64,000 nucleotides of DNA from Brevundimonas vesicularis. GTDB taxonomy: Bacteria > Pseudomonadota > Alphaproteobacteria > Caulobacterales > Caulobacteraceae. This document shows, one piece after another, positions 1-64,000 of the stretch (position 1 is the stretch's first letter; every line of letters begins with the position of its first letter). The DNA is taken from assembly GCF_027105095.1 (NCBI RefSeq), contig NZ_CP114278.1, positions 682,001-746,000 of the forward strand. Direction: 5' to 3'. A program made the position numbers and the translations under genes. The notes beneath the pieces were generated by a model. That model ran no database searches and was not told where the DNA came from. It saw only the letters and a program-made list of their open reading frames with translations.

Positions 1-608
1 CGCAGCACCTCGCGCATCTTCAGCGCGAAGCCCTCCTGATCGCCCGCCGTGCCGGCCAGGGCGTCCAACTTAGCCCCGGCCTTGGCTTCGATGTTGTCGC
101 GGACCAGATCCAGCATGGCCCGGGCGCCGTCGGGGGCGGGGCGCCCGGTCAGCCGCTCGCGCACCAGAAGCGCCACGGCCTCGGACACGGGCACGCGGTC
201 GGCGTCGTTGATGCGCAGGGCGCCGGTCTTTTCCAGCCGCGTGATCAGGGCGGCGCCCAGATTGTCGCGCACCCCGGCCAGATGTTCCGACCCGAACGCC
301 TCGACCCGCGCCTGTTCGACCGCGTCGAACACCTCGGCCGCCTTGGCGTCCGCCGGCCGCATCCGGCTGTTCACCGCCGCATCGTGATTGGCCAGACGCA
401 GCGCCAGCCGGTCGGCCTGGCCGCGCAGGGACGCGCTCTCGGGCCCGGACGGATCGCGCGGCGGATGGGGCAGGGTCAGGACGCCGTTCGACAGCTTGGG
501 CCCGTCGGACCCGAACACCACCTCCAGCTCGGGCTGCTCCGCCAGCGCCCGCGCGGCATGACCCAGCGCGCGCTTGAAGGTTTCGGCGGGAGTATCCGGG
601 GCGGCCAT
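1..608 (-). CDS. cobT: Cobaltochelatase subunit CobT (N-terminal part, cut by window edge)
   Basis: About 202 N-terminal residues of the CobT subunit of aerobic cobaltochelatase (CobNST), which inserts cobalt into hydrogenobyrinic acid a,c-diamide in late cobalamin synthesis. The frame starts at the ATG at 608 and reads off the left edge, so the C-terminal VWA/MIDAS domain is not visible. Recognition rests on typical CobT N-terminal stretches: a FKRALGHAARALAEQP helix, the LPHPPRD segment and VFDAVEQARVEAFG. The next gene upstream on the same strand is the DUF418 protein, 41 bp away. A cobalamin riboswitch and B12 receptor occur 36 kb to the right. The family call is firm as far as it goes. 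Confidence 0.85.
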   Translation of the reverse strand, partial: MAAPDTPAETFKRALGHAARALAEQPELEVVFGSDGPKLSNGVLTLPHPPRDPSGPESASLRGQADRLALRLANHDAAVNSRMRPADAKAAEVFDAVEQARVEAFGSEHLAGVRDNLGAALITRLEKTGALRINDADRVPVSEAVALLVRERLTGRPAPDGARAMLDLVRDNIEAKAGAKLDALAGTAGDQEGFALKMREVL

Positions 609-649
609 GGCCCTCAGTTAATCGCTTCGCGCCTGCGATAAAAGCGCCG

Positions 650-1894
650 TCAGCCGCCTTTTGAAATCGGCACCCGACGGCCGTAGGTCAGACAGCGCCA
701 AACCCACTCCAGCGGCCCCATGCTGAACCGCGACAACCACAGCGGCGACCAGATCAGCTGCAACGCCCAGACCGCAAGGACCAGGCCCCACATCTGCACA
801 TAGTCGGCGCGTCCGAACAGGCGCGGTCCCCAGGGCATGTAGAAGATGGAGGTCATGATCAGGGTCTGGGTCAGATAGTTGGTGAAGGCCATCTGTCCCA
901 CCGGCCGCAGCGCCGCCGTGATCCAGGCCGCCCCTCGCGTCGTCGCCAGCACGATCAGGCTGACGTAGGCCAGGGTGACGAAGACGGGGAAGGAGGCGAC
1001 GACCTCCGCCAGGCCGCGCGTCGGGTGGGTTCCGCCCGGCGCCATCGCCTCGCGCCATTCCAGCACGCCCAGTAGGGCCAGCACGGCGACGCCGACGCCG
1101 ATCAAGGCGACATAGACCCCGTTGGGCGCCCGGCCGCTGAACACGCCGGCCTTGAACAGACCCAGTCCCAGCATCATCAGGGCCACGGTCGAGAAGACGA
1201 ACATCGTCAGGCTGGCGCCCTGCAGCAGCAGCCAGTTCTGCAGATTCTGGCCCATCGCCCCGGCCCAGCCGCTGCGATAGGCGGCGATCGACTCCGTCAC
1301 CATGACGGCGGTGTAATGCGGCCCGCCCTGGTTCATCGCCTCGGTGATCGCCGGCGGCCCGGCGACCATCAGCCAGGTCGCGCCCGCCTGCATTGCGCCC
1401 AGCAACAGGGTCACCGCCAGGCCGATCCCGATCAGCGTCCCGGCCCGCATCGACCGCATGAGCATCACAAACAGGCCCGACCAAGCGTAGAGCAGCAGCA
1501 CGTCGCCATACCAGAAGGCCAGGCCGTGGATCAGGGCGATGACCGCCAGCCAGAACAGGCGGCGTCGCAGCAGTTTACCGCGCGCCGCATCGCCCCGCTC
1601 GCCCCCGACCAGATAGATCGAGGCCCCGAACAGCATCGAAAACAGGGTGATGAACTTCTGGTGGAAGAAGACGTCCATTGTCCAGCGCGCCACGGCGTTG
1701 GCGCCGGTGACCGGGAACGGGCTCAGGCTGGCGTCCTGATAGACCATGACAGGCAGGCCGAACGAAACGACATTGACCGCCAGGATGCCCAGCACCGCCA
1801 GCCCCCGCATGACGTCCAGGCTGGCGATGCGCGAGATCGCCGCGACGGGCGACAGGATCTCCGCCGCATCCTTGTCCGTGTCGTCCATGGTCAT
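650..1894 (-). CDS. DUF418 family multi-pass membrane protein (YeiB-like)
   Basis: Inner-membrane protein of 414 residues with roughly eight to ten hydrophobic helices. The N-terminal signature SLDVMRGLAVLGILAVNVVSF and the C-terminal GPLEWVWRCLTYG segment are characteristic of the DUF418/YeiB family, which is related to acyltransferase-3 membrane proteins but has no established reaction. A frame extends to a TTG at 1909. I prefer the ATG at 1894, which has a G-rich Shine-Dalgarno-like run about 8-13 nt upstream; an ATG at 1888 is also possible. It lies 41 bp before cobT on the same strand, probably by chance rather than function. Confidence 0.8.
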   Translation of the reverse strand: MTMDDTDKDAAEILSPVAAISRIASLDVMRGLAVLGILAVNVVSFGLPVMVYQDASLSPFPVTGANAVARWTMDVFFHQKFITLFSMLFGASIYLVGGERGDAARGKLLRRRLFWLAVIALIHGLAFWYGDVLLLYAWSGLFVMLMRSMRAGTLIGIGLAVTLLLGAMQAGATWLMVAGPPAITEAMNQGGPHYTAVMVTESIAAYRSGWAGAMGQNLQNWLLLQGASLTMFVFSTVALMMLGLGLFKAGVFSGRAPNGVYVALIGVGVAVLALLGVLEWREAMAPGGTHPTRGLAEVVASFPVFVTLAYVSLIVLATTRGAAWITAALRPVGQMAFTNYLTQTLIMTSIFYMPWGPRLFGRADYVQMWGLVLAVWALQLIWSPLWLSRFSMGPLEWVWRCLTYGRRVPISKGG

Positions 1895-1952
1895 TCTCGG
1901 ATCCCCCAACCCTCGAACTCAGGCGTCAGGCCTGAATGTCAGCCCATGCATT

Positions 1953-2510
1953 TCAGCTTTTGGGCATCAAGCCCAGTCGATCCTTGACCGCCGGCCGCGC
2001 CTCGAAGGCGATGAAGGCGGCGCACAGCCCGGCCCAAAGGGCGTAGCTGACGCCCACGATCATGGCGATGGGCAGGCCGCCGACACCGAAGATCAGCAGG
2101 GTTGTCTCGGTCGCGCCCAGGGCCTGCATCACATCGCCAGCCTCGAACCATCCCGTCACGCTCATGCCCAGGGCGACGACGATCTGAACCAGGGCCGCCG
2201 CCAGGCCGCCGTACATCATGAAGCGCCAGACGACGCCCAGCCGCGTGCCGGGCCGGCCGTCGCGCTTGCGCTCGTTCAGCACGCGATACAGGGCCAACGG
2301 CACGGTGATCAGGCCGATCAGCATCACCACCAGCCGCCAGTCCATGTCGCGACCCGGCAGATAGGCGTGCGGCCGCCAGAAGGGCAGGGTCAACCACAGG
2401 GGCGGCCAGGCCGCGCCGGCCAAACAGGCCAGAATCCGAGGCGTCCGCCCGGGCCGCGCGGCGATGGTCGCCTGACCGGGCAGGTCGGAATAGCTCTCGA
2501 ACCGGCTCAT
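1953..2510 (-). CDS. Small conserved membrane protein, unknown function
   Basis: Predicted inner-membrane protein of 185 residues with about four hydrophobic segments (near residues 28-45, 60-78, 95-118 and 138-170). There are no catalytic motifs that I recognise. Its ATG at 2510 overlaps the stop of the upstream 3-hydroxyacyl-CoA dehydrogenase gene by 4 bp (ATGA), so the two are translationally coupled and share a transcript. The coupling is the only functional hint. A role beside beta-oxidation or polyhydroxybutyrate metabolism would be a guess. Confidence 0.7.
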   Translation of the reverse strand: MSRFESYSDLPGQATIAARPGRTPRILACLAGAAWPPLWLTLPFWRPHAYLPGRDMDWRLVVMLIGLITVPLALYRVLNERKRDGRPGTRLGVVWRFMMYGGLAAALVQIVVALGMSVTGWFEAGDVMQALGATETTLLIFGVGGLPIAMIVGVSYALWAGLCAAFIAFEARPAVKDRLGLMPKS

Positions 2511-3388
2511 CGCGTCGGCGCCGGCGCAGCGCCGGAATAGTCGTAGAAGCCGCGTCCGCTCTTTCTGCCCAGCCAGCCGGCCTCGACATATTTCACCAGC
2601 AGGGGGCAGGGGCGGTATTTGCTGTCGGCCAGGCCGTCATACAGCACGTTCATGATGGCCAGGACGACGTCCAGACCCATGAAGTCGGCCAGTTCCAGCG
2701 GGCCCATCGGATGATTGGCGCCCAGGCGCAGGGCCTTGTCGATCGAGGCGACGTTGCCGACGCCTTCATACAGGGCGAAGATCGCCTCGTTCATCATCGG
2801 CACCAGGATGCGGTTGACGATGAAGGCGGGAAAATCCTCGGCGTCCGTGGTGGTCTTGCCCAGGCTTTCGGCGAAGGCGACGGCGGCGGAATGGGTCTCG
2901 GCCGAGGTGGCGATGCCGCGGATGATCTCCACCAGCTTCATCACCGGCGCCGGCTTCATGAAGTGCAGGCCGACGAACCGGTCCGGCCGGTCCGTCGAAG
3001 ACGCCAGCCGGGTGATCGAGATGGAAGAGGTGTTGGACGCCAACAGCGTCTGCGGCCCCAGGTGCGGCACGACCTCGGCATAGATGGCCTTCTTGACGGC
3101 CTCGTCTTCCAGCGCCGCCTCGATGACCAGATCGGCGCCGGCGACGGCCTCGGCCATCACGTCGCTTGTCGTGATGCGGGCCAGGGCCGCATCGGCGGCG
3201 GCCTGATCGACCAGGCCGCGTCCGACATGGCGCGCCAGGCTGGCTGCGATCTCGCCCTGCGCCAGCGGCAGCCGGTCGGCGACGACGTCATAAAGGCGAA
3301 CCGAATAGCCCCCGAGCGCAACCGCCTGCGCGATGCCTGCGCCCATCTGTCCGGCGCCCAGAATGGCGACTGTGGTGATCGAGGTCAT
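2507..3388 (-). CDS. hbd: 3-hydroxybutyryl-CoA dehydrogenase
   Basis: Cytosolic NAD(P)-dependent dehydrogenase of 293 residues that interconverts acetoacetyl-CoA and 3-hydroxybutyryl-CoA (or short-chain homologues), serving butanoate/PHB metabolism or beta-oxidation. Seen: an N-terminal Rossmann motif GAGQMGAGIA at residues 11-20, the ASNTSS segment, HFMKPAPVMKLVEII containing the catalytic-region His, and the C-terminal helical dimerisation domain with NHPMGPLELADF. The length is normal for the stand-alone enzyme, with no crotonase fusion. It is the first gene of a two-gene unit with the small membrane protein that overlaps its stop. Whether the true pathway is PaaH (phenylacetate) or Hbd is not decidable here. 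Confidence 0.93.
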   Translation of the reverse strand: MTSITTVAILGAGQMGAGIAQAVALGGYSVRLYDVVADRLPLAQGEIAASLARHVGRGLVDQAAADAALARITTSDVMAEAVAGADLVIEAALEDEAVKKAIYAEVVPHLGPQTLLASNTSSISITRLASSTDRPDRFVGLHFMKPAPVMKLVEIIRGIATSAETHSAAVAFAESLGKTTTDAEDFPAFIVNRILVPMMNEAIFALYEGVGNVASIDKALRLGANHPMGPLELADFMGLDVVLAIMNVLYDGLADSKYRPCPLLVKYVEAGWLGRKSGRGFYDYSGAAPAPTR

Positions 3389-3492
3389 GAACCGTGGTCG
3401 AAAGTGGTCGGGCGGGCACCTTTAGAAAGGACGGCGCGCGGCGCAAGAGCGGATCAACCCTCTCGCATCAGATTTCCACCCGCCGTGTCGCC

Positions 3493-3798
3493 TCAGCCTA
3501 GCAACTGGATCAAAGCCGGCTTAGCTGTTGCTACAAACGCAATCCGAATAAATTGCAGCAGCAAGATCACCACGATGGGTGAGATATCGATGCCGCCCAG
3601 GTTCGGAATGATGCGGCGGAACGGCTCCAGCAGGGGCGCGGTGACCCGGTCCAGGAAGGTGCCGACCGAATAGACGAAGCGGTTCCGATAGTTGACGACG
3701 TCGAACGCCACCAGCCAACTCAGGATCGCTTGGGCGATGATGAACCAGATCATCAGACCGATGATCGTTTCGATTAGCCAAGCAAGCGCAGTGCCCAT
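3493..3798 (-). CDS. YggT family membrane protein
   Basis: Short inner-membrane protein (101 residues) of the YggT family, with two hydrophobic spans flanking a loop: an N-terminal helix near residues 6-28 and a C-terminal helix near 75-95. The central signature LLEPFRRIIPNLGGIDISPIVVILLLQ is diagnostic. Family members are linked to osmotic stress, potassium balance and envelope or division functions, without a defined reaction. A start at 3810 is open, but the ATG at 3798 is preceded by GGAGAATGAG and is the better initiation site. It stands alone between hbd and tRNA-Ala. Confidence 0.88.
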   Translation of the reverse strand: MGTALAWLIETIIGLMIWFIIAQAILSWLVAFDVVNYRNRFVYSVGTFLDRVTAPLLEPFRRIIPNLGGIDISPIVVILLLQFIRIAFVATAKPALIQLLG

Positions 3799-3892
3799 CT
3801 CATTCTCCATTCAGCGAGGGCGCTTCTAGCCTGTTCGCCCCTGCTCCGACAACGGCCGTATCCGACCTGCGCGCTTTGCGCGCACAAGCCCG

Positions 3893-3921
3893 TTGACACC
3901 ACGCCCGCCCGCCTTCTATGT
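3893..3921 (+). promoter_or_regulatory. Promoter of tRNA-Ala
   Basis: A consensus -35 box TTGACA (3893-3898) and a -10-like box CTATGT (3916-3921) are separated by exactly 17 bp. They end 37 bp before the mature 5' end of the tRNA. The layout is what a housekeeping sigma-factor promoter for a stable RNA looks like. Confidence 0.65.
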
Positions 3922-3958
3922 CCGCCACGCCTGTGAAACCCGATCCCACGCTGGAAAC

Positions 3959-4034
<76 letters not shown>

Positions 4035-4041
4035 GGCGTTA

Positions 4042-4064
4042 CATAAGCATTTGATCTGCTTATG
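4042..4064. repeat. Perfect inverted repeat between tRNA-Ala and integrase
   Basis: Two perfect 8-bp arms, CATAAGCA and TGCTTATG, flank the 7-nt spacer tttgatc, starting 8 bp after the tRNA. The flanks extend the symmetry partly (ACAT...ATGT). The position at the tRNA/element junction suggests either core-type binding sites for the integrase (an att site) or an operator. A terminator is less likely because there is no T tract. Confidence 0.55.
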
Positions 4065-4126
4065 AATGTAGCGAAATCAGCCACTTAGATATGCCGAAGC
4101 GCCCTGTGTCTGCTACACACGGAGCA

Positions 4127-5041
4127 ATGACCGACATGCCTACAGGACTGATCCGGCGAGGCGGCGCGTACAGCCTCAGACGCCGAGTTCCGAAAGACCT
4201 TTTGCCTGCTTACGAGGGCAGAAAGGAGATCGTGCGGGCGCTTGGAACGAAGGACCGCGAGGAAGCCAAACGCCTCCACGCGCTCGCTTGGGTCGCGTTG
4301 GATCAGGAATTCGCTGCCGCTCGGCAACACCATTTCGAAGACCCCAACGCCCACATCCTCGCAAAATTAAGACAGATCGAGGAAGCGCGCGCTCGTTTTC
4401 CGTCGCCGCCTCAATCCACCACTGGTGAGGAGGTCGAATACGCCCTCGCTAAAATGGCAGAGGACAGCGCTCAAGAGCTTCAGGAAGAGATCGAGTATGA
4501 GGGCAGAGCGTTCGAGCGCCAGAAGCTTCTAGCCGTGCTGAATGTGGAGGGGGACAGTCTGAGTAGAGAGGAGCAAGCTCTTCGAGACATCATTGAAGAC
4601 GCCCAAGCCGCAGTTAGAGCGGCACAATGGCGCGCCGATCAAGCGGACGTGAAAGTCCGAGAAGAAGTCCGCTCTCCCGCTGTGATAGCCAAACCGCCAG
4701 CCAAGCTCGCAACGCACGCTACTTCAGAGCTTTCCCTGCTTGCTCTGGTGGAGCAGTGGGCTAATGCACGCCAGCCCACACCGAGGTCTGTGCGAGCCCA
4801 CACTGCTGTCGCCCAATGGTTCGTGGCGCGGTGTGGCGCGCTTCCTATACAGCGCATCACAAAAGCAGACGTTCGCTCGTTCCTTGCCAAGCTTGACGAG
4901 GGAGGAACCTCTCCGGCTAACGCTAAGGTTAAGCTCTCTCGCCTAAGCCCTCTTCTTAGCTTTGCGGCGGACAGGGATACGCACCTGAGGATAAAGACAT
5001 CTGGTGATGTTCGAGAGCGATCTATCATTCTCGGTTGTTGA
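4127..5041 (+). pseudogene. Truncated phage-type integrase (N-terminal and core-binding part only)
   Basis: The frame begins with a basic N-terminal domain, GLIRRGGAYSLRRRVPKDL and a following ...EIVRALGTKDREEAKRLH segment. This matches the DUF6538-type start of tyrosine-recombinase integrases. It is followed by a long charged helical linker and a SAM-like core-binding domain (LALVEQWANARQPTPRSVRAHTAV...). The protein stops after about 304 residues, where the catalytic domain with its R...HxxR...Y residues should begin, and none of those motifs appears downstream in any frame I followed. Candidate starts are 4091, 4127 and 4136. GC content is visibly below the surrounding genes. Its place directly 3' of tRNA-Ala fits a decayed integrative element. 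Confidence 0.7.
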
Positions 5042-5832
5042 TGAGGCTGAGTTGAATGACTTAGTTTCCGGTTTATCGCGGCCAACAGGACAGCGCTGGC
5101 CGCTAGCCTATGGCCAACCTCGCGTTCCCGAGGGGCATTTCGGTCTTCTTTATGAAGAAGCTCGGGACGAGTTCCGGCCCGTCAAGCCGGTAGCCATAAT
5201 CGCGGAGCCAAGAGCGCATCGGCGGCTGTACGTTCGATTTTCACAGGTCCGCTCCGATTTATCGCCGCTGAGCGCTTGGTGCCATGTCCTAAGTCCAAGA
5301 GCCTTCGATGTCCTAGACGCGCCAATGCGCCGTGCGGACCTGGGGTCATTCGAAGCAGCTTGGTCAGGCCTTGCAATCGCGGAAGCAGCAATCCTTTCAG
5401 GCCGCCCGCTTAGTCAAGTTAAGGTTGCCGCGTGCTTAGCTACGCGCAGCTTCGCCATAGGTCGCACCTTAGCGCTCTGGCCACACATACAACTTTCGGA
5501 CGTTTTGTCGGACTACGAAAGCTTACAGAAGAACGTCAGGCTCGGCGGCAGCTCAGGCTTGGAACGCGTCAGGAGTTCGTTCGAGCCGATCTGGCAAACG
5601 TTGGTGGCCTGCGCATCTCCCGATAGATACTATCCGGTTCGGTCCCCACGTTTATGCCGGCCGACCCATCAAAACGTGGGACATCATTGCCTGTGATATC
5701 TGCATATCGTCGAACTGGGACGGATTGGTGCCGGAACAGCACCCGCGCCTAATTGAGCACCTAAAGGAACGTGGGGTTGAGATTCGGCTGAATGAACAAG
5801 GTTGGCTGCCGATCCCGCCGCGCGGATATTGA
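5007..5832 (+). pseudogene. Unknown ORF with probable frameshift; CxxC-containing C-terminal tail
   Basis: One frame runs from about 5007 to 5696 and encodes roughly 225 unrecognised residues. It overlaps the end of the integrase fragment. From about 5640 a different frame (position 5641 in frame, open back to about 5473) carries a more protein-like tail ending at the TGA at 5830-5832. That tail reads GPHVYAGRPIKTWDII, then CDIC, SNWDGLVPEQHP and GWLPIPPRGY. It resembles a family of short alphaproteobacterial hypothetical proteins with a CxxC pair that I recall only by general pattern. A single-base frameshift near 5630-5645 would join the two parts. Function unknown; the composition matches the integrase fragment, so it belongs to the same element. 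Confidence 0.45.
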
Positions 5833-5941
5833 GGCTTCACTTTCGCGTCCCTAGCCCGCCCTAGGCTGCAACACAGACGTTCACCTTTGGCCTGAAGGCT
5901 CAGGTAGGTTTTGCTCGCTCTCAAATCGGATGCGCTTCGCG

Positions 5942-6319
5942 TCACCGCAGCGCGACGTAACCCCGCTCGATGACGCGGCGCAGCGCCTCATAGGCTTCGG
6001 CCAGTTCGTCGTAGGCTGTGCGGGCGGCGGTCAGGCGGGCGACCTGGTCCGGCGTGACGGCCGAGCCGGAGTGAGCGAGGCGCAGCGATTCCGCGACCCA
6101 TTTGGCGCGGGCCGTGGCGGTCATGACCGCCAGCTTTTGCAGCGAGCCGGCGTCCACGCCGGTCAGGGCGTGCCCGATCACCTCCTTGTTGGCGACGTAG
6201 GCGGCGTAGTCGATCTGCTCCAGCTGCCCGCGCAGGCGGCGCTGTTCGTGCGGATCGGTGTCCTGCGGCTCGAAATGGTCGCTGTGGCGGCGGGTGCTGG
6301 ACGTCATCTTGGTCGACAT
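5942..6319 (-). CDS. Hypothetical protein, helical, 125 residues
   Basis: A soluble, mostly helical protein with a polar N-terminus (MSTKMTSSTRRHSDHFEPQ) and two predicted helical stretches, around residues 28-80 and 88-122. There is no signal peptide and no catalytic motif that I can name. Codon use and GC are like the chromosomal neighbours, so it lies outside the integrase island. It points away from the divergent SDR gene across a 135-bp intergenic space. It is reminiscent of small conserved Caulobacterales hypotheticals, but I cannot assign a family. Confidence 0.6.
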   Translation of the reverse strand: MSTKMTSSTRRHSDHFEPQDTDPHEQRRLRGQLEQIDYAAYVANKEVIGHALTGVDAGSLQKLAVMTATARAKWVAESLRLAHSGSAVTPDQVARLTAARTAYDELAEAYEALRRVIERGYVALR

Positions 6320-6454
6320 GGGCGAGCCCTCCCCGGCCTGTCCTGGCGGTCTGGGCGGCCGCGCGACAAAGAAGGTGCGCCGTCTCGGTTAACGCCGCGT
6401 TGCGCTTGGGACCCACGCATCCGATATCGGGGCCACACAGGATCGGAGAAAACC

Positions 6455-7246
6455 ATGGACCTGAAACTGAACGGCAAGCGCGCCCTGATCTGCGGCGGCT
6501 CATCCGGCCTTGGCCGCGCCGTGGCGACGGCCCTGGTTGCGGAGGGCGCGCACGTCGCCCTGCTGTCGCGCGATGAAGGCAAGCTTCAGGCCGTGGCGGA
6601 TGCGCTGAACGCATCCGGGCCGGGCAAGGCAGTCGTGGCAGCGGCGGACTTGGCGGATCATGAGGCGCTGCTGAGGGCGGTGGATCGGGCAGAGGATCTG
6701 TTGGGCGGGCCTATCGAAATCCTGCTGAACAACACCGGGGGGCCGCCGCCGTCGGGCGTGTCGGGGCTGGAGCCGGCGGTGTGGCGCGATCATTTCGAAT
6801 CGATGGTGCTGTCGATCTTCCGCCTGACGGACCGGGTGCTGCCGGCCATGCGGGCGGCTGGCTGGGGGCGAATCCTGAACGTCGCCTCGATCACTGTGGT
6901 CGAACCGTCGGCGGCGTTGGGCGTGTCCAACACCCTGCGAGCCTCGGTCGCGGCCTGGGCCAAGACCCTCGCAAATGAGGTCGGACCGGACGGAGTGACG
7001 GTCAACACCCTGCTGCCGGGGCGGATCGATACGCCGCGGATTGAAAGGCTGGACCAGGCGACCGCCGAGCGCACCGGCACGACGCCGCAAGAGGCGCGGG
7101 CCGAATCCGTCAAATCCATCCCCGTCGGCCGCATCGGCACGACCGAGGAGTTCGGCGCCACCGCCGCCTTCCTGGCCAGTCCGCTGGCGGCCTATGTCAC
7201 CGGCTCGCTGATCCGACTGGACGGCGGGGCGATCAAGGCGATCTGA
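6455..7246 (+). CDS. SDR family oxidoreductase with atypical catalytic site
   Basis: A short-chain dehydrogenase/reductase fold protein of 263 residues, start ATG at 6455 with a GGAG Shine-Dalgarno 7 nt upstream. The cofactor motif GGSSGLGRA (residues 10-18) and the LLNNTGGPPP segment (NAG equivalent) are clear, as is the C-terminal TGSLIRLDGGAIKAI. The active site is odd. After the catalytic-region Ser of NVASI, the position of the YxxxK pair reads SNTLR, so both the Tyr and the Lys are replaced. This pattern occurs in a divergent SDR subgroup often misannotated as 3-oxoacyl-ACP reductase. The substrate is unknown. The gene ends head-to-head against the aspartic-protease gene with no spacer. 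Confidence 0.85.
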   Translation: MDLKLNGKRALICGGSSGLGRAVATALVAEGAHVALLSRDEGKLQAVADALNASGPGKAVVAAADLADHEALLRAVDRAEDLLGGPIEILLNNTGGPPPSGVSGLEPAVWRDHFESMVLSIFRLTDRVLPAMRAAGWGRILNVASITVVEPSAALGVSNTLRASVAAWAKTLANEVGPDGVTVNTLLPGRIDTPRIERLDQATAERTGTTPQEARAESVKSIPVGRIGTTEEFGATAAFLASPLAAYVTGSLIRLDGGAIKAI

Positions 7247-8194
7247 TCAGCCGGGCGCACGACGGCGCAGCACGCCGCCGAAGGCCACGCGGCTGCGCCC
7301 GTAATCCAGAGTGATGCGGCTGAACCGGCTCAGGATATCGGCGCCCAGCAGCAGGGCCGGCTTGTCGATCAGGTCCATGACCTGAAACACATGCAGGTCG
7401 GCGAACAGCAGCGGGGTCGGCCCCAGAGATCGTCCCGCGATGTGCAGGGCGGGCGTCGTGCCTGTGCGGGCCGTCACCGCGCCGCCGACGATGCCGACCA
7501 TGCGCACGGGCTCGGACGGGGCGGCGGCCTGACCGATGTCGATCGCCTGCATCAGGGCCAGATTGCCGATCGAATATTGGGCGCCGCTGTCGATGAAGGC
7601 CGCGACCTCCACGCCGGCGACCTCGATCCGGGTCAGGATCAGCTGATTAAAGCGACCGCGACGACCGGCGACCAGGACGTCCTGTTGCTGGGGTCGGGTG
7701 GCGTCGGGGCTGGTCGTCAACGCGATGCTGGTCGAGCCCGACGGCGACAGGGCGACCTGGCGGGCGTTTACGTCCAGCGTCAGGCGAAAGCGCGACAGCA
7801 GGTCCAGCCCCAGCAGGCCGTCCGCGCCCAAGGCGTCGCGCGGAAAGACCGGCAGGGTCAGATCGGTGAAGCGTCGGCGCCCGATCTCGATCTGCGCCAG
7901 TTCGACGGTCGGCGTGACCTCGGCCGCCGTGATTCCGTGCACCACGACCGGGCGGCCGGGCGGCAGGGCCAGGGCCTGGGCCAGCTCGGCCGAGACCGCG
8001 CTGCGCTCGGCGCCGGTGTCGATGACGAAGACCTGCTCGACGCTTCCGTTCAGACGCACGCCGACGCCCATTCGCGTCAACAGGTTTTGCAAGAGCCGGA
8101 CCTGATCGGGCGGGTCTGCTGGGACGACGGTCTCGGCGGACACAAACGGCGCAGCCGCCAGCAGGCCCAGCGCCTCGCGCCGAGACGCTCTCAT
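7247..8194 (-). CDS. Two-domain retropepsin-like aspartic protease, exported
   Basis: A 315-residue protein with two copies of a retropepsin-like (Asp_protease_2) domain. Active-site triads are visible at VIDTGAERS (Asp59) and FIDSGAQYS (Asp202), each followed by the hydrophobic-hydrophobic-Gly motif (LLGLDLL and LLGADIL). A basic N-terminus with RRE followed by a hydrophobic stretch (MRASRREALGLLAAAPFVSA) suggests export to the periplasm. The ATG at 8194 is chosen over an upstream 8224 because AAGGA lies at the right distance. Bacterial relatives are pepsin-like clan AA proteins of largely unknown substrate. The stop directly abuts the SDR stop. Confidence 0.82.
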   Translation of the reverse strand: MRASRREALGLLAAAPFVSAETVVPADPPDQVRLLQNLLTRMGVGVRLNGSVEQVFVIDTGAERSAVSAELAQALALPPGRPVVVHGITAAEVTPTVELAQIEIGRRRFTDLTLPVFPRDALGADGLLGLDLLSRFRLTLDVNARQVALSPSGSTSIALTTSPDATRPQQQDVLVAGRRGRFNQLILTRIEVAGVEVAAFIDSGAQYSIGNLALMQAIDIGQAAAPSEPVRMVGIVGGAVTARTGTTPALHIAGRSLGPTPLLFADLHVFQVMDLIDKPALLLGADILSRFSRITLDYGRSRVAFGGVLRRRAPG

Positions 8195-8405
8195 GCTCGA
8201 TCCTTCGCCAACCGCTGGCCGCACCCGCCTGTCCTCCTCGGGCTTTCGCCAGGGCAGGGCAGGCTACGCGCTTTTGGCGAAGAGCCTGAGACATATTCTT
8301 GTCCGTCGTGTCTCAGCGAGGCTGCGCCTTCCCGCCCGGCGTTCGGCGCCGTCTGGCCAATCGAGGGTTGTCGGCGTATCGTCCCAGCCAAAACAGGAGG
8401 ATGCG

Positions 8406-8750
8406 ATGCTGACCTTGCTTATGCTGGCCTTGTCCGACCCTGCGGCGGCGTCTTCCAGCGCAATCACCGGCCGGGATCCTGTCGTTGTTTCCGCACCAAG
8501 GGAGAACACGCAGCGTTGCGGCGATCCGCTGATGCAGGCTCGGCAAGGCGGCGCAGGCGCCATGACGCTGGATCGATCGCTCGATGACGGACAGGTCCGG
8601 CGCTATCTGCTGCTGGACCGGCGCGACCAGAACAACTGCCCCCTGCCGATCAGCTACGCCGTGCCGGATCAGGGAGCCTTGGGTCGAAACCTGATGCCGG
8701 CGCAGCCCGATGTCGGCGTGCCGCCGGCTCCGCCCGCGCCGCGTCGCTAG
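8406..8750 (+). CDS. Small exported hypothetical protein
   Basis: 114 residues, start ATG at 8406 with an excellent Shine-Dalgarno AGGAGG ending 5 nt before it. The first 16 residues are hydrophobic and end in AAASS, resembling a short signal peptide. The mature part is polar, with two cysteines (QRCGD and NNCPL) that could form a periplasmic disulfide, and ends in a proline-rich PPAPPAPRR tail. There is no known domain. It is convergent with xerC, overlapping its 3' end by 4 bp. Confidence 0.65.
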   Translation: MLTLLMLALSDPAAASSSAITGRDPVVVSAPRENTQRCGDPLMQARQGGAGAMTLDRSLDDGQVRRYLLLDRRDQNNCPLPISYAVPDQGALGRNLMPAQPDVGVPPAPPAPRR

Positions 8751-9676
8751 GCGCGGGGATGGGCGGCCGCATAGGCGTTCAAGAGGCGATCCGCATCGAC
8801 GCCGGTGTATTTCTGGGTCGTCGACAGGCTCGCGTGGCCCAGCAGTTCCTGGATCGACCGCAGATCGGCCCCGGCGCCCAGCAGGTGGGTCGCGAAACTG
8901 TGGCGTAGGGCGTGAGGCGTAGTGCGCTCCGGCAGACCTAGCCGGCCGCGCAGCTTCTGGACCGAGGCCTGGACGTGACGGGGGCTCAAGGGGCCGCCGC
9001 GGCGCGCGCGGAACAGGGCGTCGGCGGGCTGGAGCGGGAAGGGCAGTAGAGCCAGATAGACGTCCACTGCGGTGCGCACGGCGGGCAGGATCGGCGCGAT
9101 CCGCGTCTTTGACCCCTTGCCCACGATGCGCAGCGTCTCGCCCAGCGGCGCATCGGTGCGGGTCAGGGAAATGGCCTCGGAGATCCGCAGGCCGCAGCCG
9201 TAGAGCAGGGTCAGGACAGCTCTATCACGCGCGGCCTCCCACGGTTCGGCGCCGGGATCGGCGTCCGGTTCGGCCAGCAGGCCGCGCGCCTGATCTTCGG
9301 TCACCGGCCGGGGCAGGGACGGCTTGACCTTGGGACCGCGCACCAGGGCCAGCTGCGGGGCGGGCGTGTCCAGCCGCCGGTCGAGGAAAGCGTGAAAACC
9401 GCGAATGGCCGACAGGCTCTGGCTAAGCGACCGGGCTGCCAGCGGGTGATCGCCTGAGCGCCGCTCGGCCATGTGGGCGCGGACCTCGGCGGCGGTGATC
9501 GTCCCCATGTCCTTTAGCGACAGGGTCTCGCCGCGATGGTGTTCGAGGAAGGCGACATAGAGGCGTCCGATGTGGCCATAGGCCTCCAGCGTGCGCGGCG
9601 ACAGCCGACGCTCGTGCGCCAGATGATCCAGCCAAGCGCGCAGGGCGTCGGAGGCGGCTAGTTGAGAACCGGCCAT
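8747..9676 (-). CDS. xerC: Tyrosine recombinase XerC
   Basis: Site-specific recombinase of 309 residues that, with XerD, resolves chromosome dimers at dif during division. The N-terminal core-binding domain (ALRAWLDHLAHERRLSPRTLEAY) is followed by the catalytic domain. All catalytic residues are visible: Arg in YGCGLRISE, Lys in GKGSKTR, HALRHSFATH for His and Arg, His in LLGHASLST, and the nucleophile Tyr in TQKYT. The open frame extends far upstream but is a shadow of the neighbouring gene. The ATG at 9676 lies within the last 19 bp of the DUF484 gene, so translation is coupled. The DUF484-xerC pairing is widespread in Proteobacteria. Confidence 0.94.
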   Translation of the reverse strand: MAGSQLAASDALRAWLDHLAHERRLSPRTLEAYGHIGRLYVAFLEHHRGETLSLKDMGTITAAEVRAHMAERRSGDHPLAARSLSQSLSAIRGFHAFLDRRLDTPAPQLALVRGPKVKPSLPRPVTEDQARGLLAEPDADPGAEPWEAARDRAVLTLLYGCGLRISEAISLTRTDAPLGETLRIVGKGSKTRIAPILPAVRTAVDVYLALLPFPLQPADALFRARRGGPLSPRHVQASVQKLRGRLGLPERTTPHALRHSFATHLLGAGADLRSIQELLGHASLSTTQKYTGVDADRLLNAYAAAHPRA

Positions 9677-10383
9677 CGCTCGGCCATCCGCTCCGTCACC
9701 CGCGCCAGGAAGGCTGCCAGTTCGCAGCCCATGTTGGGGGTGAAGCCTTCGGGCTCCGGCGAGCCGAAGGCGCAGATGCAGGGGCGGGGCGGTCCGCCCG
9801 GCGTCAGGTGCGGGGCCATGCGGACCAGGGCGATGGACCGCACCTGTTCCTCGGCCGCGCCGAAGAAATTCAGTCCTTGTATCATCGGGCCCAGCCAGGT
9901 CAGGCCGTGCTCGCTCAGAAGGTTGTCGACATCGCCCTCTTCCAGGGCGCGCCAGCCGAAGGGTACGCCGCCCGGTTTTTCCAGAGCGATGGCGGCGCCG
10001 GCCAAGCCGAACCGCCCCTGCGCCGCCGCGTCCAGACGCCGGGCTAGGTCGGAATGGTTCCGGGCCTCCATCAGATCCAGGGTCGCGACGTGCGTCTGGG
10101 TCTGGGCGGCGAAGTTGGCGCGGGCGATCAGTTCGATCTCGCGCCGGGCGCCGGTCTCGCGCTCGACCACGGCCTCCAGTCGTGTCAGGGCGGCGGCGCC
10201 AAACTCGACCACGTTGCGGCCGTGCGGCCGCAGACCGATCTCTTCCAGCAGGGAGCGGTCGTCCAGCAGGGTCTGGGGATGGGTCTGCAGCCAGCCGCGC
10301 ACGTCGGGCCAATGCAAGCCGTCGCCGATATGGGGCGTCGCGTCCGATTCCGACGTTTCGAAAAGGTCCAACGAGCCGCTCAA
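9658..10383 (-). CDS. DUF484 family protein (GAF-like)
   Basis: A 241-residue cytosolic protein of the DUF484 family, which adopts a GAF-like fold and almost always sits next to xerC; its molecular role is not established. Seen: the N-terminal HWPDVRGWLQTHPQTLLDDRSLLEEIGL and the central RARREIELIARANFAAQTQTHVATLDLMEARN helix typical of the family. I chose the TTG at 10383 because GGAGAGG lies 5 nt upstream. Longer versions back to 10458 would overlap the end of fsa. It overlaps xerC by 19 bp at its 3' end. Confidence 0.82.
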   Translation of the reverse strand: MSGSLDLFETSESDATPHIGDGLHWPDVRGWLQTHPQTLLDDRSLLEEIGLRPHGRNVVEFGAAALTRLEAVVERETGARREIELIARANFAAQTQTHVATLDLMEARNHSDLARRLDAAAQGRFGLAGAAIALEKPGGVPFGWRALEEGDVDNLLSEHGLTWLGPMIQGLNFFGAAEEQVRSIALVRMAPHLTPGGPPRPCICAFGSPEPEGFTPNMGCELAAFLARVTERMAERWPVLN

Positions 10384-10408
10384 ACAGACCTCTCCGGGAA
10401 CCGCGATG

Positions 10409-11062
10409 CTACAGAATAGACTGACCCGTCTTGGCCCAGTCCGCCACGAAGGCATCAAGACCCTTGTCGGTTAACGGGTGGTTCACCAAGGCCTTAAATG
10501 TGTCGGCGCCGAAGGTGGCGGCGTCCGATCCTGCGACGGCGGCCGCGGCGACATGGCCCACATTGCGCAGGGACGCGGCCAGGATCTGGGTCTCGAAACC
10601 ATGGACGTCATACAGGACGCGGATTTCTTCCAGCAGGCCGATGCCGTCGGCGCCGTTGTCTTCCAGACGTCCGACGAACGGCGAGACGAAGGTGGCGCCG
10701 GCCTTGGCGGCCAGCAGCGCCTGGGCGACCGAGAAGCACAGGGTGACGTTGGTCTTGATGCCCTTGTCGGTGAAGACGCGGCAGGCGCGCAGGCCGTCCC
10801 AGGTCAGGGGCAGTTTCACCACCACGTTCGGGGCGATGGCGGCCAGCTTGTCGCCTTCCTTGACCATGGTCTCGAAATCGAGCGAGACGGCCTCGGCGGA
10901 AATAGGCCCCTCGACCAGGGCGCAGATTTCGGCGATGACCTCGGCGATGTTCCGACCCGACTTGGCGATCAGCGACGGATTGGTGGTGACGCCATCCACC
11001 ATTCCGGTGGGGACCATGTCCTTGATGACGGCGACGTCGGCGGTATCGAGAAAGAGTTTCAT
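10409..11062 (-). CDS. fsa: Fructose-6-phosphate aldolase / transaldolase-like protein
   Basis: A 217-residue class I aldolase of the small transaldolase (TalC/FSA, subfamily 3B) type, forming or cleaving a dihydroxyacetone Schiff base in pentose-phosphate or sugar metabolism. [15 protein letters not shown] at the N-terminus, [13 protein letters not shown], the Schiff-base Lys83 in [11 protein letters not shown], and [31 protein letters not shown] are all characteristic. The ATG at 11062 gives the canonical length; an ATG four codons upstream is possible. It lies 25 bp before the DUF484 gene on the same strand and diverges from priA across 30 bp. Confidence 0.93.
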
Positions 11063-11092
11063 GGGCGGCTTCATAGCCGAGGGCGCAGTTCG

Positions 11093-13270
11093 GTGAAAGT
11101 CGCCTCGGTCCTCATTCCCCTGCCGGTGCCGGAGGCCTTCGACTACGAGGTTCCCGAGGCGCTGAGCCTGGCCCACGGAGACTTGGCGCGGGGCGATCAG
11201 GTCGCCGTGCCGCTGGGGCCGCGCCTGATCCGGGGCGTGGTGTCCGAGGTGTTCGAAACCACAGGCTCAAACCGGCGACTGAAGGCGATCGACAGCCGCC
11301 TGGACGATCCGCCGCTACCTGCGGGCGTGATGGATTTCGTGGAATGGGCCGGACGCTGGACCCTGTCGGCGCCGGGCGAGATGGCGGCGACGGCGTTGAA
11401 GGGCTTGCGCGCGCCTCGACCCCGGCCGGAACGCCGGGTGCGACGCCTAGGCGAGCGGTCACCGTCGCGCGCCACCCCGGCCCGGACGGGCGTGCTGGAG
11501 GCCCTGGGCGATCGCGCCATGCCGCCGGCCGACCTGGCGCGGGCGGCGGGCGTGTCATCGGGCGTGGTTAAGGGCCTGATCGATGAGGGCGTGCTGGAGA
11601 TCATCGAGATCGCGGCCGAGGCGGCGTTCGACCGGCCCGACCCCGACCATGCGCCCGCCGCGTTGAACGGCGACCAGGCGGCGTCGGCGACGGCGATGGC
11701 GGAGGGCGTAGCGGGTGGCGACTTCCGCCCCTTCCTCCTGGATGGGGTGACGGGATCGGGCAAGACCGAGGCCTATCTGGAGGCGATCGCGCGGGTGCTG
11801 CGGGCCGATCCGGCCGCGCAAATCCTCATCCTGCTGCCCGAGATCGCTCTGACCCAGGCCCTGATCGAGCGGATCACGGCCCGGTTCGGCGCCGCCCCCG
11901 CCGAATGGCATTCCGGCGTCGCCCCGCCGCGCCGTCGTCAGGTGTGGGAGGCGGTTGTCGCCGGGCGCTGCAACATCGTGGTCGGGGCGCGTTCGGCCCT
12001 GTTTCTGCCCTTCATCAATCTGCGCCTGATCGTCGTGGACGAGGAGCACGACGGCTCGTTCAAGCAGGAGGAGGGTCTGGTCTATCACGGCCGCGACCTG
12101 GCCGTGGCGCGGGCGCGGATCGAGGGGGCGGCGGTGGTCCTGGCCTCTGCGACGCCGTCGCTGGAGACGCTGTGGAACGCGCAGAGCGGGCGCTACGACT
12201 GGCTGAAGCTTGGCGCGCGGCACGGGACGGCGGTCCTGCCGGACATCGCCCTGCTGGACCTGAGGCAGAACACGCCCGACCCGCAGACCTGGCTGTCGCA
12301 GCCGCTGCGCCTGGCCATCGGCGAAACCCTGCTACGGGGTGAGCAGACCCTGCTCTTCCTGAACCGGCGCGGCTATGCTCCTGTGGTCCTGTGCCGCGCC
12401 TGCGGCCATCGGCTGACGGCGCCGGACACCGACAGCTGGCTGGTCGAGCATCGCTATACCGGGCGGCTGGTCTGTCACCTGACCGGCTTTTCGATGGCTC
12501 GGCCCAAGCTGTGCCCCTCGTGCGGGGCCGAGGATTCGCTGGTCTCGGTCGGGCCAGGGGTCGAGCGGGTCGAGGAAGAGGTGCGCCAGCTGTTCCCCGA
12601 GGCGCGCACCGCGGTCTTCAGCTCCGACACCGCGCCGGACGCCCGATCGGCCCGCGCCCTGATCCAGAAGATGACGGACGGGGAGATCGACATTCTGGTG
12701 GCGACGCAGGCTGCGGCCAAGGGCCACAACTTCCCGCGCCTGACGCTGGTGGGCGTGGTGGATGCGGACCTGGGCCTGCGGGGCGGCGACCTGCGCGCGG
12801 CCGAGCGGACGTATCAGCTTTTGGCCCAGGCGACGGGCCGGGCGGGTCGGGCGGACCGGCCGGGGCGGGCGCTGCTTCAGACCTGGACGCCCGAGCATCC
12901 GGTGCTGATGGCGCTAGCGGCCGGCGATCGCGACGCCTTCGTCGAGGCGGAAATGGCCGAGCGCGAAGCCGCGTCCCTGCCGCCCTATGGCCGGCTGGCG
13001 GCGATCATCCTGTCCAGTGAGAATGCGGCCGCCGTCGAGAAGACGGCGAACAACTTGGCCCAGGCCATTCCCAACGCCGAGCGGCTGGAGGTCTATGGCC
13101 CCGCTGACGCGCCGCTCGCCCTGGTGCGGGGACGCCGGCGCAAACGGCTGCTGGTGCGAGCCGATCGGGACGTGAACCTCCAGGCCTTCCTGCGCGCGTG
13201 GCTTCAGCGGGTGAAGGTGCCGGGCTCCGTCCGCCTGACGGTGGACGTGGATCCCTATTCCTTCCTCTAG
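11093..13270 (+). CDS. priA: Primosomal protein N' (replication restart helicase PriA)
   Basis: A 725-residue superfamily 2 helicase that recognises stalled replication forks and reloads the replisome. The N-terminal 3'-DNA-binding domain begins [21 protein letters not shown], followed by Walker A in [12 protein letters not shown], Walker B as VVDEEHD, and a split zinc-binding region (CRACGHRL ... CHLTGFS ... LCPSCG). Helicase motifs [24 protein letters not shown] and [16 protein letters not shown] complete the picture. The frame is open well upstream, but the GTG at 11093 matches the family start. It diverges from fsa with only 30 bp between them, so both promoters are compressed there or lie inside the opposite gene. 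Confidence 0.95.
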
Positions 13271-13279
13271 AGGCGGAAG

Positions 13280-13678
13280 TCAGACCGCCATAACGGTCCC
13301 AAGCAGAAGGCGGGCGCCGGGGCGGCCCAGGGTGGCGTTGGTCGCCGCCTGAAGCGCGGCCGACAGCTGGTCGATGTCGGGCACCACGCCGGGACGCAGC
13401 CCGTTGGCGAAGCGCTGAGCGGCGGTGTTGTAGGCGGCGCGCAGGCGCGGCGCGGACTGCTGGGCGCGGGTGCGAAGGGTCGCATCGGGCACGTCGACCC
13501 CGGTTTCGATGGTCAGCACGCCCCGCCGGCCGCTGGCCTGGATGATCGAGGCGGTGATGACCGGCAGACGGACATAGGTGTCGGCCGACGGCGCCGCGCC
13601 GCCGCTCGAAGCGCGGGCGGGTGTCGAAGCGGCGGCCGTCGCGACGACGGCGAGACCGAGAAGAGCGCGGCGTTCCAT
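13280..13678 (-). CDS. Exported hypothetical protein
   Basis: 132 residues with a basic, hydrophobic N-terminus (MERRALLGLAVVATAAASTPARA) that looks like a Sec or Tat-like signal peptide with a cleavable ARA site. The mature part is about 105 residues and predicted mixed helix/strand, including VRLPVITASIIQASGRRGVLTIETGVDVPD. It resembles a small family of conserved alphaproteobacterial hypotheticals annotated as Tat pathway signal proteins. It starts 24 bp after bioB on the same strand, so probably shares its transcript. A functional link to biotin is not evident. Confidence 0.65.
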   Translation of the reverse strand: MERRALLGLAVVATAAASTPARASSGGAAPSADTYVRLPVITASIIQASGRRGVLTIETGVDVPDATLRTRAQQSAPRLRAAYNTAAQRFANGLRPGVVPDIDQLSAALQAATNATLGRPGARLLLGTVMAV

Positions 13679-13702
13679 GCCGACAGCCCTAGCGCCAATC
13701 CC

Positions 13703-14734
13703 TTAACTCGCAGTTGCTTGATCGGGAGCGCCCACCGGCATGGGTTGCAGGTCCAGCAGCGCGAACAGTCGCGCGTCCTCGTCCTGGTCGGGATTGGGGG
13801 TGGTCAGCAGCTTGCCGCCGACGAAGATGGAGTTGGCGCCGGCCAGGAAGCACAGGGCCTGCAGCTCCGGGCTCATGGTCTCGCGCCCGGCCGAGAGGCG
13901 CACCATCGCCTTGGGGCAGACCAGTCGGGCGACGGCGACGGTGCGGACGAACTCGATCGGATCGATCTCGCCGGTTTTCAGGACGCGTTCGCCCAGCGGC
14001 GTTCCCGTGACGGGGACCAGTGCGTTGACCGGCAGGCTGTCGGGATGGACCGGCAGGGTCGCCAGGGCGTGCAGCAGGCCGGCGCGATCCCGCCGCGCCT
14101 CGCCCATGCCCACGATGCCGCCGCAGCAGGTGCTCATCCCCGCGTCGCGAACGTGCTCCAGCGTGTCCAGTCGGTCCTGATAGCTGCGGGTGGTGACGAC
14201 CTCGGCATAGTAGTCGGGGCCGGTGTCGAGGTTGTGATTGTAGTAGTCGAGCCCCGCGTCCTTGAGCTGTTTGGCCTGATCGGCGGTCAGCATCCCCAGG
14301 GTGGCGCAGGTTTCTAGCCCCAGGGCCTTCACGCCCGAGATCATCGCCGCCAGCTTGGGTGTGTCGCGATCCTTCAGGTCTCGCCAGGCTGCGCCCATGC
14401 AGAAGCGACTGGCGCCCCCGGCCTTGGCGGCCATGGCCTCGGCGATGACCGCGCTCGGCTCCATCAGCTTCTCGGCCTTCAGCCCGGTCTTGAAGCTGGC
14501 CGATTGCGAGCAGTAGCCGCAGTTCTCGGCGCAGCCGCCGGTCTTGATCGACAGCAGTTGCGACTTCTGAACTTGGTTGGGGTCGAACCAGCGGCGGTGG
14601 ACGGTGGCGGCGTCGAACACCAGTTCCATGAAGGGGCGAGCGAACAACGCCTCCACCTCCTCCAGCGTCCAGTCGTGGCGGGGTTGCGCCGCGTCGAGGC
14701 GGGCTTGAACGGGGCGGGACAGATCATCGGCCAT
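13703..14734 (-). CDS. bioB: Biotin synthase
   Basis: A 343-residue radical SAM enzyme that inserts sulfur into dethiobiotin, the last step of biotin synthesis. The radical-SAM cluster ligands are visible as Cys68, Cys72 and Cys75 in [13 protein letters not shown]. Other signatures are [25 protein letters not shown], and [12 protein letters not shown]. The C-terminus is complete ([17 protein letters not shown]). It is solitary: no bioF, bioA or bioD lies in the window, so the pathway is split in this genome. The downstream small exported protein may be co-transcribed. Confidence 0.97.
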
Positions 14735-14777
14735 ATCCCACGACTAGCATTCGCCGACCGTTCGAGGAAAGCTGTCG

Positions 14778-16262
14778 CTAGGCCGCGTGACGCGCCTGAG
14801 GCCGGTAAGGCGCGTCCGTTTCGTTGAAGCGGAAGCTGGCGATCTGGCGGGAGAGGGTCTCGGCCTCGTTGGCCAGCTGGCGGCTGGCGGCGGTGGCCTG
14901 TTCGGTCATGGCGGCGTTCTGCTGGGTGATTTCGTCCAGTTGGCCGAGGGCCTGGCGCACCTCCGACAAGCGGTCGGCCTGATGCCGTGACGCCGCCGCC
15001 ATGCCGCCGGCCAGATCGTCGACCGCCGCGACCCGCTGGCCGATGCTGTGCAAGGACTGGCCCGCGCGTTCAACCAGCTCGACGCCACGCGCCACCTGGG
15101 CGGCCGAGGTGGCGATCAGGGTGCGGATTTCGCCGGAGGCCTCAGCGGAGCGCTGAGCCAGGGCGCGGACCTCGGTCGCCACGACGGCGAAGCCGCGACC
15201 GGCCTCGCCCGCGCGAGCCGCCTCCACGCCGGCGTTCAGGGCCAGCAGATTGGTCTGGAAGGCGATCTCGTCGATCAGGGAGGTGAAGCGCGCGATCTCG
15301 ACGGACGAGTCGCGAATGGCGGTCATGGCCTGGGTCGTCTCGTCGACGACGGCCTCGCCATGTTCGACGTCGCGACGAACGGCGACGACGGCCTGGGCGG
15401 TATTCTGGGCCCCCATCGCCGCCTGTTCGACGCCTTCGGCGATCTCCTCAGTCGTGGCGGCGGTGCGCTCAAGCCCGGCCGCCTGGCGTTCGGTGCGGTT
15501 GGCCAGGTCGTTGGAGGCCGTGGCGAGTTCGTCCGAACCCGTGCGAACCGCCTGGGCGCCTTCGGCCACAGCGCCAAAGGCCTGGCGCAGGCTGGCTGTG
15601 GCTGCGTTGAAGTCGGTCTTGAGCGTTTCATACTCAGGCGGGAAATCGGCCTGAACCTCCACGGCCAAATCGCCGCCGGCCAGCATCTTCAGCGCCTGGC
15701 CCAAGGCGGCGACCACTTGCGCCTGCTCGGCGTCCGCCTTGGCCTTGGCGGCGGCGACCTGATCCCGCTCGGTCTGCAGGGCGTCCAGATAGGTGGAGAT
15801 CGCCAGGTCCATGTCCAACAGGGCGCGCTGGCTCAGTTCGGCGACGGCCTCGCCGGTCGTGCGGTCGTGGGCGGCGCCGGCGAGGGGCTTGCGCGGGCGG
15901 GTCGCCACCGCCTTGATCAGTTCGGCCAGCAGCACGCCGTAGCCGCCGATATACCAGCGCGGTTCCAGCCCGATCCGGGCGTGGGCGCGGCCGATGGCGG
16001 TGACGGCGCGGCCGTAGTCATCATCGACCCGACCCTCGATGATGGCGTCCCAATGACCCACCTGAGCGGATTTGGCCCGGTTGATATGGGCTTCGTCGCG
16101 GAAGAAACGCCGCGTCTCGGGGGTGGCGCGGATGCGGTCGTAGAAGGCGTCGAGGGCGCCCGGCGCTGCGGCTCGCAGAATGTCCTGCATGGCGCGATAG
16201 GCTGGCGTGGGCTGCGACAGGCCGGCGAAGGTCGTGCGTTGCTGAATCTGGACTTCGGACAT
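14778..16262 (-). CDS. Globin-coupled methyl-accepting chemotaxis protein
   Basis: A soluble chemoreceptor of 494 residues with no transmembrane segments. Residues about 15-165 form a protoglobin-type heme sensor: [22 protein letters not shown] is followed by [24 protein letters not shown], with His94 the likely proximal heme ligand. A HAMP-like linker and the MCP signalling domain follow, with the hairpin tip [31 protein letters not shown] near residues 325-360. It would sense oxygen or another diatomic gas and signal to CheA. No C-terminal NWETF-type tether is seen. It is monocistronic, between bioB and the divergent ahcY. Confidence 0.92.
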
Positions 16263-16367
16263 CGGCTTGTACTCTCACGAACTGGCCGGACGCCCCCGTC
16301 ACGGCGATACCCCTGTAGCCAGTAAGGCTTTTGCAGCCGTTAACGCAGAGCTTGGGTTTTGGCGGAT

Positions 16368-16389
16368 CGTATAAGGATATCTTTATGCG
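16368..16389. promoter_or_regulatory. 22-bp palindromic operator upstream of ahcY
   Basis: CGTATAAGGAT followed by ATCTTTATGCG forms a palindrome with 9 of 11 positions symmetric and no spacer. It is centred about 79 bp before the ahcY start codon. The size, symmetry and position fit a dimeric repressor site. I recall that the ArsR-family regulator SahR controls S-adenosylhomocysteine recycling genes from similar AT-rich palindromes in Proteobacteria, so this is a candidate SahR-type site. No regulator gene is adjacent. Confidence 0.5.
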
Positions 16390-16457
16390 ATCATTGCCCC
16401 GAAGCGCCGCTCAGGCTATGAGGCGCCAAATCCATCCTTCGGCCGGGAGCCCAAGCC

Positions 16458-17849
16458 ATGACCGACTACATCGTTCGCGACATCACCCTGGCCGATTGGG
16501 GCAACAAGGAAATCGAGATCGCGGAAACCGAAATGCCGGGCCTGATGTCCCTGCGCGACGAGTTTGGCGCCAGCCAGCCGCTGAAGGGCGCCCGCATCGC
16601 CGGCAGCCTGCACATGACCATCCAGACGGCGGTCCTGATCCAGACGCTGGAAGCCCTGGGCGCCGAAGTGCGCTGGGCCTCGTGCAACATCTTCTCGACC
16701 CAGGACCACGCCGCCGCCGCCATCGCCGCCAACGGCACGCCGGTGTTCGCCACCAAGGGCGAGACGCTGGAAGAATACTGGGACTACGCCCACAAGATCT
16801 TCGAATGGGCCGACGGCGGCTATCCGAACCTGATCCTGGACGACGGCGGCGACGCCACCCTGCTGTGCGTCCTCGGTCCGAAGGCCGAGAAGGACATCTC
16901 GGTTCTGGCCAATCCCCAGAACGAAGAGGAAGAGGCCCTCTTCAAGGTCATGAAGCGCTATCTGGCCGAGAAGCCCGGCTTCTACTCGGCCATCCGCGAC
17001 GCCATCGGCGGCGTGTCGGAAGAGACGACCACGGGCGTGCACCGCCTGTATCAGATGGCCGAAAAGGGCGAGCTGCCCTTCCCCGCCATCAACGTCAACG
17101 ACAGCGTCACCAAGTCCAAGTTCGACAACCTGTACGGCTGCCGGGAATCGCTGGTCGACGCCATCCGTCGCGGCACCGACGTCATGCTGTCGGGCAAGGT
17201 CGCGGTGGTCTGCGGCTACGGCGACGTGGGCAAGGGCTCGGCCGCCTCGCTGCGTCAGGGCGGCGCCCGCGTGATCGTGACCGAGATCGACCCGATCTGC
17301 GCCCTGCAGGCCGCGATGGAAGGCTATGAGGTCCAGACGCTGGACGACACCGCCGGCCGCGCCGACATCTATGTGACGACGACCGGCAACAAGGACGTCA
17401 TCACCGTCGACCACATGCGGCAGATGAAGAACAACGCCATCGTCTGCAACATCGGCCACTTCGACTCGGAGATTCAGGTTGCCGGTCTGAAGAACTTCAA
17501 GTGGGACGAGATCAAGCCGCAGGTCCACCACGTCGAGTTCCCGGACGGCAAGAAGATCATCCTGCTGTCGGAAGGCCGCCTGGTGAACCTGGGCAACGCC
17601 ACGGGCCACCCGTCCTTCGTGATGTCGGCGTCCTTCACCAACCAGACGCTGGCCCAGATCGAACTGTGGACCAACGCCGACAAGTACGAGAACAAGGTCT
17701 ACACCCTGCCCAAGCACCTGGACGAGAAGGTCGCCATGCTGCACCTGGCCAAGCTGGGCGCCAAGCTGACCGTCCTGACCAAGGACCAGGCCGACTACAT
17801 CAACGTGCCGGTCGAAGGCCCGTTCAAGGCGGATCACTACCGTTACTAA
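16458..17849 (+). CDS. ahcY: Adenosylhomocysteinase
   Basis: A 463-residue cytosolic NAD-dependent enzyme that splits S-adenosylhomocysteine into adenosine and homocysteine, relieving product inhibition of methyltransferases. Seen: [35 protein letters not shown], the NAD site [29 protein letters not shown], and the invariant C-terminal KADHYRY. It includes the roughly 40-residue insert ([27 protein letters not shown]) common in bacterial forms. An upstream palindrome suggests repressor control, and two hairpins immediately downstream may end or attenuate its transcript. Confidence 0.98.
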
Positions 17850-17864
17850 GCTCTCCCCGAGGCT

Positions 17865-17912
17865 GGAACCGCGAGGTTCCAAGTGACGAGGGCGTCTTCG
17901 GACGCCCTCGTC
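17865..17912 (+). terminator. Two tandem hairpins at the ahcY / flavoprotein junction
   Basis: The first hairpin is GGAACC-gcga-GGTTCC (17865-17880), capped by a GNRA-type tetraloop. The second is a perfect 12-bp stem, GACGAGGGCGTC-ttcg-GACGCCCTCGTC (17885-17912), with an extra-stable UUCG loop. No T tract follows, so a classical intrinsic terminator is uncertain. The GTG start of the next gene (17883) sits exactly between the two hairpins, which would place its initiation region under strong structure. Confidence 0.55.
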
Positions 17913-19115
17913 GACGTCCTTGTGGTCGGGGCCGGCGCGGCCGGGATGATGGCGGCCATCGAGGCCGGGCGACGCGGGCGGCGGGTCAGGGTCGTGGACC
18001 ATGCCGATCGGCCGGGCGAGAAGATCCGCATCTCGGGCGGCGGACGCTGCAACTTCACCAATCTGGGCTGCGGACCGGCGAACTTCCTGGGCGAGAACCC
18101 ACGGTTCGCGACCTCGGCCCTGCGCCGCTACACCCAGCACGACTTCGTCAAGCGCATCGATAGGGCCGGGATCGCCTGGCACGAGAAGACCCAAAACGGG
18201 CGCTCTCTGGGCCAGCTGTTCTGCGACGACAGCGCCAAGCAGATCGTCCGTATGCTGACCGACGACATGGCGGCGGCCGGCGTGACCCTGAGCCTGAAGA
18301 CCGGCGTGACGCGGATCGAACGATCCGGCGACGGCTTTACGGCGATACTGTCGGACGGATCACAGGTCACGGCGGCGTCGCTGGTCGTGGCGACCGGCGG
18401 CAAATCGATCCCCAAGATGGGGGCGACCGGCTGGGCCTATGAGGTCGCGCGCCAGTTCGACATTCGCGTCACCGAGACCCGACCGGCGCTGGTCCCGCTG
18501 ACGTTCGAGGCGGGACTGCTGGAGACGCTGACACCGCTGGCGGGGGTGGCGGTGGAGGCGCGCGTGTCTTCGGCTCCGACGGACAAGGCGCGCAAGGCCA
18601 GCTTTGATGAGGCGATGCTGTTCACCCACCGCGGTCTGTCGGGTCCGGCCATTCTGCAAATCAGCTCCTACTGGCGCGAGGGCGAGGCGGTGGTGGCCTC
18701 GATGGCGCCAGGCCACGACGTCTTCGAGGAGTTGAAGGCGGCCAAGGCGTTGAACGGCAGACAGGCCGTGCATACGGCGCTGGGCCATATCGTACCGCGG
18801 CGTTTAGCCGAGAGCCTGTGCCAGCGCGAAGGGGTGTCGGGCAATCTGGCGGACCTGTCGGACAAGGTGCTGCGGCGGCTGGATCAGGCGGTCAACGCCT
18901 GGGCGGTCAAGCCCGTGGGGTCTGAGGGTTACAGAACCGCCGAGGTGACGCTGGGCGGGGTGGATACGGCCGCGCTGGACCAGCAGACGATGCAGGCCAA
19001 AACGGTCCCGGGTCTGTATTTCATCGGCGAGGCGGTGGACGTGACCGGCTGGCTGGGCGGCTATAATTTCCAGTGGGCCTGGTCGTCGAGCTGGGCCGCT
19101 GGGCAGGTCTGCTAG
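17883..19115 (+). CDS. BaiN/YhiN-type NAD(P)/FAD-dependent oxidoreductase
   Basis: A 410-residue HI0933-like flavoprotein. An N-terminal FAD-binding Rossmann motif VLVVGAGAAGMMAAIEAGRRGRRV is followed by the family signature GRCNFTN (within GEKIRISGGGRCNFTN), WHEKTQNGRSLGQLFC and the C-terminal GLYFIGEAVDVTGWLGGYNFQWAWSSSW. Some relatives act on bile-acid intermediates (BaiN); for most, the substrate is unknown. The GTG at 17883 is the only in-frame start that preserves the Rossmann strand. Its first codons are encoded by the right-hand hairpin at the ahcY junction, so expression may be low or structurally regulated. Confidence 0.88.
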   Translation: MTRASSDALVDVLVVGAGAAGMMAAIEAGRRGRRVRVVDHADRPGEKIRISGGGRCNFTNLGCGPANFLGENPRFATSALRRYTQHDFVKRIDRAGIAWHEKTQNGRSLGQLFCDDSAKQIVRMLTDDMAAAGVTLSLKTGVTRIERSGDGFTAILSDGSQVTAASLVVATGGKSIPKMGATGWAYEVARQFDIRVTETRPALVPLTFEAGLLETLTPLAGVAVEARVSSAPTDKARKASFDEAMLFTHRGLSGPAILQISSYWREGEAVVASMAPGHDVFEELKAAKALNGRQAVHTALGHIVPRRLAESLCQREGVSGNLADLSDKVLRRLDQAVNAWAVKPVGSEGYRTAEVTLGGVDTAALDQQTMQAKTVPGLYFIGEAVDVTGWLGGYNFQWAWSSSWAAGQVC

Positions 19116-19569
19116 AATTTGAGTGCAATCTGTGCACTTTGGTCGGCGGGTCCGCTGACAAAAACACCGTCTAATTCGTCTAATCTGTCTATTTCGGCGC
19201 GCGTTCTGGCGGCGCGCGAGGATGTCAAAGACCGGGGCTCGATTCTAACACGGTTCAGGACCATGACAGGCGAAGGGTCGTTGGTCGTTCGTAAGCCGTG
19301 GTAAAATCTCGCGATCGTCGTCGCTGATAGGATGGCAGGGACGGCCGACGCCCCCCTGCGGCCCCGCGACGCATGGCGGCGGGCGGCGACGGCGCCTAGC
19401 TTGAAGGGGCGGAACGGGCCCCTCTGGCGTTCTCGCGGTCTGGCGTCCCCCTTCCTTGCGCCGGATCGTGCGACGCGATGTCGGACCGCACGGGCGTGTC
19501 GATGCGGCGAAGCTTTCCCCTCCTGGCCTGTCGCATCGACCGCCCATTCTTTTTCGATCGGAGCCCGAC
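19116..19569. other. 454-bp intergenic stretch without a recognised gene
   Basis: No convincing gene on either strand. It holds a short hairpin AGTGCA-atctg-TGCACT at 19122-19138 just after the flavoprotein stop, possibly a weak terminator, and a local direct repetition of gtctaat near 19170-19190. Open frames here on the minus strand have no recognisable protein features. The final part carries the GGAG ribosome-binding site of the zinc-ribbon gene. Confidence 0.5.
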
Positions 19570-19941
19570 ATGCCTCTTCTGATGTGCCCCAACGACAACG
19601 CCGCCATGCAGACGCTGGAGCGCAATGGCGTCCAGTTCGACATGTGCCCCGACTGCCGGGGCGTCTGGCTGGATCGCGGCGAGCTGGAAAAGCTGATGGC
19701 CGCCGCCGTCGAGGAGGGCCGCGCCACAGCCCCGGTCGCGCCCGCCCCGCAGGCCTATGCGCCGCCGCCGCAGCCCTATGCACAGCCCCAGTCCCAACCG
19801 TGGGGCGGCGGGGCGTCACAGCCGTATCGCGGCGACGATCGAGGCTACCGGAGCGACAAATATCGCGACGACCGGCATCGCGACGACGACTATCGCTACA
19901 AGAAAAAGAAGCGCGACAGCATCTTCGACATCTTCGACTGA
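19570..19941 (+). CDS. TFIIB-type zinc-ribbon protein with charged low-complexity tail
   Basis: 123 residues. The first 45 form a zf-TFIIB domain: four cysteines in LMCPND (one Cys plus upstream context) and FDMCPDCRGVWLDRGELEKLM, the widespread CPxCxGxWLDxGELE signature. A proline/glutamine stretch (PAPQAYAPPPQPYAQPQ) follows, then a repetitive Arg/Asp/Tyr tail (YRSDKYRDDRHRDDDYRYKKKKRDS) ending DSIFDIFD. The tail could bind nucleic acid or partner proteins. The start is the ATG at 19570 with GGAG upstream. The first CxxC is reduced to CPN, so zinc binding by all four ligands is not assured. Function unknown. Confidence 0.82.
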   Translation: MPLLMCPNDNAAMQTLERNGVQFDMCPDCRGVWLDRGELEKLMAAAVEEGRATAPVAPAPQAYAPPPQPYAQPQSQPWGGGASQPYRGDDRGYRSDKYRDDRHRDDDYRYKKKKRDSIFDIFD

Positions 19942-19947
19942 GGTCGG

Positions 19948-21666
19948 TTAGGCCGCCAGCCCGGCCTGCTGCATCAGTCCCTTGATCGCCGTGACGCCTT
20001 CCGGCGCCGCCGCCAGGGCCGTGCGGACATCGGGCGAACGCAGCAGTTTGATGGCTTCGGCGCGGGCGCGGTCGGCGACAGGCCCCAAGGGGCCGGCTTC
20101 GCCGGTGGCCAGTTTGAGAAGGGCCGTCAGCTTCTGGGGCGCCGTCACCTGGGCGCGGATGATCTGGGCGACCAGTTTGGCGTCGGCTTCCAGATTGCCG
20201 CCGACGGCGCCGATGGCCTCGATGATCTGATGTTCATCGTGCTCGCCCAGTTTGGCGGATTGGACCGAGCGCTGCAGGCGCGCCAGCGTCGCCAGCTTGT
20301 GCGAGGCGCTGGGACCGCCGGGGACGGACTGGCGGATTTCGGTTTCGAAACGCAGCGAGCCGATGCAGGCGCTGAGCCAGCGGGCGGCGGCGCGCTTGTT
20401 GGCGCCGCCCGTCACGTTTTCGCACAACCGCGTCAGATGCTCGGCCTCGGCCAGCACCGTCTCGCAGGGATTGACGTAGGCGCCGACGAAATCGGCCGTG
20501 ACCAGGCTCTTGGAGCGTTCGATGAAGGCGGTCTGGACCTCTTCCAGCGTCAGCAGGCGCCCCGCCGAGGCGGTCAGGGCCATGGCGAGAAGGCGCAGGA
20601 TGTCGATCTCGCCTGCGGGGTCGGCGGGGCGCAGCCGACGCGGGCTGGTCAGCTCCAGCGTGACGAGCCGCGCCAGCGAGGCGCCGAGCAGCGGGAAGTC
20701 GCCGGACGCCAGATGCAGCCCCAGGCGGGCGGCCGGCCCCTCCACCTGCGGCATCATCAGCGCCAGACGCGGGTCCATGCGTAAAAGCGTATCCATCTCG
20801 GCCGGCGCGACCATGCGGACGATGGCCGCCAGATTGGCGCCCTGGTCCAGCGACGGTCCGAGCACTTCGGTCAGATTGGTTCGCACCGCCAGCATTTCGG
20901 CGGCGATCTGCTCGACCGCCACCACGACGAGGGCGCGCGGCGGGCCCTCGGCGGGCGCTGCGTCCATCAGGTCCATCAGGGCGCCCAGCCGCGTGCGGGC
21001 GCCGCGCAGATCCTTCAGCGCGCCGGCGACGACGCCGCCCATGACGAAGGCGCGATCCGGCGCGCCAGCCAGCCGATGGGCCAGATCGGCGATGGAGCGG
21101 TCCTCCAGCGATGGAAAGGCGCTGTCGCGCCCGGCCTTGCGCAGCCGCGCCATCGCCTGCTCGACCAGCTTTTGATAGTGGCGCACGACCCCGTGCACGT
21201 CCTGGCCCGTGGCCTGGCTTTCGGGGACCGCGACCTTCTGGATGGCGTGCTGAAGTTCGACCCCGGCCGCCTCCAGCCGTTCGGCGACATCGGGCCGGTG
21301 CAGCAGTTCGAAGGCGGTCACGCCCTCGCGTTTCAGCCAGTCCTCCAGCACCCGGCCAATCAGGGCGCGGGCGTGGGGCGAATAGAGTTCGGCCGGACTG
21401 CTGCAGGCCGGCGGCGTGGCCGGGTCGGCGACCTTCTTCTTACGCTCCTCCGGCGCGCCGAGCGTCAGGATGGTCAGGGAGCTGAACTCCATCGTCTCGG
21501 GGTCCAGCGTCTCCTTGGTCACGCGCGAGGCGATGGCGAGACGGTCCCGAAGCTGCTCCTCGGCGGTCTCGATGGCGTGTTTGCGGTCTTCGGTCGCGAT
21601 CAGCAGCGTCCAAGACGACGGGGCGCTCTTGCGGACATAGACTTCGTAATGGATCGGACCCGCCAT
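19948..21666 (-). CDS. Large conserved protein of unknown function, all-helical
   Basis: A 572-residue soluble protein without signal peptide or membrane spans. The N-terminus (MAGPIHYEVYVRKSAPSSWTLLIATEDRKHAIETAEEQL) looks like a small alpha/beta module. The remainder is almost entirely helical, with repeated Leu/Ala-rich helices. There are no Walker, kinase or nuclease motifs. The ATG at 21666 is favoured over 21681 by an AGGA box about 10 nt upstream. It lies divergent from chvI with about 250 bp between starts. I associate such proteins with Caulobacterales chromosomes generally, but I cannot name a family or activity. Confidence 0.7.
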   Translation of the reverse strand: MAGPIHYEVYVRKSAPSSWTLLIATEDRKHAIETAEEQLRDRLAIASRVTKETLDPETMEFSSLTILTLGAPEERKKKVADPATPPACSSPAELYSPHARALIGRVLEDWLKREGVTAFELLHRPDVAERLEAAGVELQHAIQKVAVPESQATGQDVHGVVRHYQKLVEQAMARLRKAGRDSAFPSLEDRSIADLAHRLAGAPDRAFVMGGVVAGALKDLRGARTRLGALMDLMDAAPAEGPPRALVVVAVEQIAAEMLAVRTNLTEVLGPSLDQGANLAAIVRMVAPAEMDTLLRMDPRLALMMPQVEGPAARLGLHLASGDFPLLGASLARLVTLELTSPRRLRPADPAGEIDILRLLAMALTASAGRLLTLEEVQTAFIERSKSLVTADFVGAYVNPCETVLAEAEHLTRLCENVTGGANKRAAARWLSACIGSLRFETEIRQSVPGGPSASHKLATLARLQRSVQSAKLGEHDEHQIIEAIGAVGGNLEADAKLVAQIIRAQVTAPQKLTALLKLATGEAGPLGPVADRARAEAIKLLRSPDVRTALAAAPEGVTAIKGLMQQAGLAA

Positions 21667-21920
21667 GGGCCGATCCTGCATCCCAAGCCTTTAAGGCGAG
21701 GTTTTCACGCCGGAATGTTTCTGGGCGCGCCGGATCAACGGTGCGCGCGCGTTGAAACGAGGCGGCGCCGTGACCATCTGGCTGTCACCGAACCGCTTTC
21801 GGGTTGCAAGCGATTTTCATTCGACCCGAAACGCTCTAGCCCTAATGTGACCGAGATCGAACGGTTACGCTTGCTGTGCGTTCTCGCTCGCGGGAACGTA
21901 AAGTTCAGGAGAAGACAACC

Positions 21921-22625
21921 TTGGCCAACATCACTCTGGTCGATGACGACGAGAACATCGTGGCGTCCGTTTCGCTGGCGCTGGAAAGCCATGGCCACAA
22001 GATCACCGCCTATCATGACGGGGCCTCGGGTCTGGCCGCGCTGGAATCCTCGCCGCCCGATCTGGCGATCCTGGACGTGAAGATGCCGCGCATGGACGGG
22101 ATGGAGGTGTTGCGTCGCCTGCGCCAGACCTCGCAGATTCCGGTCATCATGCTGACGTCCAAGGACGAGGAGATCGACGAAATCCTGGGCTTCAACCTGG
22201 GCGCCGACGACTATATCCACAAACCCTTCAGCCAGCGTCTGCTGATCGAACGGGTGAAGGCGCTTCTGCGCCGCACGGGCGCCGACGGCGGCGAGCCTGA
22301 AGCCGCGGCCGAGGTGTCGGGCCGGGCGATCAAGCGCGGCAAGCTGTCGATGGACCCGGCGCGCCACGAGTCGACCTGGGACGGCAAGCCCGTCAAGCTG
22401 ACGGTCACCGAGTTCCTGCTGTTGCAGGCCCTGGCCCAGCGTCCCGGCTTCGTGAAGAGCCGCGACAACCTGATGGACGCCGCCTACGACGACCAGGTCT
22501 ATGTCGACGACCGCACCATCGACAGCCACGTAAAGCGGATGCGCAAGAAGTTCCGCGCCGTGGACAATGAGTTCGACGCGATCGAGACCCTGTATGGCGT
22601 CGGCTACCGCTACCGCGAGAGCTGA
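21921..22625 (+). CDS. chvI: Two-component response regulator ChvI
   Basis: A 234-residue OmpR-family regulator with a receiver domain (VDDDEN, phospho-acceptor Asp52 in [13 protein letters not shown], Lys in HKPFSQRLL) and a winged-helix DNA-binding domain ([28 protein letters not shown] ... [18 protein letters not shown]). ChvI/ChvG is the conserved alphaproteobacterial system responding to cell-envelope, acid and osmotic stress. Initiation is at the TTG at 21921, with AGGAG 8 nt upstream. It overlaps the start of chvG. Confidence 0.95.
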
Positions 22626-24204
22626 ACCGGGCGGGCGCGAGCCCGGCGAGGAGCCCCAGCGCCGGCCGTTGTTCCGCTTCGGCGGGTCGCGGCTGGGCGG
22701 CTTCATCTTGGTGCTCAATCTGCTCAGCCTGCTGATCCTGTTCGGCGGGGCGTTGGCGATCAACGAATGGCGTCCCGGCCTGATCGAGGCGCGTCAGGAA
22801 TCGCTGACGGTCCAGGCCGAGCTGCTGGCCAATGTGTTGCGAGAAGAAGGCGTGACGCGAGGTGAGCCGACGCCCGAACTGGACCCCATCCGTGCATCGA
22901 TCTGGCTGACCGATCGCTTCATTCCGGCGGGCCAGCGGGTGCGGCTGTATGATGTGAACGGCCTGTTGCTGGTCGACAGCTATCAGGTGACGGAAGCCAT
23001 CGGCGGGCGGCCCCTGCCCGACGCGCAGCCGGCTGGAACGGCGACCGAGGACGCCGACAAGGCCAATCTGCTGTCAGAGCGCCGCGTCGCGCGCGCCGAC
23101 AGCGAACTGGCGGCCGAGGTGGCGGCCGCGCTGGACGGCTCGCCCCAATCGACCCTGCGCCGCAACGAATCCGGCGACCGCGTCGTCTCCGTCTCCATCC
23201 CCGTGCGCCATGTGCGTCAGGTGCTGGGCGTGCTGACCGTCGAATCCGGGGACGTGGACGAAATCCTGGGCGCCCAGCGGCAGGCGCTGTTCCCGTTCGC
23301 CCTGGTGGCGCTGGGGGTCAATCTCTTGGGATCGCTGCTGCTGCATCTGTTCGTGGCGCGGCCGATCATGCGGCTGTCGGCGGCGGCGGATCAGGTCAAG
23401 CTGCAACGCGCCCGGGCCATCTCCTTGCCGGACCTCGAGGATCGCAAGGACGAGATCGGCGATCTGGCGCGGTCCTTGGAGTCCATGACCGACACCCTGT
23501 CGACGCGGATGGACGCCATCGAACGGTTCGCGGCCGATGTGTCGCACGAGATCAAGAACCCCCTGACCTCGATCCGTTCGGCGCTGGAGACCCTGCCGCT
23601 GGTCAAGACCGATGCGCACCGTGAGAAGCTGACGGCGTTGTTGCAGCAGGACGTGCGTCGGCTGGACCGGCTGATCACCGACATCTCCAACGCCTCGCGG
23701 CTGGATGCGGAGTTGTCGCGGGATCGTCCGCGGCCGGTCGATCTGAACCGGCTGCTGGTCGATATCGTCGGCGTCTATGAGACGACCGCCAAGCCCGGCG
23801 ACATTCCGGTCGTGCTCACGGCGCCCGAACAGGCCTTGCGGGTCATGGGGCGCGATGGGCCGCTGGGGCAGGTCTTCCGCAACCTGATCGACAACGCCCG
23901 CTCGTTCAGCCCCCCAGGCGGCGTGGTGCGGGTGACGCTGGAGGACATCGGGGACGACCTGCCGATCCGGGTCCGGGTCGAGGACCAGGGGCCGGGCATT
24001 CCGGCCGAGAATCTGGAGACGGTGTTCGAGCGGTTCTACACCTCGCGGCCCAAAGGCGCGGTGTTCGGCTCCAACTCGGGCCTGGGCCTATCCATCGTGC
24101 GTCAGATCGTCGAGGCGCATGGCGGTCGCGTCCACGCCGAAAACAAGTCCGAAGGCGGGGCGCGGTTCGAGATCGTCTTCCCGTCGGTCGGCCGCTGGTC
24201 GTGA
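22594..24204 (+). CDS. chvG: Sensor histidine kinase ChvG
   Basis: A 536-residue membrane kinase partner of ChvI. Two transmembrane helices (about residues 36-58 and 225-250) enclose a periplasmic sensor domain. HAMP follows, then HisKA with phospho-acceptor His318 in [20 protein letters not shown], and an ATPase domain with [14 protein letters not shown] (N box), DQGPGIP (G1) and [16 protein letters not shown] (G2). The ATG at 22594 lies inside the end of chvI; an ATG at 22567 is also open. The stop overlaps the hprK GTG, so chvI-chvG-hprK is one coupled operon. Confidence 0.94.
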
Positions 24205-24629
24205 TCCCGGGCCAGCCGATCCACGCCACCACCGTCGCGGTGCGCCGGCGCGGGGCCTGGCAGGGGGTGATGATCCTGGGACCGTCGGGCGCGGGCAAGA
24301 GCGATCTGGCGCTGCGGCTGATCGGGCGCGGCTGGCGACTGGTCAGCGACGACTACACCCAGGTCTGGGCCTCCGACGGGACCGTTCATGCGTCGGCGCC
24401 GACCTCCATCGCCGGTCGGATCGAGGTGCGCGGCCTCGGAATCGTGGCCGCCAGAACACGCCCGGTCTGTCGCGTGGCGCTGGCCGTGGCCTGTGTGGCG
24501 GAAGGGGTTGAACGGCTTCCGGAGCCGCAGACACGGGCTTTCGCGGGGGTCGATCTGCCCCTGCTGGCGCTGGATCCCCGACCGGCTTCGGCCGTCGATG
24601 TGGTCGCAGCGGCGTTGGGGACGCTTTGA
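24201..24629 (+). CDS. hprK: Short HPr kinase/phosphorylase-like protein
   Basis: A 142-residue cytosolic protein corresponding only to the catalytic C-terminal domain of HPr kinase/phosphorylase, the usual alphaproteobacterial form. The P-loop GPSGAGKSDLALRLI is at about residues 26-41, followed by LVSDDYTQV and the RIEVRGLGIV capping segment. It would phosphorylate HPr on the regulatory serine. The GTG start overlaps the chvG stop (GTGA). EIIA-Man and HPr lie just downstream, and no rapZ-like gene lies between, unlike many alphaproteobacterial clusters. Confidence 0.9.
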   Translation: MIPGQPIHATTVAVRRRGAWQGVMILGPSGAGKSDLALRLIGRGWRLVSDDYTQVWASDGTVHASAPTSIAGRIEVRGLGIVAARTRPVCRVALAVACVAEGVERLPEPQTRAFAGVDLPLLALDPRPASAVDVVAAALGTL

Positions 24630-24749
24630 AACCCCGAAAGACGGGTCTATGACACGCCCCTTGCGGTCCATAGAGGGCGGCGTCCGGCCTCCCTTGCCGG
24701 GCGGGGGAATGCCTGGGACGGTTCGGGGCGGGATGCGAGTGAAGTCCTC

Positions 24750-25154
24750 ATGATCGGTCTGGTGATCGTCACCCACGGCGGGTTGGCGTCCGAGTTTCTC
24801 TCCGCCATGGAGCATGTGGTCGGCCCGCAGCGCGGGGTCGCGGCCATCTGCATTGGGCCCGACGACGATATGGAGCGTCGGCGTCGCGACATCGTGGACG
24901 CGGCCGCGGCCGTGGACGATGGCGAAGGGGTCATCCTGCTGACCGACATGTTCGGCGGCACGCCGTCGAACCTGGCCATCTCGGTGATGGAACAGACGCG
25001 CGCCGAGGTCATCGCAGGCCTGAACCTGCCCATGCTGATCAAACTGGCCAGCGTGCGTGGGCGCGAAACGCTGGAATCCTGCGTCGCCCATGCACAGGAC
25101 GCGGGCCGCAAATACATCTCCGTCGCGTCCTGGGTGCTCGCAGGCGAAAAATGA
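24750..25154 (+). CDS. PTS EIIA component, mannose family (regulatory)
   Basis: 134 residues, a complete EIIA-Man-type domain. The phospho-acceptor is His9 in LVIVTHGGLASEF, with VILLTDMFGGTPSNLAI as the second family signature. No EIIB, EIIC or EIID sugar transporter accompanies it, so it probably belongs to the regulatory phosphorelay (PTS-Ntr-like) of alphaproteobacteria rather than to transport. It overlaps ptsH by 4 bp (ATGA) and lies 120 bp after hprK. Confidence 0.92.
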   Translation: MIGLVIVTHGGLASEFLSAMEHVVGPQRGVAAICIGPDDDMERRRRDIVDAAAAVDDGEGVILLTDMFGGTPSNLAISVMEQTRAEVIAGLNLPMLIKLASVRGRETLESCVAHAQDAGRKYISVASWVLAGEK

Positions 25155-25423
25155 CCGTCACCGCGACCCTGAACATCTGCAATACGCGCGGCCTGCACGC
25201 CCGCGCCTCGGCCAAGTTCGTCAAACTGGCCTCCAGCTTCGAAAGCGAGATCCATGTCACCCGAGACGGCGTGACGGTGGACGCCCGCTCGATCATGGGC
25301 CTGCTGATGCTGGGCGCCGGCATCGGCTGCAGCATCGACGTCTCCGCCGAAGGCCCTGACGCGGAAGAGGCGATGGAAGCCCTTACCGACCTTGTTGGGC
25401 GCAAGTTCGACGAGGATCAGTAG
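25151..25423 (+). CDS. ptsH: Phosphocarrier protein HPr
   Basis: A 90-residue HPr with the phospho-acceptor His16 in NTRGLHARASAKFV and the regulatory serine region near Ser47 in ARSIMGLLMLGAG. HprK from the same cluster would act on Ser47. It receives phosphate from EI (ptsI/ptsP, not in the window) and passes it to the adjacent EIIA. It is the last gene of the chvI-chvG-hprK-EIIA-ptsH cluster, and its start overlaps the EIIA stop. Confidence 0.95.
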   Translation: MTVTATLNICNTRGLHARASAKFVKLASSFESEIHVTRDGVTVDARSIMGLLMLGAGIGCSIDVSAEGPDAEEAMEALTDLVGRKFDEDQ

Positions 25424-25507
25424 GCGGCGATCATCACCCTCGGATTTGATCCGATGGCGGAGGCTTCAGCGGTGTGGCACCCGACTCAAATGAGGCGATT
25501 GACCAAG

Positions 25508-26302
25508 TCAGTGACGGATTATCATCGCCGACCGAAGCCGCACGGTTTCGACGCGCTCGTCACCAGTTAGGGTCACGATCCAAGACCTGGCGCCGGGTCC
25601 CGAGGTGTCGAACTCGACCTCGGCGGCGTTCCAGTTCTTCGGCGCGTCCGTCTGCACGAAGAGCCTCGGCCCCGGCGGCGTCGAAGCGTTACGCGGCGGC
25701 AACGGACGGCTTGGCTGAACTCGCAACAGCTTATCCAAGGGCAGCTCCGCCAAGGCCCGCCTTGGATCGTTGCAGGCCGTGGCCGACTCCTGCGGATCAC
25801 ACTCTAGGGCGAACGGCAGATCAGCTGTCCCAGCCGCCAGCCGCATCGTCTCTGTCAGCCGGTCGAGCGCCGCCAACTGGTTGTCCACCTGGCCCTGAGA
25901 CGCGCCAATATAGCCGGTCAACTCGGCGCACCGCGCCTCTGTCGCCGGCTCGGGATAGGACGGTCCATACTGCACTCCCGAGCCCAGGTCGCTTACTGTC
26001 AACACGGTTTCAGGATCGTCCGGATTTCCGGGCGCGGTTGGATTGCCGGCCGAGACCAAATGAACCCGCCGCGCGCAGATTCCGTCTCGCTCAGGCAGAG
26101 ACTTTTCCCAGAATAGCGCCTGGTACATCTGCCCGGGCGCCCAGTAGCGGCGCACCCAGCCGCCGGTGATCTGCTCCGACGTCTCAGGCGGCAACATCTT
26201 CGGAGCCAGCACCATAGGATCGGCTTGTTTGACCTCCGCCAGCTGCAGTGTTCGCTCGGGTCGTTGCACGGCGAGGGCCATCGCAAAAAGGAGTTCCATC
26301 AT
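25508..26302 (-). CDS. Hypothetical exported protein
   Basis: About 264 residues. A short hydrophobic N-terminus (MMELLFAMALAV) could be a weak signal peptide. Three cysteines (GICARR, ARCAEL, ALECDPQ) and a fourth in TACND are compatible with disulfides in a periplasmic protein. The C-terminus ends as a beta-like stretch (SWIVTLTGDERVETVRLRSAMIIRH). There is no known domain or active site. The start is uncertain: ATG at 26302 or GTG at 26311. GC is slightly lower than neighbours. It stands alone between ptsH and the phytase gene, convergent with ptsH. Confidence 0.6.
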   Translation of the reverse strand: MMELLFAMALAVQRPERTLQLAEVKQADPMVLAPKMLPPETSEQITGGWVRRYWAPGQMYQALFWEKSLPERDGICARRVHLVSAGNPTAPGNPDDPETVLTVSDLGSGVQYGPSYPEPATEARCAELTGYIGASQGQVDNQLAALDRLTETMRLAAGTADLPFALECDPQESATACNDPRRALAELPLDKLLRVQPSRPLPPRNASTPPGPRLFVQTDAPKNWNAAEVEFDTSGPGARSWIVTLTGDERVETVRLRSAMIIRH

Positions 26303-26482
26303 GGCGCACACCGTCGTGAGTTTCCGTCAGTATAGCTTCAATCGGTCGACTGACCACTGACGCCTTTGCCGGGGATGATGACGACAAGCTGCACACCCGA
26401 GCTCGACTTCCGGCCTCAAATCGAAGCTGCAAGGCGATGCCGGCCTGCACGAACCGCGCTCGCGGATGGAAGGAGACGGCGT

Positions 26483-27583
26483 CTAAAGCCCCAGCGCCCG
26501 GCGGATGTCGCGCCAGTCGACGTATTTGAAGTTCTGTGTGCCCACGTCGTTGACGTCGTCCTGGATAACGACAAGGCCGCCGGGGAAGGGGCCGACTTGA
26601 CCGCTGGCGGCCGCCAGGCCGTCGGTGCCGGTGACGCCGTCGACCGCGCCGTCCACGATCTTGAAGCGGCCCTTGTATTCGGGCGCCGGGCCGTCGATGC
26701 GCCAGACGGGGAAGGTGGAGTCGCCCTGGCTGGAGGCGATCAAGTAGCGGCCCGAGGCGTCGGCGATCGTCGTCAGGCCTTCGGCGTCGGCGACCAGGAT
26801 GTCCTTGGCGATGGGTTGGATCAGGGTGCGGGCCGCGCCCGAGGCCGGGTTCAGGCCGTAGCGCCACAGGCCGACGTTCTCCTCGTTGATATAGAGGGCG
26901 TCGGCAGCTTCGTCGGCGGCGCAGCCTTCGGAGATGGTTCCGATCTCGGCGGTGCGGACCAGACGCGCCGTGGGCTGGCCGGCGGCGTCCACGCCCAGGA
27001 CGAACTGGCGCAGCTCGCCCTCGTGTCCGACCAGGATGGCGTGAACCTCGGCCCCGCGACGCGCAAAGCAGAAGCCGTAGGGTTCGACCACGTCGGTGGC
27101 GACCGCGCCCCAATAGCGCACGCCGTTCTGGCCGGTACCGGCCGGGTCGAAGGTGTAGAGGGAGATGCCGGTCTTGCCCGGCGTGCGGTCGCTGGCGCCC
27201 AGCACCACCTGCGGACGGCCGCCGACCGACAGGCCCTCGACCACATCGACATTGTTCAGCAGACCCTCGGGCAGGAATTGCAGGATCTGGCCGTCGAAGC
27301 CGTAGATGTAGAGGCCGGACTTCTTGTCCGTGCCGGCGACGAAGCCGGGCGTGGATTGGCCCATGATCGTGACCGGGTTCGCTGAGGCCCAGACGGCGGG
27401 ATCGTCGGCCGCGTCCAGACCGGCCGTGCCGACCGACGGGGTTTCCAGCGCGGCCATGACGGGGGCGCCCGGACCGACCAGGCCCGCGCCCTCGCCCTGG
27501 TAATCGACCGCGTGCGTGGCGCAGGCGGCGAGCAGGGCCAGGGCGGCGCAGGCGCTCAGCGAGCGGGCGAGGGAAGGGCGCAT
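26483..27583 (-). CDS. Beta-propeller phytase, outer-membrane/periplasmic lipoprotein
   Basis: A 366-residue 3-phytase (BPP type) that removes phosphate from inositol hexakisphosphate with calcium. The N-terminus has a lipobox LLAAC with Cys21, so it is a lipoprotein. Propeller-blade and metal-site features include DAADDPAVWA, GTDKKSGLYIYGFDGQ, NNVDVVEGL, ISEGCAADEAADALYINEENVGLWRYG, DAEGLTTIADASGRYLIASSQGDSTFPVW and GTDGLAA. The ATG at 27583 is the start that gives the lipoprotein signal. It is divergent from a large TonB-dependent receptor across 241 bp, an arrangement suggesting hydrolysis and uptake of phytate-derived ligands. Confidence 0.93.
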   Translation of the reverse strand: MRPSLARSLSACAALALLAACATHAVDYQGEGAGLVGPGAPVMAALETPSVGTAGLDAADDPAVWASANPVTIMGQSTPGFVAGTDKKSGLYIYGFDGQILQFLPEGLLNNVDVVEGLSVGGRPQVVLGASDRTPGKTGISLYTFDPAGTGQNGVRYWGAVATDVVEPYGFCFARRGAEVHAILVGHEGELRQFVLGVDAAGQPTARLVRTAEIGTISEGCAADEAADALYINEENVGLWRYGLNPASGAARTLIQPIAKDILVADAEGLTTIADASGRYLIASSQGDSTFPVWRIDGPAPEYKGRFKIVDGAVDGVTGTDGLAAASGQVGPFPGGLVVIQDDVNDVGTQNFKYVDWRDIRRALGL

Positions 27584-27824
27584 GTCGGTCTCCGGACGAT
27601 CTGGAGGCGTCCCTGTCGGCAAGCCGTCTGCGCGTCAACGGCGCGGGCGTGACGGTTCGGCGTCGGTTTGATGACTGATGGTCCGTCAAGGGATCAAGCG
27701 TCGCCGTTCCGTCGGAAAACCGCGAACGAGGCGTCGTGGAATCGTCGCGGTCGCGTCGCCGCCAAAGGTTAAGCGGCCCCTCCATCGGCTGAAGCGAAAC
27801 GTCGCTCGCCGAAGGGGACCTGAC

Positions 27825-30644
27825 ATGAAACTGAACCTGCTGATGGGCGCCGCGATCGCGCCGATGATCCTGGCGCCGCTGGCCATGCCCGCCCATGCTG
27901 ATGTCGACGCCGTGGCCTCGGTCTCAACTGCGGTCGCCGGCGACGTGATCTACGGCCGGGTGACCAACGCCGCCGGCGCGCCCCTGCCGGGCGCCGAGGT
28001 TCTGGTGCGCGGGACGGGCCAGCGGGCCGTGACCAACACCCAGGGCGAGTTCACCCTGCCGACCGCCAGCGGCTCCATGGTGCTGGAGGTCAACTATCTG
28101 GGCCTGCCCTCGACCAGCCAGACGGTCGTCACGACGCCGGGTGAAGACGCCAATGTCGCCATCGTCCTGGGCGCGCAATCCGCCACGGACGTGGCCGACG
28201 TGATCGTGACCGGCGTCATCACCGACGGCGTGGCTCGCTCGCTGAACCAGCAGAAGAACGCCGACGGCACGGTCAACGTCCTGTCGGCCGACGCCATCGG
28301 CCGCTACCCCGACCCCAACGTGGCGGAATCGCTGCAACGCGTTCAGGGCATCGCCATCCAGCGCGACCAGGGCGAAGGCCGCTACATCAATGTGCGCGGC
28401 GCGCCTGCCGCCTTCACCGCCGTGTCGGTGGACGGGGTGCAGGTTCCCGCGGTCGATCCCGGCACCCGTGCGGTCGATCTGGACACCCTGCCCAGCGACA
28501 TCGTCGCGAACATCGAAGTCTCCAAGACGCTGCTGCCCAGCCAGGAAGCCGATTCCATCGCCGGCGCCGTCAACATCAAGACCCGTTCCCCGTTTGACCG
28601 TCGTCGCCTGGCCATCAGCGGCTATGCTGGTGGGAGCTATAACGACTATGGCGGCGAGGACGTGCGCGCCGGCGCCACCGCGTCCAACGTCTTCGCAAAC
28701 GAGACGTTCGGCGCCCTGCTGTCCGTCAGCTATTCCGAAACCAACCGCCGGCCCGACAACGTCGAGAACGCCTGGGTGAAGGAAGAGCAGAACGGCGCCG
28801 ATGTCTTCGTGCTCGAAGAGACCCTGTTCAAGGACTACGAGACCAAGCGCACCCGCCAGGCCGTGACCGGCGCTCTGGAATGGCGGCCTGCCGATGATGT
28901 CCGCGCCTATCTGCGGGGGTCGTTCGCCCAGTTCGAGGACGACGAATACCGAAACACGCTGGGGCTGATCTATTCGGACGGCACGCTGCAGCCGGGTGCG
29001 ACCAATACGACGGCGACCTACACCGGTGCGCGCATCACCCGCCAGCTGCGCCACCGCACGCAGAAGAACGACATCACCACCCTCGTCGCGGGCGGCGAGA
29101 AGACGTTTGCAAACGGCGCGGTCTGGGACGCCAGCCTGTCATGGGCCGACAGCGAGCAATCCTATCCGAACCGCAACGAGCTGCTGTACCGTTCCAGCGG
29201 CACGACGCTGAGCTACGACACCGGCGATCACTATAGTCCGACCTATTCGGTGTTCAGCGATCCGACCGGCTTCTATCGTGACCCGACACGGTTCAGCTTC
29301 CGCGAGAACGCCTTCCGCGAGAATACGACCAAGCAGGAAGACGTCGCCTTCAAGACCAACTTCGAGCTGCCCAGCCAGTTCGGCGGCCGTGACGTGACCT
29401 GGAAGTTCGGCGCCAAGTTCAACACCCGCGAGATCAACGCCGACGAGCAGCGCTATCGCAACCGCGCCGCCGCCGCGAGCCCTGGCACGCTGGCTTCGAT
29501 GCTAAGCGACCGTCAGTCGCGCAACTATGACTACGACCTCGGCTTCAAGTTCGACGCTGGAAAGGCCGACGACTATTTCGCGCGGGTGCGCGCCGCCTCG
29601 CCCATTCGGTTGCCGGATTCGATCGCGGCCGATTACAGCGCCCAGGAAGACATTCTGGCGGGCTATGCCCAGGCGCGCTTCGACATCGGCGCGACGAACG
29701 TCATCGTCGGCCTTCGTGTGGAAAACACCAGGTTCGACGGTGAAGCGGCGGCCCTGATCGACAACGACGGCAGCGCTCCGTTCCAGATGGCCAAGGTCAG
29801 CCGGGACGACACCGAGTTCTTCCCGAACCTGACGGTGCGCCACGCCTTTTCGGACAATCTGATCGGCCGTTTCGCCCTGACGCGCTCGATCTCGCGTCCG
29901 GAGTTCAGCGAGATCGTGCCGCGTCGCATCGAGGAAACCGATGGGTCCGACATCTCCTACGAGATCGGCAACCCGGATCTGCAGCCGGCCCTGTCGAACA
30001 ATATCGACCTGGGCCTGGAATATTACTTCGCCTCGCTGGGCGTGGTGTCGGCGAACGCCTTCTACAAGGACCTGACCGACTATCGCTACACCCTGAAATA
30101 CAGCGAGCAGGTGACCATCGACGGCACGGTCTACGACGCCGACTTCGAGACCCCGATCAATGCGCCCGAGGGCCATCTGGCGGGCCTGGAGCTGAACCTG
30201 CAGCGCAAGTTCGATTTCCTGCCGGGCCTGCTGTCGGGCTTCGGCGTCTTCGCCAACTACACCTGGACCGACGCCGAGATCAAAACAGCCCAATCCTACG
30301 GCGGTCGCGACACCTTCGCCCTGCCGGGCCAGTCGGACACGAACTACAACGCCGCCCTCTTCTACGAAATGGCCGGGTTCAGCGCGCGCCTGTCCTACAC
30401 CAAGCGCGGGGACTATCTGGAAGAGATCAATGCCGACGACGCCGATCTGGACCTCTATGTCGAAGGGCGCGAGCAGCTGGACTTCACCGCCAGCTATGAC
30501 TTCGGCAATGGGGTGGAGGTGTTCGGCGAGGCCAAGAACCTGACCGACAGCGCGGGCGTGCGCTACTACGGCGTCAAGGAGCGGACCTACGAGTACGAGA
30601 AGTTCGGCTACAACGTCTTCCTGGGCGTACGCTTCAAGCTCTGA
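27825..30644 (+). CDS. TonB-dependent receptor, Caulobacter/Xanthomonas type, paired with phytase
   Basis: A 939-residue outer-membrane receptor: signal peptide (MKLNLLMGAAIAPMILAPLAMPAHA), a carboxypeptidase-regulatory-like domain at about residues 38-120 (IYGRVTNAAGAPLPGAEVLVRGTG), a plug domain (DAIGRYPDPNVAESLQRVQGIAIQRDQGEGRYINVRG), and a 22-strand barrel ending in VFLGVRFKL. The YPDPNVAESLQR motif marks the TIGR01782-type receptors common in Caulobacterales. Start ATG at 27825 with GAAGGGGA upstream. The phytase neighbour makes inositol phosphates or released phosphate esters the likely ligand, but this is inferred from context. An intrinsic terminator follows. Confidence 0.93.
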   Translation: MKLNLLMGAAIAPMILAPLAMPAHADVDAVASVSTAVAGDVIYGRVTNAAGAPLPGAEVLVRGTGQRAVTNTQGEFTLPTASGSMVLEVNYLGLPSTSQTVVTTPGEDANVAIVLGAQSATDVADVIVTGVITDGVARSLNQQKNADGTVNVLSADAIGRYPDPNVAESLQRVQGIAIQRDQGEGRYINVRGAPAAFTAVSVDGVQVPAVDPGTRAVDLDTLPSDIVANIEVSKTLLPSQEADSIAGAVNIKTRSPFDRRRLAISGYAGGSYNDYGGEDVRAGATASNVFANETFGALLSVSYSETNRRPDNVENAWVKEEQNGADVFVLEETLFKDYETKRTRQAVTGALEWRPADDVRAYLRGSFAQFEDDEYRNTLGLIYSDGTLQPGATNTTATYTGARITRQLRHRTQKNDITTLVAGGEKTFANGAVWDASLSWADSEQSYPNRNELLYRSSGTTLSYDTGDHYSPTYSVFSDPTGFYRDPTRFSFRENAFRENTTKQEDVAFKTNFELPSQFGGRDVTWKFGAKFNTREINADEQRYRNRAAAASPGTLASMLSDRQSRNYDYDLGFKFDAGKADDYFARVRAASPIRLPDSIAADYSAQEDILAGYAQARFDIGATNVIVGLRVENTRFDGEAAALIDNDGSAPFQMAKVSRDDTEFFPNLTVRHAFSDNLIGRFALTRSISRPEFSEIVPRRIEETDGSDISYEIGNPDLQPALSNNIDLGLEYYFASLGVVSANAFYKDLTDYRYTLKYSEQVTIDGTVYDADFETPINAPEGHLAGLELNLQRKFDFLPGLLSGFGVFANYTWTDAEIKTAQSYGGRDTFALPGQSDTNYNAALFYEMAGFSARLSYTKRGDYLEEINADDADLDLYVEGREQLDFTASYDFGNGVEVFGEAKNLTDSAGVRYYGVKERTYEYEKFGYNVFLGVRFKL

Positions 30645-30668
30645 GCGCGCCGGTCAGACATGATCGAA

Positions 30669-30698
30669 GGGGCCGGGCGGCGACGCACGGCCCTTTTT
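30669..30698 (+). terminator. Intrinsic terminator after the TonB receptor gene
   Basis: GGGGCCG (30669-30675) pairs with CGGCCC (30688-30693) across a 12-nt loop and is followed by TTTTT (30694-30698). It lies 25 bp after the receptor stop, separating that gene from lpdA. Confidence 0.75.
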
Positions 30699-30822
30699 CG
30701 TCGTCTGACCCTCTGCAATTGGTCGAAACGCGGCCCCATATGGGGTCCAGCGGTTGACCCGTGCGGGGTCGGCGCTAGTGTCCGCGCGCCTTTCCCCGCG
30801 CGCCAGAAGACCAGAGGATACC

Positions 30823-32229
30823 ATGGCCGAAGCCACCGCCGCCTACGACGTCGTCATCATCGGCGGAGGCCCTGGCGGCTATAACGCCGCGATCCGGGCG
30901 GGCCAGCTGGGCCTGAAGGTCGCCTGCGTGGAGATGCGTTCGACGCTCGGCGGCACCTGCCTGAACGTCGGCTGCATGCCATCCAAGGCCCTGCTGCATG
31001 CGTCGGAACTGTGGAACGCCGCCAATACCGAGTTCGCCAAGATCGGCATCGAGGTCCAGCCCAAGCTGCACCTGGACCAGATGCACAAGGCCAAGGACGA
31101 CAGCGTCACCGCCCTGACCAAGGGGATCGAGTTCCTGTTCAAGAAGAACAAGGCCGACTGGATCAAGGGCAAGGGCAAGATCGTCGGCAAGGGCAAGGTG
31201 GAAGTCACCGCCGCCGACGGCTCGGTCCAGACGCTGGACGCCAAGAACATCGTCATCGCCACCGGCTCGGAGCCGACCCCGCTGCCGGGCGTCGCCTTCG
31301 AAGACGGCAAGGTCATCGATTCCACCGGCGCCCTGTCGCTGCCGGCCGTGCCAAAGAAGCTGATCGTGGTCGGCGCCGGCATCATCGGCCTGGAGCTGGG
31401 TTCGGTCTGGCGCCGTCTGGGCGCCGAGGTGACGGTGGTCGAGTTCCTGGACCGGATCACGCCCGGCATGGACACCGAGGTCGCCACCGCCTTCCAGCGC
31501 ACCCTGACCAAACAGGGCATGAGCTTCAAACTGGGCGCCAAGGTCACGGCCGCCAAGTCGGGCAAGGACGGGGTCGAACTGACCGTCGAGCCGTCGGCCG
31601 GCGGCGTCGCCGAGACGATCAAGGGCGACGTGGTGCTGGTCGCGATCGGCCGTCGTCCGTACACGGATGGTCTGGGCCTGGAGAGCGTCGGCGTGACGCC
31701 GGACAAGCGCGGCTTCATCGACCATGATCACTTCAAGGTCGCGGACGGCGTCTGGGTGATCGGCGACGTGACCCATGGTCCGATGCTGGCCCACAAGGCG
31801 GAAGAAGACGCGGTCGCCGTGATCGACACCATCGCCGGCAAATACGGCCACGTCGACTATGCGCTGGTGCCCAGCGTCGTCTACACCTTCCCCGAAGTGG
31901 CCTGGGTCGGTCAGACCGAGGACCAGCTGAAGGCGGCCGGCGTTCAGTACAAGAAGGGCAAATTCCCCTTCACCGCCAACAGCCGCGCCAAGATCAATCA
32001 CGAGACCGATGGCTTCGTGAAGGTTTTGGCCGACGCCGCGACCGACAAGGTGCTGGGCGTCCACATCATGGGCCCGCAAGCCGGCGAAATGATCCACGAG
32101 GCCGCCATCACCATGAGCTTCGGCGGCGCGTCGGAAGACATCGCCCGCACCTGCCACGCCCACCCGACCCGTTCGGAAGCTGTCCGTCAGGCGGCCATGG
32201 ATGTCGAAGGCTGGATGATGCAGGCCTGA
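30823..32229 (+). CDS. lpdA: Dihydrolipoyl dehydrogenase (E3)
   Basis: A 468-residue FAD disulfide oxidoreductase that reoxidises lipoyl groups of 2-oxoacid dehydrogenase complexes and the glycine cleavage system. Seen: FAD motif VVIIGGGPGGYNAAIRAGQLG, the redox disulfide GGTCLNVGCMPSKALLH, the NAD site VVGAGIIGLELGSVWRRLG, WVIGDVTHGPMLAHKAEEDAVA, and the C-terminal HAHPTRSEAV with the catalytic His. Start ATG at 30823 with AGAGGA upstream. No E1 or E2 gene is adjacent here, so which complex it serves is not determined; sucAB may lie elsewhere. Confidence 0.97.
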   Translation: MAEATAAYDVVIIGGGPGGYNAAIRAGQLGLKVACVEMRSTLGGTCLNVGCMPSKALLHASELWNAANTEFAKIGIEVQPKLHLDQMHKAKDDSVTALTKGIEFLFKKNKADWIKGKGKIVGKGKVEVTAADGSVQTLDAKNIVIATGSEPTPLPGVAFEDGKVIDSTGALSLPAVPKKLIVVGAGIIGLELGSVWRRLGAEVTVVEFLDRITPGMDTEVATAFQRTLTKQGMSFKLGAKVTAAKSGKDGVELTVEPSAGGVAETIKGDVVLVAIGRRPYTDGLGLESVGVTPDKRGFIDHDHFKVADGVWVIGDVTHGPMLAHKAEEDAVAVIDTIAGKYGHVDYALVPSVVYTFPEVAWVGQTEDQLKAAGVQYKKGKFPFTANSRAKINHETDGFVKVLADAATDKVLGVHIMGPQAGEMIHEAAITMSFGGASEDIARTCHAHPTRSEAVRQAAMDVEGWMMQA

Positions 32230-32233
32230 TCCT

Positions 32234-32305
32234 AAGCCGCGTCGAAAGACGCGGGCTTTCAGGACAAGAAAAAGGCCCGGTCGCGTCGCAGCGGCCGGGC
32301 CTTTT
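32234..32305. terminator. Tandem hairpins: terminator between lpdA and the Cache chemoreceptor
   Basis: A first hairpin, AAGCCGCGTC-gaaa-GACGCGGGCTT (about 32234-32258, one bulge), is followed by a strong one. In the second, AAAGGCCCGG (32271-32280) pairs with CCGGGCCTTTT (32294-32305). The A-rich left and T-rich right flanks make it usable from both sides, fitting the convergent genes. Confidence 0.8.
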
Positions 32306-32325
32306 GTCGTTCAGCGGGAAAGGCC

Positions 32326-34143
32326 TCAGGCGGCCCAGGCGGTCTCGCGGCCATGCGATTGGCGACCCGCCTCGATGCGGAAGCGCGACACCAGTTCGGC
32401 CAACGTCTCGGCCTCGTGGCTGAGGGCCTGGTTGGCGGCGGTGGTCTGTTCGACCATGGCGGCGTTCTGCTGGGTCGTCTGGTCCATCTGGTTCACGGCG
32501 ACATTGACCTCGGCCAGCCCCACGGCCTGTTCGCGAGCCGACGCGGCGATCTCGCCGGCCAGAAGGTTGATCTCCGCCACCTGGCCGATCAGGGCGGTCA
32601 GGGCGCCGCCGGTCTGGGCCACCAGACGGGCGCCGTCGCCGACGCTGGCGCTGGAGGCGGCGATCAGGGCCTTGATCTCGCGCGCGGCCTCTGCCGAACG
32701 CTGGGCCAGGGCGCGAACCTCGGAGGCGACGATGGCGAAGCCGCGACCCGCCTCGCCCGCGCGCGCCGCCTCGACCCCGGCGTTCAAGGCCAGAAGGTTG
32801 GTCTGGAAGGCGATCTCGTCGATCACGCCGATGATCTCGCCGATCCGGCCCGAGGTGCTTTCGATCTGGGCCATGGCGGCGGTGGTGTCGGCGATGATCC
32901 GCTCGCGGTCCTCGGCGCCGTCACGGGCCTTGGCGGTGATGCCGGCGGCGGACTGGGCGCCCTCGGCCGTCTTTTTCACCGTGACGGTGATCTGATCCAG
33001 CGCGGCGGCGGTCTCTTCCAGGGCGGCGGCCTGCTGTTCGGTGCGACGCGACAGGTCGTTGGTCGCAGTGGTGACCTCGGTCGTGCCGGAACGCATGGCG
33101 CCGACCAGTTCGATGATCTCGCTCATCGTGGCCGTCAGGGTGTCGGCGGCGGCGTTGTAGTCGTCCTTCAGCTTCCTGCTGCGCTCGGCGAAGGGCGTGG
33201 TGATGCGGTAGGTCAGGTCGCCGTTGGCCAGGGCCGCCAAGCCGTCGCCGAGGGCCTGAACCACGACGGCGTCTTCGGCGGCGAGCCGTTTACGGTCGGC
33301 CTCGCCGGCGATGCGGGTGGCGCGCGCGGTCTCGCGCATGGTTTCGGCCTCGGTCTCGATTTCCTTCTGTCGCACGGCGGCGTCGCGGAAGGCGATGACG
33401 GCGCGCGAGATCTGGCCGATGTCGTCGCCGCGCGAAATCCAGGGGGCGTCGAAGTCGGTGCGGCCCTGACGCAGGGCCTCCATCCGGTCGCACAGCCCCT
33501 TCAACGGCGAGAACATACGGCGCGACACATACAAGCAGGCGCCGACCGTCAGCAGGGCCACGACCAGGCCGCAGACGAACAGGGCGAGCATCATCTGGTT
33601 CACCGAGGCCATGAAGTCGGCCTTGGGGATGCCGACGTAGAGCACGCCGATGGTCTCGCCAGCGGCGGTCTTGATCGGGTCGTAGGCGACGAAATAGGGC
33701 TTGCCCAGGATGTCCGCCTGGCCGCGGTAGGGTTTGCCGTTCTTCAGCACGGCGTCGAAGACCGGACCGGGCTTGAGCTTGGTGCCGACCGCGCGCGAAC
33801 CGTCGTCCTTGACCACGTTCGTCGTCACACGCAGGTCGCCCATGAAGACGGTCGCCGTGCCGCCGACCAGCGTCTTGATCCGATCGACCGGGGCGGTGAA
33901 GTCGTTCATCGGCGTCGAGCCGACGTAGAGCTTGCCGTCGCGGGTCGAGAAGCCGTCGCCATAGTCTGCCAGCACGTCCCAGGCGACCCGCATATTGGTC
34001 TCCTGACGCTCGGCCGCGCGGGCCTCGGCGTCCCGGGTCAGAAGGCCGGCGGCGACCGTCAGCAGGGTCAGGGTCAGGGCGCCGAGCGCGGCGATGACCA
34101 TCAGGGCTGTCTTGGCGGACAGGGAAAGGGCGCTGATCTTCAT
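32326..34143 (-). CDS. Methyl-accepting chemotaxis protein with Cache_3-Cache_2 sensor
   Basis: A 605-residue transmembrane chemoreceptor. A first helix (about residues 10-33) leads to a periplasmic Cache_3-Cache_2-type sensor domain ([25 protein letters not shown] ... [26 protein letters not shown]). A second helix (about 188-210), HAMP segments, and an MCP signalling domain follow, with the tip [45 protein letters not shown]. It would detect small organic ligands and regulate CheA. It is monocistronic, ends at the shared terminator with lpdA, and lies 95 bp from mutS on the same strand. Confidence 0.93.
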
Positions 34144-34238
34144 GGTCTCGTTCGGTTAGAGCGGACGGGAGGGCGAGCCTCCAGACTGGTCGAACGAGGT
34201 TAAGATTCTCAATCTATAAGGGTTTTTGCGTATTCGGC

Positions 34239-36935
<2,697 letters not shown>

Positions 36936-37004
36936 GTGGCCACAGGGTGACGGATCACGCCCGGCGGCTCAAGGCCGTTGACCGGCTCTTGCACAGGCTT
37001 GTCG

Positions 37005-37195
37005 GCCCTGCGATAGGCCGCGTCAGGCGGTTAAGGGAACACGGTGTGATGCCGTGGCTGTGCCCGCAACTGTAGGCGGCGAGAGCGTCGTCCGTCCGGG
37101 GTTTCGATCCCGGCGCCACTGGGCAACTGGGAAGGCGAGGACGGCGGTTTACGACCCGCAAGCCAGGAGACCTGGCCGCCGACGTCGCTCGCTCC
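37005..37195 (+). promoter_or_regulatory. Cobalamin (adenosylcobalamin) riboswitch
   Basis: The conserved core is readable. The elements are the GTGCCCGCAACTGT segment (37060-37074), the GCCACTGGGCAACTGGGAAGGCG region (about 37115-37138), and the B12-box AAGCCAGGAGACCTGGC (37159-37175). They occur in the right order and spacing ahead of a BtuB-like receptor gene. B12 binding would reduce expression of the receptor. The outer limits are estimated from the spacing of the conserved elements. Confidence 0.92.
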
Positions 37196-37340
37196 TGTCC
37201 GGGACCAGACAGCAGCGCGGTTTCTCCGTGGAAGCGACCCGACCTTGCGCCGTCCAGACCCCTAAGCGGTCTGGCGGGTCGGTTCGCTCATGACGGTCTC
37301 TCGCGCGCATTCGCGGGACCGAACACGGGGGTATCGCTCA

Positions 37341-39164
37341 ATGAAGCGTTCCATTCTTCTTTCGACGGCCGCGATCGCGGCCGCCTTCGCAGCGCCTGCC
37401 TTTGCAGAGGACGCGACCCAGCTGGACGAGGTGATCGTCACCGCCACCCGCATCCCGGCCATCGTCGCCGACACGCCCGGCGCCCGCGTCATCGACGGCA
37501 AGACCATCGAGCAGCGCGGCGCGATCTTCGCCGCCGACATCCTGGCCGATGTGCCGGGTCTGTCGGTGACGCGCTCGGGCGCTTTCGGCGGCGTGGCCCA
37601 GGTGCGGATGCGCGGCGCGACGCCCGGCAAGACCCTGGTCCTGGTCGACGGCGCGCCGGTCAACGATGCAGCCGAGCCGAACGGGGCCTATGACTTCTCC
37701 AGCTTCGAACTGGCCGATATCGCGCGGATCGAAGTGCTGAGCGGCCCCCAGTCGTCGCTATGGGGATCCGACGCCATCGGCGGGGTGATTTCGTTCACTA
37801 CGCAAGAGATCGACGGTTTGCGCGCCGAGGCCGAGGCCGGCAGCTTCGACACCGTGCGCGGCCGCGTGTCCGCCGGGGTCGCCAACGACACCTACGCCAT
37901 CAGCGCCTATGCGTCGCGCTTCGACACCGACGGCATTTCGGCGGCGGACGAGGCCAATGGCAACACGGAGGCCGACGGCTTCCGCAGCACGACGCTCGGC
38001 GCCAAGGGGCGGTATGTCCTGTCCGATGCGGTCAAGGTCGATGGATCGGTGCGCTGGAACAAATCCAAGGCCGATATCGATGGTTTCCCGGCGCCGAACT
38101 ATGCGCTGGCCGACACCGCCGACACCCAGGAAAGCGAGCAGTGGTCGGGCTTTGGCCGGGTGACGGCCAAGGCGTTCGGCCTGACGCATCAGTTCAGCGT
38201 CTCGGCGTCGGACCTGGATCGCAGCTCGGTCAGCGGCGGTTTCGGCTCGACCTTCACCGGCGACCGTCAGGCCTATCGCTGGCAGGCGAATGGCCAGGCG
38301 CAGGACATCGACTATGCGTTCGGCGTGGAGCGGAACGAGGCTTCGGCGGCCCTGTCGTCGGGCCTGTCGCGCGACCTGTCGATCACCTCGGTGTTCGGCG
38401 TGGCCCAGTACGATGTCGGCGCGCTGAACCTGACCGGCGGGCTGCGGTATGACGACACCGACGATTTCGGCTCCAAGACGACGGGGCGGGTGTCGGCGGC
38501 CTATGATCTGGCCGGGGGCTTCATCCTGTCGGGCGCCTACGGCACGGGCTTCAAGTCGCCGACGGTCAGCCAGGCGGTCTGCGACTTCTGCTTTGCGCCG
38601 CGGCCCTATCCCGAGCTGAAGCCGGAAACGGCCGACAGCGTCGAGATCGCCTTGGGCTGGGCCTCGGCCGACGGTCGGTTCGACGGGCGGGCGACCCTTT
38701 ATCGCCTGAACGTCGAGGACCAGATCACCTATTCGGCCGGTCGCTACATCAATGTCGCCAAGACGCGTTCGGACGGGTTCGAGCTGGAAGGCCGCGCCCT
38801 GCTGGGCGGCGGGTTCGACCTGACGCTGGCCTATGCCTGGACCGACGCGACGGATCGCACGACGGGCGCGCGCCTGCTGCGCGTGCCGGAACACGCCGGT
38901 TCAGCGACCCTGGGCTGGACGGGCGATCGTCTGTCCGGCGCGCTGACCGTGCGGGCGGAAGGCGATCAGGACGACTCGGGCGGCTTCTCGACGGTGGCGC
39001 GCGACGGCTTCATCACCGCCAATCTGAACGCGGCGTATGAACTGACCGACCAGGTCACCCTGACGGCGCGGATCGAGAACCTGGGCGACGAACACTATCA
39101 GCAGGTGTTCGGATACGGCGAGCCGGGACGGTCCGGCTATGTCGGCATCAGGCTGCGCTACTGA
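37341..39164 (+). CDS. btuB: BtuB-like TonB-dependent cobalamin receptor
   Basis: A 607-residue outer-membrane receptor: signal peptide (MKRSILLSTAAIAAAFAAPAFA), TonB box region (QLDEVIVTATRIP), a plug domain with VRMRGATPGKTLVLVDGAPVND and IEVLSGPQSSLWGSDAIGGVI, and a barrel ending GYVGIRLRY. The length and plug sequence match BtuB. The cobalamin riboswitch in the leader strongly supports vitamin B12 or a corrinoid as the ligand. The ATG at 37341 is chosen because the signal peptide begins there; an in-frame ATG at 37290 is inside the leader. The 3' end overlaps the convergent aldo/keto reductase gene by 17 bp. CobT at the window start shows the cell can also make corrinoids. Confidence 0.93.
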   Translation: MKRSILLSTAAIAAAFAAPAFAEDATQLDEVIVTATRIPAIVADTPGARVIDGKTIEQRGAIFAADILADVPGLSVTRSGAFGGVAQVRMRGATPGKTLVLVDGAPVNDAAEPNGAYDFSSFELADIARIEVLSGPQSSLWGSDAIGGVISFTTQEIDGLRAEAEAGSFDTVRGRVSAGVANDTYAISAYASRFDTDGISAADEANGNTEADGFRSTTLGAKGRYVLSDAVKVDGSVRWNKSKADIDGFPAPNYALADTADTQESEQWSGFGRVTAKAFGLTHQFSVSASDLDRSSVSGGFGSTFTGDRQAYRWQANGQAQDIDYAFGVERNEASAALSSGLSRDLSITSVFGVAQYDVGALNLTGGLRYDDTDDFGSKTTGRVSAAYDLAGGFILSGAYGTGFKSPTVSQAVCDFCFAPRPYPELKPETADSVEIALGWASADGRFDGRATLYRLNVEDQITYSAGRYINVAKTRSDGFELEGRALLGGGFDLTLAYAWTDATDRTTGARLLRVPEHAGSATLGWTGDRLSGALTVRAEGDQDDSGGFSTVARDGFITANLNAAYELTDQVTLTARIENLGDEHYQQVFGYGEPGRSGYVGIRLRY

Positions 39165-40089
39165 TCCGGGCGCGGGCGTCGGCGGTGAAGGCCGCCGGCG
39201 CCGCAAGCGCAAGCGCCGACCAATCCAGGTTGGGGCAGGGGGCGTGGGCGGCGGCGACGATGGCGCGCAGTTCGGCGGCGGAGGCGACGCTGGCCACCAC
39301 CTTGTCCACGCCCGGCAGCGACAGCGCGTATGCCAGGGCGGCCTGCATGGGGTCGCAGCGCTGTTCGGCCAGGCGCCGGCGGGTGCGCGACAGGGCCTGG
39401 GCGTGGCTGGCCATTTCGGGCGGCAGATCATCGCCGCCTGCGAACAGCAGGCCGTCGGCGAAGACGGCCGACAGATGAACGCAGGCCCCCGCGTCCGCGA
39501 TGGCCTCCAGCGTCCCGTCCTGCGCCGCGCGCTGGTCCAAGAGGCTGCAGGGCACCTGGACCACGTCGGCTTCCAGACGGCGGGCCAGGAGCGCGGGGCC
39601 GTCCTCGATCGTGGCGCAGAAACCAATACGGCGGAACAGGCCGCGGTCCTTCAGGCTGCGGGCGCGGTCCCACAGGGCGCGGCCCTCGGCGCCGGCCAGA
39701 TCGGCGGCGTTGGAAATCAGCAGAACATCGCCGCGCGGCAGGCCCATCCGCTCCAGCGAACGGCGAGCGCGGGCCTCGACCCTGTCCAGACCTTCGCTGA
39801 GCGGCACGGTGCGGACCGTGACCTGGAAAGGCGAGGGGAAGGGCCAGGCCTGACCCAGCAGGCGTTCGCCGTCGCCCTCGGGCCGGGTGGCGATCAGCTT
39901 GACCCCGGCGTCGGCTCCGGTCTGCAGCAGAAAACGCATGGCGTCTTCGCGAGCGCCGGACGGCGCGCTCATGAAGGCGCCGGGCGCGCGCTCGGGCTCG
40001 GTCACCACGGCGAGGGCCAGGCGATGGATGGGCGACGACGCCGAAGGTGTGGCGGGGGAATACGACACGCCCGACACTATGATCGCCAA
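39148..40089 (-). CDS. Aldo/keto reductase family protein
   Basis: A roughly 313-residue TIM-barrel aldo/keto reductase-like protein. The second half is the most recognisable: IGFCATIEDGPALLARRLEADVVQVPCSLLDQRA, then CDPMQAALAYALSLPGVDKVVASVASAAELRAIVAAA, the typical C-terminal AKR cofactor-side segment. The usual Asp-Tyr-Lys-His tetrad is hard to place in the first half, so activity is uncertain. Start options are TTG 40089 and GTG 40077; the latter gives a conventional N-terminus. The gene overlaps the btuB end by 17 bp. The substrate is unknown. Confidence 0.72.
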   Translation of the reverse strand: MAIIVSGVSYSPATPSASSPIHRLALAVVTEPERAPGAFMSAPSGAREDAMRFLLQTGADAGVKLIATRPEGDGERLLGQAWPFPSPFQVTVRTVPLSEGLDRVEARARRSLERMGLPRGDVLLISNAADLAGAEGRALWDRARSLKDRGLFRRIGFCATIEDGPALLARRLEADVVQVPCSLLDQRAAQDGTLEAIADAGACVHLSAVFADGLLFAGGDDLPPEMASHAQALSRTRRRLAEQRCDPMQAALAYALSLPGVDKVVASVASAAELRAIVAAAHAPCPNLDWSALALAAPAAFTADARARISSAA

Positions 40090-40090
40090 T

Positions 40091-40120
40091 GCTTAAGGGA
40101 CGCTGAGCGAGACCTTAAGC
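40091..40120. repeat. Perfect 8-bp inverted repeat upstream of the AKR gene
   Basis: GCTTAAGG (40091-40098) and CCTTAAGC (40113-40120) are perfect complements across a 14-nt spacer in the 74-bp gap between maiA and the aldo/keto reductase gene. There is no T tract, so an operator or mRNA hairpin next to the AKR start is more likely than a terminator. Confidence 0.5.
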
Positions 40121-40163
40121 GAACCCTACTTATCCACCGCTGATATGCGCACTGAGGCGAAAA

Positions 40164-40799
40164 TCAGGCGTCAGCGTCAGGCTGCAAGTCCGGGTGGGCC
40201 GAGGCGAAGGCGGGATGGGCCAAGGCGGTCTGTTCGACCGCCAGCAGACGCGGCCAGGGCGACAGGTCCATGTTGAAGCGCCGCGCCGAATACATCTGTG
40301 GAATCAAATAACAATCGACCAGGGTCGGGGCGTCGCCGAAGCTCCATCCGGCGCCGTGGCGGGCGATCAGAGCCTCCAGCGCGTCGAAGCCCGGCGCGAT
40401 CCATCCTGCGGCCCAGGCGTCCACGGCGGCTTGGTCGGCGTTGAACTCGGACCGGATGACCTTCAACACGCGCAGATTGTTCAGCGGATGAATGTCGCAG
40501 CCGATCAGCGCGGCCATGGCGCGCACGGTCGCCCGGTCGTTTGCCCCCTTCGGCAGCAGGGCCGGTTCGGGGCGGGTTTCCTCCAGCCATTCCAGAATGG
40601 CCGGGCTCTGGGTCAGTACAAGGTCGCCATCCTGGAGGGCGGGGACCATGCCCTGCGGGTTCAGCGCCACATAGTCGGGCGTCTTCTGTTCGCCCTTGCG
40701 CAGGTCGTGCGCGGCGTTGTCGTAGGCCAGCCCCTTTAGGTTCAGGGCGATGCGAACGCGGTAGCTGGCCCCCGAGCGCCAATAGCCGTGCAGGATCAT
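40164..40799 (-). CDS. maiA: Maleylacetoacetate / maleylpyruvate isomerase (zeta-class GST)
   Basis: A 211-residue glutathione S-transferase of the zeta class that isomerises maleylacetoacetate or maleylpyruvate to the fumaryl form in tyrosine or gentisate breakdown. The N-terminal motif is SGASYRVRIALNLKGL, where the classic SSCS is altered (Ser kept, Cys replaced by Ala). LNPQGMVPALQDGD and TQSPAILEWLEE form the glutathione site, and the C-terminal domain has FGDAPTLVDCYLIPQMYSARRF. It overlaps the FAH-family gene by 4 bp. No homogentisate or gentisate dioxygenase is nearby, so the exact substrate remains open. Confidence 0.92.
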   Translation of the reverse strand: MILHGYWRSGASYRVRIALNLKGLAYDNAAHDLRKGEQKTPDYVALNPQGMVPALQDGDLVLTQSPAILEWLEETRPEPALLPKGANDRATVRAMAALIGCDIHPLNNLRVLKVIRSEFNADQAAVDAWAAGWIAPGFDALEALIARHGAGWSFGDAPTLVDCYLIPQMYSARRFNMDLSPWPRLLAVEQTALAHPAFASAHPDLQPDADA

Positions 40800-41464
40800 G
40801 GCTGCACCTCGAAACTGAGTGTCTCCAGCCCGTCGATGGTCACGACCACACGGTCGCCCGGCTTGACCGGGCCGACGCCGGACGGGGTGCCGGTGAAGAT
40901 CAGGTCCCCGGGTTGCAGCGACCACAGGCCGGCGGCCGCCGCGACGATCCGGTCGGGGTTCAGGATCATGTCGCTCAGGACGCTGTCCTGTCTGGTTTCG
41001 CCATTGACGCTCAGGCGGATGGCACCGTCGGGCGAAGGCAGGTCGCCCAAGGTTATGGGGCCGCAGGGCGCGGACTGATCGAACCCCTTGGCGGCGTCCC
41101 AGGGGCGGCCGGCGGTTTTGGCCTCGGCCTGAAGATCACGGCGGGTCAGGTCGCAGCCGACGGCCCAGCCGACGATGGCGACGCCGCCATCCTGACCCGG
41201 CCCGATCGCGGCGACCAGTTCGGCCTCGTAGTGCAGGTTTGCGGTGGCCGACGGATAGGATGGGTTTGCGCCGTCCGAAACGATGGCGTCGCCCGGCTTG
41301 GTGAAGAAGAAGGGCGTCTGCTTGTCGGGGTCCGAACCCATTTCGCGGGCATGGGCGGCGTAGTTCTGGCCCACGCACAGGATGCGTCGAACGGGGAACC
41401 GCTGGTCCGATCCGACGATCGGCAGGGACGGGGCGGGGCGGGGCGCAAACAGCCATTGGGTCAT
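40796..41464 (-). CDS. Fumarylacetoacetate hydrolase family protein (fumarylpyruvate hydrolase type)
   Basis: A 222-residue FAH-superfamily hydrolase, the small single-domain type (fumarylpyruvate hydrolase or acylpyruvase) rather than the roughly 420-residue FAH. Metal and active-site signatures are LCVGQNYAAHAREMG, PFFFTKPGDAIV, LHYEAELVAAIG (the acidic metal ligands) and GDLIFTGTPSGVGPVKPGD. The ATG at 41464 is the family-like start; the frame is open further upstream. The 4-bp overlap with maiA means isomerase and hydrolase are made together, completing the last two steps of gentisate- or homogentisate-type ring degradation. Confidence 0.92.
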   Translation of the reverse strand: MTQWLFAPRPAPSLPIVGSDQRFPVRRILCVGQNYAAHAREMGSDPDKQTPFFFTKPGDAIVSDGANPSYPSATANLHYEAELVAAIGPGQDGGVAIVGWAVGCDLTRRDLQAEAKTAGRPWDAAKGFDQSAPCGPITLGDLPSPDGAIRLSVNGETRQDSVLSDMILNPDRIVAAAAGLWSLQPGDLIFTGTPSGVGPVKPGDRVVVTIDGLETLSFEVQP

Positions 41465-41601
41465 GGCGACCGTTCTAATGCGGCGAAAAGTCCGTGGCGA
41501 GAGGCGTACGTCCGACCTGCCTAAAGGAACCTCGTTGCGCATGTGGCGTTGCAGCACGGGGTTCTCTATTCTACCGCCAAGCTTTCAACGGAGCGCGCAC
41601 C

Positions 41602-41946
41602 ATGGCCACCACCAAGGCTCGAGAAGACATCAAGGCCGACCTGAAGACTCTCAAGGAGGATCTGAAGACCGGCGCCCGCGAAGAGACCCAACGCCTGCGC
41701 GAAAAGGCCGCCGAGGCCGAGGCCAAGCTGCGCGCCAAGAGCGACGAAGTCCGCGAGCAGGCCCGCAGCTATTACGACGAGGCCCGCGTAAAGGGTCGCG
41801 AATATTACGACGACGCGGCCGAACGCTTCGATGAGGCGCAACGCTATGTCGTCGAGCGCGTGCAGGAGCGCCCGCTGCAATCGACCGCCGTGGCGCTCGG
41901 CGTCGGCGTCATCCTCGGCATGCTGCTGGCCGGCCGCCGTCGCTGA
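41602..41946 (+). CDS. DUF883 (ElaB/YqjD/YgaM-like) membrane-anchored protein
   Basis: 114 residues: a long charged coiled-coil-like helix (MATTKAREDIKADLKTLKEDLKTGAREETQRLREKAAEAEAKLRAK...) followed by a C-terminal membrane anchor AVALGVGVILGMLLAGRRR. This is the arrangement of the ElaB/YqjD family, which can tether ribosomes to the membrane in stationary phase in E. coli. The ATG at 41602 has a GGAG-like box upstream. Its stop overlaps the start of the next membrane protein by one base (TGATG). Confidence 0.88.
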   Translation: MATTKAREDIKADLKTLKEDLKTGAREETQRLREKAAEAEAKLRAKSDEVREQARSYYDEARVKGREYYDDAAERFDEAQRYVVERVQERPLQSTAVALGVGVILGMLLAGRRR

Positions 41947-42356
41947 TGTTCAAGGGCATCGTCAAAAAACTGGTGGCGACGGCTGTCGTCGCCGCCAGCG
42001 CGTTCCTGGCCGTCGTCTTCCTGGGCGTGGCCATCTTCTATGCGCTCAGCCTGACGCTGACGCCGCTCGGTGCGGCGGCCGTGACCTTCGGTCTGTTCGC
42101 CCTGGTCGCCCTGATCGTGACCTTGGTCTTCCTGAAGGGCGACAAGCATGACGACGCCGAAGAGGACGATGAGCCTGATGGCCTGCTGGGCAAGGTGATC
42201 CACATCGTTCGCGAGCGGCCGATCGTCGGCGCCGTGGGCGGTCTGGGCGCGGCCTTCCTGCTGCTGCGCAACCCGGCTCTGGCGGCGATCGTCGCAAGCA
42301 TGGTCGCGGATCGCAAGATGGATCAGGGCGGCTATTCGCGTCGTCGCCGTCGATAG
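41946..42356 (+). CDS. Small membrane protein, holin-superfamily-like (YqjE/phage holin family type)
   Basis: 136 residues with two adjacent N-terminal transmembrane helices (about 10-33 and 40-62), an acidic linker (GDKHDDAEEDDEPDG), a third hydrophobic stretch (VGAVGGLGAAFLLLRNPALAAIVASMV) and a basic tail YSRRRRR. Proteins placed next to YqjD-type genes in this way are usually annotated as phage holin family or YqjE-like. Nothing suggests it is a true holin. The TGATG junction with the DUF883 gene implies coupled translation. Confidence 0.75.
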   Translation: MFKGIVKKLVATAVVAASAFLAVVFLGVAIFYALSLTLTPLGAAAVTFGLFALVALIVTLVFLKGDKHDDAEEDDEPDGLLGKVIHIVRERPIVGAVGGLGAAFLLLRNPALAAIVASMVADRKMDQGGYSRRRRR

Positions 42357-42453
42357 GCGATGGAACGGCCAGGCGACCCTGGCGTTGATGATGCAGACCG
42401 ACGAACGGCTCCCGGGTCGCCGACGGCAACATCAACTCAGGAGAGCTAAACCC

Positions 42454-42633
42454 ATGATGCGCTGGGCAATTATCTTCCTCGTCGTGGCCTTGGTCGCGGC
42501 CGTGCTGGGCTTCGGCGGCATTGCGAACTTCTCGTTCGAGATCGCAAAGTTCGTCGCCGTCGTGGCCATTATCCTGTTCGTCATCGCCCTGGTGGCCGGC
42601 GGACTGCGTGGACGGGGTTCGCCGCGACTGTAG
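42454..42633 (+). CDS. DUF1328 family small membrane protein (YtjA-like)
   Basis: 59 residues, nearly all hydrophobic: MMRWAIIFLVVALVAAVLGFGG, then IANFSFEIAKFVAVVAIILFVIALVAGGLRG. This is the DUF1328/YtjA pattern. The ATG at 42454 is preceded by AGGAG 9-13 nt upstream. Members are often stress- or stationary-phase-induced in alphaproteobacteria, fitting its place after two other stress-type membrane proteins. A terminator follows. Confidence 0.9.
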   Translation: MMRWAIIFLVVALVAAVLGFGGIANFSFEIAKFVAVVAIILFVIALVAGGLRGRGSPRL

Positions 42634-42654
42634 GCTGAAAACACAAAGTCGAAC

Positions 42655-42685
42655 GAGGGGCGGAGCCGGAGGCTTCGCCCCTTTT
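42655..42685 (+). terminator. Intrinsic terminator after the DUF1328 gene
   Basis: GGGGCGGAGCC and GGCTTCGCCCC form a GC-rich stem around a short ggag loop, followed by CTTTT. It ends the three-gene small-membrane-protein cassette. Confidence 0.78.
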
Positions 42686-42716
42686 CCATGCGCAGCGTGG
42701 ACTCGGAAGAAAGAAC

Positions 42717-42745
42717 TTTACAATACAAAGCAAATGGGCTATCCT
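42717..42745 (+). promoter_or_regulatory. Promoter of the membrane-protein / winged-helix pair
   Basis: TTTACA (42717-42722) and TATCCT (42740-42745) are separated by exactly 17 bp, lying 28 bp before the start codon at 42774. The AT-rich stretch contrasts with its surroundings and fits a housekeeping promoter. Confidence 0.55.
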
Positions 42746-42773
42746 GTCTCAACGGTTCGAGGAGGAGAGCATC

Positions 42774-43397
42774 ATGACCCGCGAGACCCAAGCCATTCAG
42801 GACGACATCGCCTATATGCGCAGCCTGGCGCACGAGGGGCGGCACGCACCCCTTCTGGCCGGTCCGATCCTTATAGCCGCGGCCGTGGTTTTCGGTGGCG
42901 CTAGTCTCGGGCAGTGGGCGATTCAATCGGGTGCCGTTCAAGTGAATCCGTGGGCTCAGTTGTGGTTGTGGATGGGCGCAGGCGTCGTCTTCGCAGTCGC
43001 CCTGAGTCTCCTGATCGGGCGTATGAAGGGAAAGCCCGGCATCAACTCAGCGGGAAACAAGGCAGTGGGAGCGGCCTGGTCCGGCGTAGGCTACGGTATC
43101 TTCGTAACCTGGCTGGCGCTGGTCGCCCTGTCCCTAAAGACCGGAAACTGGTCGTGGATGGCCGTGATGCCGACGACGGTGCTGGTTGCCTATGGCTCGG
43201 CCTGGATGATTGGCGCAGCGATGACCAAAACGCGCTGGATGTCGTTCACGGCCCTTGCGGCCTATGCCGGCGCGGTTGCCGTGGCTTGGTTCATCGACAG
43301 CCCCATGATCTATTTGGTCTTCACGATTGTCCTCGTCGCCATCGCGCTGATCCCAGGGATCATCCTGATGCGTCAGGAACCGTCGGAGGTGGTCTAG
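42774..43397 (+). CDS. Membrane protein of unknown function, partner of a winged-helix regulator
   Basis: 207 residues with about six transmembrane helices in three pairs (near 28-46, 62-82, 100-122, 128-148, 155-172, 176-196) and a cytosolic N-terminus (MTRETQAIQDDIAYMRSLAHEG). There are no active-site motifs. An excellent ribosome-binding site, GAGGAGGAGAG, precedes the ATG. It lies one base before a small winged-helix gene. This pairing (DUF-type membrane protein plus HTH_34 regulator) recurs in bacteria and suggests the regulator controls, or is controlled with, the membrane protein. Confidence 0.7.
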   Translation: MTRETQAIQDDIAYMRSLAHEGRHAPLLAGPILIAAAVVFGGASLGQWAIQSGAVQVNPWAQLWLWMGAGVVFAVALSLLIGRMKGKPGINSAGNKAVGAAWSGVGYGIFVTWLALVALSLKTGNWSWMAVMPTTVLVAYGSAWMIGAAMTKTRWMSFTALAAYAGAVAVAWFIDSPMIYLVFTIVLVAIALIPGIILMRQEPSEVV

Positions 43398-43398
43398 C

Positions 43399-43701
43399 AT
43401 GGCCGACGACTTCGACATCAGCCGGATCGACGACGTCATTCACGGGCGCATCCGGCTGGGGATCATGGCCTTTCTGTCCGGGGCGGGGTCGGCCGACTTC
43501 ACCACCCTGAAAACCCGGTTGCAGACGACGGACGGCAATCTGTCCGTCCATCTGCGAAAGCTGGAAGAGGCAGGGTTCGTCGCCGTCTCCAAGCGTTTCA
43601 ACGGTCGCAAGCCGCTGACGGAGGCCAGTCTGACCGATCAGGGACGCGACGCCTTCGTCGCCTATCTGGATGCGATGGCGGGCCTGCTGCCAGAGCGGTG
43701 A
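43399..43701 (+). CDS. Winged-helix transcriptional regulator (HTH_34/MarR-like)
   Basis: 100 residues with a single winged-helix domain: DDVIHGRIRLGIMAFLSG, then ADFTTLKTRLQTTDGNLSVHLRKLEEAGFVAVSKRFNGRKPLTEASLTDQGRDAF, the typical HTH_34 arrangement with recognition helix GNLSVHLRKLEEAG. It has no separate ligand domain. It immediately follows the membrane protein gene and shares its promoter. It probably autoregulates the two-gene operon. The target sites are unknown. Confidence 0.88.
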   Translation: MADDFDISRIDDVIHGRIRLGIMAFLSGAGSADFTTLKTRLQTTDGNLSVHLRKLEEAGFVAVSKRFNGRKPLTEASLTDQGRDAFVAYLDAMAGLLPER

Positions 43702-43722
43702 ACATGGGCTAGAAACGCGGTC

Positions 43723-44502
43723 ATGACCGACCGCCATCACGCCTTCGAGGCCATCGACAACTTTCGGGACTATGGCGACTACGCCACGGCGGCCGGGCGG
43801 CGCGTGAAGCCCGGCCGTCTGCTGCGTTCGGCCCACCACGCCCGCGCCAGCGAGGCCGATCTGGAGCGGCTGAAGGCGCTGGACATCGGGACCGTGGTCG
43901 ATCTGCGCCGACCCGGCGAGCGCCGCGACCAGCCGTCGCGTCGGCCTGAAGGCTTCAGCGGGCAGGTCATCGAAGGCGGCGTGGATGACGGCGCCGAGGC
44001 GCCGCACATCACCTTTCTGAAGACCGCCGACCTGACGCCGGACTCCGGGCGGCGCTTCATGACCCAGACCTATCGCGCCCTGCCGTTCGACCCGTCGCAT
44101 CAGGACGTGTTCGGCCGCTATTTTCAGGCCCTGGCGGATCAAGATCGGCCGGTGGTGATCCATTGCGCGGCGGGGAAGGATCGGACGGGTTTTCTCGCCG
44201 CCCTGACCCACCATCTGCTGGGCGTGTCGCGCCACGACATGGTCGGGGACTATCTGCTGACCAATACCGCCGTCGATCTGGCGGGTCGGGCGCCCGGCAT
44301 CGCCAGACAGCTGCACAAGATGACGGGTCGGGTCGCGTCGGACGATGCGATCGTGGCCTTCTTAGGGGTTGAGGCCGCCTATCTGGAAGCCGCCTTCGCC
44401 GAGGTCGAGGCGCGGCACGGATCGGTGGACGCCTATCTGAAGGAGGCGCTGGGCGTCGATGCGGCGCGGCGGGACCGGATCGTGGAGCGGCTGACCGCGT
44501 GA
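43723..44502 (+). CDS. Tyrosine-protein phosphatase (Y_phosphatase3 type)
   Basis: A 259-residue phosphatase of the bacterial Y_phosphatase3/IphP-like class. The Cys-x5-Arg P-loop is visible as HCAAGKDRTGFLAAL, preceded by an N-terminal NFRDYGDYATAAGRRVKPGRLLRSAHHARASE and the general-acid region DLRRPGERRDQPSRR. Relatives dephosphorylate phosphotyrosine, sometimes phosphoinositides. There is no signal peptide, so it is cytosolic. Its stop overlaps the pabB GTG start (GTGA), so the two are coupled although functionally unrelated. Confidence 0.9.
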   Translation: MTDRHHAFEAIDNFRDYGDYATAAGRRVKPGRLLRSAHHARASEADLERLKALDIGTVVDLRRPGERRDQPSRRPEGFSGQVIEGGVDDGAEAPHITFLKTADLTPDSGRRFMTQTYRALPFDPSHQDVFGRYFQALADQDRPVVIHCAAGKDRTGFLAALTHHLLGVSRHDMVGDYLLTNTAVDLAGRAPGIARQLHKMTGRVASDDAIVAFLGVEAAYLEAAFAEVEARHGSVDAYLKEALGVDAARRDRIVERLTA

Positions 44503-45812
44503 GCGAGGTTTTCAGCCACACCGTCGCGCGCGACGCGCCATGGGTCGATCCGGTCGCGGTGGCGGCGGGTCTGGGCGGCGGCGACGGCGCCTTGGCCCTG
44601 CTGTCGGACGGCGGGCCGGGCGGTCGCTGGAGCCATGTCGCCCAGGCGCCAGACGTTGTGCGGGTCGGCCCGGTGGCTGACGCCGCGCCGTTTCAGGCGC
44701 TGCGGGATCCGGTGTTTGCCGCGGGCGTCGTCGGTCTGGCGGCCTATGACGCAGGCGCCCGGCCGGCCACCGGACAGCGCGAGACGGTCTGGCCCGATCT
44801 GATGCTGGCGCGCTATCCCGCCATGCTGAGCTTCGATCATCAACGGCGCTCAGTGTGCGCCACAGGGCGAGGCGCGACGGCGGAGAAGGCGACGGCGGCG
44901 GCCGAGCGGGCTCTGACCTGGCTGGCGACAGCCGCACCGGTCGTGACCCCCTCCGCGCCGGCCGACCGGTTCGAGGCCGAGGCGCCGGCGAGCGCCTATC
45001 GCGATGCGGTCGCGGATGTGGTGGAGCGCATCGCGGCGGGGGAGCTGTTTCAGGCCAATATCGCCCGAGCCTGGTCCGGCGTGCTGAGGCTCGGCCGCGA
45101 TCCGTTCGAGGTCTTCCTGCGGCTGCAAAAAGAGCGGTCGTCGCCGTTCGGGGCCTATTGGCGGATCGGTGATCGGGCGCTGGTGTCGAACTCGCCCGAA
45201 CTGTTCCTCGCCTTCGATCCCGCCAGCCGCCGCATCGAGGCCCGCCCGATCAAGGGCACCCGACCGCGTGCAGACGAGCCGCAACAGGATGCGGCTATGG
45301 CGGACGAACTGAGCGTCAGCGCCAAGGATCGCGCCGAGAACCTGATGATCGTGGACCTGATGCGTAACGACCTGGCCCGCGTGTCGCAGCCCGGGTCGGT
45401 CAAGGTCGAGGCACTTTTCGAAGTCGAACGCCATCCCACGGTGCATCATCTGGTCTCCACCGTCACCTCGACGGCGCGGCCCGGCGTCGGCCCGGCCGAG
45501 CTGCTGGAGGCGACCTTTCCGCCGGGATCGATCACCGGCGCGCCGAAGCATCAGGCGATGAAGGTGATCGCGGCGCACGAGGCGCCGCGCGGTCCTTGGT
45601 GCGGGTCGCTGTTCCTGATCGGCGATGACGGCGCGATGATGGCTTCCGTCCTTATCCGCACGGCCGGTTTTGAGCTGACACACGACGTCTGGCGTTACCG
45701 CACCCTGGCCGGCGCCGGCATCGTCGCGGACAGCGATCCGGCCGCCGAGGAGGCCGAAACGGACGCGAAGATCTCGGCGCTGCGGCAGGCGCTGGTTGGG
45801 CCGTCAGCCTAG
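44499..45812 (+). CDS. pabB: Aminodeoxychorismate synthase component I
   Basis: A 437-residue chorismate-binding enzyme producing 4-amino-4-deoxychorismate for folate. It has the compact PabB form. The chorismate-binding domain has LFQANIARAW, IEARPIKGTRPR (Lys typical of PabB), SAKDRAENLMIVDLMRNDLARVS, and TFPPGSITGAPKHQAMKVI. The N-terminal part lacks a recognisable glutamine amidotransferase, so ammonia must come from a separate PabA. The GTG at 44499 overlaps the phosphatase stop. It meets the TadE-like gene head-on with a 4-bp overlap. Confidence 0.93.
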   Translation: MSEVFSHTVARDAPWVDPVAVAAGLGGGDGALALLSDGGPGGRWSHVAQAPDVVRVGPVADAAPFQALRDPVFAAGVVGLAAYDAGARPATGQRETVWPDLMLARYPAMLSFDHQRRSVCATGRGATAEKATAAAERALTWLATAAPVVTPSAPADRFEAEAPASAYRDAVADVVERIAAGELFQANIARAWSGVLRLGRDPFEVFLRLQKERSSPFGAYWRIGDRALVSNSPELFLAFDPASRRIEARPIKGTRPRADEPQQDAAMADELSVSAKDRAENLMIVDLMRNDLARVSQPGSVKVEALFEVERHPTVHHLVSTVTSTARPGVGPAELLEATFPPGSITGAPKHQAMKVIAAHEAPRGPWCGSLFLIGDDGAMMASVLIRTAGFELTHDVWRYRTLAGAGIVADSDPAAEEAETDAKISALRQALVGPSA

Positions 45813-46360
45813 CAATCGGAACAGACGATCAAATCTGTCGTGCGGGGACGAAGATAAGCCATGCGCTTGAACCGCGTGGCGGCGGGCGCGATCTGATCGA
45901 AGGGCGAGTCGAAGTCGTAGTTGGCCTCGGCGATGATGACCGACTCCCCTTCGGCCAACATGTCGTCGGGCACCTTGGCTTCCGCTACCGTGAGCTTGCT
46001 TGCGATGCCTTTCCCGATGCTCCAGTCCACCCGATAGGTGGTGGCGTTGACGCGGGTGACGCTGCTGACCCTCTGCGTCAGGGTGGTGGTGGCGAAGGGG
46101 GACATGATGACGTCGCCGATCGCGAAAACGTCCTCGATCTGGCTCTTGACGAACTTGTCGTTCTGAGAGGTCAGGTCAGCGACCATGGCCGCGACGTGAT
46201 CGGTGCGCTTCAAGGCCATATAGGCCTGACAGTATTCGACCATGGCGAAATACATCACGATCAGGACCGGCGCCAGGAAGGCGAATTCGATGGCGGCGAC
46301 GCCACGCGTATCGCGCGCCAGCCGCTTCCAGACGTGACGTTCGAGGGGCTTAGGACGCAT
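45809..46360 (-). CDS. TadE/TadG-like pseudopilin (pilus-locus protein)
   Basis: 183 residues with a basic N-terminus and the TadE-type prepilin-like segment GVAAIEFAFLAPVLIVMYFAMVEYCQAYM (residues about 20-48), then a predicted periplasmic domain. TadE-like proteins are minor pseudopilins of Flp/Tad pili, with the Glu of AIEFA important for processing and assembly. It overlaps the next TadE-like gene by 11 bp and is the last of three leftward genes that belong with the rightward cpa block. Its 3' end overlaps pabB by 4 bp. Confidence 0.88.
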   Translation of the reverse strand: MRPKPLERHVWKRLARDTRGVAAIEFAFLAPVLIVMYFAMVEYCQAYMALKRTDHVAAMVADLTSQNDKFVKSQIEDVFAIGDVIMSPFATTTLTQRVSSVTRVNATTYRVDWSIGKGIASKLTVAEAKVPDDMLAEGESVIIAEANYDFDSPFDQIAPAATRFKRMAYLRPRTTDLIVCSDC

Positions 46361-46895
46361 TCCAGGGCTCGTTCTGGAAAGCCGTCGCCGTGGTCAGCAG
46401 CACCTTTCCGACGCCGACGCGCGACACGGCCTGGCTGACGAAGGGTGTCGCCAGGGGGTGCACGTACCAGACGCGCACCAGGATGATGTTTCCGGGCTTT
46501 CCGCCGTCATAGATGGTCTTGGTGTCGTCGATGGCGCCGTTTGCGACTGGGTCGGTCGTGTCCGGTCGCGAGAAGGCCGGGATCACCCGCACATCGACGG
46601 TCGCGCGGCTGGTGCAGTCGTTCTTGAACAGGATCATGCGATTGCACAGTTCCGTCTTGAACGCCGCCTTGTCGAAACGCCTTGCGTCCGCCTGCCCCGT
46701 GCGGATGAGGCGGCCGCTTTCCATGGTCGCCGTTTCCAAAACGGAATCCAGGATGAAGACGACCCCCAGCTCCAGGATCGAGAAGATCATCAGGAAGAAG
46801 GGAATGGCGACCATGGCGAACTCCACGGCCGCCGCGCCTTCGCGCCGTCGTTTGGAGCGCGCGGTCCGTGACTTCGACGATCTCCAGAAAGCCAT
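46350..46895 (-). CDS. TadE family pseudopilin
   Basis: 181 residues with a strongly basic leader (SSKSRTARSKRRREG) and the hydrophobic segment AAAVEFAMVAIPFFLMIFSILELGVVFIL carrying the conserved VEFA motif. A periplasmic domain with two cysteines (ELCNRM, NDCTS) follows. It is a minor pseudopilin of the Flp/Tad pilus. An ATG at 46895 is favoured over the preceding GTG. It overlaps the downstream TadE-like gene and lies 9 bp after the CpaC-N-domain protein, so the three form one operon. Confidence 0.9.
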   Translation of the reverse strand: MAFWRSSKSRTARSKRRREGAAAVEFAMVAIPFFLMIFSILELGVVFILDSVLETATMESGRLIRTGQADARRFDKAAFKTELCNRMILFKNDCTSRATVDVRVIPAFSRPDTTDPVANGAIDDTKTIYDGGKPGNIILVRVWYVHPLATPFVSQAVSRVGVGKVLLTTATAFQNEPWNAS

Positions 46896-46904
46896 CACCC
46901 GCGA

Positions 46905-47327
46905 TCAGGGCGCGGTAGGCGCGGGGGCCGCCGATGAGGACGAGGATCGGACGCTGGGCGTGCAGGAAACACCACAAGCCATTTCGGTGGCCTGGGCGCC
47001 GCGCCAGACCCGAACCGAGCCGGTCGAGCCGCCGGTCACCACCACTTCGCGCTGAAACAGGGTGCGGCCCACGCCGTCAACCGCGACCACTTCGGTCACG
47101 CCATAGCCCTTGCCGACGATGAACATGGTGTTGGCGTCGACCAGCGAGACGTCGGCGATCTGAGGATTGCCGACGATGATGGAAGCGGCGGCCCCCCGAA
47201 GTTGAACGCGCGCGGAGCGGTCGATCTCGACGTTGAGCGCGCCGTCCTGGGCGTTCGCGGTCAAGGGGGCGGCCAGTGGCGCGGCGAGAAGGGCCGCAGA
47301 GAGCAGAAGGGACGAGATGCGAGACAT
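46905..47327 (-). CDS. Stand-alone pilus assembly N-terminal domain protein (CpaC-N-like)
   Basis: 140 residues: signal peptide (MSRISSLLLSAALLAAPLAAPLTANA), then one T2SS/T3SS pilus N-terminal domain (VQLRGAAASIIVGNPQIADVSLVDANTMFIVGKGYGVTEVVAVD), the same domain that opens CpaC. A short Ser/Ala/Pro-rich tail with two cysteines (MACGVSC) follows. It lacks the secretin barrel. It probably acts in the periplasm with the outer-membrane secretin CpaC or caps pseudopilins. It is the first gene of the leftward TadE operon, divergent from pilA. Confidence 0.88.
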   Translation of the reverse strand: MSRISSLLLSAALLAAPLAAPLTANAQDGALNVEIDRSARVQLRGAAASIIVGNPQIADVSLVDANTMFIVGKGYGVTEVVAVDGVGRTLFQREVVVTGGSTGSVRVWRGAQATEMACGVSCTPSVRSSSSSAAPAPTAP

Positions 47328-47422
47328 CGACGGCTCTTGATAGTGGCGCGTGCAGACGCGGACGCGCGCATGATGGCGCCGTGATCCTCAACAAAGACTG
47401 AAGCGCCGGAATGGAAATTTTC

Positions 47423-47447
47423 TTTGGTAAATCGAGCCGTAACCAAA
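47423..47447. promoter_or_regulatory. Inverted repeat in the divergent pilA / TadE-operon promoter region
   Basis: TTTGGT (47423-47428) and ACCAAA (47442-47447) are perfect complements separated by 13 nt, centred in the 237-bp divergent region. It may be an operator serving both directions. I could not find a convincing sigma-54 (GG-N10-GC) promoter or a full CtrA TTAA-N7-TTAA box here. Confidence 0.35.
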
Positions 47448-47564
47448 CCTCGTAGCTCTGATTTAACGGGGGTCTGGCATTTTGATCCTGCGTTTGGGGG
47501 TCAAGCGGGCTACCGGCTCCCCCCGCCAAGTTGCTCGCTAGACCATTTGAAAAAGGACCTACCC

Positions 47565-47741
47565 ATGACCAAGTTCATCTCGCGCTTCGCCAAAGACGAA
47601 TCGGGCGCCACCGCCATCGAATACGGCCTGATCGCTGCTCTGATCGCCGTCGCCCTGATCACCGTGCTCGGCACCATGAGCGGCCAGCTGAAGGCCACCT
47701 TCACGAAGGTCGAGAACTCGCTGAAGGCCGCTAACGCCTAA
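47565..47741 (+). CDS. pilA: Flp/Fap-type major pilin
   Basis: 58 residues: short leader MTKFISRFAKDESG, then the prepilin motif ATAIEYGLIAALIAVALITVLGTM with conserved Glu and Tyr, then KATFTKVENSLKAANA. This is the Flp pilin pattern, processed by CpaA at the Gly/Ala junction. Start ATG at 47565 with AAAGGA upstream. A strong terminator follows directly, so pilA is expressed as its own, probably abundant transcript, separate from cpaA onward. Confidence 0.96.
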   Translation: MTKFISRFAKDESGATAIEYGLIAALIAVALITVLGTMSGQLKATFTKVENSLKAANA

Positions 47742-47770
47742 GACGCGCGACAGATCTCCCAATCTGTCGG

Positions 47771-47800
47771 AAGGGCCGGGACGCAAGTCCCGGCCCTTTT
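47771..47800 (+). terminator. Intrinsic terminator after pilA
   Basis: AAGGGCCGGGAC-gcaa-GTCCCGGCCCTTTT is a perfect GC-rich stem with a GCAA tetraloop and T run. It isolates the pilin transcript from the cpaA-led operon that begins 37 bp later. Confidence 0.92.
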
Positions 47801-47836
47801 CGCATGGCGGCAACCCAACCTTAAGTCCTATCAGCC

Positions 47837-48367
47837 ATGATCGGCGTCATGGACATTCTGCTGCTCATTCTGCTTGGCGTGTTTCCCGCCCTGGTGATCG
47901 TCGGGGGGCTGCACGACCTCATCACCATGAAGATCCCGAACTGGATCTCTCTGGCCTTGGTCGGGGCCTTCTTCCCCATCGCCTTTCTGGTCGGGGCGGC
48001 GCCGATGGATGTCGCCATCCACTCCGGGGTCGGCTTCGCGGCCTTGCTGGTCGGGATGGGCATGTTTGCCGCCGGCTGGATCGGCGGAGGCGACGCCAAG
48101 CTGCTGGCGGCCAGCTGTCTTTGGATGGGCGTCAGCGGGCTGGCGCCGTTCCTGATCTGGACCGGCCTGGCCGGCGGCGCCTTCTGCCTGCTGCTGATGA
48201 CGGCGCGTCAGTATTTTCCGATGGTCGCCCCGTCGGTGTCTCAAGGGTGGGTCATCAATCTGATGCAGCCCAAGGGGGATATCCCTTATGGCGTCGCCAT
48301 CGCCATCGGCGCCCTGCTGGCGCTGCCAGAGAGCGGCTTGCTGCTGACCTTCGCGTCGGGTCGCTGA
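47837..48367 (+). CDS. cpaA: Prepilin peptidase CpaA (A24 family)
   Basis: A 176-residue inner-membrane aspartic protease that cleaves Flp pilin leaders. The two catalytic aspartates lie in LHDLITMKIPNWIS and in GWIGGGDAKLLAA. About five hydrophobic spans cover most of the protein. The short form lacks the methyltransferase domain of PilD. It follows pilA after a terminator and precedes cpaB by 119 bp. The ATG at 47837 or 47849 could be the start. Confidence 0.93.
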   Translation: MIGVMDILLLILLGVFPALVIVGGLHDLITMKIPNWISLALVGAFFPIAFLVGAAPMDVAIHSGVGFAALLVGMGMFAAGWIGGGDAKLLAASCLWMGVSGLAPFLIWTGLAGGAFCLLLMTARQYFPMVAPSVSQGWVINLMQPKGDIPYGVAIAIGALLALPESGLLLTFASGR

Positions 48368-48486
48368 AGCCTGAATTGACCGGCTTTCGGGGCGCTTAGG
48401 AAGCGTTAACCCGCAGGGCCCATGATCGTTAACGGTAGGCGTCGGGGGATGAATCCGAAACAGAGCGCCCGCTGGAGACATCCTGG

Positions 48487-49404
48487 ATGAAGCCCGCCCG
48501 CATCGTCGTCATCTGCATCGCCGCCGTCTCGGCCATTGGCCTGGCCCTGGTGGTCCGCGCCATGGGATCGTCGTCGAACGAGCCGGCCGCACCCGCCGCC
48601 GCCGCGCCGGTCGAAGTCCGGCCCATGGCGAAGGTGCTGGTCGCCGCCAAGGATCTGGAACCCGGCAAGCGTCTGGTTGAGGCTGACCTTGCCTGGAAAG
48701 ACTGGCCGGTGGACGAGGTCAATCCGATCTTCATTACCGACGGCACGACGCCGGTCCCGGCAAAGCCTGTCGCGGAAAATGCGACCGAGAAGGCGACCGA
48801 CGCCGTCGCCCGTGTCGCCAAGGCGGCTACGGAACTGGCCACCACCGGCGCCAAGTCCGACTATATCGGCTCGGTGGTCCGCGAACCCATTCTGGCCGGT
48901 GAGCCGATCGTGTCGCGCAAGATCGTGCGCGCCGGCGACAGCGGTTATCTGGCCGCCTATCTGGAGCCGGGCATGCGGGCGATGGCCATCGCCGTCACGG
49001 TGGAATCCGCAGCCGGCGGGTTCATCCTGCCGGGCGATCGGGTCGACGTGGTGCTGACCGCCGAAACCAGCCGCAACGGCGCCGTCGAGGGCGCGACCAG
49101 GTCCAAGTTCGCCTCGGGCGTCGTGCTGCAAAACATCAAGGTCCTGGCCATCGACCAGGCGACCCGCGTCGGCGACGACGCCCAGGCCGTGGTCGGCGCG
49201 ACTGCGACGCTTGAAGTCCGACCGCAGGATTCCGTCTTGCTGGCCCAGGCCAAGTCAGAGGGCGAGTTGTCCCTGTCCCTGCGCTCCTATGCCGATACCG
49301 CAGGGCCGTCCGGCGCCACGCGCCGCCCCGTTGCGGCCGTGTCCCAACCCAAGGCCGTGCGCATCTATCGCGGCGGCGCGCCCGAAGTGGTGGCCGTGCC
49401 ATGA
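48487..49404 (+). CDS. cpaB: Flp pilus assembly protein CpaB/RcpC
   Basis: 305 residues: signal anchor (RIVVICIAAVSAIGLALVVRAM), SAF domain (MAKVLVAAKDLEPGKRLVEADLAWKDWPVD), a longer central insert, and the RcpC-type C-terminal domain (RAMAIAVTVESAAGGFILPGDRVDVVLTAE). It is a periplasmic component that works with the secretin CpaC. The ATG has GGAG 9 nt upstream. A TTAG-N6-TTAAC sequence at 48398-48411 could be a degenerate CtrA site, but the spacing is off by one. Its stop overlaps the cpaC start (ATGA). Confidence 0.93.
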   Translation: MKPARIVVICIAAVSAIGLALVVRAMGSSSNEPAAPAAAAPVEVRPMAKVLVAAKDLEPGKRLVEADLAWKDWPVDEVNPIFITDGTTPVPAKPVAENATEKATDAVARVAKAATELATTGAKSDYIGSVVREPILAGEPIVSRKIVRAGDSGYLAAYLEPGMRAMAIAVTVESAAGGFILPGDRVDVVLTAETSRNGAVEGATRSKFASGVVLQNIKVLAIDQATRVGDDAQAVVGATATLEVRPQDSVLLAQAKSEGELSLSLRSYADTAGPSGATRRPVAAVSQPKAVRIYRGGAPEVVAVP

Positions 49405-50951
49405 GAGCTGAACCGATGCGTCGACCCATGATGCGCAAGGCCGCCGTCGCCGCCGCCTGCGCCCTGCTCGCCACCCTGACCGCCGCGCCCGTCGGCGTCG
49501 CCCAGACGAGAGCCGCCGTTTCCACGGGGGCGGCGCAGCGCCTGATCAATCTGCCGCGCGGAACCTCCTTCGCCGTCGACCTGCCCGCCGATGCGCGCGA
49601 CGTCATCGTCTCCAATCCGCAGGTGGCCGAGGCCATGCTGCATTCGCCGCGCCGCATCACCGTCATCGGCATCGCGCCGGGGGAAACCGACGCCGTGTTT
49701 CTGGACGGAGCCGGTCGCACGATCCTGAGCCTTCGGGTGCGGGTGGATGCGGGCACCAGCGCGCTTCAGGATACACTCGACCGCATGATCCCCGGCGGCG
49801 GCGTCAAGGCCGAGGCCGTCAACGACAGCATCATCCTGAGCGGGGTCGCCGAGAATCCGGCGCAATCGACCCAGGCCAGCCGCATCGCCGCGGCCTTCGT
49901 CTCGGCGCCGGACAAGGTTCTGAACCTGATCACCGTGCCGGGCTCCGACCAGGTGACCCTGAAGGTCCGCGTGGTCGAGGTGCAGCGCAACGTTATCAAA
50001 CAGCTAGGCTTCGATACGTCAGCGGTCGTCGGGCGGTTGGGCGACGCCCAATGGATGCTGGGCAATGCCGCGACCTGGGGTGTCAACAGCGCCCTGCTGG
50101 GCGGGATCAGCGCAGGGACAGGCATCGACACGACGAAGAACTACCAGATGGAGCGGCCGTGCGTGGGGCCGGGCTGGCAGCCCGGCGCATTGTGCCCGTT
50201 TACGGTCAACGGGCCCCAGGACTCCCCGAACTGGGACACCGCGCAGCCCGGCACCGGCCCTGGTTCTGATGGGTTGAACAAGGGCGAGGCCATGTTGAAG
50301 GCCTTCGAGCGCGTCGGTCTGCTGCGGACCTTGGCCGAGCCAAACCTGACCTCTGTCAACGGCGAAGCGGCCAGCTTCCTGGCGGGAGGCGAATTCCCCG
50401 TTCCGGCCAGCCGCGACGCGATGGGGCAGATCACCGTTCAGTATAAGCCCTATGGCGTGGGCCTGGCCTTCCGTCCGGTCGTGCTGTCGGGCGGTCGCAT
50501 CAGCCTGCAGGTCAAGGTCGAGGTGTCCGAACTGACGTCGCAGGGCGGCCTGACGATCGGTGCGGGCACGGCTTCGTCGATTACCCTGCCCGGCCTGACG
50601 GTTCGCCGCAGCGAGAACACTATCGAAATCCCCTCGGGAGGATCGATGATGATCGCAGGCCTGCTGCAGCAAAACAGCCGACAGGCGATCGACTCGCTGC
50701 CCGGCGTGACCAATCTGCCGGTGCTGGGCCAGCTGTTCCGCTCACGCGACTATCTGATGGGCGAGACCGAGCTGGTTGTCATCGTCGAGCCCTATATCGT
50801 CAGCCCGACCTCGCCGTCGCGGATGCAGACGCCGGCCGATGGCCTGCGGATCGCCGAGGACAGCCAGACCATCCTCTTTGGCCAGTTGAACCAGGTCTAC
50901 GGGTTGCCGAACGCGCCCCCGGCCGGTTCGGTCGGCTATGTGATCGAGTGA
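49401..50951 (+). CDS. cpaC: Outer-membrane secretin CpaC/RcpA
   Basis: 516 residues: signal peptide (KAAVAAACALLATLTAAPVGVAQ), the T2SS/T3SS pilus N-terminal domain (LINLPRGTSFAVDLPADARDVIVSNPQVAEAML), a BON-like domain (VKAEAVNDSIILSGVAENPAQ) and the secretin barrel with VNGEAASFLAGGEFPVP, LTIGAGTASSITLPGLTVRRSENTIEIPSGGSMMIAGLLQ and PVLGQLFRSRDY. It forms the outer-membrane channel for the Flp pilus. It overlaps cpaB by 4 bp and precedes cpaD by 7 bp. A small, separate protein with the same N-terminal domain lies in the divergent block. Confidence 0.95.
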   Translation: MRAEPMRRPMMRKAAVAAACALLATLTAAPVGVAQTRAAVSTGAAQRLINLPRGTSFAVDLPADARDVIVSNPQVAEAMLHSPRRITVIGIAPGETDAVFLDGAGRTILSLRVRVDAGTSALQDTLDRMIPGGGVKAEAVNDSIILSGVAENPAQSTQASRIAAAFVSAPDKVLNLITVPGSDQVTLKVRVVEVQRNVIKQLGFDTSAVVGRLGDAQWMLGNAATWGVNSALLGGISAGTGIDTTKNYQMERPCVGPGWQPGALCPFTVNGPQDSPNWDTAQPGTGPGSDGLNKGEAMLKAFERVGLLRTLAEPNLTSVNGEAASFLAGGEFPVPASRDAMGQITVQYKPYGVGLAFRPVVLSGGRISLQVKVEVSELTSQGGLTIGAGTASSITLPGLTVRRSENTIEIPSGGSMMIAGLLQQNSRQAIDSLPGVTNLPVLGQLFRSRDYLMGETELVVIVEPYIVSPTSPSRMQTPADGLRIAEDSQTILFGQLNQVYGLPNAPPAGSVGYVIE

Positions 50952-50958
50952 GCGCATC

Positions 50959-51636
50959 ATGACTCGCACCCTGATTGCCACGCTTCTGACGACCACGGCC
51001 TTGGCGCTGGGCGCCTGCGTCGGGGGTCCCGCCAGCCTGGGCGGAGAGCCGCCGCTGACGCCGACCTCGCGCTATCAGCTTCAGGTCGAGCCCGATCTGG
51101 ATCGCATCGCCCTGGCTGTGCACGACACCGGCTTGTCGCCCGCGCAGAACGGGGCGTTGCAGGCGCTGGTCGGGCGCTATCGCTACGTCGACGCTGTGCC
51201 GATGGTCATCGAGGCCCCGGCCGGAGACGACCCCGTCGCTCTGAAAACCGCCTATGACATCAAATCGGCCCTGGCGGCCTACGGGGTCGCGCCGGAGCGC
51301 ATCACCTTGGTCAGCTATGCGGCGCCTGACCCGCGCGCGCCGGTCGTGGTCGGCTATCAGACGATCCGCGCCGCCGTGCCGCGATGTGGAACGACCTGGG
51401 GCAATCTGAGCCGCACCGGCGACAACCAGTCGGCCTCCAACTTCGGCTGCGCGGTCACCGCCAATCTCGCCGCCCAGATCGAGGACCCGCGCGACATTCA
51501 AAGGCCGCGCCCGATGACGCCCGCTGACGCCGGGCGCCGCACCGTGGTGCTCGATCTCTATCGCGGCGGCAAGCCGACATCGGCGGAAGCCGAAAGGCTG
51601 ATCCGGGAAACCGCCGTGTCGCGCGCGGTGAACTGA
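50959..51636 (+). CDS. cpaD: Pilus assembly lipoprotein CpaD
   Basis: 225 residues: a lipoprotein signal ending LALGAC with Cys20, then a CpaD-family domain (YQLQVEPDLDRIALAVHDTGLSPAQNGALQALVGRYRYVD) and the conserved RCGTTWGNLSRTGDNQSASNFGCAVTANLAAQIEDPRDI segment. CpaD is a periplasmic/outer-membrane lipoprotein needed for secretin assembly. It sits tightly between cpaC and cpaE, 7 bp and 3 bp away. Confidence 0.94.
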   Translation: MTRTLIATLLTTTALALGACVGGPASLGGEPPLTPTSRYQLQVEPDLDRIALAVHDTGLSPAQNGALQALVGRYRYVDAVPMVIEAPAGDDPVALKTAYDIKSALAAYGVAPERITLVSYAAPDPRAPVVVGYQTIRAAVPRCGTTWGNLSRTGDNQSASNFGCAVTANLAAQIEDPRDIQRPRPMTPADAGRRTVVLDLYRGGKPTSAEAERLIRETAVSRAVN

Positions 51637-51639
51637 CCC

Positions 51640-53202
51640 ATGAGCACCGCCCCCGCCCCTCGCGACTTCGACACCTTCGACGACGCGTTCGATGTCGACA
51701 TGGAGTTCGCTGCGCCGATCGACGAGATGGTCGCCCCGCGCTCGCCGCTTCAGTTCACTGCACCGCCGGCGGAGCCGTCGCCGACTGCCCCACCCGCACC
51801 GCTGGCGCCGGTTCCGGCCGCGCCCGCCTATGCACCCGAAGCCGCGGGCTTCAATCCGGTCGGCGACGTGGTGGCCCAGGCACAGGCCAGCCTGGTGGAG
51901 ACGGGTCTGGCTTTCACCGGCCTGGCCCCGGCCAGCAACATCGGCGAAGTGTCGGTGCCGCGCATCGCCATCCACGTCTTCGCCGAACGCCAGGACACCC
52001 TGGCCTCGGCCGAGCGCGCGGCCCAGGATCGCCGACTGTCGCGCGCCACGACCCAGATCCGCATCGGCGGCGTCGCTGCGGCCGTCGAGACCTATCAGCA
52101 TGAGCCGACGCCGCCGCTGATCATCGTCGAATGCCTGAAAGACCCCCAGACCCTGCTGTGGGAGGTCGACCAGCTGGCCGAGGTCTGCGACGCCGGCACC
52201 AAGGTCATTGTGGTGGGGGCGACCAACGACATCATCCTGTTCCGCGAACTGATGCGGCGCGGGGTCAGCGAATATCTGGTCGCGCCCTTGCAGCCGCTGC
52301 AACTGATCGCAGCCATCGGCGGTCTGTTCAACGATCCGGCCCAGCCCTTCGTCGGTCGCACCATCGCCTTCGTCGGCGCGCGGGGCGGGGCCGGGGCCTC
52401 GGCCGTTGCACACAACACCGCCTATGCGATTTCCGAGCGGATCGGCGCCAATACGGTGATTGTCGACTACGACCTGCCGTTCGGTACGGCGGGTCTGGAT
52501 TTCAATCAGGACCCGCTGAGCGGCGTCGCCGACGCCCTGGGCCAGCCCGAGCGGCTGGATTCGACGCTGCTGGACCGGATGATGGTCCGCTGCACCGACA
52601 AGCTGAGCCTGTTTGCGGCGCCCGCCAGCCTGGATACGGACTGGGACATCTCGACCGAGGCGTTCGAAGAGGTCACCAACCAGATCCGCGCCACGGCGCC
52701 CTTCGTCGTGCTGGACCTTCCGCATCTGTGGTCGCCGTGGATGCGCCGCACCCTGATCAGCGCCGATGAGGTGGTGGTCGTGGCGACGCCGGATCTGGCG
52801 TCCCTGCGCAACGCCAAGAACATGATCGATCTGATCCGTCAGGGCCGCCCCAATGACGCGCCGCCGCGCCTGGTGCTGAACCAGGTCGGGGTGCCAGGTC
52901 GTCCCGAGATTCCGGCCAAGGACTTCGGCGCTGCGCTTGGCGTGCATCCCAGCCTGATCATTCCGTTCGACGCCAAGACCTTTGGCGCCGCCGCCAACAA
53001 CGGCCAGATGATCCTGGACGCCGGCGCGAAGACCAAGTCGGCCGAGGCCTTCCAGACCCTGGCCCAGATCGTCTCGCGGCGCGAACTGCCGATGGTGGCG
53101 GGACCCAAGGCCAAGCCGGGCAAGGCCGGCAAGGCGGAGAAGGCCAAGCCGGCGGATGGGGCGTCGAAATCCCTGTTCGCCAATATGTTCAGGAAGCGCT
53201 GA
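51640..53202 (+). CDS. cpaE: Pilus-localisation ATPase CpaE/TadZ
   Basis: 520 residues: a Pro/Ala-rich N-terminus (about residues 30-75), a receiver-like domain (about 110-225, PPLIIVECLKDPQTLLWEVDQLAEVCDAGTKVIVVGA...NDIILFRELMRRGVSEYLVAP), and a MinD/ParA-type ATPase domain. The P-loop reads GARGGAGASAVAHN, with the signature Lys replaced by Arg and the second Lys by Ala, so hydrolysis may be weak or absent. CpaE/TadZ places the pilus machinery at the pole. Coupled to cpaD and cpaF by 3-bp gaps. Confidence 0.93.
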   Translation: MSTAPAPRDFDTFDDAFDVDMEFAAPIDEMVAPRSPLQFTAPPAEPSPTAPPAPLAPVPAAPAYAPEAAGFNPVGDVVAQAQASLVETGLAFTGLAPASNIGEVSVPRIAIHVFAERQDTLASAERAAQDRRLSRATTQIRIGGVAAAVETYQHEPTPPLIIVECLKDPQTLLWEVDQLAEVCDAGTKVIVVGATNDIILFRELMRRGVSEYLVAPLQPLQLIAAIGGLFNDPAQPFVGRTIAFVGARGGAGASAVAHNTAYAISERIGANTVIVDYDLPFGTAGLDFNQDPLSGVADALGQPERLDSTLLDRMMVRCTDKLSLFAAPASLDTDWDISTEAFEEVTNQIRATAPFVVLDLPHLWSPWMRRTLISADEVVVVATPDLASLRNAKNMIDLIRQGRPNDAPPRLVLNQVGVPGRPEIPAKDFGAALGVHPSLIIPFDAKTFGAAANNGQMILDAGAKTKSAEAFQTLAQIVSRRELPMVAGPKAKPGKAGKAEKAKPADGASKSLFANMFRKR

Positions 53203-53205
53203 CGG

Positions 53206-54858
53206 ATGTTCGGCAAACGCACAGGTCAGCCCGGCGCCGCGCCCGCGCCTTTGCGTCCGGCCCCGACCCCGCCGCCCGCAGCCGGCGAACCTGTGTCGGC
53301 GTTCAGTATGGAGGCGGCGGCCCCTGCGATGGCGAAGGCGGCCAAGGCGCCGGCCTATGCCTATGCCGACGAAGACCTGGAACTGGCGGCTGACGCCTTC
53401 GACCGCGCGTCTGCGCCGGCTCAGCCCGCGCCGGTGGATCGGCTGGACGCCCTGGCCTCGCGACCCAAGCCCGCGCCGGAGGCTCCGCGCCCGACCGGCA
53501 ACGTCGCCGGAGCCGGACCCAAGGCCACGGCGGGTCTTGAACAGCTGAAGAAGGCCCAGGCGGTCGCCGAGATCGTCCGGGAACAGAGCGACTACTATCA
53601 CGCCACGAAGACGACGATCTTCAACGCCTTGATGAACACCATCGACCTGGCCCAGCTGGCGCATCTGGACCAGAAGGCGGCGTCGGAAGAGATACGCGAC
53701 ATCGTCGCCGAACTGGTGGCGATCAAGAACGTCTCCATGTCGGTCGCCGAGCAGGAGCATCTGGTTCAGGACATCGTCAACGACGTCCTGGGCTATGGTC
53801 CGCTGGAGCCGCTGTTGAGCCGCGACGACATCGCCGACATCATGGTCAATGGCGCAGGCCGGGTCTTCATCGAGGTCGCGGGCAAGGTCCAGCTGACCAA
53901 TGTCCGCTTCCGCGACAACACCCAGCTGATGAATATCTGCCAGCGGATCGTGAGCCAGGTCGGCCGGCGCGTGGACGAAAGCAGCCCCATCTGCGACGCC
54001 CGTCTGCCGGACGGCTCACGCGTCAACGTCATCGCTCCGCCGCTGGCCATCGACGGCCCGACGCTGACGATCCGGAAGTTCAAGAAAGACAAGCTGACGA
54101 TGAAGAATCTGGTGGAGTACGCCTCCATCAGTCCCGAGGGCGCGCGCGTGCTCGGCGTCATCGGCGCCTCGCGATGCAATCTGGTCATCTCGGGCGGCAC
54201 CGGCTCGGGCAAGACGACCCTGCTGAACACCCTGACGGCCTTCATCGACCCGACCGAGCGGGTCATCACCTGCGAGGACGCCGCCGAGCTGCAACTGCAG
54301 CAGCCGCACGTGGTCCGCCTGGAAACCCGCCCGCCGAACCTGGAAGGCCAAGGCACAATCACGATGCGGGATCTGGTCAAGAACTGCCTGCGGATGCGTC
54401 CCGAGCGGATCATCGTCGGCGAGGTGCGCGGACCCGAGGCGTTCGACCTGTTGCAGGCCATGAACACGGGCCACGACGGCTCGATGGGCACGCTGCACGC
54501 CAACTCCCCGCGTGAAGCCATCAGCCGGATGGAGTCCATGATCACCATGGGCGGCTACGGCCTGCCGTCCAAGACGATCCGCGAGATGATCGTCGGCTCG
54601 GTCGATGTCATCATCCAGGCCGCTCGCCTGCGCGACGGCTCGCGCCGCATCACCCACATCACCGAGGTCGTGGGCCTGGAAGGCGATGTGATCGTGACGC
54701 AGGACCTATTCGTCTACGACATCACCGGCGAGGACGAGAACGGCAAGATCATCGGCCGTCACCGCTCGACCGGCATCGCCCGGCCCCGCTTCTGGGACCG
54801 CGCCCGATACTACGGGCTGGAGCGCGAATTGGCCGACGCCCTGGACGCGGCGGAGTAG
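53206..54858 (+). CDS. cpaF: Pilus assembly ATPase CpaF/TadA
   Basis: A 550-residue hexameric secretion ATPase that powers Flp pilus extension and retraction. A variable Ala/Pro-rich N-terminus (first 100 residues) precedes the T2SS-E domain: VLGYGPLEPLLSRDDIADIMVNGAGRVFIE, Walker A in LVISGGTGSGKTTLLNTL, the Asp box VITCEDAAELQLQ, and the Walker B region ERIIVGEVRGPEAFDLLQAMNTGHDGSMGTLHANSPREAI. The C-terminus is complete (RYYGLERELADALDAAE). Confidence 0.96.
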   Translation: MFGKRTGQPGAAPAPLRPAPTPPPAAGEPVSAFSMEAAAPAMAKAAKAPAYAYADEDLELAADAFDRASAPAQPAPVDRLDALASRPKPAPEAPRPTGNVAGAGPKATAGLEQLKKAQAVAEIVREQSDYYHATKTTIFNALMNTIDLAQLAHLDQKAASEEIRDIVAELVAIKNVSMSVAEQEHLVQDIVNDVLGYGPLEPLLSRDDIADIMVNGAGRVFIEVAGKVQLTNVRFRDNTQLMNICQRIVSQVGRRVDESSPICDARLPDGSRVNVIAPPLAIDGPTLTIRKFKKDKLTMKNLVEYASISPEGARVLGVIGASRCNLVISGGTGSGKTTLLNTLTAFIDPTERVITCEDAAELQLQQPHVVRLETRPPNLEGQGTITMRDLVKNCLRMRPERIIVGEVRGPEAFDLLQAMNTGHDGSMGTLHANSPREAISRMESMITMGGYGLPSKTIREMIVGSVDVIIQAARLRDGSRRITHITEVVGLEGDVIVTQDLFVYDITGEDENGKIIGRHRSTGIARPRFWDRARYYGLERELADALDAAE

Positions 54859-54864
54859 GGCGCG

Positions 54865-55842
54865 ATGCTGCCGATCCTCGCCGCCGTTCTGGCCTTCATC
54901 ACCATCGGCGGGCTCGGCTGGGTCTTTGTCGGTGGTGACGACTCCTCGGCCCAGGCCGTCAAGCGCGCCCAGAGTCTGGGCGAGGGCAAGAAGAACCCTG
55001 CGCTCGCCCGCAAGGCCGCCGCCGCCAATACGCCGGAGGCGCGGCGCAAACAGATCCTTCTCCAGCTTCAGGACGCGGACCGGCGCGAGCGCAAGGCGCG
55101 CACCACCCTGTCGTCGCGCCTGAAACAGGCGGGCCTGAGCCTGAGCGTGCGCACCTTCTACATCGTCTCGGCCGTGGTCGGGGTTGTGACCGGGCTGGGC
55201 GCCCTTGTGTTCGGCCTGCCGATCCTCGTCGTCTTGGGGATCGCGCTGATCTTCGGTCTGGGGCTGCCGCGCTGGGTCGTGGGCTTCCTCGGCAAGTCGC
55301 GGATGAAGAAGTTCTCACTGGAGTTCCCCAACGCCGTCGACGTCATCGTGCGCGGCATCAAGTCGGGCCTGCCGGTCCACGAGTGTTTCAAGATCATCGC
55401 CCGCGAAAGCCCGGCGCCTCTGGGCCCGGAGTTCCAGAGGCTGGTCGAGGGTCTGGGGGTGGGGCTGACCCTGGAGCAGGCGCTGGAGAAGATGTACGGC
55501 CGGATGCCGACGTCCGAACTGCGCTTCTTCACCATCGTCATCGCCATCCAGCAAAAGACGGGCGGAAACCTGGCCGAGGCGCTGGGCAACCTGTCGACCG
55601 TGCTGCGCGCCCGGCGAATGATGGGCGAGAAGATCAAGGCCCTGTCGTCCGAAGCCCTGGCCTCGGCCGGCATCATCGCTTCCCTGCCGCCTGCGGTCAT
55701 GACGATGGTCATGTTCACGACCCCGTCCTACATGATGCCGCTGTTCACCGACTTCCGCGGCAACTTCCTGCTGTTGATCGCGGTCTGCCTGATGGCGACC
55801 GGCATCTTCGTCATGAAGCGCATGATCTCGTTCAAGTTCTGA
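54865..55842 (+). CDS. tadB: Flp pilus inner-membrane platform protein TadB (CpaG)
   Basis: 325 residues: an N-terminal membrane helix (MLPILAAVLAFITIGGLGWVFVGG), a helical cytosolic stretch, two transmembrane helices in the middle (about 95-140), a T2SS-F domain (FPNAVDVIVRGIKSGLPVHECFKIIARESPAPLGPEF) and C-terminal helices ending KRMISFKF. It forms the inner-membrane platform with TadC and interacts with CpaF. It starts 6 bp after the cpaF stop. Confidence 0.94.
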   Translation: MLPILAAVLAFITIGGLGWVFVGGDDSSAQAVKRAQSLGEGKKNPALARKAAAANTPEARRKQILLQLQDADRRERKARTTLSSRLKQAGLSLSVRTFYIVSAVVGVVTGLGALVFGLPILVVLGIALIFGLGLPRWVVGFLGKSRMKKFSLEFPNAVDVIVRGIKSGLPVHECFKIIARESPAPLGPEFQRLVEGLGVGLTLEQALEKMYGRMPTSELRFFTIVIAIQQKTGGNLAEALGNLSTVLRARRMMGEKIKALSSEALASAGIIASLPPAVMTMVMFTTPSYMMPLFTDFRGNFLLLIAVCLMATGIFVMKRMISFKF

Positions 55843-55852
55843 GGCCGGGACC

Positions 55853-56833
55853 ATGGAAGGCTTTATCCGCTTCATCACCGACCCCCAGAACCTGCTGAGC
55901 ATCGGCGTGGGCGTGCTGGTCTTCGCGACCATCATGACCCTGCTGTCGTCGATGACCGGCGGGGTGAAGCTGGACAAGCGGATGAAGGCGGTCGCCGAAC
56001 GCCGCGACGATCTGAAACGCCGCTCGCGCGCCAGCATGGCCGCAGGGCAGGGGGCGCTGCGTCACACCGACGACGGGTTCAAGAAGCGGATCGTGGACCG
56101 GCTGAACCTGACCAAGCTGCTGGAAGATCCCAAGGTTGCGGGCCAGATGGTGCAGGCCGGCTATCGCGGGCCGCGTCCGCTGACGACCTTCTACTTCTTC
56201 CGCTTCGCCTCGCCCTTCATCTTCATGATCGTGGCGGCCTTCTATCTGTTCGTCCTCAAGGTCGTGGACTGGCCCACGATGAACAAGGTGACGGCGACCA
56301 TGACGGCGGCCGTCGCCGGATTCTATGCGCCGAACCTGTATCTGAAGAACCGGATCGACAAGCGTCGCGCCTCGATTATGCAGGCCTTTCCCGACGCGCT
56401 GGACCTTCTGCTGATCTGCGTCGAAGCGGGCATGTCCATCGAGGCGGCGATCACCAAGGTGAGCCAGGAAATGGGGCCGTCGTCGATCGATCTGGCCGAG
56501 GAACTGTCGCTGCTGTCGGCCGAACTCAGCTATCTGCCGGACCGTCGCGTGGCCTATGAGAATCTGGGCAAGCGCACCAACCATCCGGGCGTGAAGTCGG
56601 TCGCGACCGCCATGACGCAGGCCGAAACCTATGGCACGCCGCTGGCCACCGCCTTGCGCGTCATGGCCAAGGAAAACCGCGATCTGCGGATGTCCGCCGC
56701 CGAGAAGAAGGCGGCGGCCCTGCCGGCCAAACTGACCGTGCCGATGATCCTGTTCTTCCTGCCGGTCCTGTTCATCGTCATCCTGGGGCCCGCGATCCTG
56801 AACGTCATCGACATGATGAAAGACGGGCGTTAG
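55853..56833 (+). CDS. tadC: Flp pilus inner-membrane platform protein TadC (CpaH)
   Basis: 326 residues: an N-terminal membrane helix (LLSIGVGVLVFATIMTLL), a long charged helix, two central transmembrane helices (about 110-160), then the T2SS-F domain (AFPDALDLLLICVEAGMSIEAAITKVSQEMG...HPGVKSVATAMTQAETYGTPLATALRVMAKENRDLR) and a C-terminal pair of helices. It partners TadB. It is the last gene of the cpa operon, and its stop overlaps that of the convergent SRPBCC gene by 4 bp. No TadD-type TPR gene follows. Confidence 0.94.
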   Translation: MEGFIRFITDPQNLLSIGVGVLVFATIMTLLSSMTGGVKLDKRMKAVAERRDDLKRRSRASMAAGQGALRHTDDGFKKRIVDRLNLTKLLEDPKVAGQMVQAGYRGPRPLTTFYFFRFASPFIFMIVAAFYLFVLKVVDWPTMNKVTATMTAAVAGFYAPNLYLKNRIDKRRASIMQAFPDALDLLLICVEAGMSIEAAITKVSQEMGPSSIDLAEELSLLSAELSYLPDRRVAYENLGKRTNHPGVKSVATAMTQAETYGTPLATALRVMAKENRDLRMSAAEKKAAALPAKLTVPMILFFLPVLFIVILGPAILNVIDMMKDGR

Positions 56834-57264
56834 GCGCGCTCAGCCGTCGCCTTCAGACCCTCGGCGGCGCTTTCCAGCGCCTTCTTCATCGCCGGACGGT
56901 GCTTGTCGTGGAACAGCTCGCCGCGAATGCCGGAAAAGCGGATGCCGATGGCGACGATGCAGTTGCCGGGCGCCAGCTCCTCGATCTGGATGTAGCGCAG
57001 GCTCTGGAACAGAAAGCCGCGCCGTTCGGCCCAGACCAGACGCGCGCGCGGCTGCCACTCCACCACCTGGGCCGCCGACTGGCGTTCGGCCATGTCCGGC
57101 CAGGCCTCGGTCATGCTCAGCCGGCCGCCATAGGCGATGGCGCCCTCGACGTCCTTGTCGATCGGGTTCCAGGCCCCCCAGCCGGACAGGTCCGCGACCA
57201 GATCCCAGATGCGGTCCGAGGTCGCCTGAACGCCGACGCGTTTTTCGATGCGAGTGTCATCCAT
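56830..57264 (-). CDS. SRPBCC (START-like) family protein
   Basis: 144 residues forming a single SRPBCC/polyketide-cyclase-like fold. TRIEKRVGVQATSDRIWDLVADLSGWGAWNPID at the N-terminus, a central run of strands with WQPRARLVWAERR, and a long C-terminal helix (HDKHRPAMKKALESAAEGLKATAE) are typical. Such proteins bind hydrophobic ligands or lipids; this one has no specific assignment. It is cytosolic. It is downstream of the ferredoxin-like gene on the same strand, 46 bp apart. Confidence 0.88.
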   Translation of the reverse strand: MDDTRIEKRVGVQATSDRIWDLVADLSGWGAWNPIDKDVEGAIAYGGRLSMTEAWPDMAERQSAAQVVEWQPRARLVWAERRGFLFQSLRYIQIEELAPGNCIVAIGIRFSGIRGELFHDKHRPAMKKALESAAEGLKATAERA

Positions 57265-57310
57265 GATTTCGCTCTGACACGGCTGGCCGCCGGAAGAAAG
57301 GCGCCGAGGC

Positions 57311-57667
57311 TCAGGCGGCCCCGTCGATCCGCTTCAATCGTCGTCCGTCGTCCAGCCCCAGCCGCGTCTTGACCTCCAACAGGTCGGCGCCGGCCGGAAC
57401 GATCAGCAGCTTCTTGGGCTGGGCCGTGTTGACGGCGACGACGGCGCCCTTGGGACAGATGTCGAAACAGTCGGCGCCGACGACTGTCAGCTCGCCCTTG
57501 CGACCCTGTTTGCCCTTCTTCAGGTGCAGGTATTTTCGCAACGCCTTCTTCAGCGTCAGGTCGCCGCCGGGGCCGAAGCCGCCGTCCAGCTTTTTCGAAC
57601 ATTTGCGGCAGACCAGAACGACGTCGCGCCATTCGGTCTTTGCGCTCTTGAAGGCCTTCTCACCCAT
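57311..57667 (-). CDS. Thioredoxin-like [2Fe-2S] ferredoxin
   Basis: 118 residues of the thioredoxin-fold ferredoxin type. Four cluster-ligand cysteines are visible: VLVCRKCSKKL at the N-terminal end and GADCFDICPKGAVVAV later, followed by a PKKLLIVPAG strand. Such proteins carry a 2Fe-2S cluster and act in electron transfer or cluster handling. The (R)VRMGEKAFKSAKTEWRDVVL start makes the ATG at 57667 most plausible. The Cys-x2-Cys...Cys-x3-Cys layout is complete. A partner enzyme is not evident; an SRPBCC gene follows. Confidence 0.85.
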   Translation of the reverse strand: MGEKAFKSAKTEWRDVVLVCRKCSKKLDGGFGPGGDLTLKKALRKYLHLKKGKQGRKGELTVVGADCFDICPKGAVVAVNTAQPKKLLIVPAGADLLEVKTRLGLDDGRRLKRIDGAA

Positions 57668-57757
57668 GCGGACAGAAATCGGCGTTCGCGACGGCTTGCA
57701 CAAGCGGGTGCGGCGCCGTCACCTTTCGTCGGGCTGAAAATTTCACGGGACCTTCAC

Positions 57758-59059
57758 ATGCGCCGATTGTTCGCCGCCTCCACACTGGCGCTGCTGCTTG
57801 CCGCCGGCGCCGCTCAGGCTCAGGTCGATACGGCCAGCGTGGACGCCGCCGTGCAGCGCGTCATGCCCGAGGTCGTCGCGTGGCGGCGCGACTTCCACCA
57901 GCATCCCGAACTGGGCTTCGCCGAGACTCGCTCGGCCGGCGTGATCGCCGACCATCTGCGATCGCTGGGGTTGGAGGTGCGCACCGGGGTCGGCAAGACC
58001 GGGGTGATCGGCGTGCTGCGCGGCGCACGGCCGGGCCGGACGGTGGCCCTGCGCGCCGACATGGACGCCCTGCCGGTGCAGGAGGCGACGGGCCTGGCCT
58101 TCGCCTCCACCGCCACCGGGACCTATATGGGCAATACGGTTCCGGTGGCCCACGCCTGCGGCCACGATATGCATATGGCCATGCTGATGGGCGCGGCCGA
58201 GGTGCTGGCGGGGATGAAGGACCGGATCGCCGGCACGGTGGTCTTCGTCTTTCAGCCGGCGGAAGAGGGCGCGCCTCCGGGCGAACCCAAGGGCGGCGCG
58301 GCCCTGATGATCGCCGAAGGGGCGCTGAACGATCCCAAGCCCCAGGCCATCTTTGGCCTGCACGTCGTGCCGGGACGTCCGGGCAGCGTCTTCTATCGGC
58401 CGGAAGGGTTCATGGCCGCCTCCGACCGCGTGGATATCCGCCTGAAGGGCAAGCAGACGCACGGCGCCTGGCCCTGGCGCGGGGTCGATGTGATCGCGGT
58501 GGCGGGCCAGGTGGTCGAGACGGTCAACACCCTGACGGCGCGCACGGTCGATCCGACCACCACCCCGACCGTCTTCACCATCGCCACGATCAACGCCGGC
58601 GTCCGCTACAACATCATCCCCGACAGCGCGACGCTGTCAGGCACGCTGCGCACCTTCGATACGGCCCAGCGCGACGCCCTGGTCGCCCGCGCCGAGACCG
58701 CGATTGATCACGTCGCCGAAGCGTACGGCGCCACCGCCGAGTTCGGCGTCAAACAGAACGCGGCCCTGGTGTTCAACGACCCCGGCCTGTCCGCCTGGCT
58801 GGCCCCGGTCCTGACCGAGGCGGCGGGCGAAGGCAACGTCAACCCCGCCACGCCCCCGACTACGGTGGCCGAGGACTTCAGCTATTTCCAGCAGGCCATC
58901 CCCGGCGTCTTCTACCACCTGGGCGCCAGTCCCGACGGGGTGGACCCGTCCCAGTCCGCCCCGAACCATTCGCCAGAGTTTTCGCCGAACGAGAAGGTCT
59001 TGCCGCTGGGGGTGAAGACGCACGTCCTGACCGCGCTGCGGTTCTTGGAGCGGAGTTAG
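57758..59059 (+). CDS. Exported M20 family amidohydrolase (N-acyl amino acid / hippurate hydrolase type)
   Basis: A 433-residue metalloenzyme of peptidase family M20D. Signal peptide MRRLFAASTLALLLAAGAAQA suggests a periplasmic location. Metal-site signatures are VPVAHACGHDMHMAMLMGAAEVL (Cys and His ligands), VFVFQPAEEGAPPGEPKGGAALMIAEGAL (catalytic Glu and ligands), IFGLHVVPG, and VAEDFSYFQQAIPGVFYHLG near the C-terminus. It would cleave acyl groups from N-acyl amino acids or similar amides. The ATG at 57758 starts the signal peptide. It is monocistronic and divergent from the ferredoxin gene. Confidence 0.93.
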   Translation: MRRLFAASTLALLLAAGAAQAQVDTASVDAAVQRVMPEVVAWRRDFHQHPELGFAETRSAGVIADHLRSLGLEVRTGVGKTGVIGVLRGARPGRTVALRADMDALPVQEATGLAFASTATGTYMGNTVPVAHACGHDMHMAMLMGAAEVLAGMKDRIAGTVVFVFQPAEEGAPPGEPKGGAALMIAEGALNDPKPQAIFGLHVVPGRPGSVFYRPEGFMAASDRVDIRLKGKQTHGAWPWRGVDVIAVAGQVVETVNTLTARTVDPTTTPTVFTIATINAGVRYNIIPDSATLSGTLRTFDTAQRDALVARAETAIDHVAEAYGATAEFGVKQNAALVFNDPGLSAWLAPVLTEAAGEGNVNPATPPTTVAEDFSYFQQAIPGVFYHLGASPDGVDPSQSAPNHSPEFSPNEKVLPLGVKTHVLTALRFLERS

Positions 59060-59101
59060 GGGGGGCACGATTGGGCTTGAGCTGCGCAGCCGCACTCGCT
59101 G

Positions 59102-60586
59102 CTAATTCGAGCCAAGTGCTTTGTGATCTTTGATTTGCTCCAACTGGAAAATCGAAGATGTGAGGTGGCTGAGTAGCCCGACGTTTTGCTCCGAAGCAGT
59201 TTTTGTTGGCATGCCGCAGGTCACAAGGTCGTAAAGAGCGCAGGCACTGGCGAGGCCTTCAATTGCTGGAGTGGCTTTTGGCATTACGTCTTCTCCAGGC
59301 GAGACGCCGTGCGCCGCTATCTGCCTGAGTTCCAACACTGCTGACGTAAGTATCTTCGCCTGTGCGGGTGTTACGACTGAGGAAAGGCCTTCGAAGAGGA
59401 TTTTAAGTCTTTGACCCAGGCTCTGGTTTTGAAGGCCTCCGATGACCCCTTTGATCCGCGCGTCCTCAATGGAAATGTCGTTAGCCTTGGCGGCGGCGAT
59501 TGCCCCTTCAGCAATCAGCTTGGCTTGGCTAGCCGACAGCGCTGGCTTCCCCTTCAGTTCTGTTAAACTCTCTATGCCAGCACACAGAGTCACGATGTCG
59601 TCGAGCGAGCTTCGCTGGCGCATGTGTTTAGCGACATTTTCTATGGAGCTTCTGAATCGCCGCCGCTCATTTTCCTTTTCAATCCACCGCCGCATCACAT
59701 CGGCGAGCGTCCGACGCTCTGCCCATCGATTTAGAGGCACATTGCCAAGCCAAAGTGAAAAGGGCTGGCGCATATCAAGCGGATCATCTTCGTGGTTAGG
59801 GAGATAGAATTCTGCTTCGCGCATTTTGCGACCGCTTCCCGATCTTGCTGAAAGGGAGGTCCAAGGAAGTGGCCGAAGAGCCACCAGCCCAAAGAAACGT
59901 TTCCATTGCCAGGCGGCATCTATCGCTTCGTCGATACCGACCGGCTTATCAAAAATAATGCTGGCGATAGGGTCGGTCTGGAAGTCAATTTTCTTCCATC
60001 CAATGCCGGATTGCGTTGAGCCAATGAATATTTCGTACTGGTGTCGATCTGCCTTGAACTTGAATACCTTTGGGAACTGATGGACGACGAAAATTTCACG
60101 TGGCTTGAAGAGATCGTATGGTCTGCCCTCTTTAGATCGCAGGCGTCGAAGGGCTGCTAACAAATCTTTTGGCGTATCTAGGAGAAAATGCGATTCAACG
60201 TGCTGGTAATGAAAGAAGAGGCTGAGATCTCGCATCGTAAAGGCGATTGATTCTACCTGGTTTCCGTTCACTAGCCCATCTGCCCCTAACACCACGGCAT
60301 TTGGGTAAATGTGTTCCTCGTAGCTCTGCCCAGTATGAGAGTGATGCCGAGTTGAGCTTTTAATCAGGGCGTTGTGCAAGAGGATCGCACGACCATTTGG
60401 ACCCTTAAGCCGGAGTTCAAACCACCCGGCATCGTCCGCATGCCCCAGAAGTGATTGGTCTGACTGGATTACGGCCTCAGACTTGGCCTTGTTTAAGATG
60501 AGGGTTCCGCTTCCAGCATACGCTTGTTCGTCGGTTACAACCGGGGAACTTCCGTGCTTTTGCTCTATTTCGTCAAACCGCTTCAT
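59102..60586 (-). CDS. Candidate ApeA-like HEPN-domain anti-phage protein
   Basis: 494 residues from the ATG at 60586 (the frame is open to 60637). The N-terminal half (about residues 1-230) is beta-rich with regularly spaced Gly, for example GSGTLILNKAKSEAVI, WFELRLKGPNGRAILLHNALI and NGNQVESIAFTMRDLSLFFHYQHV. This is the pattern of ApeA N-terminal domains. The C-terminal half is all helical and carries LELRQIAAHGV, with Arg421 and His426 forming the R-x4-H motif of HEPN ribonucleases. ApeA is a single-gene abortive-infection system. GC is near 50 percent against about 67 percent around it, indicating transfer. The match is by pattern only. It stands alone between an amidohydrolase and dapE. 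Confidence 0.6.
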   Translation of the reverse strand: MKRFDEIEQKHGSSPVVTDEQAYAGSGTLILNKAKSEAVIQSDQSLLGHADDAGWFELRLKGPNGRAILLHNALIKSSTRHHSHTGQSYEEHIYPNAVVLGADGLVNGNQVESIAFTMRDLSLFFHYQHVESHFLLDTPKDLLAALRRLRSKEGRPYDLFKPREIFVVHQFPKVFKFKADRHQYEIFIGSTQSGIGWKKIDFQTDPIASIIFDKPVGIDEAIDAAWQWKRFFGLVALRPLPWTSLSARSGSGRKMREAEFYLPNHEDDPLDMRQPFSLWLGNVPLNRWAERRTLADVMRRWIEKENERRRFRSSIENVAKHMRQRSSLDDIVTLCAGIESLTELKGKPALSASQAKLIAEGAIAAAKANDISIEDARIKGVIGGLQNQSLGQRLKILFEGLSSVVTPAQAKILTSAVLELRQIAAHGVSPGEDVMPKATPAIEGLASACALYDLVTCGMPTKTASEQNVGLLSHLTSSIFQLEQIKDHKALGSN

Positions 60587-60780
60587 GCGCTTGTTATGTG
60601 AGCGTCGACTCCGAAATGCTACCTCCGTCAGGTACACCTTGCCAACCTATTCGGCGGCGTCGAACGACGATGGAGGCGAAAGACAGGTGGAACATCATTT
60701 CTGCTCGCACTAAACGCGCCAGCGCTAGCTCATGGCGCACGTCAAAGACTTATTCAGGATTGAGTCTATTTCCCCCGGCG
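60587..60780. other. Intergenic stretch between the HEPN-type gene and dapE
   Basis: 194 bp of lower-GC sequence without a convincing gene. It contains the region upstream of the HEPN-type gene and the 3' flank of dapE. No tRNA, direct repeat or integrase remnant marks the insertion boundary. The transition to host-like GC occurs close to the dapE stop. Confidence 0.4.
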
Positions 60781-62016
60781 TCACAACCGCTCTAACACCG
60801 TCTCGATCACCCGGCGATAGACCGCCGTCAGGGTCTCCAGCTCCGCCACCGGCACCCGTTCGTCGATCTGGTGCATGGTCTGGCCGACCAGGCCCAGTTC
60901 CAGCACCGGGCACAGGGCGCGGATGAAGCGGGCGTCGGAGGTGCCGCCGGTGGTGGAGGCCTCGGGGCGGCGGCCGGCGACGGCCTCGACCGCGTCCTGA
61001 ACCGCCGCGACGAAGACGCCGGGCTCGGTCCGGAAGGCCTCGCCGGAACACAGGTGGTCCAGGGTGATCTGCAGCCCGGTCTCGGCCTGCATGGCCCCGG
61101 CCTCGCGGTTCAGCCAGTCGATCAAAGCATCGCCCGTATGGCTTGGGTTGAAGCGGATGTTCAGCCGCGCCGTCGCCTGGGCCGGGATGATGTTGGTCGC
61201 CGGATTGCCGATGTCGATGGTGGTGATTTCGAGGTTCGACGGGGGAAAGGCCACGCTCAAGCAGTCCCGCTCCGCGAGCGGGACGCTAGCGTCAAAAGAA
61301 GGATAGCCTTCATCCAGAACGTGATCGTTCAGGCGGGCCATCAGCTTCGCGATCACCGGGGCCGGGTTGGCGGCGCGCTCGGGATAGGCGACGTGGCCTT
61401 GCTTGCCGTGGACGGTGATCCAGGTGTTCAGCGAGCCGCGCCGCCCGACCTTGATCATGTCGCCTAGCTGCTGAGACGACGAAGGTTCGCCGACGACGCA
61501 GGCGTCGATGACCTCGCCCTCGGCGGCCAGCGCTTCGACCACGCGCTTGGTGCCGTGCAGCGCCGGACCTTCCTCGTCGCCGGTGATCAGGAAGGAGAGG
61601 GAGCCGGTGGGTTCACCGTCCGCCAGCACCTGGGACACGGCGGCGACCCAGGCGGCGATCCCGCCCTTCATGTCCACCGCACCGCGGCCGTACAGGACGC
61701 CGTCCCTGACCTCGGCGTTGAAGGGTTGGGAAGACCACTGGTCCGACGGACCGGTCGGGACCACGTCCGTGTGGCCGGCGAAACAGAGGTTGGGCGAGGC
61801 AGTCCCGCGCCGGGCGTACAGGTTCTCGATCCGCGCATGGACGCCCTCGCCGCCCGGTCCCTCGAAGGCCAGGCGGCGGCAGGTGAAGCCCAGCGCCGTC
61901 AGGTGCCGTTCCAGCACATCCATCGCCCCTTCGTCGGCGGGCGTGACGGAGGGAATGCGGATCAGGTCGCGGGTCAGTTCGACAGGATCGATAACGGGAG
62001 TTGATGCGCGGCTCAT
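60781..62016 (-). CDS. dapE: Succinyl-diaminopimelate desuccinylase
   Basis: A 411-residue M20A zinc enzyme of lysine and peptidoglycan precursor synthesis, converting N-succinyl-LL-DAP to LL-DAP. Metal and active-site motifs are LCFAGHTDVVPTG, YGRGAVDMKGGIAAWVAA, LITGDEEGPALHGTKRVVE (catalytic Glu pair), and STTGGTSDARFI with the late His region. The dimerisation domain (GRRGSLNTWITVHGKQGHVAYPERAANP) is intact. The frame is open far upstream, but MSRASTPVIDPVELTRDLIRIPSV from the ATG at 62016 is the family start. It is divergent from the cupin gene across 42 bp. Confidence 0.95.
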   Translation of the reverse strand: MSRASTPVIDPVELTRDLIRIPSVTPADEGAMDVLERHLTALGFTCRRLAFEGPGGEGVHARIENLYARRGTASPNLCFAGHTDVVPTGPSDQWSSQPFNAEVRDGVLYGRGAVDMKGGIAAWVAAVSQVLADGEPTGSLSFLITGDEEGPALHGTKRVVEALAAEGEVIDACVVGEPSSSQQLGDMIKVGRRGSLNTWITVHGKQGHVAYPERAANPAPVIAKLMARLNDHVLDEGYPSFDASVPLAERDCLSVAFPPSNLEITTIDIGNPATNIIPAQATARLNIRFNPSHTGDALIDWLNREAGAMQAETGLQITLDHLCSGEAFRTEPGVFVAAVQDAVEAVAGRRPEASTTGGTSDARFIRALCPVLELGLVGQTMHQIDERVPVAELETLTAVYRRVIETVLERL

Positions 62017-62058
62017 GCGGCTATGCTTTAGGACCATCGTGCGGAGGCGAGAAGAGCC

Positions 62059-62535
62059 ATGCCCAAGATCGACATCGACAGCGCGCCGACCAGCTTCGGC
62101 ACCACCTATCCCGAGGAATACGCCGGCCCGTGCAACCCGCGTCGCCGCTGGCGGCTGGGCGATGCGGCGGGGCTGAGCCAGTTCGGCGTCAACCTGCTGC
62201 GCCTGCCCGACGGCGCCTGGTCCAGCCAGCGCCACTGGCACGCCGAAGAAGACGAGTTCGTCATGGTGGTCGAGGGCGAAGTGGTGCTGATCGAGGACGA
62301 TGGCGAGACGATCCTGCGCGCCGGCAACTGCGCCGGGTTCAAGGCCGGCGTGCCGAACGGCCATAAGCTGGAGAACCGATCCGGCCGCGAGGCGGTTCTG
62401 CTGGAAGTCGGCACGCGCAGCCCGACAATCACCCCCGCCGACTATCCCGACATCGACATGGTGCTGCACGCCGGCGTCGACGGCTATTTCCACCGCGACG
62501 GCTCGCCCTATCCGAAATACCCAAGAAGAACGTGA
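62059..62535 (+). CDS. Cupin domain protein
   Basis: A 158-residue small cupin. The metal-binding first cupin motif is readable as WSSQRHWHAEEDEFVMVVEGEVVLIEDDGE (His-x-His...Glu), and the second as AGNCAGFKAGVPNGHKLENRSGREAVLLEVG. There is no signal peptide. Family members range from isomerases to storage-like binding proteins; this one has no specific assignment. It overlaps the MFS transporter start by 4 bp (GTGA), so the two are probably co-expressed. Confidence 0.88.
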   Translation: MPKIDIDSAPTSFGTTYPEEYAGPCNPRRRWRLGDAAGLSQFGVNLLRLPDGAWSSQRHWHAEEDEFVMVVEGEVVLIEDDGETILRAGNCAGFKAGVPNGHKLENRSGREAVLLEVGTRSPTITPADYPDIDMVLHAGVDGYFHRDGSPYPKYPRRT

Positions 62536-63845
62536 CCACAGAATCCATCGACACCGGCCCCGCCGGCCCCGCCGCCCCGCCCGTTTCGCCGTCTCCGTCA
62601 TCTGGAGGGCCAGAAGGCCCGTCCAGCCCGTGGGGCATTCGCGACTTCCGCCTGTTGTGGTTCGGCCGCGTGGTGGCGGTGCTGGCGATCCAGATCCAGT
62701 CGTCGGCCCTGTTGTGGCAGGTCTATGAGATCGCCCGGCGCGATCATCCGATCGAGGAGGCCAGCCTGTATCTGGGGCTGGTGGGGCTGTGTCAGTTCCT
62801 GCCTCTGCTGGCCTTCACCCTGCCGGCTGGGGCGATGGCGGATCGGCGCGACCGCAAGCGCACGGTGTGGATCTCGATCCTGGTCGAGGCGGCCTGCGCG
62901 GGGTCGTTTCTGGCCATGGCCCTGCATGGAAACCCGCCGCTGTGGGGTCTGTTGGCGGTCGCGGCCTTGTTCGGCGCGGCGCGGGCGTTCCTGGCGCCGG
63001 CCAGCCAGGCCTTCCTGCCGATGGTGGTGGGGCGCAAGGCCCTGCCGCCGGCCATCGCGGCCCAGTCCATCGCGTTTCAGACCGGCGCCATCGCCGGCCC
63101 GGCCCTGGGCGGGGTGATCGTGGGGATCAACGTGCCCCTGGCCTATGCGGTGTCGCTCGGCATGTTCCTGCTGGCCGTCGCCGCCTTCATCCTGATCCGC
63201 ACCAGCGGCAAGCCGGCGCCCCAGGTCAATCCGCTTTCGCCGGTGGATTCGGTCAAGGAGGGGCTGGCCTATGTGTGGAAGACCAAGATCGTGCTGGGCG
63301 CCATTTCGCTGGATCTGGTCGTGGTGCTGCTGGCGGGCGTGGCCCTGCTGACGCCCATCTTCGCGCGCGACATCCTGCATGTCGGGCCGCAAGGGTTCGG
63401 TCTGTTGCGGGCCTCGTTCGGCGTGGGGGCCATGGTCATGGCCATCTATCTGAGCCGCTATCCGATCCGCCAGAACGGCGGGCGCTGGATGTTCGCGGCG
63501 GTGGCGGTGTTCGGCCTGTGCACCATCACCTTCGGCCTGTCGCGCATCGTCTGGCTGTCGGGCCTGGCGCTGTTCATCGGCGGGGCGGCGGACATGATCA
63601 GCGTCAATGTGCGCCAGACCCTGATCCAGCTGGCCACGCCCGATCACATGCGCGGGCGGGTGTCCTCGGTGTCCATGCTGTTCATCGGCGCCTCGAACGA
63701 ACTGGGCGAGGCCTATTCCGGCGTCATGGTCCGGCTGCTGGGCGCGGTCGGCGCGGCGGTGTTCGGCGGCTTCGGCGCCCTGGCCGCGACCGGGGCCTGG
63801 GCGACGATGTTCCCGGGGCTAAGGAAGGCGGACAACCTGACGTGA
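62532..63845 (+). CDS. MFS transporter, EntS/DHA3-like exporter
   Basis: A 437-residue major facilitator superfamily protein with about ten to twelve transmembrane helices and a cytosolic Pro/Ser-rich N-terminus (about 35 residues). The motif-A region GAMADRRDRKRTVWISILVEA between the second and third helices and the QTGAIAGPALGGVIVGI segment are typical of the DHA3 drug/siderophore exporter group (EntS-like). The substrate is unknown. The GTG start overlaps the cupin stop. A palindromic repeat follows the stop. Confidence 0.9.
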   Translation: MTTESIDTGPAGPAAPPVSPSPSSGGPEGPSSPWGIRDFRLLWFGRVVAVLAIQIQSSALLWQVYEIARRDHPIEEASLYLGLVGLCQFLPLLAFTLPAGAMADRRDRKRTVWISILVEAACAGSFLAMALHGNPPLWGLLAVAALFGAARAFLAPASQAFLPMVVGRKALPPAIAAQSIAFQTGAIAGPALGGVIVGINVPLAYAVSLGMFLLAVAAFILIRTSGKPAPQVNPLSPVDSVKEGLAYVWKTKIVLGAISLDLVVVLLAGVALLTPIFARDILHVGPQGFGLLRASFGVGAMVMAIYLSRYPIRQNGGRWMFAAVAVFGLCTITFGLSRIVWLSGLALFIGGAADMISVNVRQTLIQLATPDHMRGRVSSVSMLFIGASNELGEAYSGVMVRLLGAVGAAVFGGFGALAATGAWATMFPGLRKADNLT

Positions 63846-63852
63846 CGATCGC

Positions 63853-63998
63853 GTCTCCTCCCCACAAAGTGGGGAGGGGGACCGCGCAGCGGTGGAGGGG
63901 CTCTTGACGTCCCGCAGGCTCTAGCGATGCGGTGAAAAGCCCCTCCGTCTCTCCGCTGCGCTACGAGCCACCTCCCCATCAGATGGGGAGGAGACGGT
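63853..63998. repeat. Palindromic interspersed repeat (REP/MITE-like)
   Basis: About 145 bp bounded by TCTCCTCCCCACAAAGTGGGGA on the left and a mirrored TCCCCATCAGATGGGGAGGAGA on the right. Each end is itself a small palindrome around CCCCA/TGGGG, and the interior repeats CGCGCAGCGGTGGAGGGGC against GCCCCTCCGTCTCTCCGCTGCGC. The nested symmetry lets the whole element fold on itself. Similar palindromes are common between genes in Caulobacterales. It could stabilise or terminate the MFS transcript. Confidence 0.7.
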
Positions 63999-64000
63999 CA

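Follow-up and report, generated by a model that had tools for sequence, protein, structure and literature searches.

A diverged relative of the ApeA defence proteins in Brevundimonas vesicularis

Introduction

ApeA, reportedly described by Gao et al. in 2020, is a single protein in which an N-terminal domain (PF18862, ApeA_NTD1) is joined to a HEPN domain (PF18739, HEPN_Apea), and its action ends in abortive infection. Passages of two papers describe it as a defence system that contains HEPN domains (PMC7699616, PMC10952713), and a passage of a third paper, on HEPN domains in general, gives the residue that follows the HEPN arginine as polar, typically N, D or H, and not obligatory (PMC3710099).

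Here we describe a gene in a window of 64,000 nucleotides from the single-contig 3.12 Mb genome of Brevundimonas vesicularis, which encodes a diverged ApeA relative, a useful result that is expected rather than surprising. The gene is most likely a single-gene, infection-triggered RNase, for which we infer the role in defence, the trigger and the RNA target. It shares with ApeA its single-gene form, a similar length, an ApeA_NTD1 match over the cut-off and a helical C-terminal half with an Rx4H motif in register; it differs in that its HEPN half is unmatched by HEPN_Apea, in having Q, T or I rather than N after the arginine, and in the long stem of its branch in a tree. The comparison was made with ApeA proteins defined by their Pfam domains rather than with those tested originally. 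Among the titles of the matches listed in literature searches none concerned the query clade, which is no proof of absence.

Results and Discussion

Gene and insertion site

The gene lies on the minus strand at 59102..60586 as an open frame of 494 codons (494 aa) with an ATG at 60586 and a stop at 59102-59104, and the plus-strand frame of the same interval is full of stops. An earlier note on this DNA had proposed a single gene here without giving a strand, and this is confirmed on the minus strand, as the other frames of at least 60 aa in the 1.7 kb stretch do not exceed 121 aa and almost all of them overlap it. An alternative GTG start 51 bases upstream of the ATG would give 511 aa; a start in the ATG region is backed by the clade alignment, where F4, I7 and E8 are invariant, and among nine clade members P0003 alone has a 13-residue N-terminal extension. 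A weak promoter-like site upstream of the gene (60616..60645, minus strand, 9 of 12 positions) is suggestive only, with 2 such sites in the region vs 0.7 expected from shuffles. The GC content of the gene is 51.9% (54.7% at third positions), compared with 63-70% (86-92%) in six nearby genes, and is the minimum for any 1485 bases across the 64 kb (median 67.5%), which bears out the earlier observation that it falls far below that of both neighbours.

These neighbours had been named as an amidohydrolase and dapE, and both identities passed NCBIfam cut-offs (M20-type amidohydrolase, subfamily; dapE, equivalog). The dapE protein was matched in 40 of 41 genomes, with loci given for 30 places including its own, and 11 of the 29 others (L032-L060) show amidohydrolase and dapE at this position by blastn, with gaps of 39 to 796 bases between the flanking matches vs ~1.7 kb in the window. 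The site is empty in L053 and L051, where 39 and 57 bases separate the flanks, and in the locus with the most similar dapE (L032 of genome G024, 95%) the stretch 59082..60786 has no blastn match and 796 other bases are present. In L033 and L036 the sequence that precedes the amidohydrolase joins dapE within ~0.2 kb, and so the amidohydrolase gene is missing there too. With the site empty or otherwise filled in relatives, this is a variable place, and the gene stands in it as a lone insertion. No clear insertion signature emerged from the repeats near the gene, and the only tRNA gene of the window lies far from it. Within L032 itself, positions 2600-3440 (841 bases, 56% GC) hold a 202-codon frame from M, the start of which resembles a lipoprotein signal by eye.

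Homology to ApeA proteins

The query protein has 10 homologues in all (E < 1e-114), 8 of which cover 98-100% of its length, and these are referred to as the clade; the named ones among them are from Brevundimonas. Two further protein searches, each limited to scoring the ~8000 candidates with the most words in common, contributed a single fragment between them. P0011 (228 aa) stands outside the alignments, and P0010, in which the C-terminal half is not alignable, was excluded from the counts of nine and from A7. The earlier note had called for profile searches against the ApeA N-terminal domain and HEPN families, and the two differed in outcome. In a Pfam hmmscan the sole family was ApeA_NTD1, at residues 64-280 with 26.2 bits vs a curated cut-off of 25.5, and this family matches 10 of the 10 clade alignment rows, query included, at E <= 10 (best 2.5e-11), with 44.0 bits for P0009, over the cut-off, and 18.7 bits for P0005, under it. 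HEPN_Apea had no match at E <= 10 in these same 10 rows, and the C-terminal half is matched by no Pfam, PADLOC or NCBIfam model, the last two collections giving nothing for the query at E <= 10.

The connection to complete ApeA proteins comes from three bridging proteins, one on a Caballeronia plasmid (a weak match), one from the same order and one from the same class, each of which carries ApeA_NTD1 and HEPN_Apea over the cut-off. When the clade was aligned by hhalign with these three two-domain ApeA proteins, the probability was 97.5% (E 7.3e-12) over 415 columns with Rx4H placed on Rx4H; the score was 96.7 without P0010, vs at most 23.3 in 100 column shuffles and 18.7 (probability 0.3%) for the reversed profile. 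The alignment with five viral-contig ApeA proteins, each with both Pfam domains, gave 97.7% (E 1.4e-12) over 432 columns, vs at most 0.4% and scores of 14.7-18.5 for four unrelated proteins of the window; the five had been found with A4 and A6 and are thus not independent of A4; L020 had entered A4 after its likeness to L017 and the Caballeronia protein was seen. L011, which also comes from the same class and has a borderline ApeA_NTD1 match but no HEPN_Apea match, alone gave 96.9% over 388 columns. For the C-terminal half alone the score was 29.6 with the three-protein set (shuffle maximum 17.7) and, weakly, 21.6 with the viral-contig set (shuffle maximum 20.2), the motifs being aligned in both. 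The Caballeronia protein alone aligns only up to query residue 353, and four ApeA_NTD1 proteins compared singly with the clade gave no match. Taken together, these matches and non-matches indicate that the clade is related to one ApeA branch and is far from others. The comparisons covered L007, L008, L010, L011 and the query from 7 places with ApeA_NTD1 (L009 and L013 were left out), and L019 and L020 were read from 6 places in the class-level search, with L020 used.

It is extremely improbable that the protein is unrelated to ApeA and merely combines a chance Rx4H with a borderline Pfam match. The Pfam score is indeed borderline, Rx4H is common by chance (mean 1.09 per shuffle of the query protein, with at least one in 68% of shuffles) and the C-terminal match with one ApeA set is weak, but the full-length profile-profile matches to two ApeA sets, with clean controls, nearly refute such a reading, and the ApeA_NTD1 score of P0009 also speaks against it. 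A tree was built from 20 rows, including 7 from the clade; the clade forms one group in it (98/100) on a stem of 1.73 changes per column, and its exact nearest neighbour is unsure because long branches meet at L011, as the tree tool warned. Judged by sequence, the clade is a deep side branch relative to ApeA. The earlier note had offered an ApeA system or a diverged relative of one; full-length profile homology upholds the second wording, which is the right level because the HEPN_Apea model misses the C-terminal half.

The models of the PADLOC candidate PDC-S58, run on seven relatives, match three of them clearly (L007, L008 and L014) and two weakly (L017, 1.9e-07; L020, 0.0075), and the Cas13-ApeA models match the first three; the query, in contrast, lacks any PADLOC match at E <= 10, and at E <= 1 the same holds for L011 and for the Caballeronia protein. 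ApeA-type defence is extended to a branch unmatched by HEPN_Apea, PADLOC and NCBIfam, which surveys using those models would therefore miss or undercount.

Predicted structure and the R421/H426 motif

When only the 10 clade rows were used, the predicted structure was poor (mean pLDDT 43.7) and was kept out of the fold search, vs a mean pLDDT of 74.9 when P0010 was omitted and the five viral-contig ApeA proteins were added to the alignment. The latter model has the beta-rich N-terminal half and the all-helical C-terminal half that had been anticipated from the sequence. The N-terminal domain, a presumed sensor that corresponds to ApeA_NTD1, spans approximately residues 12-265 (59792..60553, minus strand) as judged from Pfam and the strands of the model, and the helical HEPN-like domain, the presumed RNase, spans approximately residues 305-456 (59219..59674, minus strand).

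The presumed catalytic motif, R421-x4-H426 (RQIAAH; 59309..59326, minus strand), carries the numbering given in the earlier note and lies at the end of helix 407-426 of the model. An Rx4H motif alone carries little weight because shuffles often hold one, and it is conservation that counts: R421 and H426 are kept in all nine full-length clade members and, once the five ApeA proteins are added, in 14 of 14 rows, whereas a second Rx4H of the query, R66/H71, is kept in 9/9 clade members but in 9 of those 14 rows. G427 and E339 are likewise invariant in the nine. E339 (59570..59572, minus strand), on the earlier helix 328-339, is D in the five viral-contig proteins; the general description of HEPN domains in a passage of PMC3710099 places an acidic residue on helix 2, in an Ex3[KR] pattern, and would lend E339 a similar role, with the pattern itself absent as residue 343 is E.

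The residue after R421 is Q in seven, T in one and I in one of the nine clade members vs N in the five viral-contig ApeA proteins, so that the typical N, D or H is absent from the clade, Q and T being polar but not the usual residues. This natural change beside the presumed catalytic arginine offers a simple comparison for which HEPN residues matter. The clade might form an ApeA subtype of its own, in which the active site has been rebuilt (R-Q/T/I-x-A-A-H-G) and the sensor changed, and which answers another infection signal or cuts another RNA than characterised ApeA, a possibility that we hold to be rather doubtful. Very unlikely is an alternative in which the ApeA-type scaffold is retained and the HEPN half is no longer an RNase and acts, for example, only by binding; the unusual residue after the arginine and the lack of a HEPN_Apea match would fit such a loss, but R421, H426, G427 and E339 are kept in 9/9, which is not what is expected of a dead site.

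In comparisons with solved structures by VIA-align, the two best rows for the model, at modest Z, were 6m6u_H and 5yep_B, from HEPN toxin-antitoxin entries, of which 5yep_B, and 6m6u_B of the other entry, are named as HEPN-family toxins. With Foldseek the model had no match at E <= 0.001 in either the PDB or the viral models; the highest-ranked PDB rows were Hcp and phage tail-tube proteins, and as VIA-align places these on the N-terminal domain they were taken as a common beta-barrel arrangement and set aside. Searches of PDB sequences gave nothing at E <= 1 for the query, for the A5 profile or for L008, and the A4 profile gave three weak matches (one PPR design and two SelB sequences). Of two outcomes named beforehand as counting against the proposal, a best profile match to an unrelated enzyme family did not arise, and neither did a model clearly lacking a HEPN fold, the C-terminal half being tentatively HEPN-like.

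The toxin-antitoxin origin of the best structural rows raises the question of whether the protein is a HEPN RNase outside phage defence, namely a stress or element-stabilising toxin with the beta domain as a regulator that answers a cellular signal. HEPN domains do occur in toxin-antitoxin modules, according to a passage of PMC3710099, and in another Brevundimonas (L001) the clade homologue, which has other neighbours than the query gene, adjoins an MNT-HEPN gene, and ~3 kb away is a frame that matches a ParB-like HTH below the threshold. This role is nevertheless unlikely for the query, which is flanked by the amidohydrolase and dapE with no recognisable antitoxin (a small unrecognised partner frame being possible), and where ApeA_NTD1 plus HEPN is the architecture of a known defence protein. 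Unlike the MntA-HepT HEPN toxins (PDB 6m6u, 5yep), it carries a fused beta domain and its gene has no visible nucleotidyltransferase antitoxin beside it. Seven frames were scanned in L001, of which one is MNT-HEPN, one has the ParB-like match and five have no Pfam match at E <= 0.001; the MNT-HEPN gene (nucleotidyltransferase plus HEPN, L001:11541-12572) converges on the clade homologue. Across the genus, HepT-like matches occur in 17 of 61 genomes, that of the window included, and at L061:1067-1878 (genome G122) a HepT-like gene stands directly behind a frame resembling its nucleotidyltransferase partner.

Proposed mode of action

We consider it likely that the protein is a diverged ApeA-type system in which ApeA_NTD1 restrains a HEPN RNase until phage infection is sensed, whereupon RNA is cleaved and infection aborted, and most likely it works like an ApeA system. 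The N-terminal beta domain would keep the C-terminal half from acting as an RNase until it detects some sign of phage infection; the trigger may be short DNA fragments, a lead that stems solely from a 2026 preprint title about ApeA. Once activated, the protein would cut RNA, perhaps tRNA, by means of R421 and H426, probably within a HEPN dimer, which would stop translation and abort the infection. The gene, its composition, homology, conserved motif, predicted fold (tentatively HEPN-like) and patchy distribution are parts of this explanation supported by the present analysis, and RNase activity, dimerisation, the RNA target and the abortive outcome are what the family leads us to expect. We stop short of calling this an established ApeA system, since HEPN_Apea finds no match in it and the function is putative.

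Distribution and relatives in mobile DNA

Within the genus the clade occurs in 3 of 131 genomes and, among 385 genomes drawn from the class, in the query's own. When L011 was included in the profile, 2 of 299 genomes of the order were matched, namely that of the query and G568, which encodes one of the bridging ApeA proteins. With the genome of the query included, ApeA_NTD1 is present in 2 of 131 genomes of the genus, a count that misses the two other clade genomes, and in 6 of 289 of the class. The ApeA family is similarly scattered, and it is present in viral contigs too.

Searches of mobile DNA by tblastn gave no match of the query in phages and one weak match in plasmids (E 0.9), which is an ApeA protein by Pfam; L011 gave none in plasmids, and viral scans with A1, P0009, L017, L011 and L014 found no relative. 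Five IMG/VR contigs (L024, L025, L027, L029 and L030, the last truncated at its 5' end) encode ApeA proteins with both Pfam domains. Phage genes accompany two of these, an integrase gene in L027 and a capsid gene in L030, and so it seems that phages or related elements carry this type of defence. Another genome of the genus (G117) has a different ApeA with both Pfam domains at L014:850-2205, and at L013:1501-2340 an ApeA_NTD1 match contains one in-frame TAG and may be a decayed copy.
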